From IMG/VR virus record IMGVR_UViG_3300044692_000064, positions 1-35,048 of that record: a DNA stretch of 35,048 nucleotides; one strand, given 5' to 3'. A program made the position numbers and the translations under genes. Positions 1 through 35,048 of the stretch are shown here, piece after piece. Position 1 is the first letter of the stretch, and every line of letters begins with the position of its first letter. This DNA comes from a virus. The notes beneath the pieces are model-generated. The model did not search any database and was not told the DNA's origin. It saw only the letters and a list, made by a program, of their open reading frames with translations.

Positions 1-1
1 G

Positions 2-2143
2 GCCGTTGTCGCAGGTCAGAGCGACAAGGTCAAGCAGCAGGTCCAGGCGTTCGGCGCGGAACTCAAGACGTCCGGGCAGTCGTGGGGCCTGGAAATGGAG
101 CAGCCGGTCCAGCAGGCCCTGGGCACTATCCAGGTCGGCTTCCAGCAGCTGAAGCCGCAGATCGGCCAGGCCCTGGGCAACGTCGCGCCGGACATCAAGA
201 TCCTGTCGCAGTCCCTGGTGGACTTCGGCAGCAACGTGATGCCCGGCGTCGTGTCGTCGTCCTCTCGGCTGATCCCGGTATTCGACGGCATCGACGGGGC
301 CGCCCGGACCGTCGGCCAGGCCGTCGGCCAGGCGGCGGCCGACGTGTCCCAGCACAGCACGACCATCGGGACCAGCATCTCCTACGTGGGCCAGGTGGCG
401 TCCACGCTGGTGGCCACCGCCGCGCCGCTGCTCGGAGACCTGTCCGACACCTTCGCCCACACCGGCGGGACGCTGATCACCACCCTGCACACCGTGGGGT
501 CGACCATCGACGGGCTGGCCCACACCGCGCTGCCGGCGCTCGGCGGCGGCATCCAGGCTGACCTCACCGTGATCAATGGGCTGGTGGGCGCGCTCGGTCC
601 GGCGTCCTCCCTGCTCGGTGTCTTCGGCGGCACCGCCCTGTCGGCCTACATGAACGTGTCGTTGCTCGGCAAGCTGGAAGGCCCCATCAACAGCGCCGCC
701 GGCGCGCTGGACAGGGCCGGCACCAAGGGCAGCACCTTCGGCGATGTCACCAGCAAGGTGTCCACCGGGCTGAAGAAGGTCGGGGACGGCCTCCCCTACG
801 TCGGCGTCGGTCTGGCGCTGCTGGGCACCGCCATGGACCTGGACGCCCAGCACGCGAACGACTTGTCCGACCAGTCCGACAAGCTGGCCGCCTCGCTGGA
901 GGCCGGTGGAGCGCAGGCCGTCCAGGCGCGACAGCAGATGGACGACGCGCGCAAGGCGAACCAGGACTACCTGAAGTCGCTCCAGGATCTCCAGACCACC
1001 CAGAAGGCCGGCATCCAGGACGCCGCCCAGTACGGCGACCAGGCCGGGTCCAACGCCCGGGAAATCGCCGGTCTGTCGCAGAAGGTCCAGGACAACAAAC
1101 AGGTAGCCGACGACGCGCTGAAGAAGTACAACGACTGGGCGGCGAAGATGGGCCTCACCGCCATCACCGCCATGCAGCTGTCCGGACAGGTGGACATCCT
1201 GTCCAGCTCCAGCCAGTCGGCTTCGTCGAACACATCGCAGCTGAAGGCCGACATCGACATTCTGAACACGGCGGCGTCCACTGCCGATCAGAAGATCAAG
1301 GCGCTGGCCGATTCACTGGCCATCATGGGCGACCACGGATTGCAGAAGGCGCAGGACTACGCCGCGCAATTCGGCACCGCGCTGAACACGTTCTCCACGC
1401 AAATGGAGAACGCCAAGGGAGCGGTGTTCAGCTTGAATGGCGAGCTGAACACCAACAGCGAACGCGGCCGAGACGTGCTGACCGTTCTGGAGGCCGCACA
1501 GCAGGGCTGGGCCGGCCAGGCGCAGGCCATGGCCGACGCCGGCCAGTCCACCGCTGCCATCAATCAGGCGCTGGACGGCAACCGCCAGCAGCTGTACAAC
1601 GTGCTGCACGCCGCCGGCCTGACGAAAGACCAGATTGATACCCTGCTGGCCACCTACGGGCTGATCCCGAAAGACATCAGCACGAAGGTGCACGCCGACA
1701 CCCAGGGCGCGATGGACGAGACGCGCAACCTTCTGCGGTGGATCAATGGCCAGCGCGCCGTGGTCACTGTCGACACCGTCACCGGCAACACCACGGCGGT
1801 GACCTTCCCCGGCCACCACACCATGTCGGCGTCCGGCGGCGTCACCAGCCCGATGCCCGGCGCGGCCACCGGCATGGTGCTGCCGGGCGGCCTGCGGCTG
1901 GTGGGCGAGCAGGGGGCCGAGCTGATCCGCGACCAGGTGGGCGCGACGGTCATCCCCCGGTCCGGCGTGGACAAGGCCATTACCGACGCCCTGGGCAACG
2001 CCGGCGGCACCGGCGCGATGCCGGCGCTGGAAGTGCACGCCGCAGGCGATGAGGTGAGCCAGCTCCTGGCTATGATCATCAAGAAGTATGTGCGTGTAGT
2101 CGGCGGCGGGGACGTGCAAGTGGCGTTCGGAAGGAACAGCTGA
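2..2143 (+). CDS. Tape measure protein, C-terminal part (5' end outside window)
   Basis: The frame is open to the left edge, so this is the last 713 residues of a longer protein. It sets tail length and lines the tail tube in siphoviruses. The visible part is rich in Ala, Gly, Ser and Gln, with long predicted helices, hydrophobic stretches (for example SSLLGVFGG and VGVGLALLGTAMDL) and a coiled-coil-like stretch of Gln/Asp/Lys helices in the middle. The C-terminus has the GVTSPMPGAATGMVLPGG / LVGEQGAELI / GATVIP signature common at the end of actinophage tape measure proteins. It is followed with a 1-base TGATG overlap by the minor tail protein gene, the usual order. An alternative general minor tail role is unlikely given length and composition. 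Confidence 0.88.
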   Translation, partial: AVVAGQSDKVKQQVQAFGAELKTSGQSWGLEMEQPVQQALGTIQVGFQQLKPQIGQALGNVAPDIKILSQSLVDFGSNVMPGVVSSSSRLIPVFDGIDGAARTVGQAVGQAAADVSQHSTTIGTSISYVGQVASTLVATAAPLLGDLSDTFAHTGGTLITTLHTVGSTIDGLAHTALPALGGGIQADLTVINGLVGALGPASSLLGVFGGTALSAYMNVSLLGKLEGPINSAAGALDRAGTKGSTFGDVTSKVSTGLKKVGDGLPYVGVGLALLGTAMDLDAQHANDLSDQSDKLAASLEAGGAQAVQARQQMDDARKANQDYLKSLQDLQTTQKAGIQDAAQYGDQAGSNAREIAGLSQKVQDNKQVADDALKKYNDWAAKMGLTAITAMQLSGQVDILSSSSQSASSNTSQLKADIDILNTAASTADQKIKALADSLAIMGDHGLQKAQDYAAQFGTALNTFSTQMENAKGAVFSLNGELNTNSERGRDVLTVLEAAQQGWAGQAQAMADAGQSTAAINQALDGNRQQLYNVLHAAGLTKDQIDTLLATYGLIPKDISTKVHADTQGAMDETRNLLRWINGQRAVVTVDTVTGNTTAVTFPGHHTMSASGGVTSPMPGAATGMVLPGGLRLVGEQGAELIRDQVGATVIPRSGVDKAITDALGNAGGTGAMPALEVHAAGDEVSQLLAMIIKKYVRVVGGGDVQVAFGRNS

Positions 2144-4932
2144 TGGTCACCCAGAACAGCCGGACCTTCCCCGCCACGCCGCAGAAGATGGCCATGGAGC
2201 TGTTCGTGAACAGCGCCTGGACCGACATCACCGACGACGTCCGATGGTCGGAGGGCTGCAACATCACCCGGGGCCGGCCGAACGAGTCGTCCCTGCTCAC
2301 CCCTGGCAACTGCTCGTTCGTCCTGAAGAACACCACCGGCCGATACAGCCCGCGCAACCCGCTGGGCGCGTACTTCGGCTCCATCGGCCGCAACACGCCG
2401 ATGCGGCTGTCCCTGGTGGCCGCCCAGGACACCTTCACCCGGACCGTGTCCAACGGGTGGGGCAGCACGGACGACGGCTGGGCCTGGACCTGCTCCGGCG
2501 GCTCGGCGTCCGACTTCGCCGTCACCGGCAGCGCCGCCACGATGACTCACACCGCGCACGGCGTCGCGCACTTCGCCTCGCTCCAGTCGCTGACCGTGCG
2601 GGACGTCGATGTCTCCTATCAGGTCAGCTGCGGCGTGGCCAGCATCACCGGGAGCAGCCTCTACACCGGCGTCCGGGTGCGCTCCAACGGCACCACCTAC
2701 TACCAGTTCAGCCTGATCTTGCCGGCCGGCGGCGGCACCCCGCAGGTGAACCTCCAGGGTTCGGACGGTACTGTCCTGATCGGCCTCACCGGCATCCCTC
2801 GGCTGACCTACGCCGCCAACACACCCATCGCCATTCGCGTGCAGTCCGAGGGGCAAATCTTCCGCATCAAGGCGTGGATGCCGAACACTCAGTCCGAGCC
2901 GCAGGGCTGGGACGCCGTGACGTCCGAAGGCGCGTCGCTGGCGGTGAACAACTTCAACCCCGTGGGCAGCTACGCCACCATCTACACCAGCACCGATCCC
3001 AGCAACACCAACGCCACGCCCATCACCTTCACCCTGGACAACGTGGCCGTGCGGGTGCCCAGGTTCGCCGGTGAGGTGTCCGAGTGGCCGCAGAACTGGG
3101 ACGGCACCCTCCAGTACGCCTACGTCCCCGTGACGGCCTCTGGGCCCCTGCGTCGGCTGTCGGCCGGCGGCGGCCCTCTGGACAGCGCCGCGCGCCGCTA
3201 CATCGCGCTTCAGGCCCCGTACGCGTACTGGCCGCTGGAGGACGGCGCGTCCACCATCGCTGCGCTGAACTTCGTCGGTGGCGTCCCGATGCAGGCCATC
3301 CAGGCGGGGAACAACGGCGTCGGCACGGTGAAGTGGGCCCAGGACTCCACGCTGATCGGAAGCGGACCGGCGCCGGTTCTCACGCAGGGTAGTCAGCTGT
3401 ACGCGTGGACGGACCCCACCCCGTCCACCACGGCGTGGGCCGTCGCCTTCTGCGCCCGGATCACCCGCACCAGCGGCACCACCGTGATCTTCTCCGGCGC
3501 GGGCCCGTTCCAGGTGTCGATGAACATCAACACCGACTCCACGTGCTCGGTCTACGTGACGCTGCCCAGCGGGTCCACCAACATCGTGAACATCCCGGCC
3601 GACATCACCGGAGCCGACTTCATCGACGGCAAGTGGCACAGCTACGTGATCACCTGCACGCAGTCCGGCGCGACGCTGACCGTCACGGCCACCCGGGACG
3701 GCGGGGACTTCACCGGCACGATGACCGCCACCATGCTGCCGCTGGCCCAGCTGGTGTTCCCCACGCCGGCGACGGCGGACCAGTTCGGCTTCGCCCACGT
3801 CGCCGTCTGGGGGGCCGACGTGGGCAGCTCGGTGCGCCAGGGTCTCTGGTCGTCCTGCATCAACGGCTGGGCGTCGGAAGTGGCGCTGAACCGCATGATC
3901 CGGCTGTGCGCCGAAGAGGGTGTCGAGTTCGGGTGGAACACTCCCACGGACCGCGTGCTGACGCCGGCCATGGGCCCCCAGCGCCAGCAGACGCTGGTCC
4001 AGCTGCTCCAGGAGTGCGCCAGCACCGACACCGGGGAGCTGACCGAGTCGCGCGGCTCCTTCGGCCTGCACTTCCACCACCACGCCTCGGTGGACAACCG
4101 GCCGGCCACCACCACGCTGTCGCTGTCCAGCGGCCAGGTGGCCCCACCGTTCCAGCCCATCGACGACGACCAGAGCACCCGCAACAGCGTCACGGTGACC
4201 GCGCCGGACGGCTCCAGCTACCGCTACCAGAAGACGTCCGGCGCGCTGTCCATCCAGGCCCCACCCAACGGGGCCGGAGAGTACGACGCGACGGCCACCG
4301 CGAACGCCTACTACGCGTACGTCATCCGCAACATCGCCGCCTGGCTGGTCGGCCTCGGCACCGTCGACAAGCCGCGTTACTCGGCGCTGCGCACCAACCG
4401 CGCCAACAACAACGTGGTGGTCAGCGGCTGGTCCGGGCCGTTCGGGCAGCTGCTGGCGGTGGACCTGATGGACAAGGTCACGGTGACGGGCATGGCACCG
4501 AGCGGGCTGTACGACGACGCCGAGCTGACGGTAGTCGGCATCGTGGAGCTGCTGCACACCCAGCGCCACGAACTGGCCTTCATCTGCCTGCCCGAGGAGC
4601 CGAGGCACGTCGGCGTGGTGGCCAACGCCGCCAGCCCGGCCAGCACCGACAGCCGGATGGACACCGGGGGCAGCCAGCTGGCGCTGGGCTACACCAGCTC
4701 GGCCACGTCGCTGTCGGTGCAGACCAGCCCCAACACCCAGCTGTGGACCACGGCCGCCGGTGACTTCCCCTTCGACATCATCGTGGGCGGGGAGCGGATG
4801 ACCGTCACCAACATCACCGGGAGCAGCAGCCCCCAGACCTTCACCGTCACCCGCTCGGTGAACGGCGTGGTCAAGGCCCAGGGCGCGCTCACCGACGTCC
4901 GGCTGTTCAAGCCCTGTTACGTGGGACTGTGA
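2143..4932 (+). CDS. Minor tail protein with LamG-like beta-sandwich domains
   Basis: 929 residues, immediately downstream of the tape measure gene, where distal tail and baseplate proteins lie. The N-terminal ~90 residues (WTDITDDVRW..., then NCSFVLKNTTGRYSPRNP) match the conserved start of actinophage minor tail proteins. Residues ~100-310 are Gly/Ser/Thr-rich and beta-like. Residues ~350-570 begin YWPLEDG and contain DGKWHSYVIT, the pattern of a concanavalin A/LamG carbohydrate-binding fold. The last ~150 residues are again beta-rich. Translation is probably coupled to the tape measure gene through the TGATG junction. The role (baseplate hub, distal tail or host-surface contact) is inferred from position and LamG character. 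Confidence 0.82.
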   Translation: MVTQNSRTFPATPQKMAMELFVNSAWTDITDDVRWSEGCNITRGRPNESSLLTPGNCSFVLKNTTGRYSPRNPLGAYFGSIGRNTPMRLSLVAAQDTFTRTVSNGWGSTDDGWAWTCSGGSASDFAVTGSAATMTHTAHGVAHFASLQSLTVRDVDVSYQVSCGVASITGSSLYTGVRVRSNGTTYYQFSLILPAGGGTPQVNLQGSDGTVLIGLTGIPRLTYAANTPIAIRVQSEGQIFRIKAWMPNTQSEPQGWDAVTSEGASLAVNNFNPVGSYATIYTSTDPSNTNATPITFTLDNVAVRVPRFAGEVSEWPQNWDGTLQYAYVPVTASGPLRRLSAGGGPLDSAARRYIALQAPYAYWPLEDGASTIAALNFVGGVPMQAIQAGNNGVGTVKWAQDSTLIGSGPAPVLTQGSQLYAWTDPTPSTTAWAVAFCARITRTSGTTVIFSGAGPFQVSMNINTDSTCSVYVTLPSGSTNIVNIPADITGADFIDGKWHSYVITCTQSGATLTVTATRDGGDFTGTMTATMLPLAQLVFPTPATADQFGFAHVAVWGADVGSSVRQGLWSSCINGWASEVALNRMIRLCAEEGVEFGWNTPTDRVLTPAMGPQRQQTLVQLLQECASTDTGELTESRGSFGLHFHHHASVDNRPATTTLSLSSGQVAPPFQPIDDDQSTRNSVTVTAPDGSSYRYQKTSGALSIQAPPNGAGEYDATATANAYYAYVIRNIAAWLVGLGTVDKPRYSALRTNRANNNVVVSGWSGPFGQLLAVDLMDKVTVTGMAPSGLYDDAELTVVGIVELLHTQRHELAFICLPEEPRHVGVVANAASPASTDSRMDTGGSQLALGYTSSATSLSVQTSPNTQLWTTAAGDFPFDIIVGGERMTVTNITGSSSPQTFTVTRSVNGVVKAQGALTDVRLFKPCYVGL

Positions 4933-4939
4933 GGACACC

Positions 4940-5374
4940 ATGGCGCTGCCTGCCGCTGGCAACCGCATCACCGCCGACCTGCTGGCGGCTCTGACCAACA
5001 ACTCGCTCCAGTTCATCGGGGCGGCGGCCACCTCGCACCAGGCGATGGGCGCGACGGCCGACATCACCGGCACGTCGCTGACCTTCACCACCACCTATCC
5101 GAACACCAAGGTCACCATCTGGGCCTGTTACGACGTGGACAGCACGGGCGTGACGTCCACGTTCATCGGCACCTGTCTGGTGGACGGCACCGGGCAGTCC
5201 GGCGAGGCGCACAGCCAGACGTTGCGCGTGACGTGCTTCCAGGAGTGGATCACCACCCTGACGTCCAGCGGGTCTCACACGATCAAGCTTCAGGGCCAGA
5301 AGTCCGGGGGGTCGGACACCCAGAACACCAACGCGACCCACACAAAGTGGCACGCCCTGGTCTTCGGCCCGTGA
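4940..5374 (+). CDS. Small tail-associated protein, function unknown
   Basis: 144 residues, starting 7 bases after the minor tail gene behind a GAGG ribosome site that overlaps the upstream stop. The sequence is Thr/Ser-rich with alternating hydrophobic residues (SLTFTTTYPNTKVTIWA, HTIKLQGQKSGG), which suggests an all-beta fold such as a tail-fibre or appendage domain. No catalytic motif is visible. Position in the tail operon supports a structural role, perhaps host binding. I do not recognise the family. Confidence 0.72.
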   Translation: MALPAAGNRITADLLAALTNNSLQFIGAAATSHQAMGATADITGTSLTFTTTYPNTKVTIWACYDVDSTGVTSTFIGTCLVDGTGQSGEAHSQTLRVTCFQEWITTLTSSGSHTIKLQGQKSGGSDTQNTNATHTKWHALVFGP

Positions 5375-5721
5375 TACTGGCCGGCGTGGCAGACGACTAC
5401 AGCCCGGTACCGGGCAAGTACAAGGCGATGCGGTGGGACGGCTCGAACACCGAGGCGTTCAAGACCTGGGTGCAGGGGTTCATCACCTCGCACACCTTCG
5501 CGGCGAACGAGTGGTCCGTAGTCAGCGGCGCGGGACCAAACGGCGAGACGCTGCTCACGGTGCAGTGGTCACCCAACGGCGTCAGCTGGATGTCCGTCTC
5601 GGTCTACATGGGCTGGTGGGCGGTCTTCGGCCCGTACTGGGGTACCGACCCCACGAATTACTGGGAGTGGTCCCAGCTGGCCGACGCCGACTTCCAGCGC
5701 CAGTTCAACGCCGCCGCATAG
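5371..5721 (+). CDS. Small Trp-rich protein at the end of the tail operon
   Basis: Taken from the GTG that overlaps the upstream TGA by 4 bases (GTGA), the junction used throughout this genome; 116 residues. A second in-frame GTG 15 bases downstream (reading VADDYSPVPGKYKAMRWDG) is equally possible, since neither has a clear Shine-Dalgarno site. The protein has about ten tryptophans and many tyrosines, clustered in VQWSPNGVSWMS and YMGWWAVFGPYWG. No known motif was recognised. Being last in the tail operon and aromatic-rich, it may be a small carbohydrate-contacting or tail accessory protein; this is inference only. Confidence 0.65.
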   Translation: MILAGVADDYSPVPGKYKAMRWDGSNTEAFKTWVQGFITSHTFAANEWSVVSGAGPNGETLLTVQWSPNGVSWMSVSVYMGWWAVFGPYWGTDPTNYWEWSQLADADFQRQFNAAA

Positions 5722-5759
5722 TTAGTTGCGCGTAGCAACCTGCGGCGCCGGAACATGGA

Positions 5760-5788
5760 CGACCCCCGGGCACCGGGCCCGGGGGTCG
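5760..5788. terminator. Hairpin terminator between convergent operons
   Basis: An 11-bp perfect stem, CGACCCCCGGG paired with CCCGGGGGTCG, with a 7-base loop. It lies 38 bases after the last tail gene and 32 bases before the end of the leftward small-gene operon, so it could serve both directions. No T-run follows on either strand, as is common for GC-rich actinobacterial terminators. A smaller hairpin CCCGC-TCA-GCGGG at 5804-5816 sits between it and the leftward operon. Confidence 0.7.
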
Positions 5789-5820
5789 CTCTGTCGGTCT
5801 ACCCGCTCAGCGGGCCGGCA

Positions 5821-6033
5821 TCACCTGATGCCCTTCGTGCGGTTGGCGTACTTGCGCGCGGCGCTGTCGCGCACCAGCGGCTTGGCCATGTTCTGGCCGG
5901 GCGTGCGCTTCTGGGTGATGGGGGCCGCTGGCTCCTCCCCGACGGCGCGGTGCCGGCCGCCCGGGGTGCCGTCCCAGTTGTCCTGAGTGTGCGTCTCCCG
6001 GGTCCGGTGCTTGCCCGGTGTGTCCTCGGTCAT
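5821..6033 (-). CDS. Small basic hydrophilic protein, unknown
   Basis: 70 residues, last gene of the leftward small-gene operon. The start is supported by a strong GGAGG site 8 bases upstream that overlaps the stop of the preceding 40-residue gene. It is rich in Arg, Lys, Thr and Pro, lacks hydrophobic segments and looks largely disordered, with a basic C-terminus ending KYANRTKGIR. No family was recognised; a nucleic-acid-binding role is possible but not shown. Confidence 0.6.
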   Translation of the reverse strand: MTEDTPGKHRTRETHTQDNWDGTPGGRHRAVGEEPAAPITQKRTPGQNMAKPLVRDSAARKYANRTKGIR

Positions 6034-6037
6034 TCGG

Positions 6038-6160
6038 TCATCCTCCGATCGTCCAGGCGACCAGCGCGACCACGCCAGCCACCAGGGCTGCCAACGTCAC
6101 CAACCAGAACACCAGCGGCACCAGGTCGGTGAAGGTCTGTCTCCAGTCTCTCCCGCTCAC
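6038..6160 (-). CDS. 40-residue single-pass membrane protein
   Basis: Begins with a GTG that overlaps the TGA of the upstream gene by 4 bases. Reading VSGRDWRQTFTDLVPLVF and onward, it has a short polar N-terminus followed by one hydrophobic segment of about 28 residues, rich in Leu, Val, Ala and Trp, ending in TIGG. Small size makes it easy to miss, but the GTGA junction, coding in phase with the operon, and the good GGAGG site for the next gene at its 3' end support it. Function unknown; small lysis or membrane-modulating proteins look like this. Confidence 0.55.
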   Translation of the reverse strand: MSGRDWRQTFTDLVPLVFWLVTLAALVAGVVALVAWTIGG

Positions 6161-6426
6161 GGCAGCGGCCCCGACACCAGCGGCACCACGCCGTACATCC
6201 CGAGGGTGAGCACGGTGGCCATGCTGACGAAACCGACGCCGAGCGCACCCGCGCCGCTAACGGCCAACAGCGCCAGCGCGAACAGCGAGCAGCCGGGCTT
6301 GCGGCGCTTGCCACCGCCGTAGATCGGCATCGGTGCCGGCCGCTCGGCGTGGCCGGCATCCGCGAAGCGGTCACCCAGCGTGCCGCCGTGGAACTTCGGC
6401 TGGTCGTCGTCCTTGTCCTTGGGCAT
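6157..6426 (-). CDS. Small membrane protein with two hydrophobic segments
   Basis: 89 residues, started at the ATG reading MPKDKDDDQPKFHGG, with a GAGGTAGGCGAG purine tract just upstream. The first ~50 residues are charged and polar; then come two hydrophobic segments (CSLFALALLAVSGAGALGV and VLTLGMYGVVPLVSG) separated by a short turn. It lies 5 bases downstream of the zinc-ribbon-like gene and overlaps the 40-residue membrane gene by 4 bases. A longer upstream reading frame exists but has out-of-frame-like Arg/His/Pro composition. Function unknown. Confidence 0.65.
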   Translation of the reverse strand: MPKDKDDDQPKFHGGTLGDRFADAGHAERPAPMPIYGGGKRRKPGCSLFALALLAVSGAGALGVGFVSMATVLTLGMYGVVPLVSGPLP

Positions 6427-6431
6427 CTCGC

Positions 6432-6623
6432 CTACCTCTTCCTGCGTCGGATGTGGCGGTCCACGCCGTGCTCGGCCGGCGTGCCCATGGCCAGCCCCTT
6501 CTTGTTCCGCGTGGACTTGGTGACGATCTCGTCGATGTGGTTGCACCCCACCTCGGTGCACCGGCCGTCCCCGCCGGGTGACGTGTGGCCGTTCGGGCAC
6601 TGTGCGATCCACTCCTGCGTCAC
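6432..6623 (-). CDS. Small Cys/His protein, zinc-binding candidate
   Basis: 63 residues from a GTG that overlaps the upstream TGA by 4 bases (first residues VTQEWIAQCPNGH). It contains C-x12-C-x4-C-x-H (CPNGH...GRCTEVGCNH), a plausible single zinc site, followed by a basic C-terminal tail ending in RHIRRRKR. This suggests a small nucleic-acid-binding or protein-binding zinc protein. No named family was recognised. Confidence 0.62.
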   Translation of the reverse strand: MTQEWIAQCPNGHTSPGGDGRCTEVGCNHIDEIVTKSTRNKKGLAMGTPAEHGVDRHIRRRKR

Positions 6624-6961
6624 GGCCGCACCTGGAGCATCAGCTCCCGGCCCTTCTCGTCCACCAGCCGAACGCCGCGCACCAGGACGGGCTTCGGGCC
6701 GCCGGTGCACGGGTCGGCGCTCGGCACCCACTCTTCGACGTCCTGGACGAAGACGTGTTCGGCCGGGCCGCCGACGTACGTGGTGAACACGCCGTTGGCC
6801 GAGCCGACGTAGAGCACACGGTCCCCGCCGCCGGTCTTCGGCTCCACCCGCAACGCCGGCACCTGGAGCTCCCCGGCCAACGGCCGCGCCGCCGCGTTGA
6901 TGGCGGCGCAGTCGTCGGCCAGCGTCGCCATCGCGGCGTTCAACATCGCCAGCTGATTCAC
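6620..6961 (-). CDS. Hypothetical protein, unknown
   Basis: 113 residues, starting at a GTG in a 4-base overlap with the preceding gene (VNQLAMLNAAMATLADDC). The N-terminal 30 residues are helical; the rest looks beta-rich, with Gly-rich turns (VEPKTGGGDRVLYVGSANG) and alternating hydrophobic strands (KPVLVRGVRLVDEKGRELML). No catalytic or binding motif stands out. It is the third gene of the small-gene operon. Confidence 0.62.
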   Translation of the reverse strand: MNQLAMLNAAMATLADDCAAINAAARPLAGELQVPALRVEPKTGGGDRVLYVGSANGVFTTYVGGPAEHVFVQDVEEWVPSADPCTGGPKPVLVRGVRLVDEKGRELMLQVRP

Positions 6962-7206
6962 TCTCCGGACTTCCCTTCCCACACGTTGGCCGCGCACTCC
7001 CCGGTGTCCCGGTCGAAGATGGCCGAGGACTGGACCAGGTTGGTCACGTAGTTCTTGACGTCTTCCCGGACGCCGGCCCGCTCGATGCCAAAGGCCAGCA
7101 TCCAGTCTTCGGGGTTCAGTTCGATGGTCAGCGACACCCGGACGCGCATGGTGGTGTTGCTGGCGCGCTTCCAGCTGCCGAAGTTGCCGACGGACGTGTT
7201 CCGCAT
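6958..7206 (-). CDS. Conserved actinophage-type small protein
   Basis: 82 residues with a clear GAGGAG site 3 bases upstream of the ATG. The core MRVRVSLTIELNPEDWMLAF followed by VREDVKNYVTNLVQSS resembles a small protein family I associate with actinobacteriophages and actinobacterial mobile elements: a beta strand, a Pro-Glu-x-Trp turn, then a helix with R-x-DV-x-x-Y. The family has no function I can name. The pattern argues that this is a real, functional gene. Confidence 0.72.
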   Translation of the reverse strand: MRNTSVGNFGSWKRASNTTMRVRVSLTIELNPEDWMLAFGIERAGVREDVKNYVTNLVQSSAIFDRDTGECAANVWEGKSGE

Positions 7207-7213
7207 GGTCTCC

Positions 7214-7525
7214 TCACTCCCCGTCCGGGTGCACGCAGGTGCAGTCCGGGCCGTGCATCCGGTCGTTGTCCTCCAGCAAGGACTCCACCGTGACGTCCGC
7301 CGTCGGGTCCATGGTCAGGATGACGTCCGGCACGCAGTCGTCGCAGCACTCCACCATCTGGTACAGGTTGGCGTGCGGCCCTATCACCACGCCGTAGACG
7401 TTGCACGTCACCGTGTTGTCCACCAGCTGGCACACCTCGCACGGCTCGCCCTGGTTGTCCACGCTGGGCACCGGGCGCAGGGTGATGTCGTACTGCTGGA
7501 AGTCGACGATGGTCAGCGTGCTCAT
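7214..7525 (-). CDS. Cys-rich small protein, first gene of leftward operon
   Basis: 103 residues from the ATG reading MSTLTIVDFQQYD, behind a GAGGAGCACACC ribosome site. Cysteines occur as CEVC, a single C, CCDDC and CTC, with two His nearby, which suggests one or two metal sites. The protein is acidic. It is the first gene after the dyad-bearing leftward promoter, so it is probably made early and strongly. Its leader is nearly the same as that of the 366-residue protein gene at 12586. Function unknown. Confidence 0.68.
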   Translation of the reverse strand: MSTLTIVDFQQYDITLRPVPSVDNQGEPCEVCQLVDNTVTCNVYGVVIGPHANLYQMVECCDDCVPDVILTMDPTADVTVESLLEDNDRMHGPDCTCVHPDGE

Positions 7526-7565
7526 GGTGTGCTCCTCGGTGTTCGGTTGGGGGCGGTGCCAGACC

Positions 7566-7595
7566 AGTGAACCACAAGTTGCAATGGCGCGCAAC
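7566..7595 (-). promoter_or_regulatory. Leftward promoter with GTTGC-N8-GCAAC dyad
   Basis: On the minus strand, a -35-like TTGCGC (7594-7589) is followed after 17 bp by a -10-like TTCACT (7571-7566). A perfect dyad GTTGC-N8-GCAAC (7578-7595) covers the -35 and half of the spacer and stops 6 bp before the -10. The predicted transcript starts near 7559 and gives a ~34-base leader to the Cys-rich gene. The same arrangement recurs at three other leftward starts in the window, which is the main support. Confidence 0.6.
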
Positions 7596-7615
7596 TAGGC
7601 TGTTGGGGGGTGCAT

Positions 7616-7626
7616 CCGGTTACCAT
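7616..7626 (+). promoter_or_regulatory. Candidate rightward promoter of the lysis island (CCGGTTACCAT)
   Basis: The 11-mer CCGGTTACCAT ends 6 bases before the ATG of the first lysis-island gene. The same 11-mer occurs before the terminase operon at 26603. TACCAT would be the -10 box; no standard -35 is visible at 16-18 bp, so it may need a phage-encoded or phage-modified factor. The distance implies a leaderless transcript, consistent with the lack of any Shine-Dalgarno site before the ATG at 7633. Confidence 0.45.
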
Positions 7627-7632
7627 CCGAGT

Positions 7633-7950
7633 ATGGGACAGGAGCCGAGCGCCAGCATCGACATCACGGCGTTGTCGCAGGTGCTCGGCATTGGCGGCGG
7701 CTGGCTGCTGTTCGTGCTGGGTGTCGTCGCCTTCGTGTGGATGCTGGCCACGGATCGGTTGGTGGCCGGCCGAAGACTGGAACAACTCCAGGAAGCCTTC
7801 GATCGGGAGCAGGAGCGCGGCGATGTGCTAGCGCGGACCCTTCTGGAGCTACAGCCAGGCGTCAAGGTAGCCGTGCACACCGTGGAGCAGTTCCGGTCCC
7901 TGACCATCGACGGCACGCCGCCGACCGAGCGACAGGGGATCACGTCATGA
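7633..7950 (+). CDS. Membrane-anchored coiled-coil protein of the lysis island
   Basis: 105 residues. Start taken at the ATG reading MGQEPSASIDI; there is no ribosome site, but a TACCAT box 6 bases upstream fits leaderless translation. Residues 19-40 form one transmembrane helix (GIGGGWLLFVLGVVAFVWML), followed by an amphipathic, charged helix at 42-75 (GRRLEQLQEAFDREQERGD). Together with the next genes it resembles lysis-associated membrane proteins or spanin-like/holin-partner proteins, but no lipobox is present. It overlaps the next gene by 4 bases (ATGA). Confidence 0.7.
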   Translation: MGQEPSASIDITALSQVLGIGGGWLLFVLGVVAFVWMLATDRLVAGRRLEQLQEAFDREQERGDVLARTLLELQPGVKVAVHTVEQFRSLTIDGTPPTERQGITS

Positions 7951-8156
7951 TCAGGTGGCTGAAGTTCTGGGTGCCGAGCAAGGACGGGACCGACACGGCC
8001 ACCGCGTTGAAGGAGGCGGAGCAGCGTCTGGCCGAGGCCAAGCGACTGGCCGCCGCCGCCCAGCCGACTGTTCAGCAGGGAGCAGCGATGTGGCGTCGAA
8101 ACCACCTCGGAGAAGCGGCAGCCGCCGCGCTCCAGCATTACGGGAGCAGACCGTGA
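7947..8156 (+). CDS. Small helical protein with RRNH motif
   Basis: 69 residues starting at the ATG overlapping the upstream TGA by 4 bases. It has a polar helix (ALKEAEQRLAEAKRL) then MWRRNHLGEAAAAAL. The combination of an Ala/Glu/Arg helix and a late RRNH(F/L)-x-E motif matches a small family I know from actinophage genomes near lysis genes. The family function is not established. The N-terminal IRWLKFWVPSK could bind membranes. Confidence 0.68.
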   Translation: MIRWLKFWVPSKDGTDTATALKEAEQRLAEAKRLAAAAQPTVQQGAAMWRRNHLGEAAAAALQHYGSRP

Positions 8157-8476
8157 TCCCTCTGGTTCTGGCGTGGCTGTTCTTCGCCGTCGGCGCGACC
8201 AGCGCGCTGGTGTTCCTGACGCTGTTCCTGGTCCTGGTGCGGCCCTGGCGTCGCCGGCCGGGCGAACCCCGCGCGGTGCGTCGGGTCCGGGCTGACATCC
8301 TGGCGTGGTCCGGCACCGTCGGCCTGCTCTACCTGTCCTCGATCATCGCGCTGGCGACGCTGCGCACCCACCCGAGCACCACGCCGGACCGGCTGGCCAT
8401 CTCCGCCGCTGTGGCGGCGCTGACCACGCACCGGCTGGTCACCTTCATCCGAGTCAACCGAAGGGACGCCTCGTGA
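8153..8476 (+). CDS. Three-segment membrane protein, holin-like
   Basis: 107 residues from a GTG in a GTGA overlap. Segment 1 (residues ~3-27, LVLAWLFFAVGATSALVFL) and segment 2 (~49-69, ILAWSGTVGLLYLSSIIAL) are clearly hydrophobic; a weaker third segment is near 80-97. A basic loop (RPWRRRPGEP) lies between the first two. Placed directly before the endolysin gene, with a 4-base overlap, it may be a holin or an accessory membrane protein of lysis. A second holin candidate follows the endolysin, so the division of labour is unknown. Confidence 0.7.
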   Translation: MIPLVLAWLFFAVGATSALVFLTLFLVLVRPWRRRPGEPRAVRRVRADILAWSGTVGLLYLSSIIALATLRTHPSTTPDRLAISAAVAALTTHRLVTFIRVNRRDAS

Positions 8477-9489
8477 ACCTCGGGCTGGACTACAGCGCCG
8501 CCCGGCCCGGCGGCGCGGCCATCCGGGCGGCCGGCTACAGCTTCGTCGTGCGCTACCTGGACAACGGGCTGTCCGGACGCGTCAACATCGACGCCGCCGA
8601 GGTTGCCGACTTGCGCGCCAACGGCGTGAACATCGCGCTGGTGTGGGAACGCAAGATCATCGGCCAGCCGGACCGGGCGACGCAGGGAGCGTCCGCCGGC
8701 ACCGCCGACGCGCAAGCGGCCCGCGCTGCGGCGGCGGCCGTCGGCCTGGACGGCTTCCCGATCTACTTCGCCGTGGACTTCGACGTCCCCGACTACGCGC
8801 CGAGCTCGGCCGACCCCATGGCCAAGCTCGGCCCCGTCGGCCAGTACCTGCTGGCGGCCCGCAACGTCATGGGCTTCTGGCGCATGGGGGTCTACGGGGG
8901 GTTCTACGCGGTGTCGCGGGCCCTGGACGCCGGCCTGGCGTCGCTGGCCTGGCAGACGCTGGCCTGGTCCGGCGGCCAGACGGACGGACGTATCCAGCTG
9001 CTTCAGCGCATCAGCACCATGTCGGTAGGCGGGGTGGACTGTGACGTGAACGAGCAGCGCACCGACTACTTCGGCCAGTCGGCACCCGCGCCGGCAGCCC
9101 TGACCTCACCAGGAGACATCGTGTTCGAGTTCATCGCCAACACCGACAGCCCCCTTCAGACCCCCGGCAGCCCGTTGTCCGCCACCAACGGCTTCACCCA
9201 GGTCAAGCAGCTGGTGGGCGGCGGCCTGCTGGTGGACGCCACCTGGGCCGACGTGCGCGCCAAGGACAAGGCGTGGGGAGGCGACGGCACCGGCTCGGTG
9301 CTCGGCATCCCGGCGGCGCAGTACCAGAAGCACCTGGACACCGACACGGCGGTTCGGACCGCGTACTCCCACCTGTCCACGCTCGGCTCGGCCGGGACCG
9401 CCGGCGCGACGCCGGCCGAGGTCCACGACATCGTGGACAACGCCATCAGCCAGCTGCACAGCACCACCACCTACAGCACCGGAGCGTGA
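8473..9489 (+). CDS. Endolysin with Rv2525c-like (DUF1906) glycoside-hydrolase-type domain
   Basis: 338 residues from a GTG in a GTGA overlap with the upstream membrane gene. Residues 1-200 match the Rv2525c/DUF1906 TIM-barrel family: GLDYSAARP at the start, then VVRYLDNG, a strand with Glu59 (ALVWERK), FPIYFAVDFDV (Asp102, Asp104) and IQLLQR...GVDCDVNE at the end of the barrel. These match the positions of catalytic acids in GH25-like enzymes. After a Pro/Ala linker (~203-215) comes a ~120-residue C-terminal region of unknown fold (VKQLVGGGLLVDATWADVRAKDKAWG), probably for cell-wall binding. No signal peptide is present, so release should depend on a holin. No amidase or peptidase domain is visible. 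Confidence 0.82.
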   Translation: MNLGLDYSAARPGGAAIRAAGYSFVVRYLDNGLSGRVNIDAAEVADLRANGVNIALVWERKIIGQPDRATQGASAGTADAQAARAAAAAVGLDGFPIYFAVDFDVPDYAPSSADPMAKLGPVGQYLLAARNVMGFWRMGVYGGFYAVSRALDAGLASLAWQTLAWSGGQTDGRIQLLQRISTMSVGGVDCDVNEQRTDYFGQSAPAPAALTSPGDIVFEFIANTDSPLQTPGSPLSATNGFTQVKQLVGGGLLVDATWADVRAKDKAWGGDGTGSVLGIPAAQYQKHLDTDTAVRTAYSHLSTLGSAGTAGATPAEVHDIVDNAISQLHSTTTYSTGA

Positions 9490-9492
9490 CCC

Positions 9493-9768
9493 ATGGCCGA
9501 CAACACCACTTCCCCCGTGGAGCTGAAGGTGAAGGTAGGCAGCGTCGCGGCGGCGCTGTCCGCGCTGCTGCTCGGCTTCGGGGCCGAGGTGCTGCCTGGC
9601 GGCACCGTGCCGGCGTGGGTGTCCGCGCCCGTGTTGGCCGTCATCACTGGCGTGGTGACTTTCGCGGCCAGCTGGCTGGCGCGGCACACCCCGCGCGGAC
9701 TGGCCGACGTCGAAGTGGACACGGCCCCGCCGGTGCCGCCGCAGGCCGGGCCGACGGCGGCGTCATGA
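9493..9768 (+). CDS. Holin candidate (two transmembrane segments)
   Basis: 91 residues with a GGAG ribosome site that overlaps the end of the endolysin gene. Two hydrophobic segments (residues ~16-33, GSVAAALSALLLGFG, and ~43-62, VSAPVLAVITGVVTFAASW) are separated by a short loop; the C-terminus is polar with WLARHTPRG and a Pro-rich acidic tail. Size, topology and position directly after the endolysin fit a class II holin. It overlaps the next gene by 4 bases. Confidence 0.75.
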   Translation: MADNTTSPVELKVKVGSVAAALSALLLGFGAEVLPGGTVPAWVSAPVLAVITGVVTFAASWLARHTPRGLADVEVDTAPPVPPQAGPTAAS

Positions 9769-9929
9769 GCGGGCCCGTGCTGATCGCGTTCCTGGCCGGC
9801 GTCTTCTTGTGGGGGCTGGGCGGCGTCATCGCCTCACCGGCCGCCCTGGCGCTGCGTATCGCTGGCGCGGTGGCGTGGGGCCTGGCGCTCCTGCTGGCTG
9901 TCCTGCCGGTCCTGCACGCCGCAGGCTGA
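9765..9929 (+). CDS. 54-residue two-segment membrane protein
   Basis: Starts at an ATG overlapping the TGA of the holin candidate (ATGA). Almost the whole protein is hydrophobic: VLIAFLAGVFLWGLGGVIA, then LRIAGAVAWGLALLLAVLPVL. It could be a second holin or an antiholin. It is the last gene of the lysis island and is followed within 9 bases by a strong hairpin. Confidence 0.65.
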   Translation: MSGPVLIAFLAGVFLWGLGGVIASPAALALRIAGAVAWGLALLLAVLPVLHAAG

Positions 9930-9937
9930 GACGAACT

Positions 9938-9974
9938 CCGGCCCCCTGCTCCATCCCCGGGAGCAGGGGGCCGG
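9938..9974. terminator. 15-bp hairpin terminator after the lysis island
   Basis: A perfect 15-bp stem, CCGGCCCCCTGCTCC with its exact complement, and a 7-base loop (ATCCCCG). It lies between the convergent ends of the lysis island and the leftward replication arm, so it can end both. No T-run on either strand. Confidence 0.8.
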
Positions 9975-10000
9975 TCACTGCCCGTGGTGATGGGTGCCGG

Positions 10001-10237
10001 TCAGGTCCCGATCCTCGGCATCGGCTGGTGCGGCAGGTCCGGCACGGTGCCGTTCGGCTCCTCCAGCGTGATCAGGCCGACGCCTCGGCAGAACCGGCCG
10101 CCGTCCTCCAGCGACTCGTACGCCGTGTCGAACGGCGGCGGCGTGAGGATGCCGCCCGGCCAGTCCGGCGGCCGAGGCAGCCACAGCCGCACCGAGCGGA
10201 TGTCGTCTCCGCAGTGCCGGCACTTGTGCAGGCTCAT
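10001..10237 (-). CDS. Small zinc-binding candidate downstream of WhiB
   Basis: 78 residues starting at an ATG that overlaps the stop of the WhiB gene (ATGA). The N-terminus MSLHKCRHCGDDI carries C-x2-C with a neighbouring His; a further Cys (RFCRGVG) is near residue 50, a possible third ligand. The rest is Pro-rich. It is the last gene of the leftward arm. Co-translation with WhiB suggests a related regulatory role, but that is inference. Confidence 0.66.
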   Translation of the reverse strand: MSLHKCRHCGDDIRSVRLWLPRPPDWPGGILTPPPFDTAYESLEDGGRFCRGVGLITLEEPNGTVPDLPHQPMPRIGT

Positions 10238-10611
10238 GAAGCCGCCTTCCGCCGCTTCGGCCGGATGACCACCAGCGTCTTGGCCCGTGCCTTCTTGTAC
10301 GCCTTCAGCAGCAGCGCCCGCAGTTCCTTTTCAGTGAGGCCCCCCCAGATCCCGTTGTCGATGCGGTTGCGGATGGCGAAGTCCAGGCACTGTTCCCGGA
10401 CCGGGCACGTCGCGCACACCTCTCGGGCGGCCTTCGTCCGCAGGCTGTTCGGCGGCTGGTGCCAGTCGTCCAAATCGCGAGGTTCCCGGCAGGCGGCGTC
10501 CCGAGTCCACGACTCAGGCTCGAACCTCGGCATCTCGAACGGCTCGGCCGAACCCACCAAGTGGCCGGTGCCGTCGCCGAAGGTGTAGTGCGTCCAGCTG
10601 AGTCTGGCCAT
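10234..10611 (-). CDS. whiB: WhiB-family transcription factor
   Basis: 125 residues with the full WhiB signature: Cys41, Cys66, Cys69 and Cys75 (C-x24-C-x2-C-x5-C), which bind a 4Fe-4S cluster, then GIWGG at 87-91 and a basic C-terminal tail (KAYKKARAKT, RPKRRK). WhiB proteins are restricted to actinobacteria and their phages and act by binding the principal sigma factor near its -35-recognising domain. The ~35-residue extension before the domain is longer than usual; an internal ATG (MPRFEPESW) is an alternative start. A GGAGAG site overlapping the upstream stop supports the longer form. It may redirect host RNA polymerase to phage promoters. Confidence 0.93.
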   Translation of the reverse strand: MARLSWTHYTFGDGTGHLVGSAEPFEMPRFEPESWTRDAACREPRDLDDWHQPPNSLRTKAAREVCATCPVREQCLDFAIRNRIDNGIWGGLTEKELRALLLKAYKKARAKTLVVIRPKRRKAAS

Positions 10612-10614
10612 GAA

Positions 10615-11253
10615 TCACTCTCCAGATGCGGCGTTCTCGCTGGTCAGAGCCTCCAGCGGTTCCCAGTATGCGCGGGAGAGCGGGTCCGGCCAATGGGCGT
10701 CGTGCCGACCCGCGAACAGGGCGTGCCGGGCGGCGTCCCGGGCGTGCGGCAGCCCCTTGGTGGCGTCGAACACCGAGCCCCACGGCCGGGTGCCCTGGCC
10801 GCTGTTATCGGGCCCAATCGGGGCCATAGCGCCATCAGCGCGGCGCAGCCGGGCGTCCGTCGCCCACAGCTTCACCTGGCTGGCCGTGCGCTCCACGATG
10901 CCGGCGTTCAAATCGTGCGCCAGGGTCCACAGCTGGCCGATCACCTTCCGAGCCACCTCGGACGCCTGCGGGGTGGCGCTGCGGCCGGCGCGCGGGCCCA
11001 CCACGAACTTCTCCACCGCGAACAGCAGTTGCCGGGTCGGCGTCCGGCCGCAGGCCGCGAACAGCAGGGCGAATTCCTTCTCCAGGCGCTCCACGATGTC
11101 CTCGGACTTCTCACCCTTACCGGACCGCCGAGTGCCGACCTGGAAGACCTTGGCGGCGCACCAACGCGGCGTGCCGTCGACACCGGGCACCATGTGCAGC
11201 GCCGCTACACCAGTGGTGCCGCCGGGATCGATGCCGATGATGTGAATGCTCAC
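10615..11253 (-). CDS. RuvC-like Holliday junction resolvase
   Basis: 212 residues. The RNase H/RuvC fold is indicated by IIGIDPGGTTGVAAL at the N-terminus (Asp9), FAVEKFVVG (Glu81) and LPHARDAARHAL (His170, Asp173), the expected acidic residues of the two-metal site. Starts at a GTG in a GTGA overlap with the zinc-ribbon gene. In phages such enzymes cut branched DNA made by recombination-dependent replication before packaging. The region around 135-165 is Gly/Pro-rich and probably flexible. Confidence 0.8.
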   Translation of the reverse strand: MSIHIIGIDPGGTTGVAALHMVPGVDGTPRWCAAKVFQVGTRRSGKGEKSEDIVERLEKEFALLFAACGRTPTRQLLFAVEKFVVGPRAGRSATPQASEVARKVIGQLWTLAHDLNAGIVERTASQVKLWATDARLRRADGAMAPIGPDNSGQGTRPWGSVFDATKGLPHARDAARHALFAGRHDAHWPDPLSRAYWEPLEALTSENAASGE

Positions 11254-11411
11254 GATGCACGCTCCCTAACGTCCGGTTTCTGGCCGCATGTTGGTGTGGA
11301 ACGACCGCCAGTAGCGTGCTTCCAATACGTTCCGCCAGCCTTGATTCGGGCCCATAGGTGAACAGCGTGGCCGCAACGGCCGCACACATACCTACTCGGT
11401 TTCGTGGTCAT
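11250..11411 (-). CDS. Zinc-ribbon-like small protein
   Basis: 53 residues. Started at the second of two nearby ATGs (MTTKPSRYVCGRCGH), which has GAAGGG 6 bases upstream; the first ATG, 6 bases earlier, would add two residues. The CGRCGH knuckle near residue 10 and a distal Cys (STPTCGQKP), with His between, could form one zinc site. It is the first gene after a strong hairpin and overlaps the resolvase start by 4 bases. Confidence 0.62.
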   Translation of the reverse strand: MTTKPSRYVCGRCGHAVHLWARIKAGGTYWKHATGGRSTPTCGQKPDVRERAS

Positions 11412-11433
11412 GATCATCCCTTCGGTGTGGTGC

Positions 11434-11475
11434 GACGGCCGGGCCCCGGGGTTCGTCCGCCGGGGCCGGGCCGTC
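11434..11475 (-). terminator. Hairpin between the 366-aa gene and the resolvase operon
   Basis: A 16-bp stem with a single mismatch (GACGGCCGGGCCCCGG against CCGGGGCCGGGCCGTC) and a 10-base loop, 11 bases after the stop of the 366-residue gene and 22 bases before the next start. No separate promoter for the downstream genes was evident, so it may act as an attenuator that lets part of the transcripts reach the resolvase and whiB. Confidence 0.65.
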
Positions 11476-11485
11476 TGCTTGGTGG

Positions 11486-12586
11486 TTAGACGCAGTTCGC
11501 CGGAACTGCGTCGGCCGGGGACCAGTACTGCTTGATCTCTTCGGCCGTCATCGGCTCGGTGCGCAGGTAGTTCGGGCACATCGGCCGGTGACCCCACGCC
11601 TGCGTCTCCCGGTCCCGCCAGCAGCCGGGGCACTGGCCGATCACCCGGGCGTGGATGATGTCGAGGTTGCGCTGCACGTCGAACGCCGCCATGCCGAGCT
11701 CCCACAAGTCGGTGGCCCCCAGCGGGGACGGCACCGACAGCAGGTCAGTCACCCGCGCACGCTTCCCGGCCAGCCGGTCGGTGACCGAGCCGAACGACAG
11801 CGAGCAGCGCAGCCAGTTCGGGTCGTCCACCGGGTGTCCCACGCGCTCCCCGTTCGTCGCGCCGGTGACGGCCTCGGCCCGGCCCCTGGCCACGTGCTCC
11901 ATGCGTTGCTGCCACTCTCCGACGGTGATCAGCTGGACGTCGTCGGCCCACGCCAGCTGCTGGGCGTAGCCGTGCTCCAGGTCCAGCATCGCGGCCCAGC
12001 GCTGGGCCGAAGTGACGGTGTCCGCGCGGCCGGCCTTCGCCAGGCCGGTGACGATCGTCTCCAGCGTGTCCTGGACCCGGCACGCCCGGTCGAACTCGAT
12101 GCGCGCCACTCGCTCGGCGTGCGCCTCCAGCTCGGCCTCGGCCGCCAGCTGCTCCCGGTACTCCTGCTCCAGCTCCATCCGGCGCAAGGCCCACCCGGCG
12201 CCGTTCATCGCGTCCACGTCGCCCCGGTTGAACCAGTAAGCCACCCGGCTACGGCGCAGCTCCAGCGTGCGGGCCCGGCTGATCCGGCCGAGGTAGAAGG
12301 GCATCCGGTCCCGCTCGCCACGCTCGAACGCCTTCACGTCGGCGGCGTGGTGCTTCTCGGCCTCGGCGGCACCGGCCAGGATGGCGTCCCGCCAGGCGTG
12401 TGCCAGCGCCTCGGCCCGAGCGATGACCCGCAGGCAGTTACCGCAGGTCACAGCGTCGTCGGTGCGCTTCTCCTCCAGGTGCCGGACCAGGCCGACACGC
12501 GGCTGGCAGGCGTAGCGGTTCTGCTCGAAGGTGTTGACAGGCAGGTGAACCGTCTTGCCGTTCTCACTGACCAGGTTGTTGCGCAT
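11486..12586 (-). CDS. 366-residue orphan protein with terminal Cys motifs and coiled coil
   Basis: Started at ATG (MRNNLVSENGKTV) behind GAGGAGCACCCACC. Near the N-terminus is a C...CGNC pattern (ACQPRVG..., TCGNCLRV) and near the C-terminus CPGC...CPNYLR, so two potential zinc sites bracket a long Glu/Arg/Ala-rich helical middle (MELEQEYREQLAAEAELEAHAERV). The N-terminal MRNNLVSENGKTVHL reads like a short beta hairpin. I do not recognise a family. It is monocistronic: its own dyad promoter lies upstream and a strong hairpin downstream, unlike most genes in this arm, so it is probably regulated separately. Confidence 0.72.
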   Translation of the reverse strand: MRNNLVSENGKTVHLPVNTFEQNRYACQPRVGLVRHLEEKRTDDAVTCGNCLRVIARAEALAHAWRDAILAGAAEAEKHHAADVKAFERGERDRMPFYLGRISRARTLELRRSRVAYWFNRGDVDAMNGAGWALRRMELEQEYREQLAAEAELEAHAERVARIEFDRACRVQDTLETIVTGLAKAGRADTVTSAQRWAAMLDLEHGYAQQLAWADDVQLITVGEWQQRMEHVARGRAEAVTGATNGERVGHPVDDPNWLRCSLSFGSVTDRLAGKRARVTDLLSVPSPLGATDLWELGMAAFDVQRNLDIIHARVIGQCPGCWRDRETQAWGHRPMCPNYLRTEPMTAEEIKQYWSPADAVPANCV

Positions 12587-12630
12587 GGTGGGTGCTCCTC
12601 GGTCTGAAGTTGGTGGTGCGGCGTGGAACC

Positions 12631-12661
12631 AGTATGGCATCAAGTTGCAATTGAGCGCAAC
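12631..12661 (-). promoter_or_regulatory. Leftward promoter with GTTGC-N8-GCAAC dyad
   Basis: Minus-strand TTGCGC (12660-12655), 18-bp spacer and CATACT (12636-12631). A perfect dyad GTTGC-N8-GCAAC spans 12644-12661 and ends 7 bp from the -10. The element lies mostly inside the last codons and stop of the HNH gene. Together with the leader down to the start codon it is closely similar to the cassette at 7523-7595, sharing 19 of 21 bases over the dyad and ACCGAGGAGCAC before the start. Confidence 0.68.
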
Positions 12662-12969
12662 AGCCTTTTACCTGCGGAAACACCCGAACCAAGATCGTTT
12701 CCCGGCGCCGGGCGGTGCGCCAGCTTGCCGCCCTGGTGGTCCTGGCACGGACCGCAGGCCGGCCGAATGTTGTCCCGGGTGTACCGGCCGCCGAGGCAGC
12801 CGGGGACTACCCGATCCACGGTCAGCGTCTCGAAGGTCAGCACCATCAGGCACTGGTCGGACACCTCCAGATGGCACATCACCTCGACACCGTCGCCAAA
12901 GGTGTCCAACAGCCACTGCTTGCGCCGGCGGCGGTCTTCGGCGCTGCCCCGCTGGTTGCCGTTGGGCAT
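12640..12969 (-). CDS. HNH endonuclease-like protein
   Basis: 109 residues, ATG start overlapping the helicase stop by one base. The HNH core reads LTVDRVVPGCLGG, then YTRDNIRPACGPC, with a Cys pair and an upstream Cys (MCHLEVSDQC) forming the zinc scaffold. The usual catalytic His of DH-x-x-P is Arg here, as I recall for one actinophage HNH subfamily, and the CN-x-x-x-G tail is CQDHQGG, so catalytic ability is uncertain. Co-translated with an SNF2-type helicase rather than lying beside the terminase. Its last nine codons double as the promoter of the next gene. Confidence 0.75.
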   Translation of the reverse strand: MPNGNQRGSAEDRRRRKQWLLDTFGDGVEVMCHLEVSDQCLMVLTFETLTVDRVVPGCLGGRYTRDNIRPACGPCQDHQGGKLAHRPAPGNDLGSGVSAGKRLLRSIAT

Positions 12970-14729
12970 CACACACCGCCGAGCACTTCGCGCACGATCC
13001 GGGGATCCCGCACCAGCTCGGCCAGCGCGCCGGCCTTCGTGCGCAGCACCTCCCGGACCCGGCTGTCCACGGTGTCCCGCGCCACGATGTCGATGATCTC
13101 GATGGAGTCGTGGACCTCGGACCCGATGCGGTGGCACCGGTCCTCGGCCTGCGCCGCTTCCACGTAGCTCCAGGGTCGTTGCAGGAACACCACGACGCTG
13201 GCCGCCGTCAGCGTGATGCCGACGCCGCCGGCCGAGGTGGTCACCAGGATGACATCGGCGTCGCCAGCCTGGAACCGGTCCACCTCAGCGGTGCGCTCCC
13301 GGGCCGACTGGCCGCCGACGATCAGCGCGCACCGGTAGCCGGCCTTCGTGACGACTTCGTGCGCCACGTCGATCATCTGGCGCGACGGCGCGAACACCGC
13401 CACCTGCTGGCCGGGTCGCTCATCCAGCACCTCTACCAGGGCGTCGGCCTTCCAGCTCGGCGCACGCAGTCGGGCCCGGACCCGCTCCTCTTGCACCCGC
13501 TCCATGGTGATCGGGTCTTCCGTCTCCACCAGCACGGTGTAGACGTCGGCGGCGGCGCAGGCCAGTCGGCACAGCAGCTCCAGCTTGGCCAGCTCGGACA
13601 TGGTGGACAGCTCCACCTCTTCGTCCGGCAGCTCGGCCAGCATGTCCACCTCGAAGGTGTCATAGGCCTTGCGGTACTCCGGCGGCAGCTCCACCTCCCG
13701 CACCGAGTAGACCTTCGGCGGCAGCTGCGGCAGCACGTCGGCCTTGCTGACCCGGCGGTACTGGCCGAGCAGCGCCCGATCCCACTCGTCCTGACGCCAG
13801 GGCTGAAGGCCGATGGCTTCGCCCTTGTAGTCGCCGGTGGTGGTCTGCACGTACCGGCCGGTAAAGCGCTCCTCGGAGTGATAGCCGGCCGGGTCGACCA
13901 TCGCCATGTTCGGCCAGAGGTCCCGGATGGTGTGCGTGATCGGCGTCCCGGACAGAGCGAATACACAGCGGGCCCGGGAGCCGAGCCAGCGCACTCGCTG
14001 GGACTGCTTGCTGTCCCGGTTCTTCAGGGCGTGGCACTCATCGACGATCACCACCGAGGGGTCCAGCTTGGCCAGCGGGCCCGGCTTGCCCGCTGGGGTG
14101 CGGATGTCGTTCCGGGCGGTGCCGTAACTGGTCACGTAGACGTCGGCGGTCCCGGCCTTGCGCTCCCGCGTGTCGGGAGCGCCGCGCCAGGCGACGGCGG
14201 ACAGCGTCGTCCAGGCGGCGAACGCGCGCACCCAGCTGTCCACGACGGTGCCGGGGCAGACCACGACGACGGGCCCGGCCACCGGGATCACGCCGGCGGC
14301 GCGGAGCTTCAGCACGGCCAGCAGCGCGGTGATGGTCTTGCCTGTGCCCGGGTCGTCGAACAGGAACCCCCGGCCGGTGCCGGCCAGCATGGACGCACCT
14401 TCCCACTGGTACGGGCGCGGCTGCTTGTCGCCGGCGGCCAGTTCGGGCGGCGGGGTGGTGTCGACGGCGGCCATGCGTGCCATCACCTGGCTGGCTATCC
14501 ACGCCTGGAGCCTCGGGCCCGGCAGGAAGACGCCGGGGTACTGCGTGGCCAGCTGGACGACCAGCGGCCAGCACAGCGGAGCCTGGAGCGCGCCGGGCGG
14601 GTCCGTCGGCTTCAACAGCGGCGTCAGCAGCTCCAGGCCCTGGGCGATGGCGGGGACCTCGGGACCGACGGCGAACAGGATCACCCGCTGCCCGTCGGCG
14701 TGGATCTCCGCGTGCAACGCGGTGTTCAC
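12969..14729 (-). CDS. SNF2/DEAD-like superfamily 2 DNA helicase or translocase
   Basis: 586 residues from a GTG in a GTGA overlap. All main SF2 motifs are visible: RPYQWEGA (Q-like, ~105), Walker A DDPGTGKT (125-132), DECH (230-233), SGTPI (260-264), then in the second lobe TTSAGGVGITLTAA (~497) and QAEDRCHRIG (527-536), the last typical of SNF2 proteins. The first ~100 residues are a small separate domain. Phage members are thought to act in replication, repair or recombination by remodelling DNA-protein complexes. It is flanked in one operon by a small acidic protein and an HNH protein. Confidence 0.88.
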   Translation of the reverse strand: MNTALHAEIHADGQRVILFAVGPEVPAIAQGLELLTPLLKPTDPPGALQAPLCWPLVVQLATQYPGVFLPGPRLQAWIASQVMARMAAVDTTPPPELAAGDKQPRPYQWEGASMLAGTGRGFLFDDPGTGKTITALLAVLKLRAAGVIPVAGPVVVVCPGTVVDSWVRAFAAWTTLSAVAWRGAPDTRERKAGTADVYVTSYGTARNDIRTPAGKPGPLAKLDPSVVIVDECHALKNRDSKQSQRVRWLGSRARCVFALSGTPITHTIRDLWPNMAMVDPAGYHSEERFTGRYVQTTTGDYKGEAIGLQPWRQDEWDRALLGQYRRVSKADVLPQLPPKVYSVREVELPPEYRKAYDTFEVDMLAELPDEEVELSTMSELAKLELLCRLACAAADVYTVLVETEDPITMERVQEERVRARLRAPSWKADALVEVLDERPGQQVAVFAPSRQMIDVAHEVVTKAGYRCALIVGGQSARERTAEVDRFQAGDADVILVTTSAGGVGITLTAASVVVFLQRPWSYVEAAQAEDRCHRIGSEVHDSIEIIDIVARDTVDSRVREVLRTKAGALAELVRDPRIVREVLGGV

Positions 14730-14953
14730 CCCCGGTCCCCCGTCTCGTACTCGAAGCCGCCGGGCAGCGCCGAGGCCGGCACGTCGTCCACGACGCCCCG
14801 GTAGCTGGCGTTCATGGTGGTGAAGTCGGCCGGCACGTCCAGCGTCTCGGCCGTCGCCTCTACCAGCTTTTCCTCGAAGAACTCGGTCAGCCCGGCCAGC
14901 TGCTCGGCCGCCCGGTCGCTCACGGTGATGATGATCTGGATGTCCTTGCTCAC
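14726..14953 (-). CDS. Small acidic protein upstream of the helicase
   Basis: 75 residues. The GTG start is fixed by a strong GGAGG site 6 bases upstream. Reads VSKDIQIIITVSDRAAEQLA, then a helix GLTEFFEEKLVEATAETLDV and an acidic tail ending EYETGDRG. The protein is strongly negative and may be a helicase partner or DNA-mimic-like protein, but no family was recognised. The 4-base overlap with the helicase gene indicates coupled translation. Confidence 0.68.
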   Translation of the reverse strand: MSKDIQIIITVSDRAAEQLAGLTEFFEEKLVEATAETLDVPADFTTMNASYRGVVDDVPASALPGGFEYETGDRG

Positions 14954-14974
14954 GGTGTCCTCCAGGACGTAGAA

Positions 14975-15009
14975 CGGCCCGCCGGCGTGAGGGGTACGCC
15001 GACGGGCCG
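14975..15009 (-). terminator. Hairpin before the helicase operon, terminator or attenuator
   Basis: A 14-bp stem with one mismatch (CGGCCCGCCGGCGT against ACGCCGACGGGCCG) and a 7-base loop, placed 22 bases upstream of the small acidic gene. It follows the end of the SSB-like gene by about 100 bases. No clear promoter lies between, so readthrough is needed for helicase expression unless a promoter was missed. Confidence 0.55.
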
Positions 15010-15033
15010 CATGGTGCCGGACGTGGCCGCGTT

Positions 15034-15086
15034 CGAGAGGCGAACCACCGGGCGCAGCCCCAACACCCGGCCAAGAAGTCCTCTCG
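15034..15086 (-). other. Nested inverted repeats in the SSB-helicase intergenic region
   Basis: An outer 7-bp repeat CGAGAGG/CCTCTCG (15034-15040 and 15080-15086) encloses an inner CCGGG/CCCGG pair (15048-15052 and 15066-15070). In leftward RNA these could fold as one long imperfect hairpin just downstream of the SSB-like stop codon. It may be part of a two-hairpin transcription end or a processing site. The 152-base gap 14954-15105 holds this and the following hairpin and no gene I can support. Confidence 0.4.
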
Positions 15087-15105
15087 AATCCCGCCCGGCG
15101 GGGTT

Positions 15106-16086
15106 CTACTGCTGCGGCTGTCCGGCCGCCTGACCGAGCAGCTGCTGGAACGCGGCGAACTGCGGGCTGTTCGGATCCATCCCCTGCGGGACGTAGCCCT
15201 GCGCCGCCGGCGCGGCCACGCCCGGCGTGGGCTGGGCCTGCTCGGGCTGCTGGACGAAGCCCTGCTGGGGGTAGCCCTGCGGCTGGACCGGCGCGGCCGG
15301 CTGCTGGGCGTACTGCTGCGGAGCCTGCGCCAGCGTCGTGCCGGACGGGCCGCCGGCCGGGTGCGCCGGGGCCTGCGGCGCGAACTGCTGGGCGGTGTTC
15401 ATGCCGCCACCGGCCTGCGTCGCCAGGGTGTAGTCCACCGAGTACACCTTGGCCTTGTTGCCGTAGCGGGTCGGCCGCTCGGCCACGAAGGTGACCCGGG
15501 CGGCGTCGCCCTTCTTCGGGAAGGTGTTGGCGGGGGCCCCGGCCTTGGCCATCGCCTCCAGCAGCACCTCCCGGGTAGCACCCTTCACGTACCAGGTAGC
15601 GTTGTTGCCGTCCGGCGTGATCACTGGGCACACCAGCTGATACATCGGGCTGCCGTCGCCGAACGTGGCGGGGATGTTGGTCCCCATCTGCGTCTGCTGC
15701 ACCACGTCGGAGTCCCGGACGTCCCGGGCGAAGACGAAGGCGTGGGAGTCACCCAGCTGGTTGAACTTCAGCGCCGCGCCGCCGCCCACGGACGGCTGCT
15801 GGTAGAAGGCGTCCAGGCTGCCCTGGGCCAGCGGGGGGACCGCCGGTGCGGGAGCCTGCCCGTAGGCGGGGGCACCCTGCGGGTGGCCAGCCACCATGCC
15901 GGCGTACTGCTGCGGGCTGTAGTACTGGACGTTTTGACCCGGCTGCGGGTAGCCCTGCGGGTAGACGGGCGGCGCGGCCGGAGCCGGCGCGTACTGCTGC
16001 GGGGCCTGCGGCACGAAACCGCCGGGGACCTGCTGCGGGGCGGCCGGCACCGGCTGCTGGGCGTAAGGGTTGTACGGCTGCGACAT
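15106..16086 (-). CDS. SSB-like single-stranded DNA-binding protein with Pro/Gln-rich tails
   Basis: 326 residues. The folded middle (~95-225) matches the pattern of a phage ssDNA-binding family common in actinobacterial elements: QQTQMGTNIP, a dGxPMYQLVCPVITP strand, WYVKGATREVLLEAMAKAG, then GDAARVTFVAERPTRYGNKAKVYSVDY. It is divergent, so the call is moderate. Residues 1-90 and ~230-326 are low-complexity, rich in Pro, Gln, Ala, Gly and Tyr (PQQYAPAP, YPQGYPQPGQ). The C-terminus lacks the acidic tip used by bacterial SSB to recruit partners. Expressed from its own dyad promoter behind a structured leader. Confidence 0.65.
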   Translation of the reverse strand: MSQPYNPYAQQPVPAAPQQVPGGFVPQAPQQYAPAPAAPPVYPQGYPQPGQNVQYYSPQQYAGMVAGHPQGAPAYGQAPAPAVPPLAQGSLDAFYQQPSVGGGAALKFNQLGDSHAFVFARDVRDSDVVQQTQMGTNIPATFGDGSPMYQLVCPVITPDGNNATWYVKGATREVLLEAMAKAGAPANTFPKKGDAARVTFVAERPTRYGNKAKVYSVDYTLATQAGGGMNTAQQFAPQAPAHPAGGPSGTTLAQAPQQYAQQPAAPVQPQGYPQQGFVQQPEQAQPTPGVAAPAAQGYVPQGMDPNSPQFAAFQQLLGQAAGQPQQ

Positions 16087-16115
16087 CTCGTGTCTCGCTT
16101 CTGCTTGTGAGGTGG

Positions 16116-16203
16116 GTGGGGCCCGGTACTCAGCGGGATTCGCGCACCCGGTCCCCTACCCGCTAGGGACTGCGAACCGGTTAGGCATGGAGCCGGGCCC
16201 CAC
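16116..16203 (-). ncRNA. Structured 5' leader of the SSB-like gene (tRNA-like shape)
   Basis: On the minus strand an exact 11-bp outer stem (GTGGGGCCCGG with CCGGGCCCCAC, 16203-16193 and 16126-16116) encloses 66 bases. Inside are a 7-bp hairpin GTCCC-TA / TA-GGGGAC with one bulged G and a CGGG/CCCG arm whose loop ends GCGAAT. An AACCGG stretch sits where a tRNA D-loop would carry its conserved bases. The outer stem begins at the predicted +1, about 5 bases after the -10. It is not a canonical tRNA: the T-loop is too long and 7 bases separate the arm from the outer stem. A regulatory leader, such as an autoregulation target, is inferred. Confidence 0.5.
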
Positions 16204-16207
16204 CAAC

Positions 16208-16237
16208 AGAATGCACTCAATTGCCGTCAGATGCAAC
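16208..16237 (-). promoter_or_regulatory. Leftward promoter of the SSB-like gene with dyad
   Basis: Minus-strand TTGCAT (16236-16231), 17-bp spacer, CATTCT (16213-16208). The dyad GTTGC-N8-GCAAT (16237-16220, one mismatch from perfect) ends 6 bp before the -10, as at the other leftward promoters. It overlaps the last codons of the upstream gene. The predicted transcript begins near 16201, at the base of the structured leader. Confidence 0.62.
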
Positions 16238-16600
16238 CTGGTTCGAGCCGGGCATCTCCACCGGCGTCTTCGGGGCGGCCGGCGGCGTCCAGCCCAGCCG
16301 CTTCAGCAGCTGCTCCGTGTCGTCGCCCAGCTCCACGGCGGCCACGTCCGAAGACAGCTTCAGCGCAGCGGCCAGCTCCAGCACGACGCGTGGACCCTTG
16401 CCCGGCACCGCCAGGACGGTGAGGCCGACCACCAGGTTCTGCACCGGCTGGCCGTCCACCAGGACGGTGCCGTGCGCGGCGTTGTTCAGCTCGATGTCCA
16501 CACGGTGCGGCACCGGACGATTACCGCGCGTGTTGACCGGCGCCGGTTCCGGCCCGACGGGGCCTTCGAGCAGATAGCCGTTGACGTTGTCGGTCATCAT
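16217..16600 (-). CDS. Conserved phage protein of unknown function
   Basis: 127 residues; the first of two consecutive ATGs overlaps the stop of the nuclease gene (ATGA). The middle reads HRVDIELNNAAHGTVLVDGQPVQNLVVGLTVLAVPGKGPRVVLELA, a compact beta-strand pattern seen in small actinophage proteins; the ends are Pro-rich and flexible. No active-site motif is visible. Lies between the Cas4-like nuclease and the SSB-like gene. Its 3' end contains the promoter of the latter. Confidence 0.66.
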   Translation of the reverse strand: MMTDNVNGYLLEGPVGPEPAPVNTRGNRPVPHRVDIELNNAAHGTVLVDGQPVQNLVVGLTVLAVPGKGPRVVLELAAALKLSSDVAAVELGDDTEQLLKRLGWTPPAAPKTPVEMPGSNQVASDGN

Positions 16601-17442
16601 CCAACCGTTCCCGGGCAGCCGACAGCCGGCCCGTGTCCGCCTTCAGGGCGGTAGAAGGGGCAGTAGTAACACTCGTCCCGGACCGGCGTCCTGGGCACCT
16701 GCTCCAGGGTCATCCGGCCGGCCGCCACCTCGGCGGCGTACAGCTTGCGGCGCTCCGTCTCGGCGAAGGTGTCCACCAGCTCGGCCACCGCCTCGGCGTC
16801 GAACGGCATCTCCCACACGTACAGCCCGTCCAGCGTGGACCGGGTGCGCGGGTAGGCGATCAGCGCCACCCGGTCCACCGGCCGGCCGGCCCGCAGGTAG
16901 CCGAGGCCGTAGAGCAGGAGCTGGCGGCGGTACTTGCGCGGTATCCGGCCCGATATGACCTTCTCCCGGCTGGCATCGCCCAGGAACTTGTGGTCCAGGA
17001 CGGCGCGTTCCCGGGCGTCGTACAGGTCGGCGGTGCCGCTGTGCTCGGGGTGCGGCACCACGCGGGTCTCCGTCAGCCACCGCACGAAGCCCGGCGGCTC
17101 CCCCGGCAGCGGCGCGATGCGCTGGTTGTCGGCCTGGAACGCCAGCTCCATGGCGGCGTGGCCGGCGGTGCCCATGAAGCTGGGCCAGGGGTCGAACACG
17201 TGGTTGGTGGAAGTCTCCCGGACCAGCTTGCCCACCACCTGCCGGTCGCACTCCACGCCCAGCTCGGACGGGCCGAGGTGCACCTGCTGGCTGCGTGGCT
17301 GCCACTCGGTGTAGGTGCGGATCACCGACTTCACCTCGGCCGCCATGCGCTGCGCCCACTCGGTGTTGCCGGACTGCGGCTTGGCCGGCCCGGGGGCCGA
17401 GGAGAAGAACGCCGCCAGGCTGCCGGGGTTCTCGGCGGTCAC
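16597..17442 (-). CDS. Cas4/RecB-like PD-(D/E)XK exonuclease with Fe-S cysteines
   Basis: 281 residues from a GTG in a GTGA overlap. The nuclease core shows GTAGHAAMEL (His95), GTADLYD (Asp139), LDHKF (Asp150, Lys152, the D-x-K pair) and RKYRRQLLLYGLGY (Gln174, Tyr178). One Cys before the core (Cys65, in GVECDRQ) and three at the C-terminus (Cys258 and Cys261 in ECYYC, Cys276 in GCPG) give the four ligands of a Cas4/AddB-type 4Fe-4S cluster. Likely a 5' or 3' exonuclease making single strands for recombination. No CRISPR array or other Cas gene is present. Neighbours SSB-like, resolvase and helicase genes support a recombination role. Confidence 0.85.
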   Translation of the reverse strand: MTAENPGSLAAFFSSAPGPAKPQSGNTEWAQRMAAEVKSVIRTYTEWQPRSQQVHLGPSELGVECDRQVVGKLVRETSTNHVFDPWPSFMGTAGHAAMELAFQADNQRIAPLPGEPPGFVRWLTETRVVPHPEHSGTADLYDARERAVLDHKFLGDASREKVISGRIPRKYRRQLLLYGLGYLRAGRPVDRVALIAYPRTRSTLDGLYVWEMPFDAEAVAELVDTFAETERRKLYAAEVAAGRMTLEQVPRTPVRDECYYCPFYRPEGGHGPAVGCPGTVG

Positions 17443-17828
17443 AGGTCCCCCACAGCCTTGTGCGGTCCAGCATGGCCAGCCAGCCGCGTGCACTGAGCGG
17501 CAGTGCCGAGGCCACTTGAGCAATACATCGACCGCCTGGCCGAGGTCCCCGACGCCCAATCACCGCACTTCGGGAACGAGCAGGACGGCCGGCAGTGCAC
17601 CGGGCACACCTTCGCCAGGTCGGTGCTGCTGCGGTTCCCGACGACCCACGCCCAGACGCCGCCGTTGGCGGAGTGCTGCTCGGCGTGGCCGACGTCCAGC
17701 AGGCACTGGCGCAGCAGGGCGTCCCGCTCCGGACAGCGCGCCGGCACCCGCACGCGCTGGAGCCGGGCGCGGCGCTGCGAGCAGAAGTACGCGGCGGCGT
17801 CGATGACGTCCCAGATCAGGCCAAGCAT
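17439..17828 (-). CDS. Cys-rich protein with one C-x5-H-x3-H module
   Basis: 129 residues, ATG start overlapping the upstream stop by one base (a GTG three bases earlier is possible). The N-terminus MLGLIWDVIDAAAYF is hydrophobic. Many Cys follow (CPERDALLRQC, CPVHCRPSCSFPKC), and the C-terminus ends with QCTRLAGHAGPH, one copy of the C-x5-H-x3-H module repeated in the three genes upstream. Zinc binding is likely. A section (GGVWAWVVGNRSSTDLAKVCPVH) looks globular. Function unknown. Confidence 0.62.
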   Translation of the reverse strand: MLGLIWDVIDAAAYFCSQRRARLQRVRVPARCPERDALLRQCLLDVGHAEQHSANGGVWAWVVGNRSSTDLAKVCPVHCRPSCSFPKCGDWASGTSARRSMYCSSGLGTAAQCTRLAGHAGPHKAVGDL

Positions 17829-18292
17829 CACGCACCCCAGATCATCGGGCCGTTGGCGTTCCAGGTGCCATCGGTGTGCAACCCGTCGTGCCCCCTCGGC
17901 ATCACGCACTGGAGGTTGACACCCTCCCGATCCGAACCACCCGTGTCGGTCAGATTGGAGGCGCACCGATCCGGCGGCGGCACCTGAACCGGCTGGCTCC
18001 ACACCGTCGTCATGCCAGACAGCCGATCCCGGTGCTTGTGATCACCGTCGTGGCCGTATGGCTCCGAGCACCGACGGAAGCCGTTGGAGCCAGGGTCCCC
18101 GGCCAGGCACGGTATGCCGAAGCCGCTGGACCGGATGGTGACCGGCTCGGGCTGCGCCGTCACCGTGTCGACCAGCGGACGCAGCAACCCGATGATCTCC
18201 GCCAGTCCCTCGGCGATGGCCTCCAGCCCGAGGTAGTAGTCATCGCCGTTGGTGCCGCGCACCTCCCGCAAACGGTCTTCGAAGCGCGTCAC
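17828..18292 (-). CDS. Protein with two C-x5-H-x3-H modules
   Basis: 154 residues from a GTG in a GTGA overlap (VTRFEDRLREVRG). The first ~55 residues form a helical segment (YLGLEAIAEGLAEIIGLLRPL). Two Cys/His modules follow: C-x12-C-x5-H-x3-H (IPCLAGDP...RCSEPYGHDGDH) and C-x19-C-x5-H-x3-H (RCASNL...QCVMPRGHDGLH). Each could hold one zinc. No enzyme motif is visible. The two modules probably bind a common partner, as they recur in adjacent genes. Confidence 0.62.
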   Translation of the reverse strand: MTRFEDRLREVRGTNGDDYYLGLEAIAEGLAEIIGLLRPLVDTVTAQPEPVTIRSSGFGIPCLAGDPGSNGFRRCSEPYGHDGDHKHRDRLSGMTTVWSQPVQVPPPDRCASNLTDTGGSDREGVNLQCVMPRGHDGLHTDGTWNANGPMIWGA

Positions 18293-19149
18293 TCCCACAC
18301 CTCCCCGGCCTTGCCGGCGTGGCTCACGGCCACCTGGTCCATGTGCGGCCCGTCGTGCCACTTCACCAGGGCACACACCATTACGTCGTCACCCACACGG
18401 GGCCCTCGGTTGTGGCAAGGCGACTCACCCTGGCCCGGAATCCGGAAATGGGACAGATGCACCGGCGCGATGCGCTGCTCGTTCTGCTCGAAAGCGTCCG
18501 GCTCGGCTGGGTTCCACACCACCCGGTTTCCGCTGTGTCCTGGTGCGCTGTGGTTGCCCGGGTGGCCCTTCTCCCGCGTGCAATACACCACACCGGTGGC
18601 ACGCCGGTACGCGTGCGCGCAGGCTTCATCACTCTGCGCGACTTCCGGCGCGGTGCGTCTGTTCAGCTGGTCGTCCCGCTCGGCGATGGCGTCCAGCGTC
18701 CGATTCCACGCTGGACGCACCGGGTCGCCACCAGGGGAAGGCCTTACCTCTGTAGCCGTCTGGTCACTCTGCGTAGTTTCCGGCGCCGGGCGCAGCACCG
18801 ACAGGTCAGCGCCGTTGACGACCAGGAACCGGGTCTTGCGGTCCTCGGGCCAGCCGGCGAACGCCCGGTTCAGGTTGTCGCGCACCAGCCGGTCCATGTC
18901 CTCGGCGTCGGCCATGGACAGCGGCTGGTCATCCCGCAGGGTGAACACCAGCACGTCGTCCGGGCGCAGCTCCAGCACGTCGATGCGCTCCAGGCGCTCG
19001 GCCGCGCTGGCGCGCTGCTCCAACTCCCGGATGTGGGTCCGCAGGAACCCCTCGGCCACCGCCAGCTCAGGCGCGGGACGGTGCACCACGGCGGCATCCG
19101 CCAACGCACCCAGGGCGTCCCGCCAGGTGTAGTCCCGCTGCTCGGTCAC
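18289..19149 (-). CDS. Protein with helical/beta N-terminal domain and two Cys/His modules
   Basis: 286 residues from a GTG in a GTGA overlap (VTEQRDYTWRDALGAL). Residues ~45-80 are a charged helix (LRTHIRELEQRASAAERLE). Residues ~80-140 (DVLELRPDDVLVFTL ... RFLVVNGADLSVLRP) match a small alpha/beta domain I know from actinophage hypothetical proteins. Two modules of the C-x5-H-x3-H type follow, YCTREKGHPGNH and VCALVKWHDGPH, each with a preceding Cys. Function unknown. Confidence 0.64.
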   Translation of the reverse strand: MTEQRDYTWRDALGALADAAVVHRPAPELAVAEGFLRTHIRELEQRASAAERLERIDVLELRPDDVLVFTLRDDQPLSMADAEDMDRLVRDNLNRAFAGWPEDRKTRFLVVNGADLSVLRPAPETTQSDQTATEVRPSPGGDPVRPAWNRTLDAIAERDDQLNRRTAPEVAQSDEACAHAYRRATGVVYCTREKGHPGNHSAPGHSGNRVVWNPAEPDAFEQNEQRIAPVHLSHFRIPGQGESPCHNRGPRVGDDVMVCALVKWHDGPHMDQVAVSHAGKAGEVWE

Positions 19150-20024
19150 TCCCACGTCACCCCCTGGTCGTCGGCGTGCCGGTCCTTGTGCCCCCTGGGC
19201 AGCACGCACAGCTTGGCGTCGTACGGGTTGCCCCTGCGGCACAGCCGGCCTTCCAGCACAGCCAGCCGTTCATCCAGCTTGCCCATTGCCAGAGTGTGGC
19301 CGGCCAACTGCTCAGTGGTGGCCAGCTCCTTACGGCCGTTCCACCCCTCGGCCCCGATCAGCGACACGATGCGGTTGATGTCCCGGCGCATCCCGGCCAG
19401 GCCGCCGCCGAAGTCCGCACGCGCCAAAGCATCCAGGCGCTGGCTGTGATTGGACCGAGACTTGACCATCTCGGCGGACAGACGCTCCAGCTGATCCTGG
19501 AGCTGACGCACCCGGTCGGTGAGCCGGTCCAACTCCTCGGCCCGTCGGCCGACGGACATGGTCAACTTGTCGTGCCGGCCGGACAGCTGGTCCACCCGGT
19601 TGGTGAGCGTGGTCAGCTCGACCCGGGTCACCGGCGGGTCGCCCAGCGCAGCCAGCTGCTTCTCCAGCGCCACCACGCGGTTGCCGAGATGCGACAGCTC
19701 ACCGGTGACGGCCTTCGCCAGGCGGTTCGAACCGGTGGCCATGTAGCGCAGAGCATCAGTGTGGTGGTCCGGTCCGATGTGGTCAGCGGTGGAATCCGCC
19801 GGCGTCTGCGCCATCGCGCGCAACGACTCGGGCGTCATGTCCTGGCCGGCTAGCGGCCAGGGCCCCTCGAACAGCAGCGGGCCACCGCGCCGGATGAAAC
19901 GGTCCCCTCGCGCGGTGACGTGCAGATGACGGTGCCCGTCGGCCAGCGCGCATCGCATGCCCGCGCTGGTGTCGGCCGTGCACCGGGTCATCTCGTCCAG
20001 GTGCGGCCCTACGGTGTAGCCCAC
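19146..20024 (-). CDS. Coiled-coil protein with a Cys/His module at each end
   Basis: 292 residues, GTG start (VGYTVGPHLDEMTRC), 3 bases after the upstream stop. The N-terminal module RCTADTSAGMRCALADGHRHLH and the C-terminal module LCRRGNPYDAKLCVLPRGHKDRH both fit C-x9-10-C-x5-H-x3-H. Between them (~95-240) is a long heptad-like helix (LSHLGNRVVALEKQLAAL, EELDRLTDRVRQLQDQLERL), so the protein is probably an elongated dimer or trimer with zinc heads at both ends. No known family was recognised. Confidence 0.64.
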   Translation of the reverse strand: MGYTVGPHLDEMTRCTADTSAGMRCALADGHRHLHVTARGDRFIRRGGPLLFEGPWPLAGQDMTPESLRAMAQTPADSTADHIGPDHHTDALRYMATGSNRLAKAVTGELSHLGNRVVALEKQLAALGDPPVTRVELTTLTNRVDQLSGRHDKLTMSVGRRAEELDRLTDRVRQLQDQLERLSAEMVKSRSNHSQRLDALARADFGGGLAGMRRDINRIVSLIGAEGWNGRKELATTEQLAGHTLAMGKLDERLAVLEGRLCRRGNPYDAKLCVLPRGHKDRHADDQGVTWE

Positions 20025-20027
20025 GAA

Positions 20028-20420
20028 TCAGCCCTCCCTGGTCCGGCGCGTGCCAGTGAAGAACGGGGTAGCCGGGCCGTGCATCTTCGGCCGCCGCCAG
20101 CCGGCCGGCTTCGGCGTCGGGGCGGCCAGCACGCCCAGCGCGATGGCGGCGGCCTTCGCGGACGCCCGGATGCGCGGGTTGCTGCTGCGCAGGCTGGACA
20201 GCACGGTCCGGCCGGTGCGCATCGGATGCGGGGCCGCCTGCGTGTCCCGGGACCGCGTGGCTCCCGTGACGCCGACCAAGCGGCGCACCACCTTGCGGTT
20301 GGGCAGCGGCTTGGCCGCCGGCGCGTCGTCGCCGGGCCCGAAGGTGTGCGGCGGCACCGGCCGGACCTGGCCCATGGTCGCCTGCTTGGTGGCGGGCCCG
20401 TTCGTCGTGAGGTCAGCCAT
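20028..20420 (-). CDS. Basic, probably disordered protein
   Basis: 130 residues from the ATG reading MADLTTNGPATKQATMG, with GAAGGG 6 bases upstream. Rich in Arg, Lys, Pro, Thr and Ala; a possible helix lies at PRIRASAKAAAIALGVLAAP. The net charge is strongly positive, which suggests nucleic acid binding. It lies 2 bases after the stop of the first gene in the operon and 3 bases before the next gene. I do not recognise it. Confidence 0.6.
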   Translation of the reverse strand: MADLTTNGPATKQATMGQVRPVPPHTFGPGDDAPAAKPLPNRKVVRRLVGVTGATRSRDTQAAPHPMRTGRTVLSSLRSSNPRIRASAKAAAIALGVLAAPTPKPAGWRRPKMHGPATPFFTGTRRTREG

Positions 20421-20422
20421 GA

Positions 20423-21127
20423 TCAGCCCTTCTTCGCCTTCAGCACCCAGGACTCCCGGTCCTTGCACAGCGCGTCGTACTGCTCGGCCGACAGCACCCG
20501 CTTGGCCGAGGCGGTGTCGAACACCCGGCTGACGGTGCGCAGCAGCATCAGGGGGTGCGCCAGCGCGCCGGACGTGATGGTGAAGTCCACGCGGTCCGGG
20601 TACAGTCGGCGCGTCTCGGCCTTGATGCCGTCGGTGATCTCTTTGAGGTTCGCGGCGGCGGCGTCGGCCTCGGCCTTCGCCTCGTCGTACAGCGCCACCA
20701 GCTGCTCCAGGCGCTGGCGCTGCACCGCTTCGGCCTTCGACGCCGGCGCGATGTCCAGCCGGATCACCTGGTGCACCTGCGTGGCTTCGGCGGCGGCGGT
20801 GATGGCGTCCCAGGACTGCATGGCCTCGGCTACGAACCGGGCCCGCACGGCGGCGCACAGGTCGGCCCCCGCCGCCTCGGCGAAGGCGGCCTGGAAGCCC
20901 TCCCGGGGCAGCCAGACCATGCCGTTGCGGCCATCCTGACGCTGGGTGACGTCGAACACGCCCCACATCGTGATCTTCGGAGCCTCGCCGGTGACGGGGT
21001 CGCGGTTGTCCCCGTCCTCGGTCTGGAACTCCTCCAGGACGAAGCGCTGCTCGGCGGCGGCAGTCGCCTGCGCCAGCGCGTCCTCCCGCTTCGCCGGCAC
21101 GTTCGCCGGGGTGATGGTGTTGGTCAT
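20423..21127 (-). CDS. First protein of the leftward early operon, coiled-coil, unknown
   Basis: 234 residues (MTNTITPANVPAKRED). There is no ribosome site, but a TACCTT -10 box ends 7 bases before the ATG, so the mRNA is probably leaderless. Residues ~25-90 contain a domain with VLEEFQTEDGDNRDPVTGE and MWGVFDVTQRQDGRNGMVWL; residues ~125-175 form a coiled coil (AVQRQRLEQLVALYDEAKAEADAAAANL); the C-terminal 60 residues look globular (RRLYPDRVDFTITSGALAHP). As the first early gene it may act on host functions or start replication. No family recognised. Confidence 0.7.
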   Translation of the reverse strand: MTNTITPANVPAKREDALAQATAAAEQRFVLEEFQTEDGDNRDPVTGEAPKITMWGVFDVTQRQDGRNGMVWLPREGFQAAFAEAAGADLCAAVRARFVAEAMQSWDAITAAAEATQVHQVIRLDIAPASKAEAVQRQRLEQLVALYDEAKAEADAAAANLKEITDGIKAETRRLYPDRVDFTITSGALAHPLMLLRTVSRVFDTASAKRVLSAEQYDALCKDRESWVLKAKKG

Positions 21128-21134
21128 GCCGGCC

Positions 21135-21164
21135 AAGGTACGCTCTGGTGCACGGCTTTGCAAC
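21135..21164 (-). promoter_or_regulatory. Major leftward early promoter with dyad
   Basis: Minus-strand TTGCAA (21163-21158), 17-bp spacer and TACCTT (21140-21135), the best promoter in the window by -35 match. The dyad GTTGC-N8-GCACC (21164-21147) is imperfect but ends 6 bp before the -10, as elsewhere. The expected start falls on the ATG of the gene. It lies back to back with the leader of the replication gene. Confidence 0.68.
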
Positions 21165-21228
21165 TCGGTGCGTCTTGCCCCCGAAAATCGAGGTTTAGGG
21201 CGTAGAGTCCCAATGCCGTCAACGAAAA

Positions 21229-21252
21229 GGGCCCCCGCGCCGCCGGGGGCCC
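21229..21252. terminator. Hairpin: leftward terminator and rightward leader structure
   Basis: A perfect 9-bp stem GGGCCCCCG/CGGGGGCCC with a 6-base loop. Read leftward it is followed by CCTTTTCGTT, the only hairpin here with a T-run, so it should stop antisense transcripts coming from the replication gene before they reach the early promoter. Read rightward it lies in the leader of the replication gene, 12 bases before a strong GGAGGAG site. The 219-base gap 21128-21346 otherwise holds the early promoter, this hairpin and a short leader ORF. TAGAGT at 21203-21208 is a weak candidate rightward -10 without a -35. Confidence 0.65.
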
Positions 21253-21276
21253 CTCGCTCACCCTGGAGGAGTGATC

Positions 21277-21333
21277 TTGCCTCACCCACCGCCGCGCACC
21301 GGGCCCATGCAACCCGAGCAGCCGAACGACTGA
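21277..21333 (+). CDS. 18-residue leader peptide candidate
   Basis: A TTG codon sits 5 bases after a perfect GGAGGAG site (21265-21271), the best ribosome site in the window. The frame gives an 18-residue Pro-rich peptide (LPHPPPRTGP then MQPEQPND) and ends in TGAGGAG, which is also the ribosome site for the 1555-residue replication protein. This suggests translational coupling or proline-dependent attenuation. The short length means chance cannot be excluded; the site could also be an internal GTG/ATG start. Confidence 0.45.
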   Translation: MPHPPPRTGPMQPEQPND

Positions 21334-21346
21334 GGAGAACAAGCAC

Positions 21347-24300
21347 GTGGAACCTAGCACGACTAGTCCGTATGCGCAGGCCGCTCTGTACTTTCAGGCA
21401 GGGTGGCCCGGCGTCCTGCCGCTGCCCTACGGCAAGAAGTTCCCGCCACCCGAGGGCTACACCGGCGCGGACGGCAAGCTGCCCGACGTCGCCGAGCTGG
21501 TGGCCTGGATGCGGCAGGGCCCGGCCAACCTGGCGTTGCGGCTGCCGGCCGGCGTGGTCGGCATCGACGTGGACCACTACGGCGACAAGCCCGGCATGGC
21601 CACGCTCCAGGAGCTGATGGCCCAGCTCGGTCCGCTGCCGGCCACCTGGTCGTCCACCTCCCGAGGAGCCGACAGCCCGGCGCGGGTGTGGCTCTACCGG
21701 CTGCCGCAGGCGGACATCCGCCTGGTGGGCAAGCCCGGACCCGGCATCGACGTGCTGCAACACCATCACCGCTACCTGGTGGCCGCGCCGTCGGTGCACC
21801 CCGAAGGCGGTGTCTACGCCTGGTACCGGCCGGACTTCACGCCGGCGGGGGAGGCCGAGCTGCCGGCCGTCGCTGACCTGCCGTTCCTGCCGGACGCGTG
21901 GGTGGCGGCGCTGCGGGAGCAGCCGAAGGCAGCACCGGCCGCCGCGCCGGGACACCTCGCCTCCGCCTTCGACGACTTCGCCGCCAAGCCGCCGCACTCC
22001 ATCCGCGCCGCCCACGCCGCCATCGCCCGGGAGCTGGAGGCCGCCAGCGCGCCGGCGACGCTGGGCAGCGGCTACCGCACCGTCCTGCTGCGGGCCGCGC
22101 TGATCCTGGGCGGCTACGTCGGGGCCGGCGTGCTGGACGGCGCGGACGCCGCCCAACGGCTGTTCGACGCCGCCGGCACGGCGTGGGGCGGCACCGGCAA
22201 CGACGACGACCGGAAGTGGATCCACCAGGGCCTGACCGACGGCCAGCAGCGCCCGTTCAAGGTCTATGACGACCGCTTCGCTGGCCAGCCGGGCGTCCCC
22301 GCCGACCTGCCGCCGCGCGCGGTGGCGTCGCTGGAGCACGTCCGGCAGTTCGGCCGGCTGCCCGACGTGTTCGACCCGGCCGAGGACAACACGGACCAGG
22401 GCCTGGCCGAGGCGGTGCTGGCCGAGCTGCTGCCCAACCTGCGGATGGACTCCGAATCCGGCAGCTGGCTGGTGCGCGGCCCGGACCGCTGGTTCACCAT
22501 CGCCCGGGACGCCTCGGGCTGGGCGGTGTCGGAAGTCGCCCGGCGGATGCCCTACGGCCTGCGGCCGGTGCCCAAGGACCCGTCCGAGCGCACGGCCGAG
22601 CACTGGCAGGGCTGGAGACACCAGCGCTTCCACTCCAGCGCCGGCAGCGCCCCGGTGTCCCGCAAGATCCGGGAGCGCACGGCGACGGCAGGGCACTCCA
22701 GCCACGTGAAGCTGTCCGAGCTGGACGCCGACCCCACCGTGTTGTGGGCCGGCGGCCGGCCGTGGAACCTGCGCACCGGCGGCTTGGCCGAGCACGTGGA
22801 CCCGCTCACCCCGCACACCCACACCGCCCGGTTCGAGCCGGTGGAAGGGCCCACGCCGCTGTGGGACGCCTTCGTCGCCGCCGTCTGGCCGGATCCGGAG
22901 ATCAGGGAATGGGCGCTGTCGGTGCTGGCCGTCGGCCTCACCGGCTACAGCCCGAAGATCATGCCAGTGCTGTGGGGCGAGAAGGACCGGGGCAAGACGC
23001 AGGTGGTGGTGTTGCTGTGCCACCTGCTGGGCACCTACGGCGGCCCGGCCGACCAGAAGCTGATCGTGGCCCCCGAGGCGCACGGCTCGGTGGTCTACAG
23101 CCTGAAGGGCCTGCGGCTGGCCTACATCGACGAACCGGCCCCCACCCACCGGGACAAGGTGGAGCGGGTCAAGCTGCTCACCGGCGGCGGCCGGATGACT
23201 GGCAACCAGATGCGCAAGGACCCGGTGACCTGGGACAGCACCCACACCCTGGTCCTGATGCAGAACGACGCGCCCGAGCTGACCGACGACGCGCTGCGCA
23301 CCCGGGCCCGGGTGGTGCCCTGTGACGGCGACCTGGAGGCGGTGGCGCGCACCCGGGCGGCGCTGGGCGAGGTGGCCGGAGACAGCTTCAGCGGGGCGTG
23401 GGCCAAGGAAGCGCCCGGCGTGCTGGCCGCGATGATGCGCCGGGCCGCCGCCTGGCTGGCGGACCCGTCCATCCTGGACCAGTCCCACACCCCGGCTGGC
23501 GTGGCGGAGATGGTGGAGTCCATGGTCCGGGAGCAGGACCCGGTCCAGCTGTGGCTGTCCGAGCGCACCAGCCCGGACGAGACGGGGACGCTGTCCGGTG
23601 TCCTGCACAACGACTTCGCGGTGTGGTTCCGCAACCACCCGGTCTTCGGCCGGCGCACCGTCCTGTCCGCCGTGGACTTCGGCCGGCGGCTGACGAAGGC
23701 CGGCGTCGGCATCCGGCACGCCCGGGACGGCAAGTACCGGCTCCTGGTGCTCAACCAGCCCGGGGGCAACTGGTTCACCGGCCCGTCACCCGCTCCGGCC
23801 GAGTCCGGTCCCGTGACGGTTGTGACGGATGAGGTGACGGATGCCGAGGACGGTCCGTCACGGCCGGAACCGCAGGTCAGCACCGATAACGATCATGGTG
23901 TGACGGATGTGACGGATGGTCCCCAGTTCCCCAACAACATCTCATCTAAATCAATAAAGTCACAATATTCCGGTATAGGGGAGCCGTCACCGGATCCGTC
24001 ACCGGAAGGTGCGAAATCGGCATCTGACCAGGGAGAACCTCCCGTTTCGGATCCGTCACCGAATCCGTCACCGGCCCCGGCGCCGGTCCGTGCAAAGCGC
24101 ACGCGTCGCGCGCCCGGAGAGCCGACGCCGGCCCAGCTGCGCAAGGCCGAGGAGAAGGCCGCCAAGCTGGCCGAGCTGTCCGGAGAGCTGCTGGAGCTGC
24201 CGGTGGTGGTCCGGCGCACCACCCCGACCCCTCGGCACATCGAGCACGTGCACGTAGGCCCGCTGCTGATCGACGCCATGGAGAAGTCCCGGGGCCACCT

Positions 24301-26014
24301 CACCGTGGACGTGGAGACGTCCGGCTACCCGATCGGGCACCCGCTCTACGCCCTGCGGACCGTCCAGCTCGGCACCCGCGTGCTGACGGTGGACCTGGAC
24401 GCCGACTGCGCCGTCTGCTGCGCCATCGCCACGGCGGCGCTGAAGCGGGCTGAGACGCTGCACGCGCACAACGCCAACGCCGACATCCCCCCGCTGCACC
24501 ACGCCGGCATCGCCACCCACGCCGAGCTGTGGGCCAAGATGGAAGACACCGTGCTGCCGGCCAAGCTGGCGGACCCGAGCAGCAGCGGCGGGGACCCGGC
24601 GCTGAAGGCGGCCAGCGCCGCCGTGCTCGGCGACGCCGCGATGTCCCCGGCCGCCGAGGAGCGCAAGGACGCGCTGTTCGCCGCCGCCGGCTGGCTGAAG
24701 GACACCGACCCCACCACCCCGGCCGAGAAGTCCGGCTGGCTCCAGGTGGATAAGCGCTGCGCCACCATGCAGCGCTACGCCTGTGCCGACGTGCTGGACG
24801 GCGCGCTGCTGGCGCTGGAGCTGCCGAAGCCCGATCCGGCTGTGCACGCCCGGGAGCGCCACATCCAGCGGGTGGTGGCACCGGCGGCCACCTTCGGCTT
24901 CCCGCTGGACGCCGAGCAGGTGCTCATCCAGCACGACACCCGGGACGCGCTGGAGAAGCAGCTGAAGGAGCAGCTGCGGGACACGCTGCGCATCGACAAC
25001 CCCGGCAGCACGCAGCAGCTGGCCAAGGCGTTCACCGACCTGGGTGTCCAGCTGCCCTGGACGAAGCCGTCTAAGAAGTTCCCGCAAGGGCAGCCCAGCG
25101 TGGCCAAGGACGTCATGTCCACCCTGGCCGAGCGGTCCGGCCCGGCGCAGGCCGCCGCCCGGCTGGTGCTGGACTGGCGGCATGAGGACACCGCGCTGAA
25201 GCTGCTCCTGCGGCCCTGGCGCATCGCCGTGCTCCAGGGTGACGGGCGAGTCCGGCCGACGGTCTACACCCTTGGGGCCGACACGGGCCGGATGTCCTGC
25301 GTGCGGCCGAACATGCAGCAGATCAGCAAGAAGGGCGGCCTGCGGGAGTGCATCCTGGCCGACGACGGGCAGCTGATCGTCTCGGCCGACTTCGAAGGCG
25401 TGGAGCTGCGGGTGGCCGCCGCGCTGTCCGGTGACCCGGTGCTGCGCCAGGTGCTGGAGCAGGGTCTGGACATCCACCGCATGATTGCGGCGCAGGTCTT
25501 CGGCGAGGAGCTGGCCGACGAGAACCGCACGCTGGCCAAGCGCATCGTGTTCGGCCACATCTACGGCGGCGGCTACGAGACGCTGGCCAAGCAGTCCGGC
25601 GTCACCGAGGACGTGGTGGCCGACGCCGTCGGCGCTCTGCGCAAGTTCACTCCTCGGTTGGCCGAGTGGTCCGAGGAGATCAAGTCGGCCATCCGCGCCG
25701 GCAATCGGCAGTTCCGCACCTACTCCGGCCGGATCATCCACCTGGACCCGCGCCAGCCGCACAAGGGCCCGAACTACCTCATCCAGGGCACCGCTCGGGA
25801 ACTGCTCGGGGACACGCTGGTGGCGTGGGATGGCACCGAGCACGGTGGCGGCGTGCTGATGCCGGTGCATGACGAAGTGGTGGCCATGGTGGCGGCGGAG
25901 AAGGCCCAGGACGGTCTGGACACGCTGATGCGGGTGATGACCCACCGGCTCGGTGACATCGCCATCACGGCCTCGGCCGGTGGGCCGCCGGCGCGCTCCT
26001 GGCACAGCGGCTGA
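21347..26014 (+). CDS. Fused primase-polymerase / SF3-like helicase / 3'-5' exonuclease / family A DNA polymerase
   Basis: 1555 residues, GTG start 9 bases after GAGGAG. Residues ~1-200 are an AEP-type primase-polymerase: GIDVDHYG (Asp74, Asp76), STSRGADSPARVWLYR, GIDVLQHHHRYLVAAPSVHP (Asp135, His151). Residues ~330-790 are a D5-type SF3 helicase: Walker A GEKDRGKT (544-551), Walker B AYIDEP (Asp595, Glu596), then MQNDAPELTDDALRTRAR. A ~150-residue linker of Val-Thr-Asp and Pro-Ser-Pro repeats follows. The C-terminal part has all exonuclease motifs (Asp988/Glu990, Asp1046, Tyr1144/Asp1148) and polymerase motifs A (DFEGVELR, Asp1348), B (Lys1398, Phe1402) and C (HDE, 1508-1510). It could prime, unwind and copy DNA in one chain; these are usually separate phage genes. 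Confidence 0.92.
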   Translation: MEPSTTSPYAQAALYFQAGWPGVLPLPYGKKFPPPEGYTGADGKLPDVAELVAWMRQGPANLALRLPAGVVGIDVDHYGDKPGMATLQELMAQLGPLPATWSSTSRGADSPARVWLYRLPQADIRLVGKPGPGIDVLQHHHRYLVAAPSVHPEGGVYAWYRPDFTPAGEAELPAVADLPFLPDAWVAALREQPKAAPAAAPGHLASAFDDFAAKPPHSIRAAHAAIARELEAASAPATLGSGYRTVLLRAALILGGYVGAGVLDGADAAQRLFDAAGTAWGGTGNDDDRKWIHQGLTDGQQRPFKVYDDRFAGQPGVPADLPPRAVASLEHVRQFGRLPDVFDPAEDNTDQGLAEAVLAELLPNLRMDSESGSWLVRGPDRWFTIARDASGWAVSEVARRMPYGLRPVPKDPSERTAEHWQGWRHQRFHSSAGSAPVSRKIRERTATAGHSSHVKLSELDADPTVLWAGGRPWNLRTGGLAEHVDPLTPHTHTARFEPVEGPTPLWDAFVAAVWPDPEIREWALSVLAVGLTGYSPKIMPVLWGEKDRGKTQVVVLLCHLLGTYGGPADQKLIVAPEAHGSVVYSLKGLRLAYIDEPAPTHRDKVERVKLLTGGGRMTGNQMRKDPVTWDSTHTLVLMQNDAPELTDDALRTRARVVPCDGDLEAVARTRAALGEVAGDSFSGAWAKEAPGVLAAMMRRAAAWLADPSILDQSHTPAGVAEMVESMVREQDPVQLWLSERTSPDETGTLSGVLHNDFAVWFRNHPVFGRRTVLSAVDFGRRLTKAGVGIRHARDGKYRLLVLNQPGGNWFTGPSPAPAESGPVTVVTDEVTDAEDGPSRPEPQVSTDNDHGVTDVTDGPQFPNNISSKSIKSQYSGIGEPSPDPSPEGAKSASDQGEPPVSDPSPNPSPAPAPVRAKRTRRAPGEPTPAQLRKAEEKAAKLAELSGELLELPVVVRRTTPTPRHIEHVHVGPLLIDAMEKSRGHLTVDVETSGYPIGHPLYALRTVQLGTRVLTVDLDADCAVCCAIATAALKRAETLHAHNANADIPPLHHAGIATHAELWAKMEDTVLPAKLADPSSSGGDPALKAASAAVLGDAAMSPAAEERKDALFAAAGWLKDTDPTTPAEKSGWLQVDKRCATMQRYACADVLDGALLALELPKPDPAVHARERHIQRVVAPAATFGFPLDAEQVLIQHDTRDALEKQLKEQLRDTLRIDNPGSTQQLAKAFTDLGVQLPWTKPSKKFPQGQPSVAKDVMSTLAERSGPAQAAARLVLDWRHEDTALKLLLRPWRIAVLQGDGRVRPTVYTLGADTGRMSCVRPNMQQISKKGGLRECILADDGQLIVSADFEGVELRVAAALSGDPVLRQVLEQGLDIHRMIAAQVFGEELADENRTLAKRIVFGHIYGGGYETLAKQSGVTEDVVADAVGALRKFTPRLAEWSEEIKSAIRAGNRQFRTYSGRIIHLDPRQPHKGPNYLIQGTARELLGDTLVAWDGTEHGGGVLMPVHDEVVAMVAAEKAQDGLDTLMRVMTHRLGDIAITASAGGPPARSWHSG
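23783..24071. repeat. Iteron-like heptamer cluster around an AT-rich island (candidate origin)
   Basis: GTGACGG occurs at 23813, 23822, 23834, 23900 and 23909, and its complement CCGTCAC at 23783, 23855, 23984, 23996, 24053 and 24065. Most right-hand copies are paired at 12-base spacing and left-hand ones at 9 or 12. Between the two groups, 23936-23977 is about 70 percent A+T, in strong contrast to its surroundings. The repeats encode the VTD and PSP repeats of the protein linker between helicase and exonuclease. A replication origin with binding sites and an unwinding element is inferred; the lambda origin inside gene O is the established parallel. Confidence 0.5.
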
Positions 26015-26017
26015 CGT

Positions 26018-26055
26018 GCACGGACGGGCGGCCGGTGCGCGCCGCCCGTCCGTGC
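26018..26055 (+). terminator. 15-bp hairpin after the replication gene
   Basis: A perfect 15-bp stem (GCACGGACGGGCGGC and its complement) with an 8-base loop, starting 4 bases after the stop codon. A TACCAT box (26056-26061) follows immediately and ends 7 bases before the next ATG, so the end of one transcript and the start of the next abut. No T-run. Confidence 0.72.
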
Positions 26056-26061
26056 TACCAT
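26056..26061 (+). promoter_or_regulatory. TACCAT -10 box of the HTH gene (leaderless)
   Basis: TACCAT ends 7 bases before the ATG of the HTH gene and is directly preceded by the terminator stem, so no independent -35 box can be seen. The spacing matches TACCAT before the lysis island and TACCTT before the early operon. The lack of a ribosome site before the ATG fits leaderless translation. Confidence 0.4.
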
Positions 26062-26068
26062 CTGCAAC

Positions 26069-26356
26069 ATGACTGCGGAGCACACCGGGACGGAGGGCAC
26101 GGTCCCGTTCGACGATCCCGACCTGATCAGCCGACAGGAAGCCGCCGCCTTGCTCCACTGTGGGCTGCGGTCCCTGCACTACCGCCGCAAGGCCGGGGAC
26201 TTCCCCGACGGCACGGTGGTGGTGTTCAAACGCCGGTCCGGCGGCCATCCGCTGGTCCGGTACCGGCGGTCTAAGCTGGAGGAGTTCCAGCGTAACGACT
26301 GGACCGTCGTCACCGATGAACACGACGTAAGCGCACGCACACCAACCCTGGAGTGA
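26069..26356 (+). CDS. Winged helix-turn-helix DNA-binding protein (AlpA/excisionase-like)
   Basis: 95 residues. Residues ~20-72 match the short MerR/AlpA/excisionase HTH domain: LISRQEAAALLHCGLRSLHYRRKAG (helix-turn-helix), a beta wing (TVVVFKRRSGGHPLVRYRR) and a closing helix (SKLEEFQRN). Such proteins act as excisionases or small regulators. No integrase was found, so a regulator of the adjacent terminase/structural operon is the simpler view. Probably leaderless; an upstream terminator separates it from the replication gene. Confidence 0.72.
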   Translation: MTAEHTGTEGTVPFDDPDLISRQEAAALLHCGLRSLHYRRKAGDFPDGTVVVFKRRSGGHPLVRYRRSKLEEFQRNDWTVVTDEHDVSARTPTLE

Positions 26357-26360
26357 GCAG

Positions 26361-26531
26361 ATGGCACGCGACAAGAAGCGCGACGACGACGTTACCGACC
26401 TGTCTAAGGTTCGGGAGGACGACAAGAAGCTGGACAAGGCCGGCGGCGCGGCTGGTGGTGGCAGCCAGAAGACCGGTGACAAGGTGGTGGACGCGCTGAA
26501 GGAGTGGCGCGACGACATCGACAAGGGCTGA
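26361..26531 (+). CDS. 56-residue highly charged protein
   Basis: Starts at an ATG with GGAG 7 bases upstream, overlapping the end region of the HTH gene operon (4 bases after its stop). MARDKKRDDDVTDLSKV, then a Gly/Ala-rich linker and DKVVDALKEWRDDIDKG. It alternates Lys/Arg and Asp, with one likely C-terminal helix. Function unknown. Too short for common gene-length cut-offs but well supported by its ribosome site and spacing. Confidence 0.6.
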   Translation: MARDKKRDDDVTDLSKVREDDKKLDKAGGAAGGGSQKTGDKVVDALKEWRDDIDKG

Positions 26532-26544
26532 TCTAGATCACGGG

Positions 26545-26575
26545 AGCGGCGGTGGGCCACGTGCCTGCCGCCGCT
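26545..26575 (+). terminator. Terminator before the terminase operon
   Basis: An 8-bp stem AGCGGCGG/CCGCCGCT with an inner GGC/GCC pair, followed by TCTTGC. It comes just after a perfect 12-base palindrome TGATCTAGATCA (26529-26540) that includes the stop codon of the small charged gene. It separates the HTH unit from the terminase unit. Confidence 0.6.
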
Positions 26576-26602
26576 TCTTGCTACCGTGTGCAAGTAGAAA
26601 CC

Positions 26603-26613
26603 CCGGTTACCAT
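26603..26613 (+). promoter_or_regulatory. Candidate late promoter of the terminase operon (CCGGTTACCAT)
   Basis: An exact copy of the 11-mer found before the lysis island (7616-7626), located after a terminator and 26 bases before the small terminase ATG. TACCAT is the assumed -10. No -35 at standard spacing is visible. Two independent rightward units sharing an 11-mer at the expected place supports a common phage promoter class. Confidence 0.48.
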
Positions 26614-26638
26614 GGGGTGTTGACCACGGGCGGTGATC

Positions 26639-27151
26639 ATGGGCCAGGGGCTGGGCACGAACTCGACCTGGGATGGCGAGGCGGGCGCGGTGGCTCGGGC
26701 GCGCATCGTGGAGCTGCGCCGGGACAACGTGGAGTTCGAGGAGATCGGCCGGCAGCTGTGGGAGGCCGGTCAGTGGCCGACGCCGATGGACCACCCACCG
26801 TCGCGCCAGGCCGTCTGGCGACAGTGGCGGCGGGCGCTGGCCGCCATCCCCGCGCCGGCGCTGGCCGCCTACCGCGCTGAGCTGGCCGAACTGCTGGGCG
26901 AGCAGTACCGCCGGGCCCAGGAGATCCTGGACCGGGACCACGTGGCCCACAGCAACGGTCAGGTGGTCTACATCGACGGCAAGCCCGTGCTGGACGACGG
27001 GCCGAAGCTGGCTGCCATCCGTGAGCAGCGCATGATCGTGGCCCAGATGTCCGTTCTGGCCGGCGCGAACGCGCCCGTCCAGCAGAAGATCACGATGGAC
27101 GCCACCGTGGAGTACAGCGTGGTCGGCGTCGATGTGGAGGCGCTGAAGTGA
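26639..27151 (+). CDS. Terminase small subunit
   Basis: 170 residues from ATG (MGQGLGTNSTW); an in-frame GTG 6 bases earlier is possible, and both have only a weak GGGCGG site. An N-terminal HTH (ARARIVELRRDNVEFEEIGRQLW ... SRQAVWRQWRRAL) would bind the packaging site. It is followed by a helical oligomerisation region (AELAELLGEQYRRAQEIL) and a C-terminal segment with DDGPKLAAIREQRMIVAQ and GANAP, a pattern shared by actinophage small terminases. Upstream of the large terminase as expected, though three genes intervene. Confidence 0.74.
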   Translation: MGQGLGTNSTWDGEAGAVARARIVELRRDNVEFEEIGRQLWEAGQWPTPMDHPPSRQAVWRQWRRALAAIPAPALAAYRAELAELLGEQYRRAQEILDRDHVAHSNGQVVYIDGKPVLDDGPKLAAIREQRMIVAQMSVLAGANAPVQQKITMDATVEYSVVGVDVEALK

Positions 27152-27567
27152 CTACGCACAGTGACCAACCGGCGCCGCCCCTGACGCCCGAGCCGGGAGC
27201 GCCCACCGTCGGCCAGCAGCTGCTCGGCGGGATGCCGGACGGCATGGCCCAGGGGCTCGGCAACCTGCTGATGGCCGCCGTCATGGGCGCGGCGTCGATG
27301 GGCGATCACCCGGCGTGCCCCCGGCGCTGGTCCGGCATCGCCGAGCAGGACACCGCCACCGAGGCGTGCGGCGCGGTGCTGCTGGAGGCCACCGACGCCA
27401 CCGGCGGCAAGCACGTGCACTACTGCGACCACGACACCAGCGCCCACGCCGTCGACACCGAGCACACCTGCGTCTGCGGCACCGAGTGGGCCGAGCGCAC
27501 CGACGGCGTGGCCGAAGTGGTCGGCCCCGGGGAGACGATCGTTCGGCCGACCGAGGCGCAGTCGTGA
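27148..27567 (+). CDS. Cys/His-containing accessory protein between terminase subunits
   Basis: 139 residues from a GTG in a GTGA overlap. The N-terminal 25 residues are Pro-rich, then comes a small hydrophobic helix (GLGNLLMAAVMGAASMG). The C-terminal half carries Cys and His in ACPRRW, ACGAVLLE, HVHYCDHD and CVCGTEW, enough for one or two metal sites. No family recognised. Overlaps both neighbours, so it is co-translated with the terminase genes. Confidence 0.64.
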   Translation: MTTHSDQPAPPLTPEPGAPTVGQQLLGGMPDGMAQGLGNLLMAAVMGAASMGDHPACPRRWSGIAEQDTATEACGAVLLEATDATGGKHVHYCDHDTSAHAVDTEHTCVCGTEWAERTDGVAEVVGPGETIVRPTEAQS

Positions 27568-27767
27568 CCGCGCTGCGCATCGCCGGCTGGGTGCTGGCCT
27601 ACTTCGCCGTCACGGTGACGCTGCTGGCCATGGGCTGGCCGGGCATCCTGGCCTGGCTCGGCTGCATGACGTTGGGCCTGGCGCTGCCCAATCACGTGGT
27701 CGACGCCATCACGACGGTGCGCTGGCACCACGTCATCACGGCGTGGCAGTGGCTGGACCGGCGATGA
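27564..27767 (+). CDS. Small two-segment membrane protein
   Basis: 67 residues from a GTG in a GTGA overlap. Segments LRIAGWVLAYFAVTVTLLAMGW and WPGILAWLGCMTLGLAL are hydrophobic and separated by only a few residues; the C-terminal 25 residues are polar and Trp-rich (TTVRWHHVITAWQWLDRR). Function unknown. A membrane protein inside the packaging operon is unusual. Confidence 0.66.
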   Translation: MTALRIAGWVLAYFAVTVTLLAMGWPGILAWLGCMTLGLALPNHVVDAITTVRWHHVITAWQWLDRR

Positions 27768-27964
27768 CCAATACCGAGGCCGAGCTGGAGTGCCCCGTCT
27801 GCTCGGCGCGCATCCGTTCCCGCCTCGGCGACCAGGCCGTGATTCGTGAGCTGGTCGCCCAGGGCTGGGGACCAGCGCACCGGCCGCGCTGGCACGACTG
27901 GCTGGACACCGCGCTGGTGGCCGGCATCTTCGTGGTGGACCTGCTCTGGGTGGTGCTGCGGTGA
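27764..27964 (+). CDS. Small protein with CPVC motif and C-terminal membrane segment
   Basis: 66 residues, ATG in an ATGA overlap. Near the N-terminus ELECPVCSARIRSR contains a C-x2-C knuckle (only two Cys, so perhaps dimeric metal binding). The C-terminus, TALVAGIFVVDLLWVVLR, is a likely tail-anchor helix. Immediately upstream of, and overlapping, the large terminase gene. Function unknown. Confidence 0.64.
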   Translation: MTNTEAELECPVCSARIRSRLGDQAVIRELVAQGWGPAHRPRWHDWLDTALVAGIFVVDLLWVVLR

Positions 27965-29361
27965 CGGCCACGCTCACCACGCCGCGCACCGTCGTGCGCC
28001 ACGTATACGAACCGTGGGGTGCCGCTAAGTCGCTGTTCCATTACCGAGGCAAAGAAGTCCTGTTGTCGGGCCCGGCCGGCACCGGCAAGACCCGGGCGTG
28101 CCTGGAGAAGCTGCACCTGATGGCGCTGAAGAACCCTGGGATGCGCGGGCTGATCCTGCGCAAGGTGGCCGCCGACCTGTCCAGCACCGCCCTGGTGACG
28201 TGGAAGGAGCACGTGGCCAGGGAGGCGCTGGAGCTCGGCCTCTGCGTCTACCAGGGTCAGACCCGGGAGAAGGCCGCCGGCTACCTCTACACCAACGGGT
28301 CGTTCATCGCGGTGGGTGGACTCAATGACCCCAACCGGATCATGTCGTCGGAGTACGACGTGATCTATGTGCAGGAAGCCACCGAGCTGTCCATCACCGA
28401 CTGGGAGAAGGCCAACAGCCGGTTGCGTAACGGCAAGGTCTCATTCCAGCAGCTGATAGCCGACACCAACCCCGACGTGCCCACACACTGGCTGAAGCAG
28501 CGCGCGGACGCCGGCACGGTGGCGTTGTTCGAGTCCCGGCACAAGGACAACCCCCGCATCTACCGGCGCGACGGCACGCTGACCGAGTACGGCGCGGACT
28601 ACATGGGCCGGCTGGACTCGCTCACCGGCGTCCGGCTGGCTCGGCTGCGGGATGGCAAGTGGGTTGCCACCGACGGCCAGGTGTATGAGGGGTATGACGC
28701 CGCTGTGCACAGCCCGAGTCTGGCCGACATCGCCGCGCTGTACGGCGGCTGGACCGACACTCGGCTGTGCGCCGCCGGCCTGCCCTGGCACTGGCGGCGC
28801 TGGTGGTCCATCGATTTCGGCTTCACCAACCCCACCGTCATCCAGCGCTGGGCCGAGGACGACGACGGCCGGCTGTACCTGTACGCCGAGCAGTACCAGA
28901 CGCAGCGCCTGGTGGAAGACCACGTGGCCGACCTGCGCAAGCTGGTGTTTGATGACAAGGACCAGGAGCTGGAACCAGAGGCGTGGGCCATCATCTGCGA
29001 CCACGACGCCGAGGACAGGGCCACCTTCCGCAAGCACTACGGGCGCGGCACCGTCTCGGCGGTGAAGTGGGTCAAGCCCGGCATCCAGGCCGTCCAGTCG
29101 CGGCTGAAGGTGGCCAAGGACGGCCGGCCCCGGCTCTACCTGCTGCGGGGTGCGCTGTACCGGCTGGACCAGTCGCTGCGGGACGCCGGCAAGCCAGCGT
29201 GCACGCTGGACGAGATCGGCTCGTACGTCTGGGACCAACAAGAAGGCAAGGTCAGCAAGGACGTGCCCGTGAAAGAGAACGATCACGGCATGGACGCGAT
29301 GCGCTACGTGGTCGCCCGGGTCGACCGGGTCACCGCCGGCAACAAGAGGAGAGCAGCATGA
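27961..29361 (+). CDS. Terminase large subunit
   Basis: 466 residues from a GTG in a GTGA overlap. ATPase: Walker A GPAGTGKT (37-44), a Walker B-like YDVIYVQEATEL (132-143, catalytic Glu139), and a coupling segment QLIADTNPD. Nuclease (RNase H-like): SIDFGFTNP (Asp285), ICDHDAED (Asp347) and NDHGMDAMRY (Asp445). This ATP-driven motor and nuclease packages DNA through the portal. Length is typical. Followed with a 4-base overlap by a membrane protein and then the portal. Confidence 0.95.
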   Translation: MTATLTTPRTVVRHVYEPWGAAKSLFHYRGKEVLLSGPAGTGKTRACLEKLHLMALKNPGMRGLILRKVAADLSSTALVTWKEHVAREALELGLCVYQGQTREKAAGYLYTNGSFIAVGGLNDPNRIMSSEYDVIYVQEATELSITDWEKANSRLRNGKVSFQQLIADTNPDVPTHWLKQRADAGTVALFESRHKDNPRIYRRDGTLTEYGADYMGRLDSLTGVRLARLRDGKWVATDGQVYEGYDAAVHSPSLADIAALYGGWTDTRLCAAGLPWHWRRWWSIDFGFTNPTVIQRWAEDDDGRLYLYAEQYQTQRLVEDHVADLRKLVFDDKDQELEPEAWAIICDHDAEDRATFRKHYGRGTVSAVKWVKPGIQAVQSRLKVAKDGRPRLYLLRGALYRLDQSLRDAGKPACTLDEIGSYVWDQQEGKVSKDVPVKENDHGMDAMRYVVARVDRVTAGNKRRAA

Positions 29362-29651
29362 CCGCCAGTGTTTCCACCCTCGGCGTGGCCGTTGCCCAGC
29401 ACACCGGCGGCCGAGCGCTCAGCCTGGCTGCTCGGCTGGCCACGCTCACCCGGCGCAGCGCCGCCGACATCCGCTCGGTCATTCTCCAGTCGCTGGGTTT
29501 GGCAGCCATCGACTACGCCATGTTCCAATGGACCTCGATTGCGGGGTTCGTCGCCGTCGGCGTCTCGTTCTTCGCACTCGACTACATCACCGGCGGTGCG
29601 CCGGACGACGCCGAGGACGGTGAAGAGAATGGCGGTGCGGTCCCTCGGTAG
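29358..29651 (+). CDS. Small membrane protein between terminase and portal
   Basis: 97 residues, ATG in an ATGA overlap. The first half is polar-helical (LSLAARLATLTRRSAADIRS), followed by a hydrophobic region of ~40 residues (LGLAAIDYAMFQWTSIAGFVAVGVSFFALDYI) that can cross the membrane twice, and an acidic tail (DDAEDGEENGG). The 3' end overlaps the portal start by 23 bases. Function unknown. Confidence 0.66.
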   Translation: MTASVSTLGVAVAQHTGGRALSLAARLATLTRRSAADIRSVILQSLGLAAIDYAMFQWTSIAGFVAVGVSFFALDYITGGAPDDAEDGEENGGAVPR

Positions 29652-31017
29652 CGCATTGGTCCGGCGCGCGACAGCAGCCGCGCCGGCCCGCCTGCCCGAG
29701 GGTGAGCGTCCGCCCGTTCCCATCACGGCTTCCCGCCGTGCGTCCGCCCTAACCATGCTCACCGGCAAAGGCGGCAGCGACACCCAGCGTCAGGTGGACC
29801 AGTACGGCAAGTCCACCCCGCTGTACTCAGCGGCGGCGCTCAACGCCGAGGCCGTCAGCGGCCTGGAATGGCGGCTGTACCAGACCAGCACCGGGCGCGG
29901 CCGGATCAGCGGCCCGGACCCGCGCAAGGAAGTGCTGGACCACGCCGCGCTGCGGCTGTGGCAGAAGCCCAACGCCTTCATGCACCAGCAGTTCTTCGTG
30001 GAGTACAGCCAGCTGTTGGTGGAGCTGACCGGCCTGATGTACATCGTGGTGGCGCGCACCGCCGGCATCCCCACGTCGATGTGGCCGGTGATCCGAACGC
30101 GTATCGTGCCGGTGCCCGATCCGGACCAGTTCCTGGCCGGCTACGCCTACATCCGCGACGACGGCAGCTTCATCCCGTTGCAGCTGGATGAGGTCATCCC
30201 GTTGCAGGTGCCGGACCCGAACGACCCGCTGGGCGGAATGTCGCCGGCCAAGCCGCTGCTGACTGACCTCGAAGCGGCGCACATGACGTCCGAATACCGC
30301 CGGAACTTCTTCAAGAACGGCGCGAATCCGGGCGGCATCATCCAGCTGGACGAAGAGGCGCTGCTCACCGAGCGGGAATTGCAGGACGTCACCGAGCGGT
30401 GGGCCGAGCAACACCGTGGCGTTCGTAATGCACACCGCGTGGCCATTCTGGAACGCGGCAAGTGGATTCAGAATGACGTGTCCCTGAAGGATATGCAATT
30501 CACCGAGATGCGGCAGGACGATCGGAACGCCATCTACGAGGGGTTCCGGACGCCGAAGTCCATCATCGGCGTCACCGAGGACGTGAACCGCGCCAACGCC
30601 GAGGCGTCGGAATACGTCTGGACGAAGTGGACCATCACCAACAAGGGCCGGCGCTGGCGCGCGGCGCTCAACTGGTACCTGCTGCCAATGTTCGCCAGCT
30701 CGGCGTCCGGCGTCTACTGCTTCGACTTCGACAACATCATTCCCGAGGACTGGCAGGCCGACGCCGCCACCACGGCGGCCAACGCGCACGCCGCCGCCGA
30801 GATGGTGGCCGCCGGCTGGCATCCGGACGATGTGCTGGCGTCGCTGTCGATGCCGGCCATGCGCTACATCGGCGCACCCGGACCGGCTGCCAACGCGCCG
30901 CAGACGGACCCGCAACAGGCCAAGGCAGCGCTTCCCGAGCTGCTGGCCACGCTGCCCGGCCGCGCCGCCGTGCAGGCGTTCGTGGACCAGTTCGCGCCAT
31001 CGTGGGGTGACCTGTGA
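29629..31017 (+). CDS. Portal protein
   Basis: 462 residues from ATG (MAVRSLGSALVRR) behind GAAGAGA. It matches HK97-type phage portals: NAEAVSGLEWRLYQ, LMYIVVARTAGIPTSMWPV, RRNFFKNGANPGGIIQLDEE, then FRTPKSIIGVTEDVNRANAEASEYVWTKWTI, the conserved stem and clip region. It forms the dodecameric ring at the capsid vertex through which DNA passes. Position between terminase and capsid genes confirms this. The extreme C-terminus is Ala/Pro/Gln-rich. Confidence 0.92.
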   Translation: MAVRSLGSALVRRATAAAPARLPEGERPPVPITASRRASALTMLTGKGGSDTQRQVDQYGKSTPLYSAAALNAEAVSGLEWRLYQTSTGRGRISGPDPRKEVLDHAALRLWQKPNAFMHQQFFVEYSQLLVELTGLMYIVVARTAGIPTSMWPVIRTRIVPVPDPDQFLAGYAYIRDDGSFIPLQLDEVIPLQVPDPNDPLGGMSPAKPLLTDLEAAHMTSEYRRNFFKNGANPGGIIQLDEEALLTERELQDVTERWAEQHRGVRNAHRVAILERGKWIQNDVSLKDMQFTEMRQDDRNAIYEGFRTPKSIIGVTEDVNRANAEASEYVWTKWTITNKGRRWRAALNWYLLPMFASSASGVYCFDFDNIIPEDWQADAATTAANAHAAAEMVAAGWHPDDVLASLSMPAMRYIGAPGPAANAPQTDPQQAKAALPELLATLPGRAAVQAFVDQFAPSWGDL

Positions 31018-31826
31018 ACGGCGCCGGTTCCGCACTGACCGTAGTCAGAATGGACACATTGGGTAGCAAGGACCCGCAGGCTGCCGAGTCCGTGGACCTG
31101 GCCCCGGTGGCGGCGGCCTTCGGCACCGCGCTGGCCGGGCTGCTGGCCGGCTGGGAGGCCGTGAAGGGCACCTGGGTCCAGTGGTTCGTGGCCGAGGTAG
31201 GCAAGACCCTGCACGCCGGCGACAAGACCGGCCTGGCGCGGCTGAAGCTGCCGTCGCTGGACGGTGCACGGCGGCTGGTCAGCAAGGCCATGGCTGGCTT
31301 CGCCGGCACCAGCGCCGCCCTGGCCGCCGCCGAGCTGGCCAAGCAGGGAGCCACCGGCGTGGCGCAGCAGACACCCACCGAGGCCGACCTGGAGGCCGAA
31401 GCGGACATCGCCGTGACGCTGCTGGCCACGTCGCTCGGCCAGTCGGCCGGCAGCGAGGCGGCGCGCGTGCACGGCCCCAACAGCTCGGTGCCCGAGACGC
31501 AGCGTCTGGTCCATGAGCACGTGGCCAACCTGACGGACGCCCAGCTGCGCTACGTGCTCGGCGCTGCCCTGCACGGGGCCGGCAACCACGCGCGCATCCT
31601 GACCCTGCTCGGCGTGGACGACGTCTATATCTACGCCAGCGAAGTGATGGACTCGAACACCTGCGAGCCGTGCGCGGAAATCCACGGCACCTACCTGGCC
31701 GGCACTCCATCCGGCGACTTCTCAAAGGTCTACGAGCTGTACCCCGTCCGAGGCTACGTCGCTTGTCTGGGCCGTGACCGCTGCCGGGGAACGGTGGTCG
31801 GCGTATGGCGAAAGGTGACTGAGTGA
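31014..31826 (+). CDS. MuF-like minor head protein
   Basis: 270 residues from a GTG in a GTGA overlap with the portal. The N-terminal two thirds is Ala-rich and helical. The C-terminal ~65 residues carry the MuF/SPP1-gp7-type signature: EVMDSNTCEPCAEIHGTYLAG, then YPVRGYVACLGRDRCRGTVV, with paired Cys. Such proteins sit on the portal inside the procapsid and help early ejection or assembly. No fused toxin domain is seen. Confidence 0.82.
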   Translation: MNGAGSALTVVRMDTLGSKDPQAAESVDLAPVAAAFGTALAGLLAGWEAVKGTWVQWFVAEVGKTLHAGDKTGLARLKLPSLDGARRLVSKAMAGFAGTSAALAAAELAKQGATGVAQQTPTEADLEAEADIAVTLLATSLGQSAGSEAARVHGPNSSVPETQRLVHEHVANLTDAQLRYVLGAALHGAGNHARILTLLGVDDVYIYASEVMDSNTCEPCAEIHGTYLAGTPSGDFSKVYELYPVRGYVACLGRDRCRGTVVGVWRKVTE

Positions 31827-32968
31827 TGCCGGCGATTGGGGTACACCACACGTCCACGGTGAACACACCATGGGATGGACCGGCGGCTGTGGCCGCTATG
31901 CCGAATTCACAGTCCGTGCTGCACTACTGCCACGCGTGGCAGGACGACGGCGCTGGCGATGAAAAGAGCGCGTACAAATTCCCGCACCACAAGACCGACG
32001 GCGGGCCGGCGAACATACCGGGCTGCCGAAACGGCCTGGCTCGGTTGGCTGGATCGAAGATCCCCGGCGGGGACAAAGGCGGTGTGCGCTCCCACCTTCA
32101 GGCGCACATCAACGATTACAACAAGAAGGCGAGTGATTCCATGAGTGCCGAACTGAAGGCATTCTGGAACCAGGCCGTTTCGCTCGGGATGCTGTCCAGC
32201 GAAGACCGGGTGCGCCAGCACGCACCGCGTGCGCAGCTGGCCGGCGACGGCAAGCCCTGGTTCCGCTTCAGCAACTCCAGCGACTCGGACGAAGCCATCC
32301 TGGACATCCAGGACGAGATCGGCTTTTGGGGGGTCACCGCCGCCGATTTCGCGCGGCAGCTGTTCGACGTCACCGCGCCGTCCATCCACCTGCGGGTCAA
32401 CTCGCCGGGCGGGGACGTCTTCGACGGCGTGGCTATCGCCAACCTGCTGCGGGCGCACCGCGCCACCGTCAACGCCACGGTGTACGGCCTGGCCGCCTCG
32501 GCGGCGTCGTTCATCTGCATGGCCGCCGACTCGGTCACCATGATGCCGAACAGCTCCATGATGATCCACGACGCGATGGGCGCGTGCCGAGGCAACGCCG
32601 CCGACATGCGGGAGCTGGCCGACCTGCTGGACAAGGTCAGCGACAACATCGCGTCGATGTACGCCGAGAAGGCCGGCGGCGAGGCGTCGGACTGGCGCAA
32701 CACCATGCGCGGTGAGCAGTGGTACAGCGCCCAGGAAGCGGTGGACGCCGGCCTGGCCGACCACATCGGGGAGCCGGGAACGCAGGCCGAGAACAAGGCC
32801 GACGACGACAGCAAGTGGAACATGTCGTTTTACCGGTTCGACGGCCGCCAGTCAGCGCCGGCACCGTCTACCATCGCGGCAAAGGCGGACATTCCGCCGG
32901 CCGTCACGACAACGGAATGGGACGCCTCGGTCTTCTCCCGGGCGTGGAATGAAGGGACTCAGGGATGA
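31823..32968 (+). CDS. Capsid maturation protease, ClpP-type, with N-terminal extra domain
   Basis: 381 residues, GTG in a GTGA overlap (an ATG follows immediately). Residues ~150-300 are a ClpP/S14 fold: HLRVNSPGGDVFDGVAI, nucleophile Ser226 in YGLAASAASF, His249 in SMMIHDAMG. It should cut the N-terminal delta domain of the capsid protein. Residues 1-100 are a separate domain (HAWQDDG, YKFPHHKTDGG, CRNGLARLAGSKIPGGD) found in other actinophage head proteases. A second ATG at residue 107 (MSAELKAFWNQ), preceded by GAAGGCGAG, could give a shorter form. Confidence 0.88.
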   Translation: MMPAIGVHHTSTVNTPWDGPAAVAAMPNSQSVLHYCHAWQDDGAGDEKSAYKFPHHKTDGGPANIPGCRNGLARLAGSKIPGGDKGGVRSHLQAHINDYNKKASDSMSAELKAFWNQAVSLGMLSSEDRVRQHAPRAQLAGDGKPWFRFSNSSDSDEAILDIQDEIGFWGVTAADFARQLFDVTAPSIHLRVNSPGGDVFDGVAIANLLRAHRATVNATVYGLAASAASFICMAADSVTMMPNSSMMIHDAMGACRGNAADMRELADLLDKVSDNIASMYAEKAGGEASDWRNTMRGEQWYSAQEAVDAGLADHIGEPGTQAENKADDDSKWNMSFYRFDGRQSAPAPSTIAAKADIPPAVTTTEWDASVFSRAWNEGTQG

Positions 32969-34398
32969 CCACGGCGATTCCCACGAATCCGGAAGCGCTC
33001 GGCACCTACCTGACCGAGGACATCCGGAACAAGATCAGCACGGACCCGGCGTTCGCCGCCCAGCAGTTCAAGGCGTTCGGTGAGGCATACGCCGCCGAGT
33101 GGGCGAAGACCCACGCCGGCAAGACGGCGGTGGCCGACATCGCCGCCGCCAAGGAACTGGAGCTGATCCAGTACCTGGAAGACCACGGCAACGAGCTGCC
33201 CAAGGGCTTCAAGGCCGGCGAGGCGATGGCGCAGCTCCAGCAGAAGCGCCGGGGCATGGGCCTGACCAACACCCGCACCAGCAAGGGCCAGCTGTGGGAC
33301 AAGCGGGCGCTGGGCGCGAAGGTGGACGACAAGTTCACCAGCGCGTGGGAGTACTTCGCCGCCGTGCACGCCACCGGCCGGCCGCAGTTCAACGTCCCCA
33401 ACAAGCAGGACATGGTTGCCCGGCTGCTCCAGCTCCAGGAGATCCAGAACAGCTACGGCAGCATCGTGCCGAGTGACGGCGGCTTCCTGATTCCGGAGAT
33501 CCTGCGTTCGGAGATCCTTCAGCTGGCGCTGCCCACGTCCATCGTGCGGGCCCGCGCGACGGTCATCCAGATGGACAGCCTGAAGGTGCCGATCCCGGCG
33601 GTGGATGAGCGCTCTCGCGTCACGTCCATCTTCGGTGGCCTCCAGTTCTTCTGGGCGGCGGAAGGCGCGCCCGGCGTCGACTCCTCGGCCAAGTTCGGCC
33701 AGGTCACGCTGGACGCCAAGAAACTGATGGGCTACGCCGGCATCCCGAACGAGCTGATGCTGGACGCGCCGGCCTTCATGAGCTGGTTCAGCGCGAAGTT
33801 CCCGGCCGGCATCACCTGGTTCGAGGACATCGCGTTCCTGACCGGCGACGGCGTGACGCAGCCGCTCGGCGTCACCCAGGGCAGCGGCGTGGTGTCGGTC
33901 ACCCGCACCACCACCGGCACCATCCGGTACGAAGACCTGGTCGCGATGTACCAGTCTATGTACCCGGCCAGCATCCCGAACAGCTGTTGGGTGATGTCGC
34001 ACGACGCGTTCGCCGCGATGGCCGAGCTGTACTTCATCCCGAACAGCGGCGGCGGCGGCACCATCCCGGTGCCGGTCATGCTGTGGATCCCCAACGCCGT
34101 CGGTGACCCCACGCCGACCATCCTCGGCCGGCCGGTGATCTTCACCGAGAAGATCGGCCCGTTGGGCTTCCCCGCCGGCGGCACCACCGACGTGATGTTC
34201 GTGGACTTCTCGGAGTACCTGGTGGGCGACCGGCAGATGATGCAGGTCGAGTCCAGCGCGGACTACCTGTTCGGCACCGACAAGACCGCGTTCCGCGCCA
34301 TCGAGCGTGTGGACGGCCGCCCGTGGCTGCCGGCCCCGATCACCCCGCACAACAACTCGTCCATCAAGCTGACGCCGTACGTGGCGCTGGCCCACTGA
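32965..34398 (+). CDS. Major capsid protein, HK97 fold
   Basis: 477 residues, ATG in an ATGA overlap with the protease. The N-terminal ~130 residues are a charged helical delta domain acting as internal scaffold and presumably removed. The mature fold begins near IVPSDGGFLIPEILRSEIL and includes the E-loop/spine region (SLKVPIPAVDERSRVTS), AEGAPGVDSSAKFGQV, KKLMGYAGIPNELMLDAP and FTEKIGPLGFPAG. Conserved order portal-MuF-protease-capsid supports the call. A strong hairpin follows the stop. Confidence 0.94.
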   Translation: MTTAIPTNPEALGTYLTEDIRNKISTDPAFAAQQFKAFGEAYAAEWAKTHAGKTAVADIAAAKELELIQYLEDHGNELPKGFKAGEAMAQLQQKRRGMGLTNTRTSKGQLWDKRALGAKVDDKFTSAWEYFAAVHATGRPQFNVPNKQDMVARLLQLQEIQNSYGSIVPSDGGFLIPEILRSEILQLALPTSIVRARATVIQMDSLKVPIPAVDERSRVTSIFGGLQFFWAAEGAPGVDSSAKFGQVTLDAKKLMGYAGIPNELMLDAPAFMSWFSAKFPAGITWFEDIAFLTGDGVTQPLGVTQGSGVVSVTRTTTGTIRYEDLVAMYQSMYPASIPNSCWVMSHDAFAAMAELYFIPNSGGGGTIPVPVMLWIPNAVGDPTPTILGRPVIFTEKIGPLGFPAGGTTDVMFVDFSEYLVGDRQMMQVESSADYLFGTDKTAFRAIERVDGRPWLPAPITPHNNSSIKLTPYVALAH

Positions 34399-34402
34399 TC
34401 GT

Positions 34403-34440
34403 CCGGCCGGGCGGCGGCGCTAGTCCCGTCGCCCGGCCGG
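34403..34440 (+). terminator. Hairpin after the capsid gene, attenuator candidate
   Basis: An 11-bp perfect stem CCGGCCGGGCG/CGCCCGGCCGG, extended by a G-T wobble and 3 further pairs, with an 8-base loop, 4 bases after the stop. No T-run. The next gene runs in the same direction 45 bases later, so partial termination could make the capsid transcript more abundant than downstream ones. Confidence 0.6.
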
Positions 34441-34485
34441 TGCGTTCCAGGCCCATTCGGGTGGAACCGACAGAGAGGCAACACC

Positions 34486-34992
34486 GTGTTCAAGCTGGGA
34501 TACACCTTCGACGTGGGCTTCGTCGGCACCTCGGCCGACCTGTCCACCACCGCCATCACCGGGAAGCGGACCAACGTCCGCAACTTCAACAACCCGAACT
34601 TCCTGGTGGAGCTGGGCGCGGCGGCCTCGGGCACCGCCAACGTGGTGCTCACCATCAACCAGTGGCAGGCGTTGTCCGGCGGCTCGGCCCAGCCGTACGT
34701 GGCCGACCACGCGTGGGTGAAGTCGGCCACGCTGCTGGCCAATACCGAGCCGTGGACCAACGTCGCCAACGCGGCCACCGACGGCACGCTGACGCTGTCC
34801 GGCGCGACGTACGCCACCAAGCAGGTGCTGGCGCTGGTGGAGCTGCACGTGCCATCGCTGCTGCCCGGGTACGACTACGTCAGCGTGGACATCGCCACGG
34901 TGGCCGTCGCCCGGACCGCCAACATCCAGATGTTGGCTGCGGACCTGTCCGAGCGCTTCAGCCCGGCCAACCTCCAGCCGCTCCTGTTCTGA
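34486..34992 (+). CDS. Probable head decoration or accessory structural protein
   Basis: 168 residues from a GTG behind GAGAGG. Beta-rich with Thr/Ala/Asn (NVRNFNNPNFLVELGAAASG, NVVLTINQWQALSGG, GTLTLSGATYATKQVLALVEL). No enzyme motif. Location directly after the major capsid gene, with a hairpin on each side, fits an abundant head protein (decoration protein or head fibre), but a head-completion protein is also possible. I do not recognise the family. Confidence 0.62.
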   Translation: MFKLGYTFDVGFVGTSADLSTTAITGKRTNVRNFNNPNFLVELGAAASGTANVVLTINQWQALSGGSAQPYVADHAWVKSATLLANTEPWTNVANAATDGTLTLSGATYATKQVLALVELHVPSLLPGYDYVSVDIATVAVARTANIQMLAADLSERFSPANLQPLLF

Positions 34993-35011
34993 CGGCACCC
35001 GACTGCCGCCA

Positions 35012-35048
35012 GGGTCGCCGCGCGTACCCCCTGTCCGCGCGGCGTCCC
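35012..35048 (+). terminator. Hairpin at the right edge
   Basis: A 9-bp stem CGCCGCGCG/CGCGCGGCG extended by GGG/CCC across a T-T mismatch, ending exactly at the last base. It lies 19 bases after the accessory head gene and resembles the hairpin after the capsid gene. The second arm may extend beyond the window. Confidence 0.5.

Follow-up and report, generated by a model that had tools for sequence, protein, structure and literature searches.

For most phages, we know of no described replication origin. In phage lambda, iterons stand beside an AT-rich stretch inside the initiator gene O. PICI satellite origins carry, according to PMC6092414, a set of iterons on either side of an AT-rich region located 3′ of rep; for SaPI/PICI elements, that source and PMC7581432 (citing Ubeda 2007) place this arrangement immediately past the helicase-coding part of the gene for an SF3/D5-like initiator, which may be fused to a primase. 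Cch2 of SCCmec, a D5-family helicase, binds through its C-terminal domain direct repeats 3′ of its gene, a putative origin (PMC7581432). Phage P4 alpha is a primase-helicase-DNA-binding protein with short iterons (PMC4234260), and ORF904 of pRN1 from Sulfolobus combines Prim-Pol, SF3 helicase and winged-helix parts, the origin following immediately 3′ of its gene (PMC4234260).

The window analysed here, 35,048 nucleotides of viral DNA classed as a linear contig in IMG/VR, carries a candidate origin that appears closest to the SaPI/PICI type, with two iteron sets around an AT-rich region just past the helicase-coding part of a gene for an SF3/D5-like protein. It differs from that type in belonging to a tailed phage, in its GTGACGG iterons with an extra <>>>< module (> for GTGACGG, < for CCGTCAC), and in lying within an ORF, because a DNA polymerase I is fused downstream. 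While PICI satellites depend for their head and packaging genes on a helper phage, the window encodes its own terminase large subunit, portal and major head protein; the element is a phage, not a PICI. The lambda parallel drawn in an earlier, sequence-only reading of this DNA holds for position, the candidate origin being within the initiator coding sequence, but lambda O is a positional analogue only: the initiator fold differs, the window protein is a Prim-Pol/SF3/PolA protein and not a homologue of lambda O, and the window has iterons on both sides of its AT-rich centre, where lambda has them on one side. The other systems differ as well, Cch2 in having three 5-nt iterons and a primase and polymerase that are separate proteins (PMC7581432), P4 alpha in its Toprim-type primase (PMC4234260) where the window has Prim-Pol, and pRN1 in having a 100-bp stem-loop without iterons, outside any ORF (PMC4234260).

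A fused primase, helicase and polymerase

The candidate origin lies in a single gene with the following parts.

21347–26014, + strand: fused replication protein gene, 1555 aa, Prim-Pol, SF3 helicase, linker and DNA polymerase I (ORF, translation, Pfam)
21383–21847, + strand: Prim-Pol primase domain, aa 13–167 (Pfam PF09250)
22364–23791, + strand: SF3 (D5-type) helicase region, aa 340–815 (alignment, AF2 model, Foldseek, profile search)
23567–23752, + strand: winged-helix-like C-terminal helicase domain, aa 741–802, candidate iteron binder (AF2 secondary structure, alignment)
24959–25948, + strand: DNA polymerase A domain, aa 1205–1534 (Pfam PF00476)

Pfam matched Prim-Pol (7.5e-21) and DNA_pol_A (3.5e-46), with D5_N (7.5e-4) falling under its cutoff. 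Motifs, profiles and predicted fold identify the middle part as an SF3 helicase. First, a Walker A GxxxxGK and a sensor Asn stand in SF3 arrangement, with G205, G210, K211 and N301 invariant among 15 relatives (alignment A2). Second, the AF2 model of the helicase part (pLDDT 86) has a winged-helix-like domain at its end, and its top Foldseek matches are ASFV PrimPol C962R, mpox E5 and vaccinia D5. Lastly, a profile search matched the helicase part to C962R (3e-7). The winged-helix-like region aligns by column with helicases whose ORFs stop there, and Pox_D5 matches lie near the C-terminus in several relatives. The first iteron starts 30 bp past this region, the end point of the aligned helicases from other elements, while the window ORF runs on beyond the helicase end into polymerase A.

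Architecture of the iteron array

The array comprises these features.

23783–23789, − strand: iteron copy (exact heptamer count)
23813–23840, + strand: three forward iterons (23813, 23822, 23834) of the auxiliary module (heptamer count)
23855–23861, − strand: inverted iteron closing the auxiliary module (heptamer count)
23872–23886, + strand: GCAGGTCAGCACCGA element between the auxiliary and core modules (comparison by eye)
23900–23915, + strand: core iteron pair, 9-bp pitch (heptamer count, iteron-agnostic scan)
23916–23983, no strand: 68-bp centre, candidate unwinding element, holding the AT island (AT profile)
23984–24002, − strand: core inverted iteron pair, 12-bp pitch (heptamer count, iteron-agnostic scan)
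24053–24071, − strand: outer inverted iteron pair (heptamer count)

The eleven GTGACGG or CCGTCAC copies that the sequence-only reading had counted in 289 bp are exact, at 23783–24071, and comprise five GTGACGG and six CCGTCAC in the order <>>><>> [68-bp centre] <<<<. Its description of direct repeats on the left and mainly inverted ones on the right was correct for the right side (four inverted) and simplified for the left, where five forward copies are accompanied by two inverted ones. The island of about 42 bp that it had put at some 70% AT is found at 23936–23977 with 71% AT, the highest of all 42-mers of the window (runner-up 57%). The heptamers are not equally frequent elsewhere: 29 occur across the 35-kb window against a dinucleotide-shuffle mean of 13.0, and 11 of the 29 fall within the 289 bp. 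An iteron-agnostic scan (any 7-mer X-X, 35–120 bp, inverted X-X) returned a single convergent architecture in the window, at 23900–24002, and none in shuffles.

DNA-level constraint in the linker

P, S, T and D are frequent residues in linkers. On a protein-level account, a flexible linker would have grown by amplification of VTD and PSP units, with the DNA repeats arising as a side effect; the sequence-only reading had named such repeat expansion as the rival cause, having seen the codons nearly all in one phase, and indeed all 11 window copies sit in reading phase 0. Tandem copying, however, does not yield inverted copies of one heptamer, and the codon choice is extreme. When the peptide was fixed, drawing codons from the remainder of the gene produced a mean of 1.33 heptamers and at most 5, so that none of 5000 draws reached the observed 11; shuffles with the linker's own codon usage gave 3.57 (maximum 9). 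TCA is used nine times in the linker but at none of the gene's 64 other Ser codons, and GAT encodes 8 of the linker's 10 Asp residues compared with 4 of 98 outside it, these otherwise avoided codons being present because the heptamers force them.

Whereas the sequence-only reading had counted relatives with the protein repeats kept in different codons and no AT island as evidence against an origin, we found the opposite, with DNA repeats kept and protein changed. In L003, whose primase-helicase part is 76% identical to that of the window, eight heptamers are ordered >><>>[AT]<<< and two are in another phase. A Micromonospora prophage (L136) and a viral contig (L206), which are the same element and share 51% identity with the window in the polymerase part, carry 11 heptamers ordered <<<>>><>>[centre]<<, in which the auxiliary order <>>>< of the window recurs. 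Six of these, all four core copies among them, have a different phase; the Micromonospora homologue reads the core copies as RDG/CDG and PVT, the window as VTD and PSP. As the heptamers are kept while their reading phase changes, it is the DNA and not the peptide that is conserved. With L003 and L206 keeping the repeats and their order while changing frame, repeat expansion is already largely refuted, and we regard it as very unlikely.

The linker of L004, which is closely related to the window (77% in the primase-helicase part), holds no exact GTGACGG and instead a drifted TGACGGA-like set, with at most one mismatch, laid out as in the window; that of L005 holds no heptamer, and L005's own candidate repeats are weak. 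The absence of perfect heptamers in L004 and of any in L005 counts against an active origin and would suit a decayed remnant, an origin that worked before the polymerase fusion in a phage that now starts replication elsewhere. So would the GC skew, which lends the origin no consistent support and does not peak at the array: its cumulative minimum in the window lies at 25160, 1.1 kb away, although the skew is weak and relatives have no matching extremum. Against decay, the window and L206 each retain 11 perfect copies despite wide protein divergence, which points to continuing selection, and the window has no second such array, so that a relic seems scarcely probable.

L005 (2881–7551) resembles the window closely in the polymerase part but shares only 42% identity with it in the primase-helicase half, the switch falling at the linker; this jump in identity suggests a module exchange at the candidate origin. 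Among 395 genomes from the class of the Micromonospora host, the exact architecture was found only in that Micromonospora genome, and a genome search with the primase-helicase alignment confirmed no relatives. An element resembling GCAGGTCAG(C/T)ACCGA lies between auxiliary and core iterons in the window (23872–23886) and in L206 (near 9950), where the fused genes read it as PQVST. By eye, GCAGGTCAGCACCGA-like sequence is also present in L004 and L206 and, looser and non-coding, in the array of phage Yuna (L226, near 3007).

Arrays adjoining helicase genes in many phyla

We searched by DNA architecture without protein information, using a core pattern of two iterons, a 40–77-bp centre and two inverted iterons. 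It had 52 matches among genome sequences and 73 among viral contigs, the same architecture with the reversed heptamer giving no matches in viral contigs against the 73. At 100 of 126 loci examined, a gene of at least 250 aa has its 3′ end at most 200 bp from the array; clustered at 60% identity, these neighbours form 28 clusters, and as one cluster holds 65 loci, the cluster count is the safer figure. An SF3-type helicase gene (called by D5_N, DUF5906, VapE or Pox_D5, with primase modules of many kinds; L086 and L022 are among the loci cited) precedes the array in 89 of the 100 loci, or 18 of the 28 clusters. Three clusters (three loci) are AAA_25 helicases, and seven are unrelated or of no assigned kind, four of them from one Clostridia MAG. 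A control with the reversed tandem pattern gave one helicase homologue among 33 loci. Hosts include Alphaproteobacteria, Actinobacteria, Acidobacteriota, Clostridia and Prevotellaceae. The array is non-coding 3′ of many of the helicase genes, a further argument against repeat expansion.

The centres of 28 representatives are 40–77 bp long (median 64), a range bounded by the search pattern, and 26 of the 28 are AT-richer than their own locus. Alternating purine-pyrimidine runs of at least 10 occur in 14 of 28 centres (background 3.4%). These runs reach up to 33 bp (L134, L190, L173, L138, L136) and are Z-DNA-prone; the PICI-origin passages of the source make no mention of such runs.

Iterons in plasmid systems can serve autoregulation. 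By analogy, the repeats might be an operator at which the replication protein, or some other factor, regulates transcription and not the start of replication, and a position within the operon would permit a roadblock. An operator is nevertheless at odds with an array that lies 3′ of the helicase coding region and not ahead of it, that is symmetrical about an AT-rich or alternating purine-pyrimidine centre and that tracks helicase type; in addition, the precedent region of PICI was assayed for plasmid maintenance (PMC6092414). We therefore consider an operator improbable, if somewhat less so than expansion or decay.

Some matches stand apart. In gut Firmicutes MAGs (L144, L174, L179), the GTGACGG layout adjoins AAA_25 (RepA-like) helicase genes, another helicase family. 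In the Clostridia MAG RGIG3365 (L139, L149, L153, L169), convergent GTGACGG arrays lie beside non-replication genes and are possibly a terminator or repeat family with the same motif. We rejected the heptamers of L007, which are upstream of a primase gene, on the same strand and judged to be chance, as well as same-strand-only GTGACGG runs within ORFs (e.g. L032, L021), which are plain tandem repeats.

A model for the candidate origin and its presumed capture in the gene

The proposal that the linker DNA serves as origin and is read as linker is strongly supported by the comparisons, in that the DNA is conserved, the array starts where related helicase ORFs stop and, across many phyla, SF3 helicase genes have matching architecture on their 3′ side. 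As a whole, the array is best explained as a candidate phage origin of the SF3 (D5/Rep-like) initiator-helicase type that is also translated as a flexible linker, a reading we consider highly probable. By analogy with described systems, the winged-helix C-terminal part of the helicase would bind the GTGACGG iterons on both flanks of the AT-rich centre; helicase rings would assemble around the centre and then melt it, the Prim-Pol domain would prime, and the fused polymerase A would extend.

An origin of this type would usually lie just 3′ of the helicase gene. In many related phages, a polymerase I gene comes right after, or almost right after, the primase-helicase gene. Given this common gene order, an in-frame fusion enclosing an intergenic origin would be a simple history: in the window's lineage the downstream polymerase gene was presumably fused in frame, and the enclosed origin came to be translated as linker. 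What appears new is that a candidate origin is at the same time coding sequence of a three-enzyme fusion, and that the origin type seems wider than described. The array is also a clean case of candidate origin DNA kept through reading-frame changes. With less assurance, we lean towards a widespread and hitherto undescribed class of phage origin, with convergent iterons at ~9-bp pitch, often GTGACGG, read by the SF3-helicase winged helix across many bacterial phyla; in actinophages, a replisome consisting of one polypeptide with primase, helicase and polymerase would have come to enclose it, making one DNA stretch both the origin and the linker coding sequence of its own initiator.

Candidate origins in isolate phages

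The resulting sequence rule (two short iterons, a soft centre of ~40–80 bp or somewhat more and two inverted iterons, just 3′ of an SF3 helicase gene) points to candidate origins in phages and prophages from many phyla, with Yuna, AcaML1 and BPP-1 among them. No array was found at the primase-gene 3′ end of Rowa, Honk, Dismas, Sebastisaurus, Lilbooboo and TforTroy, which have separate primase and polymerase genes, or of the Zierdtviridae Tracker, Patio and Stickynote. Of 22 isolate helicases examined, 15 are without such an array, and the association of array and helicase is therefore not universal. Seven have the convergent layout 3′ of their D5-type helicase genes, mostly with other iterons; the scan gave none in shuffles and none in upstream control stretches.

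AcaML1: CTGACGG
Mycobacteriophage Yuna (L226): GGCACAGAT
GMA4: GGCACCC
MalagasyRose: GTGACGG/ATGACGG
BPP-1: TTTGCCTCG
AmM-1: GGGAGGCTA
Eponine: GGGACAT

Yuna, like the window, has an auxiliary module and a GCAGGT element ahead of the core. A stem-loop 3′ of the BPP-1 replication gene was proposed earlier (PMC4234260); in this phage (L240), the convergent iterons lie 466–570 bp past the primase stop.
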